Of a stretch of 34,412 nt of DNA, positions 1-34,412 are shown piece after piece. The notes beneath the pieces were generated by a model. That model was not told where the DNA came from, ran no database searches, and saw only the letters and a program-made list of their open reading frames with translations. A program made the translations under genes and the position numbers. The stretch spans positions 1-34,412 of the forward strand of contig JAFTHM010000086.1 in NCBI GenBank assembly GCA_017457425.1. The letters run 5' to 3'. Source of the DNA: Alphaproteobacteria bacterium (GTDB taxonomy: Bacteria > Pseudomonadota > Alphaproteobacteria > CAAHEQ01 > UBA3637). Numbering within the stretch: the first letter of the stretch is position 1; each line of letters begins with the position of its first letter.

Positions 1-30
1 ATATCTTTCAATCGGTGTTGTACGAGCCAT
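1..30 (-). CDS. fusA: Elongation factor G, N-terminal fragment (runs off window)
   Basis: Only the first ten codons are inside the window, on the minus strand. They read MARTTPIERY, the usual start of bacterial EF-G (continuing YRNIGI in the family). An AGGGGGAA-type ribosome site lies just upstream, in the short gap after the rpsG stop. EF-G is the GTPase that drives translocation on the ribosome. The order rpsL-rpsG-fusA is the classical str operon, which supports the call despite the short fragment. Confidence 0.85.
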   Translation of the reverse strand, partial: MARTTPIERY

Positions 31-39
31 GTGTTCCCC

Positions 40-510
40 CTACCATTTAAAGTGAGCAAAAGCTTTGTTAGCATCAGCCATACGGTGTGTATCTTCACGT
101 TTACGGATGGCATTACCACGATTGTTATAAGCATCTTGCAATTCGCCGAACAAACGTTGTTCCATTGTTTTTTCACTGCGACCACGAGCGGCGGCAATAA
201 TCCAACGAATGGCTAAAGCTTGTTGACGATCCGGACGAACTTCTGTCGGAACTTGGTAAGTTGCACCACCAACACGACGAGAACGAACTTCCACTTGAGG
301 TTTCACATTGTTCAAAGCTTCTGTAAAGATTTCCAAAGCCGGTTTTTTGATAGCGGCTTCTAATCTGTCAAAAGCACCATAAACAACAGCTTCAGCAATG
401 GATTTTTTACCATCGTACATTAAGCTGTTCATAAATTTCATAACGACAACGTTGCCATATTTGGCATCCGGTGTCACTTCACGTTTTACTGCTGCGTGTC
501 TACGAGACAT
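40..510 (-). CDS. rpsG: 30S ribosomal protein S7
   Basis: The 156-residue product is the normal length for S7. It starts [11 protein letters not shown] and carries the family segments [16 protein letters not shown] near residue 25, [21 protein letters not shown] near residue 80, and a basic C-terminal half ending AFAHFKW. S7 nucleates assembly of the 3' domain of 16S rRNA in the small subunit head and contacts E-site tRNA. It lies 11 nt downstream of rpsL and just upstream of fusA on the same strand, so the three are almost certainly co-transcribed. Nothing in it looks unusual. Confidence 0.98.
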
Positions 511-521
511 AATTCACTCTC

Positions 522-893
522 CTATTTAGGGCGTTTAGCACCGTATAAAGAACGGCTTTGTTTACGTTTAGCAACGCCTTGAGTATCAAGCGTACCACGG
601 ATAATATGATAACGAACACCAGGCAAGTCCTTTACACGACCGCCACGAATCATAACGACTGAGTGTTCTTGTAAGTTGTGACCTTCACCAGGAATGTAGC
701 AAGTCACTTCGAATCCATTTGTTAAACGAACACGAGCTACTTTACGCAAAGCAGAGTTCGGTTTTTTCGGTGTTGTTGTATAAACACGTGTACAAACCCC
801 ACGACGTTGAGGGCATTCTTGCAAAGCTGGCACTTTATCTCTGGCCACTTTGGCTTTCCGCGGTTTGCGGATTAATTGGTTAATTGTAGGCAT
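522..893 (-). CDS. rpsL: 30S ribosomal protein S12
   Basis: The 123-residue product matches the S12 family over its whole length: [13 protein letters not shown] at the start, [21 protein letters not shown] in the centre, [28 protein letters not shown] after it, and a basic [15 protein letters not shown] tail. S12 sits in the decoding centre and controls tRNA selection. The classical streptomycin-resistance lysines appear wild type: KPNSAL holds the Lys43 equivalent and GRVKDLPG the Lys88 equivalent. This is the first gene of the str operon; the promoter at 1073-1101 implies a 5' leader of about 170 nt. Confidence 0.98.
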
Positions 894-1072
894 TAATTTA
901 TTCCTTTTTATCTACCTATTACAAAAAATCTTTCAACAACCTATTTCAGGCGGTCAAAAGCACGAAATTTCAAATCCATCAAATTAACTTATTGATTTCA
1001 TTGACTACTTTGTTAAACAACTTCACTTTAAAATACCCAAAAATGGGACGAATCGTTTTCTAAAGTACGCTT

Positions 1073-1101
1073 ATTAAAGCATATTTTTGTCATTAAGTCA
1101 A
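1073..1101 (-). promoter_or_regulatory. Sigma70-type promoter of the str operon
   Basis: On the minus strand TTGACT (1101-1096) and TTTAAT (1078-1073) are separated by exactly 17 bp. The position fits transcription of rpsL-rpsG-fusA with a long leader. The leader contains a small CCCA-TTTT-TGGG hairpin near 1037-1048. A 13-bp direct repeat AATAAAAAGACAG lies upstream at 1113-1125 and 1155-1167, 42 bp apart. The second copy overlaps the terminator tail of the regulator gene, so the repeat may be coincidental. Confidence 0.75.
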
Positions 1102-1154
1102 GCACTTTTTTGAATAAAAAGACAGTAATTTTTCATTATTTACACAATATATAT

Positions 1155-1185
1155 AATAAAAAGACAGCCATTTTATTAAGCTGCC
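1155..1185 (-). terminator. Intrinsic terminator of the XRE-type regulator
   Basis: Read on the minus strand, GGCAGC (1185-1180) pairs with GCTGTC (1168-1163) with one G-U pair across an 11-nt loop. TTTTTATT follows at once. It lies 30 nt past the regulator stop codon. Confidence 0.65.
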
Positions 1186-1217
1186 CTTTTGTAAAACAAT
1201 TAAACAAATCTTCTCAA

Positions 1218-1553
1218 TTAATCCCTTGGTGCTTTTATCAAATTGCGAATCGCACGTACATATTCGGGATTTTGATCTTGAAGTTCATGCATAATTTCCA
1301 CCAAATCAGATGATAAATCTTCAATGGTAAGCAATGGCGCCTCTAAAAACAACTGATAGACCTCAACACCCAGCACATCGGCAATTTCATTGACGGTAGA
1401 AATTTTCGTACTGGAGATACCATTTTCAAGTTGACACACCATTTCAACAGTTTTGTGGATTCGCTGCGCCAGTTGCGCTTGTGTAATCTTTTTTAACTTG
1501 CGATACTTACGAATATTTTGTGATAAAATCAAGCTAGCGCTGTCTTTTGCCAT
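1218..1553 (-). CDS. XRE-family helix-turn-helix transcriptional regulator
   Basis: This is a 111-residue protein. Residues ~9-70 form an XRE/Cro-type helix-turn-helix: SQNIRKYRKLKKITQAQLAQRI, then VEMVCQLENGISSTKISTVNEIADVLGV. The remaining C-terminal ~40 residues are acidic and probably helical. Such proteins bind DNA as dimers and often repress their own gene. It is divergent from the autotransporter at 1802. The 248-bp gap between them holds the poly-C promoter and a pair of 11-bp direct repeats, so it is a natural candidate regulator of the autotransporter. That is inference from position. The start is set by AAAAGGAATT upstream of ATG. Confidence 0.85.
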   Translation of the reverse strand: MAKDSASLILSQNIRKYRKLKKITQAQLAQRIHKTVEMVCQLENGISSTKISTVNEIADVLGVEVYQLFLEAPLLTIEDLSSDLVEIMHELQDQNPEYVRAIRNLIKAPRD

Positions 1554-1592
1554 TTTTTTTAATTCCTTTTAATTTTTATATTGCAATTAAAT

Positions 1593-1633
1593 TTAAAATA
1601 TGCTCAAATCATTAATAGTTGGTTAAAATATGC
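1593..1633. promoter_or_regulatory. Candidate operator: paired 11-bp direct repeats
   Basis: TTAAAATATGC occurs at 1593-1603 and again at 1623-1633, a spacing of 30 bp (about three helical turns). The pair lies in the shared upstream region of the XRE regulator and the autotransporter. Two sites on the same DNA face are typical of dimeric repressors. No binding data exist, and the region is AT-rich, so chance similarity is possible. Confidence 0.35.
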
Positions 1634-1699
1634 AATAAAATTTCAATCAATGCAAGTTTTTTTTGAAAATATTTTTTTTGAAAAGGAGTAAAAAAATGC

Positions 1700-1728
1700 T
1701 TGACATACCCCCCCCCCCCCGTTATATT
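1700..1728 (+). promoter_or_regulatory. Autotransporter promoter with 13-C tract between -35 and -10 (probable phase-variable switch)
   Basis: TTGACA (1700-1705) is a perfect -35 box and TATATT (1723-1728) a good -10 box, separated by exactly 17 bp. Of those 17 bp, 13 are an uninterrupted C run (1708-1720). A homopolymer in this place changes length by polymerase slippage and moves the -35/-10 distance away from the optimum; this is the known mechanism of phase variation at Neisseria porA and opc. The sequenced molecule has the ideal 17-bp spacing, so it should represent an ON state. The autotransporter ATG is about 70 nt downstream. Confidence 0.85.
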
Positions 1729-1741
1729 ATATACATCGGAG

Positions 1742-1759
1742 CGAATCGTTTTCGGTTCG
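1742..1759 (+). other. Stem-loop in the autotransporter 5' leader
   Basis: CGAATCG (1742-1748) pairs with CGGTTCG (1753-1759) across a TTTT loop, with one G-U pair. It would lie within about 10 nt of the predicted transcript 5' end, where such hairpins often protect an mRNA from decay. The ribosome site AAAGGAG lies 30 nt further on and is not occluded. Confidence 0.5.
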
Positions 1760-1801
1760 TAAAGATTTAATCTAAGGCAACTAATAGAGAAAGGAGACTT
1801 T

Positions 1802-4234
1802 ATGAAATACTCAAATACAGCCTTAAAAAACCTGAGCGCCCGTTATGGCAAAGTTTTGCGTAAGTGCGCTTATTTAAATGCTATCGTTTTAACAGCCGCA
1901 ATGATGGCAACACCGGCAATGGCCGAAACAGGCATCGCCTCAAGCGATTCTCCTGTTACTAAAACATGGGCAGCCGATATGACTAGTGGCAAGTATCAAG
2001 AATCATTAGGACATAGATTGCAATTAATCGGTATGACCGAAGGAAAATACAGTTATGATGCAGATAACTTGGCCTTGACTGTTTCCGCATCTGATAACAA
2101 CAAAATCAGTGCCACAAAATTCCATACAGGTATTCAAACATTTAAAGCCGAAGACAAACACCCGACTTTCACAGTGGTTGGTGATGCCAATACAACAATT
2201 GACTTAAGTGCAACCGGAACAGAATGGAATATCGTTTCCCGCTTTTCCAAAATGAATATCGGCTCGGCGAATTCGGCTATCGGCACACTTAATGTTACAA
2301 ACGAAAATATCGAAACCGGCAGTCTAATTTACGTTACCAGCGGAAACAGCAAAGCTGACGGAAATGTACACGAATTAAACATCTATGCCAATAACATTTC
2401 ACTGAAAACGAATGGTACGGCTATTACAGGTAACGAAGGTAAATTAACTTTGGTTGCCAATGAAAAATTGGACATTACCGGTGATATTAATGGATATAAC
2501 GATGTTTATGGCGGACATGCCGATTTAACATTTAACATCAACCAAAATGCCGGCAATACCGCCATCACGACAATCAAAGGCAATATCGATGCCGCCAAAG
2601 GATCCGTTGTCAATATCGGATTAAAAGGGGCCGGTTCTTCCATTACAGGTGATTTATTGGTCAGCGCCAACGGAACAACATTACCGGGTGGTGAAATTAA
2701 TTTAGGATTCGGAACTGGTGGTTCAATTACCGGTAATATGACGGCTCAAGATGAAGGCCATATCTCCATTTCCGGTGATGATTTAGTGGCTGTAAACGGC
2801 AACATCAGCATTGATGACAAATCTTCATTAACAGCCAGCAATATTTCCCATAATTCCGGTACAATCGCTAACGATGGTACATTAACATTGGGAAATAACA
2901 TTGTCTTGACAGAAGGTGTCACAGGTACCGGTTCCGTTGTATTTAAAGAAGGTTCTTCATTGAAAACAGCTCTGAACAATTCTACCTCTTTGATTTCCGG
3001 CAATACTGTCACAGGTACAACTTCTTTAGTCATTGACAATGGAACAACAAATGCCACATTGAATATGTTTGATGCTTCTCAAAGCGGATTTACATTTGCC
3101 AATAACACATTGTATGATATTATTGAAGATACAACAACCGCCGGAACATATAACATTTCTAAAAAATCCACAGAAGCTATTACGGAGTCTTTGACATCTG
3201 CCGGTGCCGATACGACAACGGCTGAAACAGTGGCTGCCGTTACAGAGGCTCAACCGACGACTCCGGAGGCTGCCGCCATTGTAGAAGCTATTACAACGGC
3301 CGCTCAATCGGGTGATATCGCTGCGGTTGCCGAAATCACGGAAAAAATCAATCCGACAACAACACCAGTTGTGCAACAACAATCCGTTGCTATGGCTTCC
3401 CAAATCTTCAACGTAACGGGTAATCGTATGAGTGCTCATGGTTTTGGACGCAGCGGTGGTGACCTTAACATAACGGTTGGTCCGTGGATTCAAGGGTTAT
3501 ACAACAAAACACACAACAGCCAAGGCGTCGGTTTTGACGGATACAGCCAAGGTTTTGCCCTCGGTTTAGACTTTGATGTTTGCAAAAACTTCATGTGGGG
3601 TTTCGGTTACGGTTATACGGCAACAGATGTTAAATCAAACGGCCGTAAAACTCAAATCTATGCCGATAACATCTTCTTATACGGTAAATATCAACCAAGT
3701 AAGTGGTATGTCAGCGGTATTGCCAACTATGGCCATTCCAACTATAAGGAAGCTGCCTTGGGCTTAACCAGCAAATACAACGTGGACACATACTCTGCAG
3801 CCGCTACAGTCGGTTACCAAGAAGGTATCTTTGATAACTATGCTGGACTTCGTTATAGCTATATCACACCGGACAGCTATTCCAATGGCTTAACAACGGT
3901 TGAAGGTAAAAACGCTCAAGTCGGTACTGCCGTTATCGGAACAAAGATTTCCAAAGCTTACAAAACAGATGGAGCCGTTTGGAAACCGGAAGTTCGTTTG
4001 GCTGCCACATATGATATCAAATCCGATAATTCTTCCAGCATTGTCGGTATCGTCGGCGGTTCCAGCACTTACATGGTGGAAGGCAAACGTCAAAAACGCT
4101 TTGCTGTTGAAGCCGGTGTCGGTTTAACAACAACAGTTGCCCGTAATTTAGATATTACGTTAAATTACGATGCTAACTTGCGTTCAAAACAAACATCTCA
4201 AACGGGTTCTGTGAAGTTGAAATACAGCTTCTAA
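1802..4234 (+). CDS. Autotransporter (type Va secreted passenger plus beta-barrel)
   Basis: The 810-residue protein begins with a long signal region (residues 1-~41, MKYSNTALKNLSARYGKVLRK then a hydrophobic stretch ending TPAMAET). Extended signal peptides of this kind are common in autotransporters. Residues ~45-440 are Gly/Asn/Thr-rich with repeated short beta strands, as in a beta-helix passenger. An Ala/Thr/Glu-rich linker follows at ~455-520. The C-terminal ~270 residues alternate strands and turns (GPWIQGLYNKTHNSQGVGFDGYSQGFALGLDF onward) and end SVKLKYSF with terminal Phe, the signature of an outer-membrane barrel recognised by BAM. The passenger is presumably displayed at the surface as an adhesin or similar; its ligand is unknown. 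The start follows AAAGGAGACTTT. Expression is probably phase-variable through the poly-C promoter, and a strong terminator follows. Confidence 0.9.
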   Translation: MKYSNTALKNLSARYGKVLRKCAYLNAIVLTAAMMATPAMAETGIASSDSPVTKTWAADMTSGKYQESLGHRLQLIGMTEGKYSYDADNLALTVSASDNNKISATKFHTGIQTFKAEDKHPTFTVVGDANTTIDLSATGTEWNIVSRFSKMNIGSANSAIGTLNVTNENIETGSLIYVTSGNSKADGNVHELNIYANNISLKTNGTAITGNEGKLTLVANEKLDITGDINGYNDVYGGHADLTFNINQNAGNTAITTIKGNIDAAKGSVVNIGLKGAGSSITGDLLVSANGTTLPGGEINLGFGTGGSITGNMTAQDEGHISISGDDLVAVNGNISIDDKSSLTASNISHNSGTIANDGTLTLGNNIVLTEGVTGTGSVVFKEGSSLKTALNNSTSLISGNTVTGTTSLVIDNGTTNATLNMFDASQSGFTFANNTLYDIIEDTTTAGTYNISKKSTEAITESLTSAGADTTTAETVAAVTEAQPTTPEAAAIVEAITTAAQSGDIAAVAEITEKINPTTTPVVQQQSVAMASQIFNVTGNRMSAHGFGRSGGDLNITVGPWIQGLYNKTHNSQGVGFDGYSQGFALGLDFDVCKNFMWGFGYGYTATDVKSNGRKTQIYADNIFLYGKYQPSKWYVSGIANYGHSNYKEAALGLTSKYNVDTYSAAATVGYQEGIFDNYAGLRYSYITPDSYSNGLTTVEGKNAQVGTAVIGTKISKAYKTDGAVWKPEVRLAATYDIKSDNSSSIVGIVGGSSTYMVEGKRQKRFAVEAGVGLTTTVARNLDITLNYDANLRSKQTSQTGSVKLKYSF

Positions 4235-4255
4235 TCCTTTGGGATAAAACAAAAG

Positions 4256-4286
4256 ACACTCTCACAAAACGTGGGAGTGTTTTTTT
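4256..4286 (+). terminator. Intrinsic terminator of the autotransporter
   Basis: ACACTCTCAC (4256-4265) pairs with GTGGGAGTGT (4271-4280), ten base pairs with one G-U, loop AAAAC. A run of T follows. It lies 21 nt past the stop codon. Confidence 0.9.
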
Positions 4287-4349
4287 GTTGCATTTCATTT
4301 TTTTTGGCGTTATAAAAAAGTCAACTCAATCAATATCGGAGAAAATCCC

Positions 4350-5321
4350 ATGGCAAATATCACAACAGAATTTTGTTTTGCGTTGGATGGTCAAGGCGGT
4401 GGCGAAAAGCTGGACTTGGAACAAGAAAACGTTTTTAAACGTAAAAATATTTGGATTCATATTGACTATAAAGACCAAGAAAATCAAGAATGGCTTGAGG
4501 AAATGGGTCTTGATGAAACCGTTATTGAAAATTTAACGGACGAAGATACCTCCCCACGGTATTTTGCACATGATAACGGATTATTGGTCGTGATGCGGGG
4601 TGTTAAAACACACAAAAAAGATGACGTAGACGATATGATTGCCATTCATATGTGGATTGAAAAAAATCGTATTTTAACACTGTCGCACCGCTCTATGCCG
4701 GCCGTTAAAATGGTCAGTTCAAAAATCAAACACGGTGAAGGTCCCATATCCCCGATTGATTGCTTTGTAACACTTGCCGAAACAATGACGGACAGTATCA
4801 CAAAAGCCATTGATAAAATTGATGATGAGGTAGATGAAATTGAAGAAGCCGTTATTAAAACGGACAGTTTTAAGGATAAACACTTGCGAGATGACATTTC
4901 CGATTTACGACACAAAATTGTGGGATTACGTCGGTATTTGGTCCCTCAACGCAATATCGTTAAAATTATGAAAAATATTTCTCATCCTTTGCTCAGTGAA
5001 GACGATTCGGTTCGTTTGCGTGATGTGTATATGGATTTGGCCAAAGCTGTGGAAGATTTAGATTTTGCCCGAGATCATTCAACCGTGACTCAAGAAGAAT
5101 TGGATTCAAAAACTAATGTAAACTTAAACCAAACAATGTATATGATGTCCATTGTGATGGTTATTTTTACGCCGTTAACATTTATCACAGGATTGTTAGG
5201 GGCCAATATCGGTGGTATTCCGTTTGCTTCCAATCAAATGGGATTTATTTTCATATCCTTGATTATGTTGATTATTGTCATATTCCAAATTATTGTATTC
5301 AAAAAAATGAAGTGGTTTTAG
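4350..5321 (+). CDS. zntB: ZntB-type divalent cation transporter (CorA superfamily)
   Basis: The 323-residue protein has the CorA/ZntB plan: a soluble N-terminal domain (to ~150), a long charged coiled coil (~150-255), and two C-terminal membrane helices (~262-282 and ~293-316) followed by a basic KKMKWF tail. The loop after the first membrane helix reads TGLLGANIGGIPF. The CorA Mg2+ signature there is GMN, whereas ZntB proteins have a G-x-N-x-GGIP motif, so the zinc-transport branch fits better. Here GAN replaces the usual GVN or GMN. ZntB forms pentamers in the inner membrane. The next gene starts 1 nt after the stop codon, suggesting translational coupling. Confidence 0.85.
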   Translation: MANITTEFCFALDGQGGGEKLDLEQENVFKRKNIWIHIDYKDQENQEWLEEMGLDETVIENLTDEDTSPRYFAHDNGLLVVMRGVKTHKKDDVDDMIAIHMWIEKNRILTLSHRSMPAVKMVSSKIKHGEGPISPIDCFVTLAETMTDSITKAIDKIDDEVDEIEEAVIKTDSFKDKHLRDDISDLRHKIVGLRRYLVPQRNIVKIMKNISHPLLSEDDSVRLRDVYMDLAKAVEDLDFARDHSTVTQEELDSKTNVNLNQTMYMMSIVMVIFTPLTFITGLLGANIGGIPFASNQMGFIFISLIMLIIVIFQIIVFKKMKWF

Positions 5322-5322
5322 T

Positions 5323-5958
5323 ATGAAAAAATGGTTGGCCGTATTTTTGTGTTTTGTGTGGTCAAATGGTGTTTGGGCGGCATGTCCAAATGATAAACCG
5401 TATGTTTTACTGACAACCTCAAAAGGGTCGGTAAAATATATTACCAATATGGCCCGAAAAGACTTTATTGCAAAATACCCAGGGACCCCCAACACAACTT
5501 TAGGTCTAACCGTTGCTGATTTACAAGTTAAAATGGCCGGAAAACCCAGAATTTCACAAAATGGTCGGCAGGCGTGCGTCAGCTTAAAAGAAGTCAATTT
5601 TCAAATCGGATATGATGATATTTTAGTGTATATTCACAAAGATTATAAACCCGGTTCATGCCAATACCGCGTTGTCAAAGACCACGAAAATTACCATGTC
5701 GGCGTTCATCGGCAAGCTATGACTTTCTTTAAATCCGACATTGAAACAGCCTTAAGAAAAGCTGTGGCTAAATTAAAACCGGTACCGGTTCACTCTTCGG
5801 CCCAAGCTCAACGTGTTGTGGACAAACAATTTGCTCAAATACAAGCGGAAATTGCGCCTTTATTAAATCACATTAACAAAAAAATTCGGGAAAAAAATGC
5901 CGCCATTGATACACCCGAATCCTATAAAGCTTCCAGTAAACTCTGCAAAAGTTGGTAG
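5323..5958 (+). CDS. Periplasmic HExxH protein, putative zinc protease (DUF922-like)
   Basis: The 211-residue product has a clear Sec signal peptide (MKKWLAVFLCFVWSNGVWA then AC). Around residue 125 is DHENYHVGVHRQ, an HExxH zinc motif extended to HExxHxxxH. The segment before it (NFQIGYDDILVYIHKDYKPGSCQYRVVKDHE) resembles DUF922-type secreted proteins. This suggests a periplasmic zincin-like metalloprotease, although proteolytic activity of that family is not something I can confirm. The C-terminal ~70 residues are helical and charged. Four cysteines could form disulfides. Coupling to the zntB gene raises the possibility of a zinc-related link. There is no separate promoter, so expression should follow zntB. 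Confidence 0.65.
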   Translation: MKKWLAVFLCFVWSNGVWAACPNDKPYVLLTTSKGSVKYITNMARKDFIAKYPGTPNTTLGLTVADLQVKMAGKPRISQNGRQACVSLKEVNFQIGYDDILVYIHKDYKPGSCQYRVVKDHENYHVGVHRQAMTFFKSDIETALRKAVAKLKPVPVHSSAQAQRVVDKQFAQIQAEIAPLLNHINKKIREKNAAIDTPESYKASSKLCKSW

Positions 5959-5981
5959 TATTTTCGGCCCCATTCTTTTAA

Positions 5982-6010
5982 TTGACTTTTTATCCGTTTT
6001 GTGATAGGAT
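5982..6010 (+). promoter_or_regulatory. Promoter of the HD-domain gene
   Basis: TTGACT (5982-5987) and TAGGAT (6005-6010) are 17 bp apart. The first T of the -35 box would also be a TTG start codon in frame with the following gene. Because this segment looks like promoter and has no ribosome site, the TTG should not be used as the start. Confidence 0.6.
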
Positions 6011-6035
6011 ACTCAGCAATTTAAAGGAAGTCAAA

Positions 6036-6878
6036 ATGTATCATCAATTAACACTCACCGATATTCAAAAAAATAAAAAATTAGCAAAAACATGGGATTT
6101 AGTCTGCCAAGCACATCAAGGCCAAACCCGAAAAGGTCATAATAAAAATGGCGAGACAATCCCCTACACTGCTCATTTATTTCGGGTGATGGAAATTACG
6201 GCTAACGCCTTGGGTAATCCTCATTTAGTTTTACAAAATGAAAAATTAACCCCTTTTTTAATAATGGCCTTAACACACGATACCATTGAAGATACAGTTT
6301 TAAACTCTAAGAAAAAATTAACCGATGCGTTAACACCGATTGTCGGAGAATATCGGGCTATACAAATTGCTCATGTTGTTATGGAGTTATCAAATCCGGC
6401 TGACGGTTTTCCGGGGGCAACCAAAACCGAGCAAGACACCAACAAAAAAATTTGGCAAACAAATCATACTCAAAATATGTCATATCCTGCCAAAATCATC
6501 AAAATGGCAGATCAAATCGCCAATACAGCCGATTGCGTAGATTTACAAATGTCGTGTAAAGAAAAAAGCGGTTGGTCCGATGATAAAAAGAAATCTTATA
6601 CCGATAAAGCATTAGCCGTTTGTGAAGCCTGTCTTTGTCATACAGAGCGTGTTTCAGATGTTCAAAAAAATGTGTTTGCTTTTTTAATGAATTTAGAAAA
6701 ACAAGTATATCATTATGCCATGCAAAAAATACAAATACCTCACACTGATGATATGACATTTTTTGAACAATTAAATGGCAAAATGCTCCCCGAAAACGAA
6801 CCGATGTATTTATTGCATCAGCCTAGTTTACCAAGCCAATTTTCAAATACCACCACTTTTTCACAAACACGAGTATAA
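6036..6878 (+). CDS. Stand-alone SpoT-like HD hydrolase domain protein
   Basis: From the ATG at 6036, preceded by AAAGGAAG, the product has 280 residues. An in-frame TTG at 5982 is rejected because it lies in the promoter. Early residues AHQGQTRKGHNKNGETIPYTAHLFRVMEI, then ALTHDTIEDT, match the metal-binding H...HD...ED pattern of the HD domain of RelA/SpoT (p)ppGpp hydrolases. KIIKMADQIANTADC follows at the position of the SpoT KLADRLHNM segment. There is no synthetase, TGS or ACT domain. A role as a small alarmone hydrolase is plausible, but other nucleotide substrates are possible. The last ~40 residues are low-complexity and look disordered. Confidence 0.7.
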   Translation: MYHQLTLTDIQKNKKLAKTWDLVCQAHQGQTRKGHNKNGETIPYTAHLFRVMEITANALGNPHLVLQNEKLTPFLIMALTHDTIEDTVLNSKKKLTDALTPIVGEYRAIQIAHVVMELSNPADGFPGATKTEQDTNKKIWQTNHTQNMSYPAKIIKMADQIANTADCVDLQMSCKEKSGWSDDKKKSYTDKALAVCEACLCHTERVSDVQKNVFAFLMNLEKQVYHYAMQKIQIPHTDDMTFFEQLNGKMLPENEPMYLLHQPSLPSQFSNTTTFSQTRV

Positions 6879-6900
6879 ACACTTATAACCCGATAAATAT

Positions 6901-6931
6901 AACCATTTTGATGATATCAGAGTGGTTTTTA
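6901..6931 (+). terminator. Intrinsic terminator of the HD-domain gene
   Basis: AACCATTTTGAT (6901-6912) pairs along its whole length with ATCAGAGTGGTT (6916-6927), with two G-U pairs and a GAT loop. A T-rich stretch follows. It separates this gene from the structured RNA downstream. Confidence 0.8.
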
Positions 6932-6963
6932 TCTTATTTACCTCATTTAACGAAAAATACCTA

Positions 6964-6992
6964 TTGCATTTACGGATAAAATTTGGTACTGT
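6964..6992 (+). promoter_or_regulatory. Promoter of structured RNA copy A
   Basis: TTGCAT (6964-6969) and TACTGT (6987-6992) are 17 bp apart. Transcription would begin near 6999, directly before the first hairpin of the RNA. The segment is unlike the promoter region shared by copies B and C. Confidence 0.5.
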
Positions 6993-6998
6993 ACAGCC

Positions 6999-7176
6999 AA
7001 GGCATGTATTATGCCCCGAGGTTTAGAAGCCTCTTGAAAGTTGTCTGAGTGCAGACGTAAAAAACTACCTTTTTGCCATTGGCAGGAAGGTAGTAGAATA
7101 AGGGTTTTATACCCCAATATACTACACTATTCTTTCAATAGCTTCTAACTTCCTGCCACTTTTAAAGTGGTTTTTG
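6999..7176 (+). ncRNA. Structured pseudoknotted RNA, copy A (unrecognised family)
   Basis: Hand folding gives this order. P1: GGCAT/ATGCC (7001-7005/7011-7015). P2: GAGG/CCTC (7018-7021/7030-7033). Its loop strand TTAGAAGC (7023-7030) pairs as a pseudoknot with GCTTCTAA (7141-7148). Closing helix P3: TGGCAGGAAG with CTTCCTGCCA. Inside it are P4 GTAGTA/TACTAC, a small GGGT/ACCC hairpin, and CTATT/AATAG. The terminator palindrome CCACTTTTAAAGTGG (7156-7170) plus T run follows. The same plan, with compensatory changes, occurs at 15638-15828 and on the minus strand at 21888-22086. The RNA ends about 30 nt before the prepilin-like gene on the same strand and has no other gene between, so it could be a terminating leader (attenuator) or a free small RNA. 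I do not recognise it as a known family. Confidence 0.75.
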
Positions 7177-7207
7177 TTTTAACGTAATGGACAAGAAAGG
7201 GAATTTT

Positions 7208-8401
7208 ATGACGATGAAACATTATGACTCCGGTCGTTCTATGGTTGAAATGCTGGGAACATTGGCGATTATCGGTGTTCTATCTGTTGGCGCTATCGCA
7301 GGATACAGCTACGGAATGGATAAATACCGTGCCAATCAAACGATTAATGATGTGATGCTGTTGGGGGTGGATGTAATTACACAAGCCTCACGAACTGCCG
7401 GAATGCCGAACTTATCTGCCGATTGGGGAACTAAAACAACAGCCGGATATGATTTTACGGTTGTACCAAACCCCTCAGATGATACGCAATACGGCCTTCA
7501 AATCAGCGGGGTTCCCGCCCGAGTGTGTAAAATGGTGGGTGATGCGTTAAAACCCATGGCCTCAGTTTATGTAAATGATGATGAACATATCACCGAAGAA
7601 GACCCGTGCGACGAATCGGACAACAACACCATGGAATTTTATTTTGACGTTTCCGCCACTTCGGGAGACCAATGTAAAATTGATGCCGATTGTGGAACCG
7701 ATAAATATTGCGATATGGGATTATGCTTTAGTGGGAATCACCCCGAAGTAATGGCCAATATCGTGGGTGGAACGTGTACCTCGGATGCTGATTGTAATAA
7801 GGGGTGGACAGGAACGAATTGCGCGTATTGTGATGCGACCTATGGATGTGTGGAAAAGTTTAATAATCACAATAAAGCGTGCACCTTAACGGATGGCAAT
7901 ATCGCCGGTAAATGTGCTGGTGGCCAATGTTTACCAACAGGTTGTACCTACGATACGAATAAATGCAGCGATAAAGAATATTGCGCCAGTCCGAACAATA
8001 GCTGTACCGAAGTCTTCCAAAGTGGAGAAACAGGTATGTGTGTGCCTATCAATACTACCTTTTCTAAAATCTCGGGAACCGAGTATTACATCTCCAATGG
8101 TCTGCTCAGTTGGTGGGATGCGGATGCCGCGTGTAAATCCATTAAAAAAGAGTTGTTGAGTGTATCTGACCTTGTTACGGAAAAGGATGGTAGTGCTTGG
8201 AAAGGAGATAATGGCGTTCACACCACAACGGCTCTTGCCAATGAATTATATAGTAAAGGATGGAACAGTACTGGGTATCCGTTCATCTGGACGAAAAACT
8301 GGCTAAATGATTCTTGCTACGCGTACGGCGTGTACCTGCGTAATGGTAACGTCTACAACGGCAATCGCTACGCCGAGGGCTACTACGTAGTCTGTAAGTA
8401 G
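7208..8401 (+). CDS. Prepilin-like Cys-rich surface protein with C-terminal C-type-lectin-like domain
   Basis: The start is the ATG at 7208 after AAAGGGAATTTT; an in-frame ATG at 7187 lacks a ribosome site. The 397-residue product begins MTMKHYDSGRSMVEMLGTLA. Cleavage after the Gly of SGRSMVE would give a type IV pilin-like mature N-terminus with Glu at position 5 and a ~20-residue hydrophobic helix. The middle (~residues 140-280) is cysteine-rich with EGF-like spacing (CKIDADCGTDKYCDMGLC, CTSDADCNKGWTGTNCAYC). The last ~100 residues (GTEYYISNGLLSWWDADAAC... to ...YYVVCK) look like a C-type-lectin fold. The final ~30 codons are GC-richer and heavy in TAC, AAC and GGC codons, unlike the neighbours. 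Pseudopilin or adhesive surface protein is the best description; the ligand is unknown. Confidence 0.75.
   Translation: MTMKHYDSGRSMVEMLGTLAIIGVLSVGAIAGYSYGMDKYRANQTINDVMLLGVDVITQASRTAGMPNLSADWGTKTTAGYDFTVVPNPSDDTQYGLQISGVPARVCKMVGDALKPMASVYVNDDEHITEEDPCDESDNNTMEFYFDVSATSGDQCKIDADCGTDKYCDMGLCFSGNHPEVMANIVGGTCTSDADCNKGWTGTNCAYCDATYGCVEKFNNHNKACTLTDGNIAGKCAGGQCLPTGCTYDTNKCSDKEYCASPNNSCTEVFQSGETGMCVPINTTFSKISGTEYYISNGLLSWWDADAACKSIKKELLSVSDLVTEKDGSAWKGDNGVHTTTALANELYSKGWNSTGYPFIWTKNWLNDSCYAYGVYLRNGNVYNGNRYAEGYYVVCK
8311..8401 (+). other. Candidate variable repeat (VR) at the 3' end of the prepilin-like gene
   Basis: The codons after NDS encode CYAYGVYLRNGNVYNGNRYAEGYYVVCK. Of the 27 codons from Cys to the last Cys, 17 end in C, and all seven Tyr are TAC. 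Codons of NNC type are what adenine-specific mutagenesis of an AAC-rich template repeat produces in diversity-generating retroelements, whose targets usually carry a C-terminal C-type-lectin fold. No reverse transcriptase or template repeat is in the window, so this rests on composition and position only. Confidence 0.35.
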
Positions 8402-8435
8402 TTTTTCGGCTTTTTAATAGGGGGGACTTTTGTCT

Positions 8436-8469
8436 ATCGCCGATACTTATAGGCATCGGCGATTTTTTT
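8436..8469 (+). terminator. Intrinsic terminator of the prepilin-like gene
   Basis: ATCGCCGAT (8436-8444) pairs perfectly with ATCGGCGAT (8455-8463) across a 10-nt loop and is followed by a T run. It separates the gene from the convergent lipoprotein gene. Confidence 0.9.
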
Positions 8470-8484
8470 AATTCCATATTCCTC

Positions 8485-8853
8485 TTATCTCACGCACGCA
8501 TCGCCGGACCAAGAATAATCCACAATAATATCGTTTTCGGTCGTAAATGTGGTTTCGCAGTAATACAATGTTTCGGATTGCATGGCATCATTGGCGGGGC
8601 TGTACAGAGAGTAATTACCAAAATTCACATCTTGCGGATTCATCCCCGTTTCCATGACCGTTTTTTGTTTCATATAGGTAAACAGCTGACGCCCAGCTCC
8701 CAAATTTTGCATTTGTGCCGGAGCACCCCAAGTGGCGACCAAATCGGCCTCACTACGCCCAACCCAACTTTCCAAATAATCATCATAATTTTGTACCGAA
8801 TGACATGCCGTCAGCATCATGAGGCACCCTGCCCCTAATACCCATTTTTTCAT
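8485..8853 (-). CDS. Small lipoprotein
   Basis: The 122-residue protein has a lipoprotein signal (MKKWVLGAGCLMMLTAC; lipobox LTAC, modified Cys at 17). The mature part contains YLESWVGRSEADLVATWGAP, a pattern seen in small outer-membrane lipoproteins with a BamE/SmpA-like fold, where a conserved G-x-s-x-x-x-l-x-x-x-x-G-x-P turn follows the first helix. The C-terminus has three more Cys (YYCETTF, DACVR). No specific function can be assigned. The start is secured by AGGAGG seven bases upstream. It lies downstream of the 8908-9252 gene with a terminator between them. Confidence 0.8.
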   Translation of the reverse strand: MKKWVLGAGCLMMLTACHSVQNYDDYLESWVGRSEADLVATWGAPAQMQNLGAGRQLFTYMKQKTVMETGMNPQDVNFGNYSLYSPANDAMQSETLYYCETTFTTENDIIVDYSWSGDACVR

Positions 8854-8862
8854 TGTTTCCTC

Positions 8863-8898
8863 CTAAAAAAAATAGGGCTTACTTTTTTTAGCAAGCCC
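8863..8898 (-). terminator. Intrinsic terminator between two minus-strand genes
   Basis: Read on the minus strand, GGGCTTGC pairs with GTAAGCCC (one G-U) across an A-rich loop, followed by TATTTTTTTT. It ends the transcript of the 8908-9252 gene just before the ribosome site of the lipoprotein gene, so some read-through is possible. Confidence 0.8.
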
Positions 8899-8907
8899 CC
8901 TTTTCAC

Positions 8908-9252
8908 TTAATCATCATACACGATGACATCTTCTACAACCGCCGATGTATCAGAAGATTTTGCCGGTGTATAGGTCAGCTCAATCCAATCATCTTCCTC
9001 TACCATTGGTTTATAGTAAGAGTCCCCTTTTTTATACATTTTTCCGTGTTTTTTCTTAGCATGTTTCATCATTTTTTTCTTGCGATACGTTGTATCATCC
9101 GTCAAAATCATTGTGGCTTGTTGCCCTGCATCCGTTTGAACGGTAATCATATTCCCTTCTTGTGAGACAACACGTCCTTTTGCGGTTTCGGCACTGGCTC
9201 CAAAGGCCACAAATAAAGCTGCCATGGCAACTGTCAAACATAATTTTTTCAT
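8908..9252 (-). CDS. Small periplasmic protein with OB-like fold (DUF5666-like)
   Basis: Starting at the ATG at 9252, after GGGGGAAAC, the product has 114 residues. An ATG 39 nt upstream lacks a ribosome site. It has a Sec signal peptide (MKKLCLTVAMAALFVAFGASA, cleavage before ETAKG). The mature part begins KGRVVSQEGNMITVQTDAGQQATMILTDDTTY, a short beta-barrel pattern seen in DUF5666-type proteins. A very basic KKKMMKHAKKKHGKMYKKG stretch and an acidic end (VVEDVIVYDD) follow. The function is unknown; a periplasmic ion- or polymer-binding role is conceivable. Confidence 0.65.
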   Translation of the reverse strand: MKKLCLTVAMAALFVAFGASAETAKGRVVSQEGNMITVQTDAGQQATMILTDDTTYRKKKMMKHAKKKHGKMYKKGDSYYKPMVEEDDWIELTYTPAKSSDTSAVVEDVIVYDD

Positions 9253-9377
9253 TGTTTCCCCCTTTTTTGTTATGTTAAACACATTTTTCACATAAGCGTT
9301 CTTTTAAGGGCGTGCAATACCGTTTAAAGCATAGTTTTACCCCCGATAAATTCATCACATAAAATCGCATTTTTTGC

Positions 9378-9406
9378 TTGAATTTATAAATTTTTTGGGC
9401 TAAAAT
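9378..9406 (+). promoter_or_regulatory. parC promoter giving a leaderless or near-leaderless transcript
   Basis: TTGAAT (9378-9383) and TAAAAT (9401-9406) are 17 bp apart. The ATG of parC is only 8 nt past the -10 box, so transcription should start at or next to the start codon. No Shine-Dalgarno sequence is present before that ATG. Confidence 0.65.
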
Positions 9407-9413
9407 CACACCC

Positions 9414-11627
9414 ATGACACAAACAGATTTAGAACAAATTAAAGAAACAAAATTGGCAGATGCTTTGTCTGAACGGTATTTGGCCTATGCCATGAGTACG
9501 ATTGTGGCACGGTCTTTACCGGACGTTCGGGACGGCTTAAAACCGGTACACAGACGGTTATTGTTTGCCATGCGTGGATTAAAATTGGACCCCGCTACAG
9601 GCTTTAAAAAATGCGCTCGTGTGGTCGGGGATGTGATTGGTAAATATCACCCTCACGGAGATACCGCCGTTTATGATGCTATGGTGCGTTTGGCACAAGA
9701 TTTTGCCGTGCGTTATCCGCTTGTGGACGGGCAAGGAAACTTTGGTAATATTGATGGGGACCGTGCCGCCGCTATGCGTTATACTGAGGCCAGATTAACC
9801 TCGGTTGCTATGGCGATTATGGACGGGTTAGACGACAATGCCGTTGATTTTGATAAAACCTATGACGGTACGGAAGACGAACCCTCCGTTATGCCTGCCG
9901 GATTTCCGAATTTACTTGCTAACGGTTCTAGTGGTATTGCCGTAGGTATGGCAACCAATATTCCGCCTCACAACGTTGGGGAAGTATGTGATGCCCTCAT
10001 CCATTTGATTAAACATCCGGAGGCTGATGTAGCCAAATTAATGGATTTTGTGTTGGGACCTGATTTTCCAACCGGCGGGTTGTTGGTGGAAAGCAAAGAA
10101 AGCCTCATCAAAACTTATACAACCGGTCGTGGGGCGATGAAGGTGCGTGCCAAATGGGAAAAAGAAGAATTATCCCAAGGCCGTTATCAAATCGTCATTA
10201 CTGAAATTCCGTATCAAGTTCAAAAATCCGACTTGATTATGAAAATTGCCAAATTATTGGCTGAGAAAAAATTACCGCTACTGGCCGATGTGCGTGATGA
10301 ATCGGCCGAAAATGTGCGTATTGTGTTGGAACCGAAATCTCGTTCAGTGCAACCGGAACAATTAATGGAACATCTGTTTAAATTTACGGATTTGCAAGTT
10401 AATTTCAACTTGAACATGAACGTGTTGGATGCCGATCATACCCCCAGAGTCATGAGTTTAAAAGAGGTCTTACAAGCCTTTTTAAAACATCGTGAAATCG
10501 TTCTAATTCGCCGTTCCAATTATCGGTTAGATAAAATCCGTCATCGTATGGAATTGTTGCAAGGTTTCATCTTGGCCTACCTCAATTTAGACCGTATTAT
10601 TGAAATCATTCGCAACGAAGATGAACCCAAACCCATTATGATTGAGGAATTCAGTCTCAGCGAAGTTCAAGCCGAAGCCATTTTAAATATGCGTTTACGG
10701 TCTTTACGTAAATTGGAAGAAGAACAATTGCGCCGTGAATTTGAAGATTTGGCTTTGGAGAAAGCCGGCCTTGAAACAATGCTGAGTGATGAAGGATTGC
10801 GTTTCAAAAAATTATCCGAAGAAATTTCGCTCATCAAAAAACAATTCGGACAAAAAACGGAACTTGGTGCCAGACGTACGGTTGTAGCCGATGCTCCGAT
10901 TGATATTGATGTGCCGATTGAAGCGATGGTTGAAAAAGAACCCATTACGGTTGTATTATCAAAACTCGGCTGGATTCGTGCGTTAAAAGGGCATACCAAC
11001 ATATCCGATTTGAAATTTAAAGAAGGCGATAAGATGAAATTATCGCTGACAACCTACACAACGGATAATATCTTGTTCTTTGCCACAAATGGGCGTTTCT
11101 ATACGCTTCTTGGTGATAAAATCAGTGGTGGTCGAGGCTTTGGTGAACCCATTCGTTTATCCATTGATTTACCGCAAGATGCCGATATAATCGCTATGTT
11201 TGTGTATAAACCAGATGAAAACCTATTTGTCGCCTCATCAAAGGGTAAAGGCTTTATCGTTGCTGCTAAAGATGTGATTGCTCAAACACGGGCCGGTAAA
11301 ATCATTATGAACATAACGGATGATAAAGCTATTTTGTGTACGCCGGCTAACGGTAATCATGTCGCCGTTATTGGTACAAACCGTAAAATGGTGGTCTTTA
11401 AGGCCGAAGAAATTCCGACCATGGCCAGAGGCAGTGGCGTTATCTTGCAAAAATATGCCGGCGCCACGTTGTCTGACGTCAAATTCTTTAATGTAGAGGA
11501 TGGTTTAGCTTTCCCATCAGGAAATGGCACACGTATTGAACGGGATATTACACCATGGCTTGCCAGACGAGCAACGGTCGGTAAAATTCCACCGGTCGGA
11601 TTCCCACGTTCCAATAAATTTAAATAG
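9414..11627 (+). CDS. parC: DNA topoisomerase IV subunit A
   Basis: The 737-residue protein is the usual length for alphaproteobacterial ParC. The N-terminal breakage-reunion domain has [50 protein letters not shown], and the catalytic tyrosine in [12 protein letters not shown] coiled-coil region follows, then a C-terminal beta-pinwheel with degenerate blades. The topoisomerase IV decatenates daughter chromosomes with ParE, which is not in this window. It is shorter than typical GyrA and lacks an obvious GyrA box, favouring ParC. The quinolone-region residue in HGDTAVYD is Thr where E. coli ParC has Ser80; this position varies naturally. The start ATG appears leaderless. The next gene follows 9 nt after the stop. 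Confidence 0.92.
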
Positions 11628-11636
11628 GAGAAAATT

Positions 11637-12122
11637 ATGTCCGATACCTCCCTATCCGGTCATATCAGAACAGCTACCTTAGATGATGTCCCCACAATTT
11701 TAAAGCTTATCAACGGACACGCTAAAAAGGGATTAATGTTGATGAAATCACCCGTTGATATTTATCATAATATTTTTAACTTTGTCGTCTTTGAAACAGA
11801 TGGAAAAGTGGTTGGATGTTCCAGATTATCCGTTTTATGGAAAGATATCGGAGAGGTAGCCTCTTTGGCCGTATCGGATAATTATAAACGCCGTGGCATT
11901 GGGAAACTGTTGGTTAATGCGTGTTTGGATAAAGCAAAAAATATTGGTCTGCCTCAAGTTTTTACACTGACCTATCAAGTGGACTTTTTCAAAAACTGTG
12001 GGTTTAAAAAAGTAAAAAAGGAGACACTGCCCTACAAAGTTTTTGGTGATTGTTTAAAATGTCCAAAGGTAGAATGTTGTGATGAAACGGCGATGCTGTA
12101 CACAATTAATACAGCTAATTAG
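11637..12122 (+). CDS. GNAT acetyltransferase, short ArgA-like (N-acetylglutamate synthase type)
   Basis: The 161-residue protein has a single GNAT fold: IRTATLDDVPTILKLI at the start, the acetyl-CoA loop DNYKRRGIGKLLVNACLDKA near residue 85, and VDFFKNCGFKKVKKETLPYKVFGDCLKCPKVECCDETAML at the end. The last segment, with C-x2-C-P-K-x3-CDE, closely resembles the end of the GNAT domain of ArgA and of short stand-alone N-acetylglutamate synthases, which make the first intermediate of arginine synthesis. Other amino-acid acetyltransferases remain possible. The gene follows parC by 9 nt with its own AGGAGAAAATT ribosome site, and overlaps the convergent rsfS by 4 nt. Confidence 0.75.
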   Translation: MSDTSLSGHIRTATLDDVPTILKLINGHAKKGLMLMKSPVDIYHNIFNFVVFETDGKVVGCSRLSVLWKDIGEVASLAVSDNYKRRGIGKLLVNACLDKAKNIGLPQVFTLTYQVDFFKNCGFKKVKKETLPYKVFGDCLKCPKVECCDETAMLYTINTAN

Positions 12123-12426
12123 TTTTTAGCTTGCCACATATGTTCTAAAGCATAATAGTCACGCGTTTCTTCGGTAAAAAGATGCACAATAACATCACCG
12201 GTATCCACAACAACCCAATTACCATCAGAATTTTTGCCCTCTATATAAGCCGAATATCCGTTCATTTTTAATTCTTTTGCTAAATTATCGGCCAATGCCA
12301 TCACATGACGGGTAGATGTTCCGGTTGCGATAATAAGATAATCGGCAAAACCTGCACGACCTGTCAAATTAATTTTGATGAGATCTAAGGCTTTGCCGTT
12401 ATCTAAACAGTCAAAGATAAAATCAA

Positions 12427-12430
<4 letters not shown>
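12119..12430 (-). CDS. rsfS: Ribosomal silencing factor RsfS, no standard start codon
   Basis: The C-terminal part ([32 protein letters not shown]... [28 protein letters not shown]) is a clear RsfS/Iojap domain. This protein binds ribosomal protein L14 and blocks subunit joining during starvation. The first ATG/GTG/TTG in frame is a TTG at 12367, which would remove a conserved first helix. The frame is open upstream and reads [20 protein letters not shown], the expected RsfS N-terminus, until a TAA at 12439-12437. Full length (103 residues) requires starting at ATA (12430-12428), which overlaps the TAG of the upstream gene as ATAG. Alternatively, a -1 slip on the A9 run at the end of the upstream gene would fuse the two. 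Confidence 0.8.
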
Positions 12431-13990
<1,560 letters not shown>

Positions 13991-14123
13991 TCACCTTTTT
14001 CATTTACCTTTTATAATTAAAAAAAAATCTTGTCAACATACTTTCGTAAAAAAATTATTTTTTTTATCTATTTTTCAATTATTTTACGTTTAATATTTGG
14101 CACCTTCACAAAAAATATCTCTC

Positions 14124-14153
14124 TTGACATTATATTCTTTTTAATAGTATGCT
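14124..14153 (+). promoter_or_regulatory. folA-thyA promoter
   Basis: A perfect TTGACA (14124-14129) is followed after 18 bp by TATGCT (14148-14153). TAGTAT at 14145 is a less well spaced alternative -10. It lies 24 nt before the folA start codon and has no gene between. Confidence 0.65.
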
Positions 14154-14177
14154 TTAGGTTAGAAAGGATATTTGACT

Positions 14178-14741
14178 ATGACAAAAATTGCTATTTGGTG
14201 TCGCCATACAAACGATAATATTATCGGTATTGGACCCAATATTCCTTGGCATATTTCATCTGATTTCAAACGTTTTAAACGCATTACATCCGGTCATCAT
14301 TTAGTCGCCGGACAAACAACATATGAAAGCTTTCCGAACAGAACTTTGCCAAACAGAAAATTACATGTTTTAACTTTTGAAAAAGATTATCAAGTTTCCG
14401 ATTCAGACAATCATTTTGTACACACAGATTATCATGATTTTGATGCGTTTAATCATGATTTATTCATTGTCGGCGGTGCCAGTATTTATAAGTTATTTAT
14501 GGCTGATGAAACAGCTATGCCGGACATTATTATTGATTCGGAATACTTACCGGATTTAAGTACTGAATTCTCCGGTATGCCCGTCAATATCACCCCTTGT
14601 ATTGAAGCCATGCGATTGCATTATGAACCAATCGGAACTCCACAAAGATTAGACGATATTATCACAACTGTCTGGGTTAAAAAAGGCATTCAAACACCAA
14701 AAATTTTAGAACACATTTTAAACGCCATTCACCAACAATAA
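14178..14741 (+). CDS. folA: Dihydrofolate reductase
   Basis: Starting at the ATG at 14178, after AAGGAT, the product has 187 residues; an in-frame TTG 6 nt upstream is less likely. The DHFR pattern is visible: [34 protein letters not shown] (substrate and Met20 loop region with the PW and D), [27 protein letters not shown] (NADPH region), and [13 protein letters not shown] (the GG motif). It is longer than the common ~160 residues because of a C-terminal extension, and GQTTYES replaces the usual GRxTxES. The enzyme regenerates tetrahydrofolate, consumed by the thymidylate synthase encoded 13 nt downstream. The pair forms a normal folA-thyA operon. Confidence 0.88.
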
Positions 14742-14754
14742 GAAAGGACATATT

Positions 14755-15555
14755 ATGGAACAAGCAATGGAACAACTATACTTAGATGTACTGAAAGACA
14801 TTTTACAAAACGGTACCGATAAAACAGACAGAACCGGCGTCGGTACACGCAGTGTTTTTATTCGCCAAATGCGTTTTGATTTAAGTAAAGGTTTTCCGCT
14901 TATCACCACAAAAAAAGTCCATCTTAAAAGTATCATTCACGAATTATTGTGGTTTATTAAGGGCGAAACAAATATTAAATATTTAAAAGACAACGGTGTT
15001 ACCATTTGGGATGAATGGGCCGACGAAAACGGCGATTTAGGACCGGTCTACGGATATCAATGGCGGAATTGGAACGGAGATGGCATTGATCAATTAGGTA
15101 ATTTAATTGAACGCATTAAAACAAAACCAAATGACAGACGTTTAATTTTAACGGCATGGAATCCATCCCAAGTGGATAAAATGAAATTACCACCGTGTCA
15201 TATGATGTGCCAATTTTATGTCGCAAACGGTAAATTATCTTGCCATTTATATCAACGCAGTTGCGATATGTTTTTGGGCGTTCCGTTTAATATTGCCTCA
15301 TATGCCCTGTTAACCATGATGATGGCTCAAGTATGTGGATTAGGATATGGCGAATTTATTCATACATTGGGTGATGCCCATATTTACAACAATCACTTTG
15401 ATCAAGTCAAAGAACAATTAACCCGCACACCTTATCCGGCTCCTCAAATGAAAATCAATCCAAATGTCAAAGATATTAATGATTTTGTGTATGAAGATTT
15501 TACGTTAGAAAATTATCAATGTCATCCAACAATTAAAGCACCCGTTGCGGTATAA
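14755..15555 (+). CDS. thyA: Thymidylate synthase
   Basis: The 266-residue protein is a standard ThyA. It shows [49 protein letters not shown] near the start, [13 protein letters not shown], the catalytic cysteine in [32 protein letters not shown] for dUMP and folate binding, and HIYNNH near the end. It methylates dUMP to dTMP using methylene-tetrahydrofolate and releases dihydrofolate, which FolA upstream recycles. AAGAAAGGACATATT provides its ribosome site. A strong terminator follows, then structured RNA copy B. Confidence 0.97.
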
Positions 15556-15560
15556 AGATG

Positions 15561-15589
15561 AAACGGAAGGCTGTTCCTTCCGTTTTTTT
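15561..15589 (+). terminator. Intrinsic terminator of folA-thyA
   Basis: AAACGGAAGG (15561-15570) pairs perfectly with CCTTCCGTTT (15576-15585) across CTGTT, followed by a T run. The last bases overlap the 59-bp segment shared with the copy C region. Confidence 0.9.
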
Positions 15590-15639
15590 ACATAAAAAAG
15601 GATAGACTTTTAAAAAATTGTATGCTAACCTATATATGC
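15581..15639 (+). repeat. 59-bp identical upstream segment of structured RNA copies B and C
   Basis: This segment runs from CGTTTTTTTACATAAAAAAG to the TATATATGC at the 5' edge of copy B. It is identical over 59 bp to minus-strand 22142-22084, upstream of copy C. Identity stops exactly where the first RNA hairpin begins. It contains promoter-like sequence: TAGACT (15603-15608), a 17-bp spacer, then TAACCT (15626-15631), or the overlapping TATATA at 15631. Conservation far above that of the RNA itself points to recent duplication or gene conversion, or selection on the promoter. Confidence 0.8.
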
Positions 15640-15828
15640 ATTCGGCATGATACCGAATGTGGAGGGCTCAAAACCTCCTCAAAGACGCCCTATCGCATGG
15701 GGCTTCCTCCAATTATGCGACTTCCGTCATGGCTGGAAGGTGGTAGAATAGCCCTAGGTCAATATACCACACTATTTCTTTGAGTAGTTTTGAGCTTCCA
15801 GCCACTCTTTTTTTAAGTGTGGCCTTTT
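15638..15828 (+). ncRNA. Structured pseudoknotted RNA, copy B (unrecognised family)
   Basis: P1: CATTCGG/CCGAATG (15639-15645/15653-15659). P2: GGAGG/CCTCC (15661-15665/15674-15678). Its 8-nt loop GCTCAAAA (15666-15673) pairs perfectly with TTTTGAGC (15788-15795). A variable arm follows with TCGCAT/ATGCGA. Closing helix P3: TGGCTGGAAG (15730-15739) with CTTCCAGCCA (15795-15804). Inside lie P4 GTGGTA/TACCAC (15740-15745/15765-15770) and an ACTA/TAGT hairpin. A terminator hairpin of CCACTCTT and AAGTGTGG type and a T run end it. Unlike copies A and C, no gene follows on the same strand, so this copy should act as a free RNA if it acts at all. No protein-coding frame with a ribosome site is present. 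Confidence 0.78.
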
Positions 15829-15832
15829 TCTT

Positions 15833-15859
15833 AAAAAAACAGGTGCCTCTAAACACCTG
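15833..15859 (-). terminator. Second terminator of nagB
   Basis: On the minus strand CAGGTG pairs with CACCTG (15859-15854/15845-15840) across 8 nt and is followed by TTTTTTT. It backs up the bidirectional hairpin at 15879-15908 and would prevent nagB transcripts entering the structured RNA. Confidence 0.7.
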
Positions 15860-15878
15860 AAAAAAAATTAAATGAACG

Positions 15879-15908
15879 AAAACGGATACTGTGACGGTAT
15901 CCGTTTTT
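15879..15908. terminator. Bidirectional hairpin terminator beside nagB
   Basis: AAAACGGATAC (15879-15889) pairs perfectly with GTATCCGTTTT (15897-15907) across TGTGACG. Both strands end in T after the stem. It lies 26 nt past the nagB stop codon. Confidence 0.8.
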
Positions 15909-15933
15909 ATATTTGAATAATATGGGGCTATGC

Positions 15934-16671
15934 CTATTTTATAGCCGCTTTATCGCACACAAATTCGGCATATTCGTGATTTTGCAACATACTGGCCGGA
16001 CAGTTGACTGATACGGGGGCTTGTGTAGCCAAACGAATGGCCTCGGCTTTTTTAGGGCCGGTCGCCAATACAATCACACGGCGTGCGTCAAAAATGGTTT
16101 TGAGTCCGATTGTAACGGCCCGAGTTGGTACGTCTTCTATTTTATCAAAAAATCTGGCATTTGCCTGAATCGTGCTTTGTGTTAAGCTTTGTTCATGTGT
16201 CGGCGTATCAAACGGCGTATTTGGTTCATTAAAGGCTAAATGCCCATTTTCACCAATACCGGCCAATTGAATATCTATTCCACCGGCGTTTTGAATAGCC
16301 ATTTCATACGCTCGGCAAAATGCGGGAATATCATCGGCCATACCATCCGGAATATTGATATTTTCGGGATGAATATCCACATGCTTAAATAAGTTTTCTT
16401 GCATAAAATAATGATAACTTTGCGGATGATCCGGCGTTAATCCGACATACTCATCCATATTAAAGGTTTTAACGTTTTTAAATGAAATATCGCCATTGTT
16501 ATAGGCTTGCACCAATCGTTCGTAAACCGGTATGGGTGTGGATCCCGTGGGCAATCCCAAAACTAAATAGGGTTTTGCCTCGGTCGGTACAAATGTTTTA
16601 ATGGCCTTTATCATTTCACCGGCGGCATAGTCGACTACTTCGGATACTGTTTCAAATGATATAACTTTCAT
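15934..16671 (-). CDS. nagB: Glucosamine-6-phosphate deaminase
   Basis: The 245-residue protein has the NagB signatures: GLPTGSTPIPVYERLV (phosphate loop), KTFNMDEYVGL with the catalytic Asp, QSYHYFMQENLFKHVDI, and GIGENGHLAFNEP with the catalytic Glu/His pair. It converts glucosamine-6-phosphate to fructose-6-phosphate and ammonia, feeding amino-sugar carbon into glycolysis. It is slightly shorter than the 266-residue E. coli enzyme, which has an extra C-terminal segment including part of its allosteric site. No nagA or nag transporter lies nearby. The divergent neighbour is a sugar porin, suggesting joint use of GlcNAc-type sugars. GAAAGGAGAGTTC sets the start. Confidence 0.95.
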   Translation of the reverse strand: MKVISFETVSEVVDYAAGEMIKAIKTFVPTEAKPYLVLGLPTGSTPIPVYERLVQAYNNGDISFKNVKTFNMDEYVGLTPDHPQSYHYFMQENLFKHVDIHPENINIPDGMADDIPAFCRAYEMAIQNAGGIDIQLAGIGENGHLAFNEPNTPFDTPTHEQSLTQSTIQANARFFDKIEDVPTRAVTIGLKTIFDARRVIVLATGPKKAEAIRLATQAPVSVNCPASMLQNHEYAEFVCDKAAIK

Positions 16672-16809
16672 GAACTCTCCTTTCGTTTTTTGACAGTATA
16701 ATTAATCTGATGCAGTTATGCAAGCACCCATATAAACCTTTTGCCGTATTTTCTTTATTTTTAAAATATGCTTTCTTATAGACTGAATGATTTTTCAAAA
16801 GGGGGACAA

Positions 16810-17961
16810 ATGAAAAAAATATTCTTATCGGGTGTGATGTGTTTACTGTGTGTACCGGCTTTGGCAGATACGCATGAAGCAAAATCCATTGCCCAAAAAT
16901 ACAATGATTTTAAACAAGAATTACAAGATAAAATAGGTTTATCTTATTCTGTAGATGTGTCGGCTTTGATGCAACGAGGCGCTCCAAATGGCAAAGGAAC
17001 AGCATGGCAAACCATGTATTATGGTGAAGCCAACTGGGATATGTTTAACAGCGATACATTTGGGGCCGGGTCTGTACAGATAGCTTATAACGCCGTACGG
17101 TATTGGGGCAAAAGTGCAACGTATGTTGGCAACCGAATCGGTGTAATTACGGATATCAATGATTACCCAAGCAATTCCAATGAATTTGACCAGCTCAGTT
17201 ATACACACCAATTTCCCGGCAAGATGAAATGGTTATCACTTACACTGGGTCAATTTCCAATTTACAATTTTGACGGTAGTGCCTATTTGGCCAATCAACA
17301 AACGAACTTTTTAAATTATGCTTTATCGCAAAATGGGTCATCCACTTATCCAACCGCCAGTTTAGGGGCCTATGCCACAATTACTCCGAATAACGAATGG
17401 TCATTCAGTGTTGGTATGCAAGATGCGCATAACATAGACGGCGAAACCATTTCTTCCAATAAATTCGGTAAAGGCAAATATACATCCTTTGCCAGTGTCA
17501 GCTATACCCCGACCGACAAAAACGGCAACCAAAACCAATACAGTTTGATGGTATATAATCAACCGAGTGTTCCTCAACAACCGGGGACCAGCAATGGATG
17601 GAGTGTGAACTTTTTGCAATATTTAACGGATAAATTTGCCGTAACAGGACGTGTTAATGGAGCTAGTAATTCCCCCGAAACCATTAAGCAATCTTATGTG
17701 TTAGGTGTTGTTTACAATAATCCCTTCAATCGCAACAAGTTAGACCAAATCGGATTTGCCGGAGCCGTTAATAAACTCAATAAATCCGTCAACGGTGCGG
17801 GAACTCGGTCGGTTGAAAATGTGCTAGAGGCCTACTATGCTTTTGGTCTGTCCGATTTTATGACTATTACGCCGGATATCCAATTTTATATTAACCCCGG
17901 TGATAACCAAAAATCCAATACAGCTACCGTGGCATCGGTCCGAGCCACTATGATGTTCTAA
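16810..17961 (+). CDS. OprB-family carbohydrate-selective porin
   Basis: Starting at the ATG at 16810, after AAAAGGGGGAC, the product has 383 residues; an in-frame ATG at 16768 lacks a ribosome site. It has a signal peptide (MKKIFLSGVMCLLCVPALA, cleaved before DTHEAK) and a body of alternating aromatic-rich strands (GEANWDMFNSDTFGAGSVQIAYN, LSLTLGQFPIYNFDGSAYLANQQTNFLNYAL, YTSFASVSYTPT, VEAYYAFGLSDFMTITPDIQFYINP). It ends ASVRATMMF with terminal Phe. These segments match OprB-type porins, which pass sugars across the outer membrane. It is divergent from nagB, with 138 bp between the start codons, which may hold shared regulation. Confidence 0.82.
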   Translation: MKKIFLSGVMCLLCVPALADTHEAKSIAQKYNDFKQELQDKIGLSYSVDVSALMQRGAPNGKGTAWQTMYYGEANWDMFNSDTFGAGSVQIAYNAVRYWGKSATYVGNRIGVITDINDYPSNSNEFDQLSYTHQFPGKMKWLSLTLGQFPIYNFDGSAYLANQQTNFLNYALSQNGSSTYPTASLGAYATITPNNEWSFSVGMQDAHNIDGETISSNKFGKGKYTSFASVSYTPTDKNGNQNQYSLMVYNQPSVPQQPGTSNGWSVNFLQYLTDKFAVTGRVNGASNSPETIKQSYVLGVVYNNPFNRNKLDQIGFAGAVNKLNKSVNGAGTRSVENVLEAYYAFGLSDFMTITPDIQFYINPGDNQKSNTATVASVRATMMF

Positions 17962-17982
17962 AAAGGACCAGCATTTAAAAAC

Positions 17983-18009
17983 CTCTGGCAATTTGTCAGA
18001 GTTTTTTTT
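17983..18009 (+). terminator. Intrinsic terminator of the OprB porin
   Basis: CTCTGGCA (17983-17990) pairs with TGTCAGAG (17994-18001), one G-U, loop ATT, then a run of eight T. It lies 21 nt past the stop. Confidence 0.85.
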
Positions 18010-18033
18010 ATATCCGTCCGAAAAGCATAGCGC

Positions 18034-18540
18034 TTACTCTTGTCGTTCGTTTTGAGATGAATTACCACTGCCTACTGTGGTCGGATAAGAACACACCTGA
18101 CGAATATGGTTGCATCTTTCTTGAACCGCCGCCATTTTTTGTTGTACAGTCCGTACCTGTTGTTGATATTCGGGAGAATTTCTAACTTCTTGTATAGCGT
18201 TAGCCACTTCCGGATTTTCATGTTCCATTTTGCGTACAGCCTTTGATATATCACGGCTAACACGGTGCATATCCCCCATTATGGCTTGAAAATCTTCTCT
18301 TAAGCCCCCGACAGATGATTGACGTTTTTTATAGCTAGGTAAACCATCGTTTTCCCCAATATCCTTAGGTTCTTGATAAGGTCTAGGTCGGTACTCTCCA
18401 AAAGTGATAACGCAGGCCAATCCTTCAAAAAACGGATGAAGCTGTTTATCAATAAAACGACATACTTTCAAAATTGCAGGGCCGTATTTTTCACAAAAAC
18501 GATCCAATAATGAGGGGCGAGGTCTTCTTCTTTTTTTCAT
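18034..18540 (-). CDS. Hypothetical protein, basic N-terminus and helical C-terminal half
   Basis: I do not recognise this 168-residue protein. It starts MKKRRRPRPSLLDRF, strongly basic. One moderately hydrophobic stretch (HPFFEGLACVITFGEYRP, ~residues 36-53) could contact the membrane but is short. Residues ~80-150 are predicted helical with Gln/Glu/Lys content and may form a coiled coil (REDFQAIMGDMHRVSRDISKAVRKMEHENPEVANAIQEVR, VQQKMAAVQERCNHI). The tail is polar and probably disordered. There is no signal peptide. CAAAGGAGAAAAT sets the start. Upstream on the same strand TTGATT and TATATC could form a weak promoter. It is convergent with the porin and divergent from leuS. Confidence 0.7.
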   Translation of the reverse strand: MKKRRRPRPSLLDRFCEKYGPAILKVCRFIDKQLHPFFEGLACVITFGEYRPRPYQEPKDIGENDGLPSYKKRQSSVGGLREDFQAIMGDMHRVSRDISKAVRKMEHENPEVANAIQEVRNSPEYQQQVRTVQQKMAAVQERCNHIRQVCSYPTTVGSGNSSQNERQE

Positions 18541-18596
18541 ATTTTCTCCTTTGAAAAAGGATATAATAAAATCTTTAAAAAATCAACAAAAAAACT

Positions 18597-18624
18597 TTGC
18601 TTTTTTGAAAAAAAACTGTATAAT
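18597..18624 (+). promoter_or_regulatory. leuS promoter
   Basis: TATAAT (18619-18624) is a perfect -10 box, 16 bp after TTGCTT (18597-18602). It lies 38 nt before the leuS start codon. No T-box or leader-peptide structure is visible in the short leader. Confidence 0.7.
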
Positions 18625-18662
18625 GCCGAATATTATTTGACTAACATAAAAAGGAAAAACAA

Positions 18663-21167
18663 ATGTCTGAATATAATCATCTTGAAATTGAACAAAAATG
18701 GCAAAAATATTGGGATGAACACAAATCATTTCATGTTGAAATTGATAAATCCAAACCAAAATATTATTCGTTGGTGATGTTTCCGTATCCGTCCGGTGCC
18801 GGATTACACGTCGGACATGCCGAAAACTACACGATTTCAGATATTATGTCCCGTTATAAACGGATGCGTGGTTTTAACGTATTGCAACCAATGGGATGGG
18901 ATGCTTTCGGATTGCCGACAGAACGATATGCCGAACGTAGTGGATTGCATCCGGCCGAAGTAACATCACAAAATGCCGATGTATTTCGCACACAATTAAA
19001 GGCTATGGGACTTTCCTATGATTGGGACAGAGAAATCAATACAACAGACCCAAGCTATTACAAATGGACACAATACATTTTTAAAATTTTGTTTGATAAA
19101 GGGTTGGCATACGAAGTTATCACTCCTGTAAATTGGTGCCCGAAACTGGGAACTGTTTTGGCTAATGAAGAGGTCAAGGACGGCAAATATGTGGAAACGG
19201 GTGATGAAGTGATTAAAAAACCCATGCGTCAATGGATGTTGAAAATCACAGCCTATGCCGAAAGATTGTTGCAAGACATTGATAAATTGGATTGGCCGGA
19301 AGGCATCAAAACCATGCAACGTGAATGGATTGGTAAATCCACCGGTGCCGATGTGAATTTTAAAGTGGCCGGAACCAATGCCGAATTTACGGTCTATACA
19401 ACTCGTCCGGATACGTTATTTGGGGCAACATACTGTGTGTTGGCTCCGGAACATGCTCTTGTGAAAGAAATTACCACAGATGACAGACGTGCCGAGGTTG
19501 AAAAATACGTTGAGGAGGCCGGCAAAAAATCCGCTCAAGACCGTATGGCTGAGGCTAAAGAGAAAACAGGTGCTTTTACAGGGGCTTATGCCATTAACCC
19601 GTTAAACGGTACACAAATCCCTATTTACATTGCCGACTATGTGCTTGGCGATTACGGATATGGAGCCATTATGGCAGTGCCGGCTCACGACCAACGGGAC
19701 TATGACTTTGCGAAAAAATTCAATATTCCAATCATTCAAGTGATTGAAGGTGGCGATATTTCCAAAGAGGCACACGAAGGCGATGGTGCTTTAATCAACT
19801 CAGAATGGTTGAACGGATTACATGTTAAAGAATCCAAAGCCAAAATGATTGAATGGTTAGAGGCCAACGGTGTTGGTAAAGGAACCGTCAACTATAAACT
19901 GCGGGATTGGTTGTTTGCGCGTCAACGTTATTGGGGTGAACCGTTCCCGATTATTCATTGTGAAGACGGCACAATTAAATCTTTACCGATGGAAGATTTG
20001 CCGGTCTTATTGCCACCGATGGCCGATTTCAGACCAACGGCAGACGGTGAACCGCCCCTCGCCCGTCAAACTCAGTGGGTGGAAACAATTGATAAAGAAA
20101 CGGGAAAACCGGCTAAACGTGAAACGAACACAATGCCTCAATGGGCCGGTTCCAGCTGGTATTTCTTGCGTTACTGCGACCCACATAATGATACGGCTTT
20201 TGTCAGCAAAGAAGCCGACGAGTACTGGATGCCGGTTGATTTATATGTCGGTGGTGTAGAACACGCCGTATTACACTTGCTGTATGCTCGTTTCTGGCAA
20301 AAGGTATTGTTTGATGCCGGTTTGGTCTCTACGGATGAACCGTTCCAACGCCTTGTCAACCAAGGGATGATTTTGGCTTATTCTTACCGTGATGATAACG
20401 GCAAATACTACTATCCGAAAGATGTGGAACGCCGTGGAAATGATTGGTATGTTAAAGGAACAGACACCCGTGTGAATACGCAAGTGGAAAAAATGAGTAA
20501 ATCACGTTATAACGTTGTTAATCCGGATGATGTGGCCAAAGAATTTGGTGCCGATTCCATGCGTTTATACTTGATGTTTATGGGACCGATTGAGGCCGAA
20601 AAGCCTTGGGCCTCTGATGGTATTAACGGTGTTAATCGTTTCTTAAAACGCACTTGGAATGTGTTTGAAACAGACGGTAAAATTGCCGAAACGGGCGATG
20701 AGGCTTTAACAAAATTAATGCATAAAACCATTAAAGGTATTACCGCCGATATGGAAGCTTTGTCCTATAATACGGCGATTGCCAAATTAATGGAGTTTTT
20801 AAATGCCGTTTATAAATCCGATAAACCGGTTTCTAAGGCCGATATGGAATCTTTTGTATTGATGTTGGCTCCTCAAGCCCCACATATTGCAGAAGAATTG
20901 TGGGAACGTCTGGGACATACTGACTCTTTGACTTATGCGCCATGGCCGACATATGATGAAGCCATGACTCAAGATAACGAAATGGAAATCGTTGTTCAGG
21001 TGTTGGGCAAAAAACGGGCCAATATTATGGTGGCTACAAATGCAACAAAAGAAGATGTTTTGGCCGCAGCCAAAGCCAATGAAAACGTTGCCACTCATTT
21101 AAACGGCAAAGAGATTGTCAAAGAAATCTATGTGCCAAATCGCTTAGTGAACTTTGTGGTGAAATAG
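18663..21167 (+). CDS. leuS: Leucyl-tRNA synthetase
   Basis: The 834-residue class I enzyme shows FPYPSGAGLHVGHAENYT near residue 40 (HVGH is the HIGH motif), DAFGLPTERYA, and KMSKSRYNVVNPDD in the second half. Between them is the CP1 editing domain with TTRPDTLFGATYCVLAPEH and YGAIMAVPAHDQRD, whose Asp clamps the amino group during removal of mischarged tRNA. GSSWYFLRYCDP and VDLYVGGVEHAVLHLLYARFW are typical of bacterial LeuRS. The C-terminal anticodon and LeuRS-specific domains are complete. It charges tRNA-Leu in the cytoplasm. The next gene starts immediately after its TAG. Confidence 0.98.
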   Translation: MSEYNHLEIEQKWQKYWDEHKSFHVEIDKSKPKYYSLVMFPYPSGAGLHVGHAENYTISDIMSRYKRMRGFNVLQPMGWDAFGLPTERYAERSGLHPAEVTSQNADVFRTQLKAMGLSYDWDREINTTDPSYYKWTQYIFKILFDKGLAYEVITPVNWCPKLGTVLANEEVKDGKYVETGDEVIKKPMRQWMLKITAYAERLLQDIDKLDWPEGIKTMQREWIGKSTGADVNFKVAGTNAEFTVYTTRPDTLFGATYCVLAPEHALVKEITTDDRRAEVEKYVEEAGKKSAQDRMAEAKEKTGAFTGAYAINPLNGTQIPIYIADYVLGDYGYGAIMAVPAHDQRDYDFAKKFNIPIIQVIEGGDISKEAHEGDGALINSEWLNGLHVKESKAKMIEWLEANGVGKGTVNYKLRDWLFARQRYWGEPFPIIHCEDGTIKSLPMEDLPVLLPPMADFRPTADGEPPLARQTQWVETIDKETGKPAKRETNTMPQWAGSSWYFLRYCDPHNDTAFVSKEADEYWMPVDLYVGGVEHAVLHLLYARFWQKVLFDAGLVSTDEPFQRLVNQGMILAYSYRDDNGKYYYPKDVERRGNDWYVKGTDTRVNTQVEKMSKSRYNVVNPDDVAKEFGADSMRLYLMFMGPIEAEKPWASDGINGVNRFLKRTWNVFETDGKIAETGDEALTKLMHKTIKGITADMEALSYNTAIAKLMEFLNAVYKSDKPVSKADMESFVLMLAPQAPHIAEELWERLGHTDSLTYAPWPTYDEAMTQDNEMEIVVQVLGKKRANIMVATNATKEDVLAAAKANENVATHLNGKEIVKEIYVPNRLVNFVVK

Positions 21168-21608
21168 ATGAGTGAAAACGGTGCATTGTACGACATCATT
21201 GAAAAGGGCACTTTATCCGATTTAAAACAGGCTTTAGAAACCTACAAAATTAATACCAAAGATGAAGAGGGTATGAGTTTGCTGGCATGGGCTTGTGTTG
21301 CGGGTAAGAAACAAAAGGTTACTTATTTGTTAGAACAAGGGGCCGATCCGAACATCAAATGTAATGATGGCAGAACACCGCTGATGTATGCTGCCTCTAA
21401 TGATTATCCTGAAATTATTCGGGTGTTATTAAAGGCTGGAGCCGACCCGAAAATCGGAGACAAAACCGGTTGGACGGCGGAAACTTGGGCCGATGTTTTG
21501 TGGAATGAAAAATCCAAATTTGTGTTGCGAGAACATCGCAAAGGACGATTATTATCACAAGCCCCAAAGGGCAAACGTCCCCATAACGATAAAGGCCATT
21601 CAAGGTAG
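21168..21608 (+). CDS. Small ankyrin-repeat protein
   Basis: The 146-residue protein contains about three ankyrin repeats: LYDIIEKGTLSDLKQALETYKINTKDEEGMSLLAWACVAGKKQKVTYLLEQGADPNIKCNDGRTPLMYAASNDYPEIIRVLLKAGADPKIGDKTGWTAETWA. GADPNI and the DGRTPLMYAA turn are canonical. The last ~40 residues are basic (HRKGRLLSQAPKGKRPHNDKG). There is no signal peptide, so it probably acts in the cytoplasm as a protein-binding module, although host-targeted ankyrin effectors occur in intracellular Alphaproteobacteria. Its ATG directly follows the leuS stop with no gap, so translation depends on leuS ribosomes and the two are co-expressed. Partner unknown. Confidence 0.85.
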   Translation: MSENGALYDIIEKGTLSDLKQALETYKINTKDEEGMSLLAWACVAGKKQKVTYLLEQGADPNIKCNDGRTPLMYAASNDYPEIIRVLLKAGADPKIGDKTGWTAETWADVLWNEKSKFVLREHRKGRLLSQAPKGKRPHNDKGHSR

Positions 21609-21630
21609 AAGTTATCAAGTTTAATAGGGT

Positions 21631-21660
21631 AAAACGGAAGGGATTATTCCTTCCGTTTTT
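21631..21660. terminator. Bidirectional terminator between ankyrin gene and convergent lipoprotein gene
   Basis: AAAACGGAAGG (21631-21641) pairs perfectly with CCTTCCGTTTT (21649-21659) across GATTATT. T runs are available on both strands. The stem resembles the thyA terminator, differing mainly in the loop. Confidence 0.88.
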
Positions 21661-21662
21661 GT

Positions 21663-21863
21663 TTATTTCATATTAATTTCTTGCGTATAACAATTTTCGG
21701 TAGTGATGACCCCTAATCCCCATTTGTATTCAATTTGGCATTTTTCAATGACCATGTGATTTCTGTCTCCGGAAATATTGGTAACAAACGGAGCGGACCG
21801 TGTATAGGTTGATGAACACGCCGAACACATTAAACCCAAAACAATTAAATTGACATATTTCAT
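21663..21863 (-). CDS. Very small lipoprotein
   Basis: Starting at the ATG at 21863, preceded by AAAGAAAGGATACTTCAA, the product has 66 residues. An in-frame ATG at 21902 lies inside the terminator of RNA copy C and is rejected. It has a lipoprotein signal, MKYVNLIVLGLMCSAC, with lipobox CSAC. The mature ~50 residues include two more Cys (IEKCQIEYKW, TENCYTQEINMK). No function can be given. It is the first gene after structured RNA copy C on the same strand, only ~25 nt after the RNA terminator, and no separate promoter is apparent. Its expression may depend on read-through of that terminator. Confidence 0.75.
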   Translation of the reverse strand: MKYVNLIVLGLMCSACSSTYTRSAPFVTNISGDRNHMVIEKCQIEYKWGLGVITTENCYTQEINMK

Positions 21864-21887
21864 TTGAAGTATCCTTTCTTTAAAGTT

Positions 21888-22086
21888 AAAAGAAAGCCAC
21901 ACTTAAAAAAAGAGTGGCTGGAAGCTCAAACCTATTATCACAAATAGTGCGGTGTATTCGTCCAAAGGATTTATTTCACCGCCTTCCAACCACGTGGAAA
22001 ACGCACCTTTGTTTTTAATCCTCGTGCGTAAGGATATTGTGATATGAGGGTTTGAGTCCCCAACGCCCGAGAATTCCTCAGACGCA
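21888..22086 (-). ncRNA. Structured pseudoknotted RNA, copy C (unrecognised family)
   Basis: On the minus strand, P1 is CGTCTGAG/CTCGGGCG (22084-22077/22071-22064, two G-U). P2 is a GGG/CCC hairpin whose loop side CTCAAACC (22056-22049) pairs perfectly with GGTTTGAG (21932-21925). A variable arm has ACGCAC/GTGCGT. Closing helix P3 is GTGGTTGGAAG (21993-21983) with CTTCCAGCCAC (21924-21914), eleven pairs with one G-U. P4 is GCGGTG/CACCGC; CTATT/AATAG follows. The terminator is nearly identical to that of copy B. Almost every helix differs in sequence from copies A and B yet stays paired, which is strong evidence for a conserved RNA fold. It lies between the CbpA-like gene and the small lipoprotein gene, all on the minus strand. 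Confidence 0.78.
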
Positions 22087-22142
22087 TATATAGGTTAGCA
22101 TACAATTTTTTAAAAGTCTATCCTTTTTTATGTAAAAAAACG
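22084..22142 (-). repeat. 59-bp segment identical to 15581-15639
   Basis: This is the upstream segment of RNA copy C, identical to the one before copy B, and ends at the first base pairs of P1. It begins immediately past the stop codon of the CbpA-like gene. Its T-rich start has no hairpin of its own here. Confidence 0.8.
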
Positions 22143-22144
22143 TT

Positions 22145-23092
22145 TTAAAACTTTCTGGGATGCAGTGGTTTTGCGTCCCATTTTTGAACAAACTCAGTCA
22201 AATCCGCATTGGAATGTTCGGGTAAAACAATCATTAATTTAACCAATTGATCGCCTTTATCTTTAACGCCTCGTCCTTTTAATCGTAAGGTTTTACCTGA
22301 ACTGGAATACGGCGGAACGGTCAAGGCTACCTCGCCATATGGTGTTGGCACCGTAATTTTTGCCCCCAAAACAGCCTCTTTTAAAGTAATCGGCACATTT
22401 AATAAGACGTTATTCCCCTCTCGTGTATATAGGGCGGACGGTTGCACTTTAATATTAATCAAAGCATCCCCCTTTTGCCCGCCATAACCGGCATCGCCCT
22501 GCCCTTTTAAACGCAAAGTTGACTCATTATTAACACCGGCCGGAATTTTAATTTTTAAATTTTTACCATTAGCAAGTCCTACGGTCGTTTCGCCTCCGGT
22601 AATGGATAAATCAAAGGCTACAGTCAAATTATAGGATACATCTTGACCGGCACCATATGCTTCATGCGTATGCGTGCGGCGGCGACCACTTCCGGCGCCC
22701 ATACCGCCCATATTACCGAACAAATCGGAAAAATTAAATCCACCCATACCGCCACCAAACATACTGGCCAAATCTTCCGGATTGATGTTATAGGTTTGAT
22801 ACCGACCGTTACCACCACCGAAACCACCGCCAAAACCGGCTTGGTCATAGGCACCGGCACCAAATGGTGTCGGATTCCCGTTTTCATCAATTAAGCCGTC
22901 ATCATAACGTTTACGTTTTTCTGCATCCGATAAAATTTCATAGGCGGCACTGATTTTTTTAAACTTTTCTGCGGCCGCTTTATCCGGATTCACATCAGGA
23001 TGCAGTGAGCGAGCCAATTTATGATAGGCTTTTTTAATTTCCGCAGAAGTTGCCGTTTTTGAAACACCTAATAAATCATACAATTTTGCCAT
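22145..23092 (-). CDS. CbpA-like DnaJ-family co-chaperone
   Basis: The 315-residue protein starts with a J domain (residues ~3-67) containing [48 protein letters not shown] stimulates the DnaK ATPase. A Gly/Phe/Asn-rich linker follows ([21 protein letters not shown] to GSGRRR). Two C-terminal beta domains include [36 protein letters not shown] and [19 protein letters not shown]. The zinc-finger CxxCxGxG repeats of DnaJ are absent, so this is a type II J protein like CbpA. It delivers clients to DnaK. No heat-shock promoter was identified. The gene is divergent from the cation exporter. Confidence 0.88.
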
Positions 23093-23152
23093 AATAAAAT
23101 GCTCCTTTGATTCTAAATATACTACAATATAGTTTAAAATGCAAAAAAATCT

Positions 23153-24085
23153 ATGGAAAAGTTTTTAAAAATACGCTATAAAAACACTATGATGCAAAAA
23201 AATATTGATAAAAACAAATTGATGAAAACGGCCAGTCATGCTTCTATGGCAACGGCCACTTTGTTGATTGTTTTAAAATTAATCACCTTTTTAATTACCG
23301 GCTCTATGGCCATTTTATCCAGCTTGTTTGATTCCATTCAAGATGCCATGACCTCTACGGTTAATCTGATTGCCATTCGTCATGCAACGGAACCGGCCGA
23401 TAAAGAACACAGCTTCGGTCATGGAAAGGCCCATGCCTTAGGCGGTGTATCACAAGCCTTTATTATCGCCATTGCCAGTTTATTTTTATTAAAAGAATCT
23501 ATCCACAGATTATTTGACCCGCAAGAAATCACTCAAATCGGGTTAGGGATTGGTATAACCCTTTTTGCATTGATATTGACGTTATTTTTAATTCGTTTTC
23601 AAAAATATGTTATTCGTAAAACAGGCTCTTTATCCATTAAGGCCGATATGGCCCATTACACCGGTGATATTTTAATGAATGTTGGTGTGATTGTGTCTAT
23701 GGTACTCAGCTATTATTTGGGATGGACCTGTCTTGATGCATTGTTTGGTATCGGCGTTGCCGTTTATTTATTAGTGGTTGTTTACCAAATTACGATTGAG
23801 TCATTTAAAATGTTAATGGATACGGAAATGCCCCCTGCTTTTCGTAAAAAAATAACCGATATTGCTATGAGTTTTTCTGAAGTCATTGACATGCATGATT
23901 TAAAAACAAGACAATCAGGGGATTGCATTTTTATTCAATTTTGCATTCATATGGATAAAGATTTAACATTAGAGCAAGCGCATACCATCACTGATGAGAT
24001 TGAACAAGCTATTATCAAAAAAATTCCGGAAGCTCAAGTCCTTATCCACTTTGAACCGCATTTACATAAGGAAAACATCGCATGA
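23153..24085 (+). CDS. Cation diffusion facilitator family exporter (FieF/YiiP-like)
   Basis: The 310-residue protein has six predicted membrane helices and a C-terminal cytoplasmic domain (~residues 225-310). Metal-site patterns are visible: [13 protein letters not shown] in helix 2 with the D-x3-D pair, [16 protein letters not shown] after it, and [11 protein letters not shown] in helix 5 with H-x3-D. The C-terminal domain has [23 protein letters not shown] and ends VLIHFEPH, typical of CDF proteins. It should export Zn2+, Fe2+ or similar in exchange for protons. The start is uncertain: ATGs at 23153, 23189/23192 and 23222 all lack a clear ribosome site. The following gene overlaps by 4 nt (ATGA). 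Confidence 0.88.
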
Positions 24086-25638
24086 TATTATCCGATCAAA
24101 CCGACATTATTGAAGCCCTCAGCAATCCACAAACATATGGCAAATCCGTCAATAAGGTTGAGGTACATCGTTCTCATATTGCCATTATTTTCTTCGCCGG
24201 CGATTATGTATACAAACTCAAACGAGCCGTTATTTATCCTGGGGTTGATTTTTCTACCGCCGAAAAAAGAAAATTGGCCTGTATTGCCGAGATGAAACGC
24301 AGTACCGTGTATGCCCCTCATTTAATTATCGGTGTTAAACCCATTAAGCGTTTAAAAAACGGTACCATTAAAATCGGTGGGACAAACGGAGAGGAAATTG
24401 ACACCGTTATTGTGGAAAAAAGATTACCGGATAAAGCTATTTTAAGTTTTGCCTTACCCTCCCCCGATTTTGACAGATTTGAAGCCATGGATTTAGCAGA
24501 ACATTTGGCTGATTTACATTCAAAAGCTAAAGTTTTCCATAACAAATGGGGTGTTGACGTTATTCAAAATATTATTTTGGAAAATGAAGCCGTTTTATCA
24601 TGCTTTCCAAGCTCTATTGACCTATCTCTATTAAACACTCTGACACGTCAAAGCTTAGAAATTTTAAAGAAAAATGAAAATTTGATAAAATTCCGTCAAA
24701 AAAGCGGATTCGTCAAAAAATGCCATGGTGATTTGTTGTTATCCAATATTGCCTATGACAAAGGGCAATTTTTATTTTTCAGTCCGGTAGAATACAATGA
24801 TGCATTGGATTGTATTGATACCTTGTATGACTTAGCATTCTTAACAATGGATTTGGAATTCAAAGGGTTGAGACGCCTCAGCAATATCCTTTTTAATCAT
24901 TACATGTCCTATATCAATGATATTGAAGGTATATCGTTGATGGGATTATACCAATCTATGCGAGCCCTCTCACGAGCCGCTGTTTGTGCAAAAACCAGCG
25001 CGTTATTACAAGGAACCGAAAAACAACACGCCATTAATAAAACCAAAAAATATTTTGAACTGGCCTGTCGCTTTTTAATTGAGTGCACACCGGTTTTAAT
25101 TGCTTGTGGTGGATTGTCTGGCAGTGGTAAATCCCGTATTGCCCGTGAAATCGGGGGATTAATGAATCCGGCGCCAGGGGCCGTTATTTTAAGAGATGAT
25201 GTCGTCAAAAAACAAATTACGGGACTGGCTCCACACCAACGCTTTAATAAAACGACTAACTCTCCGGCTTTTGATAAAATCGTTTATGAAGTCCTCCGGC
25301 AACAAGCCACCTGTGCTCTACAAAACGGTGCAAGTGTTATTATTGATGCTTTGTTTGATAATGATCTTGAACGCATGGCTGTTCAAGCTTTGGCAGATAG
25401 TCTCAATATTCCGTTTATCGGGTTATGGATGGATGCCCCGATTGATGTCAGAAAAAAACGTGTAGAAGCCCGAAAAAAAGCGCCCTCAAGCAATCGTAAA
25501 GAAAAAGAGTTAGAATGCCAACTATGTTTGGAAACGGGTCATATTACATGGCATCAAGTTAATACAGATATGCCAAAAAATGATACCTTACAACAAGTTA
25601 TCAAAATTTTAAACGCTCATTTAAAAATGAATTTATGA
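24082..25638 (+). CDS. Fusion of aminoglycoside-phosphotransferase-like domain and P-loop kinase domain
   Basis: The 518-residue protein has two parts. Residues ~1-330 resemble the COG2187 family: VYKLKRAVIYPGVDFSTAEKR near residue 50, then HGDLLLSNIAYD (an HGD-x-x-x-x-N kinase catalytic loop) and VEYNDALDCIDTLYDLAFLTMDLEFKG with the metal-binding Asp. Residues ~335-518 are a COG0645-type P-loop ATPase: LIACGGLSGSGKSRIAREIG (Walker A), ILRDDVVKK, and VIIDALFDN. This two-domain combination is known as a conserved protein of unknown substrate. It is not evidence of drug resistance. The start codon overlaps the stop of the CDF exporter, indicating translational coupling. Confidence 0.85.
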   Translation: MILSDQTDIIEALSNPQTYGKSVNKVEVHRSHIAIIFFAGDYVYKLKRAVIYPGVDFSTAEKRKLACIAEMKRSTVYAPHLIIGVKPIKRLKNGTIKIGGTNGEEIDTVIVEKRLPDKAILSFALPSPDFDRFEAMDLAEHLADLHSKAKVFHNKWGVDVIQNIILENEAVLSCFPSSIDLSLLNTLTRQSLEILKKNENLIKFRQKSGFVKKCHGDLLLSNIAYDKGQFLFFSPVEYNDALDCIDTLYDLAFLTMDLEFKGLRRLSNILFNHYMSYINDIEGISLMGLYQSMRALSRAAVCAKTSALLQGTEKQHAINKTKKYFELACRFLIECTPVLIACGGLSGSGKSRIAREIGGLMNPAPGAVILRDDVVKKQITGLAPHQRFNKTTNSPAFDKIVYEVLRQQATCALQNGASVIIDALFDNDLERMAVQALADSLNIPFIGLWMDAPIDVRKKRVEARKKAPSSNRKEKELECQLCLETGHITWHQVNTDMPKNDTLQQVIKILNAHLKMNL

Positions 25639-25689
25639 TATTTTTCAGTACATTAAAATTATAGCTTTCATTTTTTTCATAAAAAACAC

Positions 25690-25718
25690 TTGCAATTATA
25701 AAAAAAATAGTGTAAAAG
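25690..25718 (+). promoter_or_regulatory. Promoter of tRNA-Arg
   Basis: TTGCAA (25690-25695), 17 bp spacer, TAAAAG (25713-25718). The predicted start lies within ten bases of the mature tRNA 5' end. Confidence 0.6.
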
Positions 25719-25733
25719 ATATGTCATCACGAT

Positions 25734-25810
25734 GCGCCCGTAGCTCAATTGGATAGAGCATCTGACTACGGATCAGAAGGTTGTAAGTTCGAATCCTGCC
25801 GGGCGCGCCA
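25734..25810 (+). tRNA. tRNA-Arg (anticodon ACG)
   Basis: The 77-nt gene folds as a cloverleaf. The acceptor stem GCGCCCG pairs with CGGGCGC. The D arm reads AGCTCAATTGGATAGAGC. The anticodon stem-loop TCTGA-CTACGGA-TCAGA carries ACG, normally modified to ICG to read CGU, CGC and CGA. The T arm is GTAAG-TTCGAAT-CCTGC, which contains one A-C mismatch. G73 and an encoded CCA end it. The T arm mismatch is unusual but the rest is canonical. A terminator follows, and the 3' half is duplicated downstream. Confidence 0.95.
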
Positions 25811-25817
25811 TAAAATT

Positions 25818-25848
25818 AAAACCTCCTATTTCTAGGGGGTTTTATTTT
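25818..25848 (+). terminator. Intrinsic terminator of tRNA-Arg
   Basis: AAAACCTCCT (25818-25827) pairs with AGGGGGTTTT (25834-25843), one G-U, loop ATTTCT, followed by a T-rich tail. The same terminator recurs downstream near 25979-26004 as part of the duplication. Confidence 0.85.
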
Positions 25849-25860
25849 ATTGTGGGCAGT

Positions 25861-26020
25861 GGCGGATTTGAACTTACAAGGTAAGTTCGTATACGTCAGT
25901 AGACGCCTTTAGGCGGTCCGAACAACGTGAGGACGAGGGATAATATCCCGAGCAATCCTGCCGGGCGCGCCATAAAATTAAAACCTCCTTTTTTAGGGGG
26001 TTTTATTTTATTGTGGACAG
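25861..26020 (+). repeat. Partial duplication of the tRNA-Arg 3' half plus terminator, interrupted in the T loop
   Basis: The segment 25954-26020 repeats 25792-25859 (tRNA 3' end AATCCTGCCGGGCGCGCCA, terminator and following bases) with few changes. The preceding T-arm half GTAAGTTCG is also present (25881-25889), but 64 nt are inserted between it and AATCC. A further, inverted T-arm copy reads TTGTAAGTTCAAATCCGCC on the minus strand (25879-25861). Together they form the perfect 8-bp inverted repeat GAACTTAC/GTAAGTTC at 25870-25888. The insert has short hairpins such as GGGAT-AAT-ATCCC. The second copy cannot fold into a tRNA. It may be the scar of an element that used the tRNA 3' end, or a tRNA-derived repeat. 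Confidence 0.75.
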
Positions 26021-26043
26021 AGAATAATATCTGATTTAAAAAT

Positions 26044-26062
26044 GCCCCTTTGTAAAAGGGGC
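26044..26062. terminator. Perfect 8-bp hairpin downstream of ettA
   Basis: GCCCCTTT (26044-26051) pairs with AAAGGGGC (26055-26062) across GTA. On the minus strand it is followed by ATTTTTAAAT, so it could be the final terminator of ettA. On the plus strand it has no T run. Confidence 0.55.
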
Positions 26063-26095
26063 GCTATGTATATCTCAAAAAATAATTTTTGTGAA

Positions 26096-26112
26096 GGTAT
26101 TTTTACAATACC
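26096..26112 (-). terminator. Hairpin directly downstream of ettA
   Basis: GGTATT pairs with AATACC (26112-26107/26101-26096 on the minus strand) across a 5-nt loop, 16 nt past the ettA stop. The downstream sequence is only moderately T-rich. Confidence 0.45.
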
Positions 26113-26127
26113 TCCCCACTAAAAAAA

Positions 26128-27801
26128 CTATCGTTCAATCGGTTTATATTTAATACGGTGCGGTGTATCGGCATCCGTACCCAAACGGCGGTGTTTGTCG
26201 GCTTCATATTCAGCATAGTTGCCTTCAAACCAAACCACTTTGGAATCGCCTTCAAACGCCAAAATATGCGTTGCCAAACGGTCCAAGAACCAACGGTCGT
26301 GGGATGTAATAACGGCGCATCCCGGGAAGTCCATTAAGGCCTCTTCCAACGCACGCAAGGTATCCACATCCAAATCGTTTGTCGGTTCGTCCAACAACAA
26401 AACGTTGGCACCGGATTTTAACATTTTTGCCATATGCACACGGTTGCGTTCCCCACCGGACAAAACCCCGACTTTCTTTTGTTGGTCCGGCCCTTTAAAG
26501 TTAAATTGAGATACATAGCCACGGGACGGCACTTCACGTTTGCCTAAGGTTAAAATATCTAAGCCACCGGAAATTTCTTGCCATACCGTTTTATTATCAT
26601 CAAGTGCATCACGGCTTTGATCCACATACCCAAGTTTCACCGTTTCACCCACACGGAATGTCCCACTGTCCGGTGTTTCTTGACCAGTAATAATACGCAT
26701 CAGTGTTGTTTTACCGGCACCGTTCGGCCCGATAATACCAACAATACCACCAGCCGGCAAATTAAAGGTCAAATCTTCAAACAATAACTTATCACCAAAA
26801 GCTTTACTTAAGTTATTAGCTTCCAAAACCACATCCCCCAAACGAGGACCCGCCGGAATAACGATTTGAGCCACATCTGGTGTTTTTTCAACCGATTTTT
26901 TCAAGAGTTCTTCATAAGCCGTAATACGGGCTTTGGATTTTGCCTGACGTGCTTTCGGAGATTGACGCACCCATTCCAATTCCTCTTTGAGTGTGCGTTG
27001 ACGTGCTTTTTCGGCATTTTGTTCAACCTCTAAGCGTTTTTGTTTTTGCTCCAGCCAAGACGTATAGTTGCCCTCATACGGAATACCTTCACCACGGTCC
27101 ATTTCCAAAATCCAACCGGTTACGTTATCTAAGAAATAACGATCGTGGGTTACCATTACGACTGTACCGGCATAGTTTTTCAAATATGTTTGAAGCCAAG
27201 CCACCGATTCGGCATCTAAGTGGTTTGTCGGTTCGTCCAATAACAACATATCCGGTTTGCTGAGCAACAATCGGCACAAAGCCACACGCCGTTTTTCACC
27301 ACCGGATAATTTTGTCACATCGGCATCGGACGGTGGACAACGCAAAGCATCCATCGCAATTTCAATCGTGCGTTCAATTTCCCAACCGTTACACGCATCA
27401 ATTTTTTCTTGTAATTCGGCTTGTTCGGCCAGCAACGCATCCATATCGGCATCTGGATCGGCAAATTTCATATTCACTTCTTCATAACGTTGCATCAAAT
27501 CACGAATTTCACCGACACCATCCATGATATTACCCATCACATCTTTAGTCGGATCAAGTTGTGGTTCTTGAGGTAAATAACCTACTTTCACACCGTCGGC
27601 CGCCCATGCTTCACCCGTAAAATTATCATCTAATCCGGCCATAATTTTTAAAAGGGTTGACTTACCGGCTCCATTCGGACCCAACACACCGATTTTTGCC
27701 CCTGGGAAGAAACTCAACCAAATATGCTTTAAAACTTCTTTTCCACCAGGGAATGTTTTGCATAAATCTTTCATCACATAGATATATTGATAACTTGCCA
27801 T
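26128..27801 (-). CDS. ettA: Energy-dependent translational throttle protein EttA (ABC-F)
   Basis: The 557-residue protein has two ABC domains: Walker [10 protein letters not shown] near residues 38 and 357, signatures [15 protein letters not shown] and [15 protein letters not shown], and Walker [12 protein letters not shown] and [11 protein letters not shown]. There are no membrane segments. The long inter-domain linker and the conserved opening ([48 protein letters not shown]) are characteristic of EttA. It binds the ribosomal E site and gates the first elongation step according to the ATP/ADP ratio. A near-consensus promoter stands upstream. Confidence 0.95.
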
Positions 27802-27836
27802 AAATACTCCTTTTAGTTAATGATTAAATTGGGGGT

Positions 27837-27865
27837 ATTATACAAAAACACCCTATAAAAGTCAA
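27837..27865 (-). promoter_or_regulatory. ettA promoter, near consensus
   Basis: On the minus strand TTGACT (27865-27860), a 17-bp spacer and a perfect TATAAT (27842-27837). AAAAGGAGTATTT before the ATG is the ribosome site. The -35 box abuts the T run of the fucosyltransferase terminator. Confidence 0.88.
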
Positions 27866-27866
27866 G

Positions 27867-27889
27867 AAAAAAGGGCTGATTAAAAGCCC
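27867..27889 (-). terminator. Intrinsic terminator of the dut-fucosyltransferase unit
   Basis: On the minus strand GGGCT (27889-27885) pairs with AGCCC (27877-27873), followed by TTTTTT. It stops transcription immediately before the ettA promoter. Confidence 0.75.
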
Positions 27890-27899
27890 CCTTTCTATT

Positions 27900-28883
27900 T
27901 TACTTTTTACCACATATTTTTTGTTTTAGTCTGGATAATTTATGTTTAATGAAATATTTTACAATTAAATACACATCCCGTTGTTTCATATTCCGATAAT
28001 CCACATCTGCATAATGTTTAATAATCTTACGACGACGGGCTTTTTCAATTGGTCCATCAAAAATATTAGATAAGAATTTCAAAATACTTTCATCAGAATA
28101 TCTATCCGGTAATTTTCCACCGACAAAGGCCGGTTCATTCAGCATTTGTAAATACGCTTCATCATCATTATCCAGTTGTTTGATTTTTTCTATAACCTCA
28201 TCAATACTGGCATAATCATGACAATTAATAAATGCCTTAGGGTTAAAATCTTGAACAGCTGTTTCATCCCCATAGTAAATCGGAATCGTACCGGCGGCAA
28301 AAGATTCCAAAATTTTCTCTGTACAATATCCACGGGCAGCCACATTTTCAAAAGCAAATGAAAATTTATAGTCCTTTTGAAACTCAATTTTATCCGGAAC
28401 AGGACCACCGACATTATTTTTATACTTACCACCAGAATCCACTTGTTTATAGGCCGACAGCTTTTCAAAAAATTCCTCTCTGAAACCATCCGTTTGTTTG
28501 ATATTAGAAATCACCATACAGCAAAACTTGCGTTTTGTCGCCTCTACATCCATAGGGGATTTACTTAAAGTGGCATCCAAAGCTTTACCATACCGACGCC
28601 ACAATGGCAAACGCATATAACGGTCTTCAAATTCTATATGATGAAATCCAAAGGCATAATCGCAATAATTAAAATTCGGCACAACATTTTCGCCCGTAAA
28701 GAAAATACGAATACCATCAAACGTATGGTGATTATTCCCATACACGCTATAGAATAAATAATCCGGATTATCTGTAATTTCTATATGATATTTTTGCGAG
28801 AGTAATTTGAAAAAAAAATCTTCCTGCGCATTATAATTACCACTATGCGCACAATCCAAATACCCTAGTTTAATTGTTTTCAT
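27900..28883 (-). CDS. GT10-family fucosyltransferase
   Basis: The 327-residue protein contains the glycosyltransferase-10 signature YKFSFAFENVAARGYCTEKILESFAAGTIPIYYGDETAVQDFNPKAFIN near residues 170-220: F-x-FEN, GY-x-TEK, and the A-G-x-P-x-Y-x-G turn that binds GDP-fucose. The N-terminal half (DYLFYSVYGNNHHTFDGIRIFFTGENVVPNFNYCDYAFGF) is typical of bacterial alpha-1,3/1,4-fucosyltransferases such as Helicobacter FucT. The C-terminus is basic (KYFIKHKLSRLKQKICGKK), which in that family aids membrane attachment. It probably fucosylates LPS, capsule or another surface glycan. No GDP-fucose synthesis genes or LPS cluster lie nearby. The gene lies 8 nt after dut and shares its promoter. Confidence 0.88.
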   Translation of the reverse strand: MKTIKLGYLDCAHSGNYNAQEDFFFKLLSQKYHIEITDNPDYLFYSVYGNNHHTFDGIRIFFTGENVVPNFNYCDYAFGFHHIEFEDRYMRLPLWRRYGKALDATLSKSPMDVEATKRKFCCMVISNIKQTDGFREEFFEKLSAYKQVDSGGKYKNNVGGPVPDKIEFQKDYKFSFAFENVAARGYCTEKILESFAAGTIPIYYGDETAVQDFNPKAFINCHDYASIDEVIEKIKQLDNDDEAYLQMLNEPAFVGGKLPDRYSDESILKFLSNIFDGPIEKARRRKIIKHYADVDYRNMKQRDVYLIVKYFIKHKLSRLKQKICGKK

Positions 28884-28891
28884 ACTTAACT

Positions 28892-29362
28892 CTACTGTTT
28901 TCCTGTTGACCCAAATCCACCGATACCACGTGTGGTATCATCATCCACACTGTCCACTGTGGCAAAGTCAACACACATAACTGGAGCAACAACCCCCTGA
29001 GCAATTCTGTCCCCCGGTTCTATAATAAAATCTTCGGCTCCATGATTAACTAAAATAGCACGTACTTCGCCACGATATCCCAAATCTACCGTACCGACAC
29101 CGTTCATCATCGTAATCCCGTGCTTAGCTGCCAATCCGGATCTGGCCCGAATTTGGATTTCATAATTTAATCCCACCGGAATTTTTCCCGTTTCCAGTTG
29201 AAATTTAACACCGGTTGGAATTGGCCTATACTCACGAGGTTTTAACACAATGCGTTCCGATATGGCCGCTCGTAAATCAAACCCTGCATCACCGGCATGT
29301 TTATACCCCAGTTCACCCCAATCTTTATTATAATTTTGCAAATATTCAATATTTAATTTCAT
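28892..29362 (-). CDS. dut: Deoxyuridine 5'-triphosphate nucleotidohydrolase (dUTPase)
   Basis: Starting at the ATG at 29362, after AAAGGAGATTTAC, the product has 156 residues; an in-frame ATG at 29419 lies upstream of the promoter and is rejected. All five trimeric dUTPase motifs are visible: AGDAGFDLRA, IQIRARSGLAAKHGI, NGVGTVDLGYRGEVRAILVNHG, GDRIAQGVVAPV, and the C-terminal RGIGGFGSTGK arm that closes over the substrate. It hydrolyses dUTP to dUMP, lowering uracil incorporation and supplying substrate to ThyA. It is the first gene of a two-gene unit with the fucosyltransferase, an unexpected pairing. Confidence 0.96.
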   Translation of the reverse strand: MKLNIEYLQNYNKDWGELGYKHAGDAGFDLRAAISERIVLKPREYRPIPTGVKFQLETGKIPVGLNYEIQIRARSGLAAKHGITMMNGVGTVDLGYRGEVRAILVNHGAEDFIIEPGDRIAQGVVAPVMCVDFATVDSVDDDTTRGIGGFGSTGKQ

Positions 29363-29383
29363 GTAAATCTCCTTTTTTATGGT

Positions 29384-29412
29384 AGGATACTTTTTTTCAC
29401 CCAAAATGTCAA
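29384..29412 (-). promoter_or_regulatory. dut promoter
   Basis: On the minus strand a perfect TTGACA (29412-29407), a 17-bp spacer and TATCCT (29389-29384). The leader is about 15 nt and contains AAAGGAG. Confidence 0.8.
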
Positions 29413-29454
29413 ATATCAAAATGATTAAAACGACACAAAAACATAAAAAATAAG

Positions 29455-29482
29455 TTGATTTTTACGGCAAAAGTTGTATATT
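29455..29482 (+). promoter_or_regulatory. yajC-secD-secF promoter
   Basis: TTGATT (29455-29460), a 16-bp spacer and TATATT (29477-29482), 31 nt before the yajC ATG with GAAAGGAAAAAC as ribosome site. Confidence 0.7.
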
Positions 29483-29513
29483 ATTGCCATTATTATTTAA
29501 TGAAAGGAAAAAC

Positions 29514-29843
29514 ATGTTTATATCTGAAGCAATGGCTCAAACGGTACAAACAGCCACAAATACAGCTGCCACATCTGGCAGTGGCATTGCCGCTTTTGCC
29601 CAACTGATTTTAATTTTCGGAATTTTATACTTATTACTCATCCGTCCGCAAAAGAAAAAACTGTAACGTCATGAGGCGGCCTTAAATGCCATTACTAAAG
29701 GCTCTAAAGTTGTTATCGGCGGAATTATCGGTACGGTATCAAAGGTAGAAGATAACAATGAATTGACGGTTAAAATCGCTGACAATACCGAAATTAAAGT
29801 TATCCGTGGCTATATTTCACAGGTTTTAGAAGAGGAAAAATAA
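29514..29843 (+). pseudogene. yajC: yajC with in-frame TAA at codon 51
   Basis: YajC is the small single-span partner of SecD and SecF in the holotranslocon. The reading frame starts at the ATG at 29514 and encodes the membrane part (AAFAQLILIFGILYLLLIRPQKKKL), then meets TAA at 29664-29666. The same frame continues without shift for 58 more codons (RHEAALNAITKGSKVVIGGIIGTVSKVED... ISQVLEEEK) to a TAA one base before the secD start. The total of 110 codons is the normal YajC length, and family members often have Gln (CAA) where TAA stands, so one C-to-T change explains it. The 50-residue product would keep the membrane helix but lose the cytoplasmic domain. Alternatives are a sequencing error or stop read-through; TAA ends many other genes here. 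Confidence 0.85.
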
Positions 29844-29844
29844 G

Positions 29845-31416
29845 ATGTTTGGATATTCAAAAGTAAAGTCTTGGACGGTTATCGTCACGATTTTAATTGG
29901 TATTATTTTTGCTTTGCCGACTTTTTTACCGGCATCGGTTTACGAAAAAACACCCAAAGATATGCACTCTTGGTTTAAACCGATTACGTTGGGTTTGGAT
30001 TTACAAGGTGGATCCTACCTATTAATGGAAGTAGACACCAAAAATTTGGTATCCGAAAAACTGGAAAGTTTAGCGGATTTAACTCGGTCTGCACTACGTT
30101 CGGAAAAAGTTCGTTTTTCCGGTTTAAAAGTGGAAAATGATACTTTGGTCTTAAAGGTATTAAAGGCCGAAGATTTAAATAAAGTGCGTGAAACAATTCG
30201 CAAACAAGAATCAGGCATTCCTCTGCAAATTGATACAGAGGGGACAAACGTCAGTGTACGTTATACCGAAGATGCCTTGAATATTATGAAACGCCAAGCC
30301 GTTATGCAATCTTTGGAAATTGTTCGTAAACGTATTGATGAATTGGGAACAAAAGAACCTCAAATTCAACAACAAGGGGCTGACCGAATTGTCATTCAAT
30401 TACCTGGCGTTCAAGATCCATCCGAAATTAAGGCTTTAATGGGTAAAACCGCTAAATTAACGTTTCATTTGGTTGATGAAAACACAAATGTTATTATGGC
30501 CAGACAAGGTAAAATTTCACCCGATTCCATGTTGATGGATGGTGATGAAACGGGACCAATCGTTTTAAAACGTGCCGTTGTTGTGGGCGGGGAAAGTTTG
30601 GAAAGCGCTAAAATGAGCTATGATGAACAAGGCCGTCCCGCTGTGGCCTTTGCGTTTAAATCCGTTGGCGCCAAAAAATTTGCCAATGCCACCCGTGAAA
30701 ATGTCGGTCGTCGATTGGCTATTGTGTTAGATGGAAAAGTCATCAGTGCCCCCTCTATCAATACACCGATTACGGGCGGACAAGGTATCATTACGGGCAA
30801 CTTTACGGTTTCGGCCGCTAATGATTTAGCCTTATTATTGCGTTCCGGTGCATTGCCGGCTCCATTAATTGTTCAAGAAGAACGTGTTGTGGGTCCGGGG
30901 CTGGGTGATGATTCCATTCGTGCCGGCACAACCGCTTGTATTTTAGGCTTACTGTTCGTCTTTGTCTTTATGATTGTGGTTTACGGCGGATATGGTATTT
31001 TTGCGGATATCGCCTTACTGACGAACGGTATTTTATTGTTGGCATTGCTCAGCATTTTTGATGCCACATTAACATTACCGGGGCTTGCAGGTATCGCTTT
31101 GACAATCGCCATGGCCGTTGATTCCAATATTTTGGTTTTTGAACGTATGAAAGAAGAAATTCAAAAAGGCGTTACACATCCGATGGAGGTTTTAAACCGT
31201 GGGTTTGAAGGGGCCTTTTCCGCTATTTTAGACGGCCAATTAACAACATTTTTTGCCGCATTATTCTTGTTCTGGCTCGGTTCCGGTCCGGTACGTGGAT
31301 TCGGCATTACATTGGGTTTAGGGTTAGCTACCACAATGTTTACGGCCCTTTTGGTAACCCGTATGCTGATGACAATCTGGATTGCAGTCAGAAAGCCAAA
31401 AACAATTAATTTATAA
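29845..31416 (+). CDS. secD: Protein translocase subunit SecD
   Basis: The 523-residue protein has an N-terminal membrane helix followed by ITLGLDLQGGSYLLMEVD (the D1 LGLDLxGG motif), a large periplasmic domain (~residues 50-350), and five further membrane helices including GIALTIAMAVDSNILVFERMKEE and GFEGAFSAILDGQLTTFFAALFLFWLGSGPVRGFGITLGLGL, the characteristic RND-like signature. SecD and SecF use the proton gradient to pull secreted proteins through SecYEG. The start follows GAGGAAAAATAAG, one base after the yajC frame ends, so coupling to YajC translation is expected and would be affected by the yajC stop. Confidence 0.97.
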   Translation: MFGYSKVKSWTVIVTILIGIIFALPTFLPASVYEKTPKDMHSWFKPITLGLDLQGGSYLLMEVDTKNLVSEKLESLADLTRSALRSEKVRFSGLKVENDTLVLKVLKAEDLNKVRETIRKQESGIPLQIDTEGTNVSVRYTEDALNIMKRQAVMQSLEIVRKRIDELGTKEPQIQQQGADRIVIQLPGVQDPSEIKALMGKTAKLTFHLVDENTNVIMARQGKISPDSMLMDGDETGPIVLKRAVVVGGESLESAKMSYDEQGRPAVAFAFKSVGAKKFANATRENVGRRLAIVLDGKVISAPSINTPITGGQGIITGNFTVSAANDLALLLRSGALPAPLIVQEERVVGPGLGDDSIRAGTTACILGLLFVFVFMIVVYGGYGIFADIALLTNGILLLALLSIFDATLTLPGLAGIALTIAMAVDSNILVFERMKEEIQKGVTHPMEVLNRGFEGAFSAILDGQLTTFFAALFLFWLGSGPVRGFGITLGLGLATTMFTALLVTRMLMTIWIAVRKPKTINL

Positions 31417-31428
31417 AGGATACGACAA

Positions 31429-32361
31429 ATGAAAAAATTATTTAGAAAACGTAATTTTAATATTAATTTTTTGGGAATGCGTAAAATCGGTTATTCTATC
31501 GCATTTATGTTATTGGCTCTATCCGTATGGGGATTATTCAGCAAAGGGTTAAATTACGGCGTTGACTTTGAAGGGGGAGTTTTGGTAGAAGTATCTGCCG
31601 AACAAGCCATTGACATGGATAAAATGCGGTCCGATTTATCCTTCTTAAAGGAATTGTCAATTCAATCCATTGGTATGGGTGATGAAATTAAATCCGTATT
31701 AATTCAAACACAAGCCGAAGATGCGGGTTTAACCGGACCTCAATTGGTTGAAAAAATCAAATCTGTATTGGGTGCCGGGTATACATATGACCGGGTGGAA
31801 ACAATCGGGCCCAGAATCGGACAAGAATTAAAGGAAAAAAGCTTACTCGCCTCTGTTTTGGCATTACTGGCTATTTCCATTTATATTTGGCTGAGATTTG
31901 AATGGCCGTTTGCTATCGGCTGTATGGCGTCACTGGCCTATAACTTAATTGTGGTTGTCGGAACATTTGCCGTATTCGGTTGGGAATTTGATATGATTGT
32001 GGTGGCCGGTTTATTGTCTTTGGCCGGTTATGCCTGTAATGACACTATCGTTACCTATGACCGAGTTCGTGAAAACTTACAAAAATTCCGTAAAATGGGC
32101 AAAGATGACTTACTCAATAAAAGTATCAATGAAACATTATCCCGCACTATTTTAACAGGTGTAACCACGTTATTCGTCTTGTTGGTATTATTGTTCATCG
32201 GTGGACAAACCTTGCAAGGGTTCTCCATTTCTATGGCTTTGGGATTGGTGGTTGGAACATATGCTTCAATCTTCTTGGCCGTTCCAATGCTCAGATACTT
32301 TGACATTGCACAAGTGGCTAACAAAGGTGAAACAGGCCCCTATGCCAATGCCGAAAAATAG
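31429..32361 (+). CDS. secF: Protein translocase subunit SecF
   Basis: The 310-residue protein has six membrane helices. It shows GLNYGVDFEGGVLVEV after the first helix (the G-x-DF-x-GG motif of SecF), YDRVETIGPRIGQELKEKSLLASVLALLAISIYIWLRFEWPFAIG, then VAGLLSLAGYACNDTIVTYDRVREN and SINETLSRTILTGVTTLFVLLVLLFIGGQTLQGFSISMALGLVVGTYASIF. In the VTYDRVREN segment the aspartate expected for proton transfer is present. It follows secD by 12 nt with AAAGGATACGACAA as ribosome site. Its terminator lies 10 nt after the stop. Confidence 0.97.
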   Translation: MKKLFRKRNFNINFLGMRKIGYSIAFMLLALSVWGLFSKGLNYGVDFEGGVLVEVSAEQAIDMDKMRSDLSFLKELSIQSIGMGDEIKSVLIQTQAEDAGLTGPQLVEKIKSVLGAGYTYDRVETIGPRIGQELKEKSLLASVLALLAISIYIWLRFEWPFAIGCMASLAYNLIVVVGTFAVFGWEFDMIVVAGLLSLAGYACNDTIVTYDRVRENLQKFRKMGKDDLLNKSINETLSRTILTGVTTLFVLLVLLFIGGQTLQGFSISMALGLVVGTYASIFLAVPMLRYFDIAQVANKGETGPYANAEK

Positions 32362-32370
32362 GATAAAATT

Positions 32371-32395
32371 AAAGCCGACTGCGATGGTCGGCTTT
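32371..32395 (+). terminator. Terminator hairpin after secF
   Basis: AAAGCCGAC (32371-32379) pairs perfectly with GTCGGCTTT (32387-32395) across 7 nt. The tail ATGTTT is weak, so the second hairpin at 32416-32444 may complete termination. Confidence 0.75.
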
Positions 32396-32415
32396 ATGTT
32401 TGATTTCCAGAATAT

Positions 32416-32444
32416 AAAAAAAACTCTCCAATTGGAGAGTTTTT
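32416..32444. terminator. Bidirectional terminator between secF and the convergent lipoprotein gene
   Basis: ACTCTCC (32423-32429) and GGAGAGT (32434-32440) are a perfect inverted repeat around AATT, flanked by A and T runs, so it can act on both strands. It lies 5 nt past the stop of the minus-strand gene. Confidence 0.88.
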
Positions 32445-32449
32445 GTTTC

Positions 32450-32812
32450 TTACTTACTCTTATAATAGACGTGTCCGTTAACACAACGGTGGACAAAAAC
32501 CCTTGTTGGACGATGGTAAGAAGAATGATGTGTGTTACCTCCATAACAATTTCCTCCTCTACGCACATATCCACCTAATTTGTTAATAGCATTGTTATCA
32601 GTTGCAATACCACCCACAATTGCCACTCCTTGTAAAATCTGCCCTGCAGAAATACCAGAACTTTGCGTACGTTCCCAATAACCGGTAGCATTAGAGTAAG
32701 TTGTCGTTGTACAAGAAGACATAGACATAGCAGCACCCGCTAAAATAGCTAACTTACCAACCGTACTTTTAAAAAAATTATTCATCCATGAACCTTTATT
32801 TTCGTTTGACAT
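32450..32812 (-). CDS. Small Gly/His-rich putative lipoprotein
   Basis: Starting at the ATG at 32812, after GAAAGGAGTTTACT, the product has 120 residues; an in-frame start at 32845 lies in the promoter. A hydrophobic segment (KLAILAGAAMSMSSC) ends in a lipobox-like MSSC, though it is preceded by an unusually long ~20-residue N-terminus (MSNENKGSWMNNFFKSTVG). The mature part has a glycine-rich hydrophobic stretch (GISAGQILQGVAIVGGIATDNNAINKLGGYVRRGG). It ends with NTHHSSYHRPTRVFVHRCVNGHVYYKSK, rich in His and Tyr. Probably envelope-located; function unknown. The neighbour at 32907 is also a small His-rich lipoprotein. Confidence 0.72.
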   Translation of the reverse strand: MSNENKGSWMNNFFKSTVGKLAILAGAAMSMSSCTTTTYSNATGYWERTQSSGISAGQILQGVAIVGGIATDNNAINKLGGYVRRGGNCYGGNTHHSSYHRPTRVFVHRCVNGHVYYKSK

Positions 32813-32843
32813 AGTAAACTCCTTTCTATTTATCTGTACTTTC

Positions 32844-32872
32844 AATATAACATACTTTTAATCATTTGTCAA
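32844..32872 (-). promoter_or_regulatory. Promoter of the 32450-32812 lipoprotein gene
   Basis: On the minus strand TTGACA (32872-32867), a 17-bp spacer and TATATT (32849-32844). These are the same hexamers and spacing as at the autotransporter promoter, without the C tract. Confidence 0.85.
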
Positions 32873-32906
32873 TTAATTAAAAATAACCATTTGTTTTTAA
32901 TAAATT

Positions 32907-33401
32907 TTATCTACAATAATGATAGTGACGGTGATGGCAATGAGAAGGAGAATAAAAATGACAATTTCTAACTCCATAAGAGTACATATAAACATCTCCA
33001 CACCCATTAACGGCATTGTACGGTACACCACTGTTAGAGTAATTCATATTTGCTTCAATTACCCCCGGAGAAGGAACAATCATCGGACCATTATATCGGA
33101 CTGGTTGTACATTCATCGCCGGTTGCACTTGAGAAAACGGACTTTGACGTACCGGTTGTTGATACACAGGTTGCTGTACCGGTGCTGTCAATGTCGTACC
33201 TTCGGCGCTGGTCGGTTGAATATACCCCAGCGTTCCACGAACTGTACCGCCATCTTTATAATTAACAACACGTGGTGCCGTAGCGTATACATTTTGTTGA
33301 TTTTGTCTATAAGCGGCATTAGCCCCTTTATTACAACAACAAGAACTTAAAGCTGCAGACATAGCAACCATAGAGCCAAGTAAAACTAATTCTTTTTTCA
33401 T
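32907..33401 (-). CDS. Putative lipoprotein with Gln/Pro-rich body and His-rich C-terminus
   Basis: Starting at the ATG at 33401, with AAGGGGA eight bases upstream, the product has 164 residues; ATGs at 33434 and 33407 fit the ribosome site less well. The signal MKKELVLLGSMVAMSAALSSC ends in lipobox LSSC, with three consecutive Cys (CCC). The body is low-complexity (PVQQPVYQQPVRQSPFSQVQ, PAMNVQPVRYNGP). The end is strikingly His/Tyr/Cys-rich: NCHFYSPSHCHHRHYHYCR. The last part could bind metal ions, a hypothesis only. No homologous domain is recognised. Confidence 0.72.
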   Translation of the reverse strand: MKKELVLLGSMVAMSAALSSCCCNKGANAAYRQNQQNVYATAPRVVNYKDGGTVRGTLGYIQPTSAEGTTLTAPVQQPVYQQPVRQSPFSQVQPAMNVQPVRYNGPMIVPSPGVIEANMNYSNSGVPYNAVNGCGDVYMYSYGVRNCHFYSPSHCHHRHYHYCR

Positions 33402-33452
33402 ATCCATCCCCTTTTTATTTTGGTTAAACGGCATTGTGCCTGAATTAAGTAC

Positions 33453-33481
33453 AGTTTACCATTATTTTATATATTTGTCAA
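33453..33481 (-). promoter_or_regulatory. Promoter of the 32907-33401 lipoprotein gene
   Basis: On the minus strand TTGACA (33481-33476), a 17-bp spacer and TAAACT (33458-33453). Confidence 0.75.
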
Positions 33482-33541
33482 CAATTTTTTAAAAATTTTA
33501 ATAACATATTGTTTTTTTATAATAATAATTTTAATTTTTTA

Positions 33542-34363
33542 CTATTTCTCATTTAAAAAGCGAAAAATTTCACTCATAAAACCATAGGCTGGTAATTCAC
33601 GATGTCCCGCCTCAGCGCTTGAGAAAAATTCTTTTAGTTTCTTTGCTCGTTCAAATAACCGTTCGCCTTGGGCATAAGGAACCACTTTATCCGCCATACC
33701 ATGCCCGATTAACAAACGAGTGTTAATCTGTCCGATATGCACCATACTATCGTAAGTATTCCCACATAAAATCAAACGAACGGGGAATAAATGGAAACTT
33801 TCCTTGTCTGCAACATCCGCCACACTGGTAAACGGCGCTTCCAAAATAACCGCGTCAAACGGATTAGTTTGCCCCAATTCTTTTGCACCATACACCGCCA
33901 AATACGTTCCCATGGAATGACCATACAATACGATATCAGTATTTTTAAAGCCTTGTTTATTTAAAAACGCTACCGCCAATTTGATATCTGTTTCCATTGA
34001 GGCTTGATTGGGTTTTCCTTTTCTACCGCCGAATCCTTGATATTCCGGCACTAAAACGGCATAGCCTTTATCCGCTAAGGATTTTACCCGATTTAAGAAA
34101 TATGAAGCATTATCCGAATTACCATGAAAGAAAATGACAGCTTTTTTGGCATTATCGGGACACACATACCACCCATACGCATCTGTAGCATCAGATAACG
34201 ATACTTCCCGTATATCCGGTATTTTTTCCGTCATTTTTTGTAAAGAGGGCTTAACCGTGTCAGGATGATACAAAAACACATGCGGCATAAAATAAACAAG
34301 TAACGCAAAACCAATATACGCAATCACACATCCCAATAAGACAATTTTCAAAAACGATATCAT
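33542..34363 (-). CDS. Membrane-anchored alpha/beta hydrolase (BEM46/YfhR-like)
   Basis: The 273-residue protein has an N-terminal membrane anchor (FLKIVLLGCVIAYIGFALLVYF), then the hydrolase fold: VIFFHGNSDNASYFLNRV (oxyanion HGN), VLVPEYQGFGGRKGKPNQ, the nucleophile elbow VLYGHSMGTYLAVYGA (G-H-S-M-G), LIGHGMADKVVPYAQGERLF with the acid Asp, and a catalytic His in EAGHRELP near the end. These match the BEM46/YfhR group of serine hydrolases, whose natural substrates are poorly known. The active domain may face the periplasm or the cytoplasm; topology was not resolved. The start codon overlaps the stop of an upstream partial gene as ATGA. Confidence 0.88.
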   Translation of the reverse strand: MISFLKIVLLGCVIAYIGFALLVYFMPHVFLYHPDTVKPSLQKMTEKIPDIREVSLSDATDAYGWYVCPDNAKKAVIFFHGNSDNASYFLNRVKSLADKGYAVLVPEYQGFGGRKGKPNQASMETDIKLAVAFLNKQGFKNTDIVLYGHSMGTYLAVYGAKELGQTNPFDAVILEAPFTSVADVADKESFHLFPVRLILCGNTYDSMVHIGQINTRLLIGHGMADKVVPYAQGERLFERAKKLKEFFSSAEAGHRELPAYGFMSEIFRFLNEK

Positions 34364-34412
34364 AATTTGAGTTCCTGTTCTTCTAAATGTTTAATTTTAT
34401 CACGCAGACGGG
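34360..34412 (-). CDS. C-terminal fragment of an upstream gene (coiled-coil-like)
   Basis: The last codons of a gene that begins outside the window read RLRDKIKHLEEQELKL then TGA, which overlaps the start codon of the hydrolase (ATGA). The charged heptad-like pattern suggests a short helical protein such as a DUF465/YdcH- or SlyX-type protein, but 16 residues cannot decide this. The overlap indicates translational coupling with the hydrolase. Confidence 0.6.
   Translation of the reverse strand, partial: RLRDKIKHLEEQELKL

What the first reader, a model, noticed from the sequence alone, without database searches (positions are those of the whole stretch)
1700..1728. Phase-variable autotransporter promoter: 13 C between a perfect -35 and -10
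TTGACA and TATATT stand exactly 17 bp apart, with 13 of those bases an uninterrupted C run, an extreme outlier in this AT-rich DNA. At least three other promoters in the window use the same 17-bp TTGACA spacing (32844, 33453, 29384), so the reading is well supported. Slipped-strand changes in the tract would shift spacing and switch or grade expression of a surface protein, as at Neisseria porA and opc. This gives the bacterium a mixed population for adhesion or immune evasion.
Basis: partly seen in the sequence, partly recalled or inferred. Interest (0 to 1): 0.82.

Follow-up and report, generated by a model that had tools for sequence, protein, structure and literature searches.

The report
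Slippery poly-C promoter of a surface protein
In an uncultured gut bacterium, 13 cytosines fill most of the gap between the two recognition sites of a surface protein's promoter, so copying slips would tune that protein up or down; the same layout recurs at dozens of genes in related species, mostly pilin-like proteins.

Summary
TTGACA (1700-1705) and TATATT (1723-1728, 5 of 6 to consensus) stand 17 bp apart. C13 (1708-1720), the longest C/G run in the 1.34-Mb genome, lies between them, 81 bp before the ATG of an 810-aa autotransporter (PF03797).

In 43 held genomes of the same family, 46 sites have TTGACA, a run of at least 8 G or C, then a -10-like hexamer (8 genomes, 5 genera). The reversed-pattern control finds none. 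In one relative, copies of one promoter (two of them 109/110 alike downstream) carry runs of 9 to 19 G. In the closest relative the contig ends inside this very tract, and the passenger domain beyond is too diverged to align although the flanks are mostly 93-99% identical. A more distant congener has the gene pair without the tract.

Best explanation: slipped-strand phase variation of promoter strength, as for gonococcal fetA; C13 gives the optimal 17-bp spacing (ON). No reads were available, so length variation at this locus is inferred. It is a new member of a known kind. The broader result is a promoter-tract 'phasome', mostly driving prepilin-like proteins, in an uncultured gut alphaproteobacterial lineage.

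The parts
1700..1705 (+). -35 hexamer TTGACA
1708..1720 (+). C13 tract inside the 17-bp spacer (1706-1722)
   Evidence: longest C/G run of the genome
1723..1728 (+). -10 hexamer TATATT (5 of 6 to consensus)
1791..1796 (+). ribosome-binding site AAGGAG
   Evidence: read directly from the sequence
1802..4234 (+). 810-aa autotransporter; passenger in the N-terminal part, PF03797 barrel at residues 562-790
   Evidence: N-terminal signal peptide judged by eye
4251..4285 (+). terminator-like hairpin after the gene
1218..1553 (-). divergent 111-aa XRE-type (HTH_3) regulator, possible controller of the same intergenic region
   Evidence: the divergent pairing recurs in G001

Best explanation
It is a sigma-70-type promoter of an apparently monocistronic autotransporter gene, with a homopolymeric C tract making up 13 of the 17 spacer bases. 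Replication slippage would add or remove C, changing the -35/-10 spacing one base at a time. At C13 the spacing is 17 bp, the optimum, so the assembled state is ON; C12 and C14 would be weaker and longer departures nearly OFF. This gives graded, reversible, heritable variation in the amount of a surface protein. Shown here: the architecture, its rarity, its recurrence in relatives, and length differences among near-identical promoter copies in a relative. Inferred: slippage at this locus, its effect on transcription, and the benefit (changed adhesion, or escape from host antibody or phage).
For: Exact promoter geometry around the tract. The tract is an outlier in the genome. 46 TTGACA-G/C-tract sites followed by a -10-like hexamer in 8 of 43 genomes, with none in the reversed control. 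Copies of one promoter in G003 carry G19, G18, G8AG5 and G9-10. The sister genome shares the left flank and at least 7 C, and its contig breaks inside the tract. The downstream passenger is hypervariable between sisters while the flanks are 93-99% identical for the most part. Contig starts cluster near such tracts in relatives. Poly-C between -35 and -10 controls fetA in gonococcus (PMC5320596).
Against: No read data or second complete allele: length variation at this locus is not shown. Transcription start not mapped. The gene pairs in G001 lack the tract, so it is not conserved across the genus. Contig breaks and N gaps can also come from gene repeats or hard-to-sequence G/C runs.
Confidence: 0.8

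Rival explanations
1. The promoter is real but the tract is a fairly stable, neutral spacer; expression is set by the divergent XRE-type regulator and not by slippage.
For: An XRE-type regulator lies divergently next to the gene and the pairing recurs in G001 without any tract.
Against: A C13 run is not expected to stay by chance or be stable (established knowledge of homopolymer slippage). Tract promoters recur widely and differ in length between near-identical copies.
Confidence: 0.12
2. The C tract acts through its DNA structure (a G-quadruplex on the other strand, or stiff spacer DNA), or as a binding site, and not through its length.
For: 13 consecutive G on the template strand could form such structures (general knowledge).
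Against: The tract sits precisely between two hexamers in many unrelated promoters, with C on the coding strand in some and G in others, which fits a spacer better than a strand-specific structure.
Confidence: 0.05
3. The run, or its length, is an assembly or sequencing artefact.
For: A 154-contig metagenome assembly; homopolymer length is error-prone; some tracts in G001 abut short N gaps.
Against: A separate genome (G002) carries the same left flank and at least 7 C at the same place. The arrangement between two hexamers recurs with zero control hits.
Confidence: 0.03

Closest known systems
fetA (frpB) of Neisseria gonorrhoeae
   Same: Poly-C tract between -10 and -35 of a surface-protein promoter; lengths C10 to C14 are listed in different strains and expression changes with spacing (PMC5320596).
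   Different: fetA encodes an outer-membrane receptor, not an autotransporter; betaproteobacterium; length variation and expression are shown there and not here.
porA and opc of Neisseria meningitidis
   Same: Homopolymeric tract between -10 and -35, altered sigma-factor binding (PMC2791445).
   Different: Different gene products; for gonococcal porA the listed tract is a mixed T/G run (PMC5320596).
fim2/fim3/fimX promoters of Bordetella pertussis
   Same: C-stretch in a promoter of a surface structure, its length affects transcription (PMC1891110).
   Different: [quoted passage not shown] here it lies between a consensus -35 and -10, and no activator is implied.
Phase-variable autotransporters NalP and MspA of meningococcus
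   Same: Autotransporters under homopolymer phase variation (PMC3723659, listed).
   Different: Their tracts lie within the coding sequence (abstract), so they switch by frameshift; here the tract is in the promoter.

Membership tests
Promoter-spacer phase-variable genes (fetA/porA/opc type) | Homopolymeric tract lies between -35 and -10 | tested here: met
   TTGACA-TA-C13-GT-TATATT
Promoter-spacer phase-variable genes (fetA/porA/opc type) | Controls a surface or secreted protein | tested here: met
   PF03797 autotransporter 81 bp downstream of the tract
Promoter-spacer phase-variable genes (fetA/porA/opc type) | Tract length differs among strains or cells | tested here: inconclusive
   The only other allele breaks inside the tract; length differences are seen only for comparable promoters in a relative
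Promoter-spacer phase-variable genes (fetA/porA/opc type) | Transcription changes with tract length | not testable with these tools
   No expression data
Classical (type Va) autotransporters | C-terminal PF03797 beta-barrel ending in an aromatic residue, preceded by a passenger and a signal peptide | tested here: met
   PF03797 E=6.7e-33 at residues 562-790; the protein ends in F; signal peptide by eye only

The most novel reading that the evidence does not exclude
This family of uncultured gut Alphaproteobacteria runs a lineage-wide promoter phasome: dozens of sigma-70-type promoters have G/C tracts as spacers, in some species mostly in front of a large family of cysteine-rich proteins with type-IV-prepilin-like N-termini, so that each cell shows a random subset of pilin-like and autotransporter surface proteins.
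Probability: 0.65. Interest if true: 0.7.

Novelty: new member of a known kind. Interest (0 to 1): 0.52.

Why it matters
Simple-repeat phase variation is known mainly from cultured pathogens such as Neisseria, Haemophilus, Campylobacter, Helicobacter and Bordetella. A fetA-type promoter switch in a small-genome, uncultured gut alphaproteobacterium, with dozens of copies of the same layout in its family, suggests that gut bacteria of this lineage also diversify their surface by slippage. It can be tested with existing metagenomic reads. The family is unusual in placing the tract in promoters, rather than only in coding sequence, at many genes at once.

Tried and rejected
A second complete allele of the locus was sought: genome contigs gave only the sister MAG RGIG6380, whose contigs break at the tract and inside the passenger; the leader 1721-1933 is not in its assembly. 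A gapped pattern scan of viral contigs gave 5 chance matches without a C run. An order-level search added no genomes beyond the same 43. The 5'-leader folds no better than shuffles (z -0.9). Loss of mismatch repair as a general cause was considered: MutS is found in most genomes, including G000 and tract-rich G009, but not in tract-rich G013, so it is at most a contributor. No paper on phase variation in this lineage was found in the held library; most subscription journals and preprints are not held. Laying the whole genome in the Python box was not available.

Full report
OBSERVATION. The window is contig 76 of a 1.34-Mb, 154-contig genome assembly. At 1700-1728 it reads TTGACA-TA-CCCCCCCCCCCCC-GT-TATATT: a perfect -35, a 17-bp spacer with 13 C, and a -10 of 5/6. 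It is the best-scoring promoter-like site in the first 5 kb (11 of 12). Apart from this tract no C run in the window exceeds 5 bases and no G run exceeds 6; 0.03 (first-order) or under 0.001 (second-order) runs of 13 or more are expected in the genome. The genome has only five C/G runs of 9 or more, and this is the longest.

SURROUNDINGS. The tract ends 81 bp before the ATG of an 810-aa protein with a PF03797 autotransporter barrel at residues 562-790. There is an AAGGAG ribosome site at 1791-1796 and a terminator-like hairpin at 4251-4285, so the gene looks monocistronic. Divergent to it is a 111-aa XRE-type regulator (1218-1553, minus). A similar divergent pairing occurs at two loci of congener G001.

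SISTER GENOMES. Its contig C203 starts with GGGGGGGTATGTCAAGC, that is, inside this very tract, and is 98.9% identical to window 1-1714. Its contig C46 picks the locus up again inside the autotransporter: the passenger there is first unalignable and then 65-78% identical, whereas the last part of the barrel and the following corA region are mostly 93-98% identical. The leader is missing from that assembly. So the tract is shared with at least 7 C, its full length in G002 is unknown, and the protein behind it has a hypervariable passenger, as expected of a surface antigen. The corresponding gene pairs in G001 have no tract; the simplest reading is that the tract arose within the genus.

RECURRENCE. 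A search of the 43 held genomes of the family for TTGACA, 0-10 bases, at least 8 G (or C), 0-18 bases, TANNNT gave hits in 8 genomes of 5 genera. The same pattern read backwards gave none in any genome. Collapsed by hand these are 46 sites. In about three quarters a -10-like hexamer follows the tract directly or within a few bases; the rest are weaker. Spacings run from 11 to 28 bp, with 14 of 46 at 16-18. In congener G001 there are TTGACA-ATG-C10-G-TATAAT (14 bp) and TTGACA-AAAC-G12-TATAAT (16 bp). In G003 four copies of one promoter have G19, G18, G8AG5 and G9-10, with a nearly unchanged downstream leader (L170 against L172: 109 of 110 bases). The lower ungapped counts of the other pairs come from shifts at a second C/T run in the leader and at the tract edge. 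This is the closest thing to direct evidence of hypermutability available here.

WHAT THE OTHER TRACT PROMOTERS DRIVE. In G009, G011, G013, G003 and G037 most sites lie upstream of genes whose products begin with, or contain near the start, a type-IV-prepilin-like segment (such as GRSMIEMLGVLAIIGVLSITALVGFTYAMNKHRANETI) and continue into often cysteine-rich regions, up to about 1050 residues. Of two tested, one passes the Pfam N_methyl cut-off (21.7 against 21.2 bits) and one falls below it (17.8). One other drives an ankyrin-repeat protein (L173). A second class of tract lies just after a possible start codon (for example L078, L086, L088, and L096 with C25), where it would switch by frameshift; these frames were not examined further. 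Contig starts cluster near tracts (G013 14 of 60 against 0.55 expected, G009 16 of 73 against 2.4), and several tracts in G001 abut short N gaps. This fits length heterogeneity, but repeated genes and hard-to-sequence G runs would do the same.

MECHANISM. Slipped-strand mispairing in C13 would change the spacing by one base per event. For sigma-70 promoters 17 bp is the optimum (established knowledge), so the assembled state is ON and neighbours are weaker. This predicts graded expression more than a strict switch. Shown: architecture, rarity, recurrence, and length differences in a relative. Inferred: slippage here, effect on transcription, benefit to the cell. MutS is encoded in G000, in two pieces on two contigs, and is present in most relatives; it was not found in tract-rich G013.

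COMPARISON. The closest known case is gonococcal fetA, with a poly-C tract between -10 and -35 listed at C10, C11, C13 and C14 in different strains and expression changing with length (PMC5320596). Meningococcal porA and opc have homopolymers in the same place (PMC2791445). Bordetella fim promoters use a C-stretch between an activator region and the -10 (PMC1891110). The present locus works like fetA; as a demonstrated phase-variable promoter it still lacks length-variation and expression data. No report for this lineage turned up in the held library, which is no proof of absence.

VERDICT. The wider promoter phasome of the family, with its prepilin-like targets, is the more novel part.

Noticed in passing
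L153-L184 (G009, G011, G003, G013) and L189 (G037): Most tract promoters in relatives precede a large family of long, often cysteine-rich proteins with type-IV-prepilin-like N-termini; a phase-variable pilin-like repertoire.
   Followed up: partly
own genome contig 118: L007 888-2450, L009 162-1847: One open frame fuses GT11 (fucosyltransferase-type) and GT6 (blood-group A/B transferase-type) domains and carries an in-frame G10 tract near its start and C9 near its end; it recalls phase-variable fucosyltransferase genes of Helicobacter (from memory).
   Followed up: partly
L078, L082, L086, L088, L092, L094, L096 (G013); L052, L112, L118 (G009): C tracts of 12-25 bases follow an ATG by about 20-30 bases, with similar flanks at several loci: a possible second, translational class of phase-variable genes.
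   Followed up: no
window about 1802-3600 against L012/L045: The autotransporter passenger is unalignable or 65-78% identical between sister genomes whose flanks are mostly 93-99% identical, which suggests recombination or diversifying selection.
   Followed up: partly
P0001 residues 1-44 and relatives: The N-terminal leader (MKYSNTALKNLSARYGKVLRK...) is 40-60% identical in many otherwise different autotransporters of the family: an extended signal-peptide region.
   Followed up: no
G013 (whole genome): No MutS hit in a 94%-complete genome with 60 C/G runs of 9 or more; loss of mismatch repair may explain its very long tracts.
   Followed up: no

Follow-up and report, generated by a model that had tools for sequence, protein, structure and literature searches.

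Three RNA copies in the window

The window, i.e., the whole 34,412-nt stretch of alphaproteobacterial DNA analyzed here, carries three copies (c1, c2, and c3) of a pseudoknotted RNA, the parts of which are listed in Table 1. A same-strand gene lies directly downstream of c1 and of c3, a point absent from the original prediction. At c2, the RNA, its arms, and the downstream sequence are conserved in a sister species (locus L166). Copies c2 and c3 share ∼50 nt of upstream sequence (ACATAAAAAAGGATAGACTTTTAAAAAATTGTATGCTAACCTATATATGC; window 15580–15638 and 22086–22140 on the minus strand), and c2-like and c3-like copies stand in tandem on contig C22; the arrangement in the window therefore looks like a rearranged tandem.

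Table 1. Parts of the three RNA copies and the adjoining genes, in window coordinates
Feature	Position	Strand	Remarks
Copy c1, full RNA with terminator	6999..7176	+	Covariance model 149 bits; MFE z −6.0
c1 hairpin P1 (GGCAT/ATGCC)	7001..7015	+	Counterpart is first hairpin of phage P1 c4-a1b1
c1 hairpin P2 (GAGG/CCTC)	7018..7033	+	Loop holds a1 arm 7023–7030 (TTAGAAGC)
c1 b1 arm (TTGAAAG)	7034..7040	+	5′ strand of P5
c1 strand CTACCTTTTTGCC	7065..7077	+	Able to pair with 7081–7093 (P3alt), which excludes P3; MFE fold; P3alt conserved
c1 P3 5′ strand (GGCAGGAAG)	7081..7089	+	Start of C4-like domain
c1 P4 (GTAGTA/TACTAC) plus loop	7090..7125	+	6/6 pairs covarying
c1 b′ arm (CTTTCAA)	7132..7138	+	
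c1 a′ arm (GCTTCTAA)	7141..7148	+	
c1 P3 3′ strand (CTTCCTGCC)	7149..7157	+	
c1 intrinsic terminator (CCACTTT/AAAGTGG + U tract)	7156..7175	+	5′ arm shared with P3
Pilin-like gene (GRSMVEMLGTLAIIGVLS...) adjoining c1 3′ side	7187..8401	+	Motif read directly; no Pfam match
Copy c2, full RNA	15638..15830	+	Without same-strand gene directly downstream
c2 a1 arm (GCTCAAAA)	15666..15673	+	Inside P2 loop
c2 b1 arm (CTCAAAGA)	15678..15685	+	
c2 C4-like domain (P3, P4, b′ 15777–15784, a′ 15788–15795)	15731..15803	+	RF02221 match 15731–15811, E 4e-6
c2 terminator	15801..15830	+	Shares bases with P3 3′ strand
Copy c3, full RNA with terminator	21889..22085	−	Covariance model 145 bits
c3 a1 arm (CTCAAACC)	22049..22056	−	
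c3 b1 arm (TATCACAA)	22037..22044	−	
c3 C4-like domain (P3, P4, b′ 21936–21943, a′ 21925–21932)	21916..21991	−	
c3 terminator	21896..21918	−	Shares bases with P3
Small lipoprotein gene (MKYVNLIVLGLMCSACSSTY...) downstream of c3	21663..21863	−	

All helix strands proposed for the three RNAs in the original prediction were found as exact matches at 6999–7176 (+), 15638–15828 (+), and 21888–22086 (−). The MFE z-scores of c1, c2, and c3 are −6.0, −6.1, and −5.8, with no shuffle as good (0/200), and a degenerate 21-nt core pattern matches at these copies only, 0.08 matches being expected by chance. For covariation, 13 copies taken from this genome were aligned with MAFFT on sequence alone. The compensatory change predicted for the helices was observed in 28/43 base pairs, where both partners differ (mean of 17.5 in shuffles, 0/500), and 86% of cells are paired, compared with 38%–51% when the partners are slid. 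The pseudoknot (PK), which corresponds to the pairing of arm a1 with arm a′, is intact in all cells (100% paired), and 6/6 of its pairs covary. P4 also covaries at 6/6 pairs and is 92% paired; P2 and P3 are both 100% paired. Together with the further copies in the genome, the z-scores and the covariation bear out the idea of a selected, pseudoknotted RNA present in several copies. Missing from the original prediction were a second long-range helix, P5, formed by b1 and b′ just inside PK and 7–12 bp long in most copies (TTGAAAG/CTTTCAA, CTCAAAGA/TCTTTGAG, and TATCACAA/TTGTGATA in the window); P3alt, in which the 5′ strand of P3 pairs with a strand upstream of it; and the overlap between P3 and the terminator stem.

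Genomic copies and the genes behind them

The search that had been proposed, with a covariance model against the genome of this gut bacterium (a 1.34-Mb draft in 154 contigs) and its relatives, returned 41 copies in the genome. The sRNA-Xcc1 model adds a weaker second subfamily, giving ∼47 copies in total, in keeping with the expectation of many per genome. Among relatives, the RNA is present in 40/43 genomes of the order, at 1 to 43 copies each, and in 20 genomes among 289 drawn from the class; the named carriers are MAGs of gut and environmental Alphaproteobacteria. Members of the second subfamily (L087, L088, and L091–L096) have the P2 loop G(C)GTAGAAACCC and the terminator end GTGGGTTTTG, are nearer to RF02221 and C4 than to the main model, and likewise precede genes for pilin-like and secreted proteins. 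In another alphaproteobacterium, two tandem copies ∼285 bp apart (L106:1216–1664, minus strand) lie upstream of a glutamyl-tRNA synthetase-like gene.

A start codon follows the terminator within 60 nt in 42 of the 44 full-length genome copies (median gap 27 nt), and a Shine-Dalgarno-like sequence is found between the two. A gap of ∼27 nt is too short to hold a promoter of the gene's own, which implies that transcription of the gene either passes through the RNA or begins within it. A crude, simple-rule classifier scored the products of 41/42 downstream genes as apparently exported (26 pilin-like proteins, 12 proteins with signal peptides, and 3 lipoproteins), compared with 7/30 for the other genes of the window. 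Genes in this position in other genera encode, among others, outer-membrane beta-barrels, lipoproteins, secreted proteins, pilin-like proteins, and glycosyltransferases. Some pilin-like genes downstream of the RNA (those at L021:1715–1950, L027, and L089) carry an insert between the start and the GRSMVE motif; the insert has the look of an in-frame translation of a palindromic repeat (SSLGLTQGSIM...MDSRLCGNDRG). A family of small secreted proteins of ∼130–145 aa (CANGAGTVITGAVTGHKYC...NWWNAxxWCDA) is encoded after many copies (L023, L030, L038, L081, L087, L092, and L093); it appears C-type-lectin-like by eye, and the two members that were compared with Pfam, those at L023 and L030, gave no match.

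The exceptions to the leader position are c2, with no gene directly downstream, and its near-twin L032, behind which a further copy of the RNA lies. Since c2 is kept gene-less in the sister species, at least some copies are not simple leaders. No function was proposed in the original prediction; for most copies, position and structure point to a cis-acting leader or attenuator rather than a free-standing RNA. Promoter-like boxes are found upstream of the RNA, with a weak signal.

Relation to C4 and sRNA-Xcc1

At curated thresholds, Rfam models matched only a tRNA in the window, with no match to c4-2 (RF02944) or isrK (RF01394). The original prediction of an unrecognized family thus holds insofar as no Rfam family reaches its threshold in the three RNAs; it is qualified by matches of RF02221 (sRNA-Xcc1) to the 3′ half below cut-off and by a layout shared with C4. 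RF02221 aligns with the 3′ half of c2 over the full 87-nt model at 40.7 bits (E 4e-6; cut-off 53 bits) and has 14 sub-cut-off matches in the genome. The C4 model (RF01695) has three genome matches, all on copies of the RNA, the best at 26 bits (cut-off 45).

The sequence of the phage P1 C4 operon, the record of which annotates a1, b1, C4, a2, and b2 in that order, maps part for part onto the layout of the window RNAs. In phage P1 immI (C4, RF01695; c4-a1b1, RF03163), as here, a hairpin is followed by a1 in a hairpin loop, b1, a further hairpin, and the C4 domain, and within that domain both have a closing stem, an inner hairpin, b′ in a loop, a′, and an end in CCAC. Upstream a1 and b1 complementary to a′ and b′ were found in 36/36 copies, with 15.1 nt matched by a copy's own arms versus 7.3 nt by those of other loci (0/5000). 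The closing stem, the inner hairpin, the hairpin with b′ in its loop, and then a′ are likewise present; the b′ hairpin (CTATT/AATAG, CAATA/TATTG, and CCATT/AATGG) was read off the sequences without a formal count. Judged by sequence and layout, the RNA family is a rebuilt descendant or relative of the phage immunity RNA C4.

The true RF02221 loci of Pseudomonadota share the same 5′ half in 26/26 cases, with 15.2 nt matched by their own arms versus 9.2 nt by those of other loci. Intermediates matched by both the covariance model and RF02221 bridge the two groups. RF02221 (loci L124–L153) seems limited to the 3′ half; the RNA as a whole would extend upstream to include a1/b1 and a terminator-like hairpin. 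Rfam does not place RF02221 in the C4 clan, CL00128. At many of these loci, a copy of a/b is present at the ribosome-binding site (12.1 nt versus 7.8 nt for the arms of other loci, 0/5000 permutations); here an exact-match test was used, as the duplex-energy test is blurred by G+C content. The genes that follow include those for proteins of phage antirepressor type (Bro-N, KilA-N, P22_AR_N, and Rha) and for SymE. A terminator stands between RNA and gene at only 1/26 RF02221 loci, and a terminator-like hairpin lies in the 5′ half at 22/26; in the alphaproteobacterial family, a terminator was found at the 3′ end of the RNA in 43/44 copies of this genome and 52/56 copies from other Alphaproteobacteria. 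The two groups thus differ in that RF02221 loci keep the copy at the ribosome-binding site, the 5′-half hairpin, and adjoining genes of antirepressor type or SymE.

In phages, the released C4 RNA blocks translation at a downstream ribosome-binding site. The same action on the genes studied here would accord with the layout seen at RF02221 loci. At the alphaproteobacterial loci, however, no a/b copy was found at the ribosome-binding site (own arms 9.3 nt versus 8.9 nt, 223/5000 permutations), an absence that is not absolute on these values. A search of the ribosome-binding site and of the 160 nt downstream gave no convincing target of the arms, and the terminator stands between the RNA and the gene. 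This canonical mode of action is very improbable for the family. Compared with phage P1 C4, the window family is chromosomal, has ∼47 copies per genome, precedes surface-protein genes, lacks a2/b2 at the ribosome-binding site, has a terminator after the C4-like domain, and has the alternative hairpin P3alt.

Other C4-type RNAs offer further comparisons. The Group 1 C4-like sRNAs of Acinetobacter baumannii are also chromosomal, multicopy, and C4 derived, with a variable a′ region; they are processed sRNAs with unknown targets (PMC5320573). The window family differs in that most copies precede surface genes, have a putative attenuator, and conserve the pairing of a1/b1. RNase P processing has been described for C4-type RNAs (PMC5320573), and sRNA-Xcc1 was detected as a discrete RNA of ∼88–100 nt by Northern blot and RACE, 88 nt by RACE (PMC2996969); we infer that its published 5′ end coincides with the expected C4-type RNase P cut site. 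c4-2 and isrK share the setting of phage antirepressors, and isrK overlaps the a1/b1 part of phage P1. An integron cassette, an idea taken from the sRNA-Xcc1 literature, was rejected on the dispersed position of the copies before surface genes.

Pairing codes, terminator, and the proposed switch

The 36 copies that could be parsed have 36 distinct (a,b) pairs, and arms pair with their own partners at −21 kcal/mol versus −10 kcal/mol with those of other copies. In 11 RNA pairs between sister species with the code kept, 0/342 arm positions have changed versus 28/1744 elsewhere (Fisher p 0.009), and in three near-identical pairs, 20/103 arm positions have changed versus 5/469 elsewhere (p 6e-12) with pairing retained; both sets were chosen after seeing the data, and the p-values describe these sets rather than genome-wide tests. 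The arms are thus either held or replaced as a block. Such block replacement resembles the change of the a′ region that sets immunity specificity in phages P1 and P7 (PMC5320573). Uniqueness of the codes and their replacement as blocks would be expected if cross-talk between copies were harmful.

The constancy of the arms in the 11 orthologous pairs bears on the suggestion that the copies are a spreading repeat element or leftovers of decayed prophages with no host function. Copy numbers ranging from 0 to 43 among relatives and the phage linkage of the C4 family would suit such an origin, which is nevertheless extremely unlikely given the strong compensatory change, the unchanged arms, and the constant spacing to genes for exported proteins; in addition, six matches to a 17-nt core motif in a scan of viral contigs included no real copy.

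The 3′ end of the RNA has the arrangement of an attenuator, with a terminator before the gene that would compete with an antiterminator stem through the P3 overlap and the conserved P3alt. When P3 takes the shared bases, the terminator weakens from −9.2 to −2.4 kcal/mol on average. P3alt has a mean length of 8.7 and 8.2 bp in the alphaproteobacterial copies versus ∼5.2 bp in shuffled sequences; at RF02221 loci, it is not conserved (6.4 versus 5.9 bp shuffled). In relatives outside the genus, the P1 hairpin loop pairs with the terminator loop (0/5000), and the paired sequences vary (TGATG/CATCA, TGACG/CGTCA, and TTGGTGT/ACACCAA). P3alt, P3, and the terminator exclude one another in series, which, together with the pairing between the two loops, gives the RNA an attenuator-like character. 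In nested folds, with pseudoknot energy left out, forcing P3 costs ∼13 kcal/mol, and the terminator state is always favored.

These features, deduced from sequence comparison, suggest that the copies are probably chromosomal C4-type leader RNAs that have turned into transcription attenuators. Two target mimics occupy the 5′ half, namely a1, held in the loop of a hairpin, and b1; the arms a′ and b′ of the C4-like 3′ half pair with them. The RNA would be transcribed together with the downstream gene. In the putative default state, a1:a′, b1:b′, and P3alt would be in place, leaving the terminator free and the gene switched off; closure of the C4-like domain through P3 would take bases from the terminator and allow readthrough. 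If released by RNase P as in the phage, the C4-like domain may act in trans on no transcripts but those of the same code. Such specificity would account for the private code of each locus and for the wholesale replacement of codes.

The leader position, the conserved unpaired bases, and the antiterminator/terminator alternative would also be expected of a ligand-binding riboswitch for surface genes that resembles C4 by convergence. A riboswitch is nonetheless quite unlikely in view of the part-for-part match to the phage P1 operon and the significant RF02221 matches, and the arms vary as an address code does, unlike an aptamer core.

The copies may instead be free-standing antisense RNAs that act in trans on other mRNAs, in the style of C4 and sRNA-Xcc1, the terminator simply ending the sRNA and the position near surface genes reflecting linkage through duplication. 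The discrete sRNA-Xcc1 transcript, the conservation of the orphan c2, and the promoter-like boxes favor this explanation. Against it, for 42/44 downstream genes the gap, 27 nt in the median, is too short to hold a promoter, and no a2/b2 copy was found at downstream sites. Bipartite code matches outside the RNAs, in the DNA scanned, numbered 107, below the 161–246 obtained with shuffled codes, and in the whole genome the full c2 code was found only in its own arms. On balance, trans action on other mRNAs is unlikely.

An extension of the attenuator, an RNA-addressed memory, is considered rather doubtful. Each of the ∼47 surface genes with its private (a,b) code would then be an independent self-sustaining switch, and after duplication a code would be exchanged as a whole, in the manner of phage heteroimmunity. 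The released C4-like domain would pair only with a1/b1 of the next transcript from the same locus, and this pairing would keep that transcript from the terminated form and so sustain its own expression.

Through this RNA family, a phage immunity RNA is connected with the probable control of surface proteins in gut Alphaproteobacteria. The family also places the poorly understood sRNA-Xcc1 family in a function-bearing context, since the 87-nt RF02221 of Rfam covers the 3′ half of an RNA that is longer and has a target mimic built in. With pairing codes specific to each locus, the cell could turn its surface genes on or off one by one, and it becomes a testable question whether base-pairing identity alone enables paralogous leader RNAs to control dozens of such genes separately. 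Were the memory to prove true, surface variation would be governed by independent switches, each sustaining itself.
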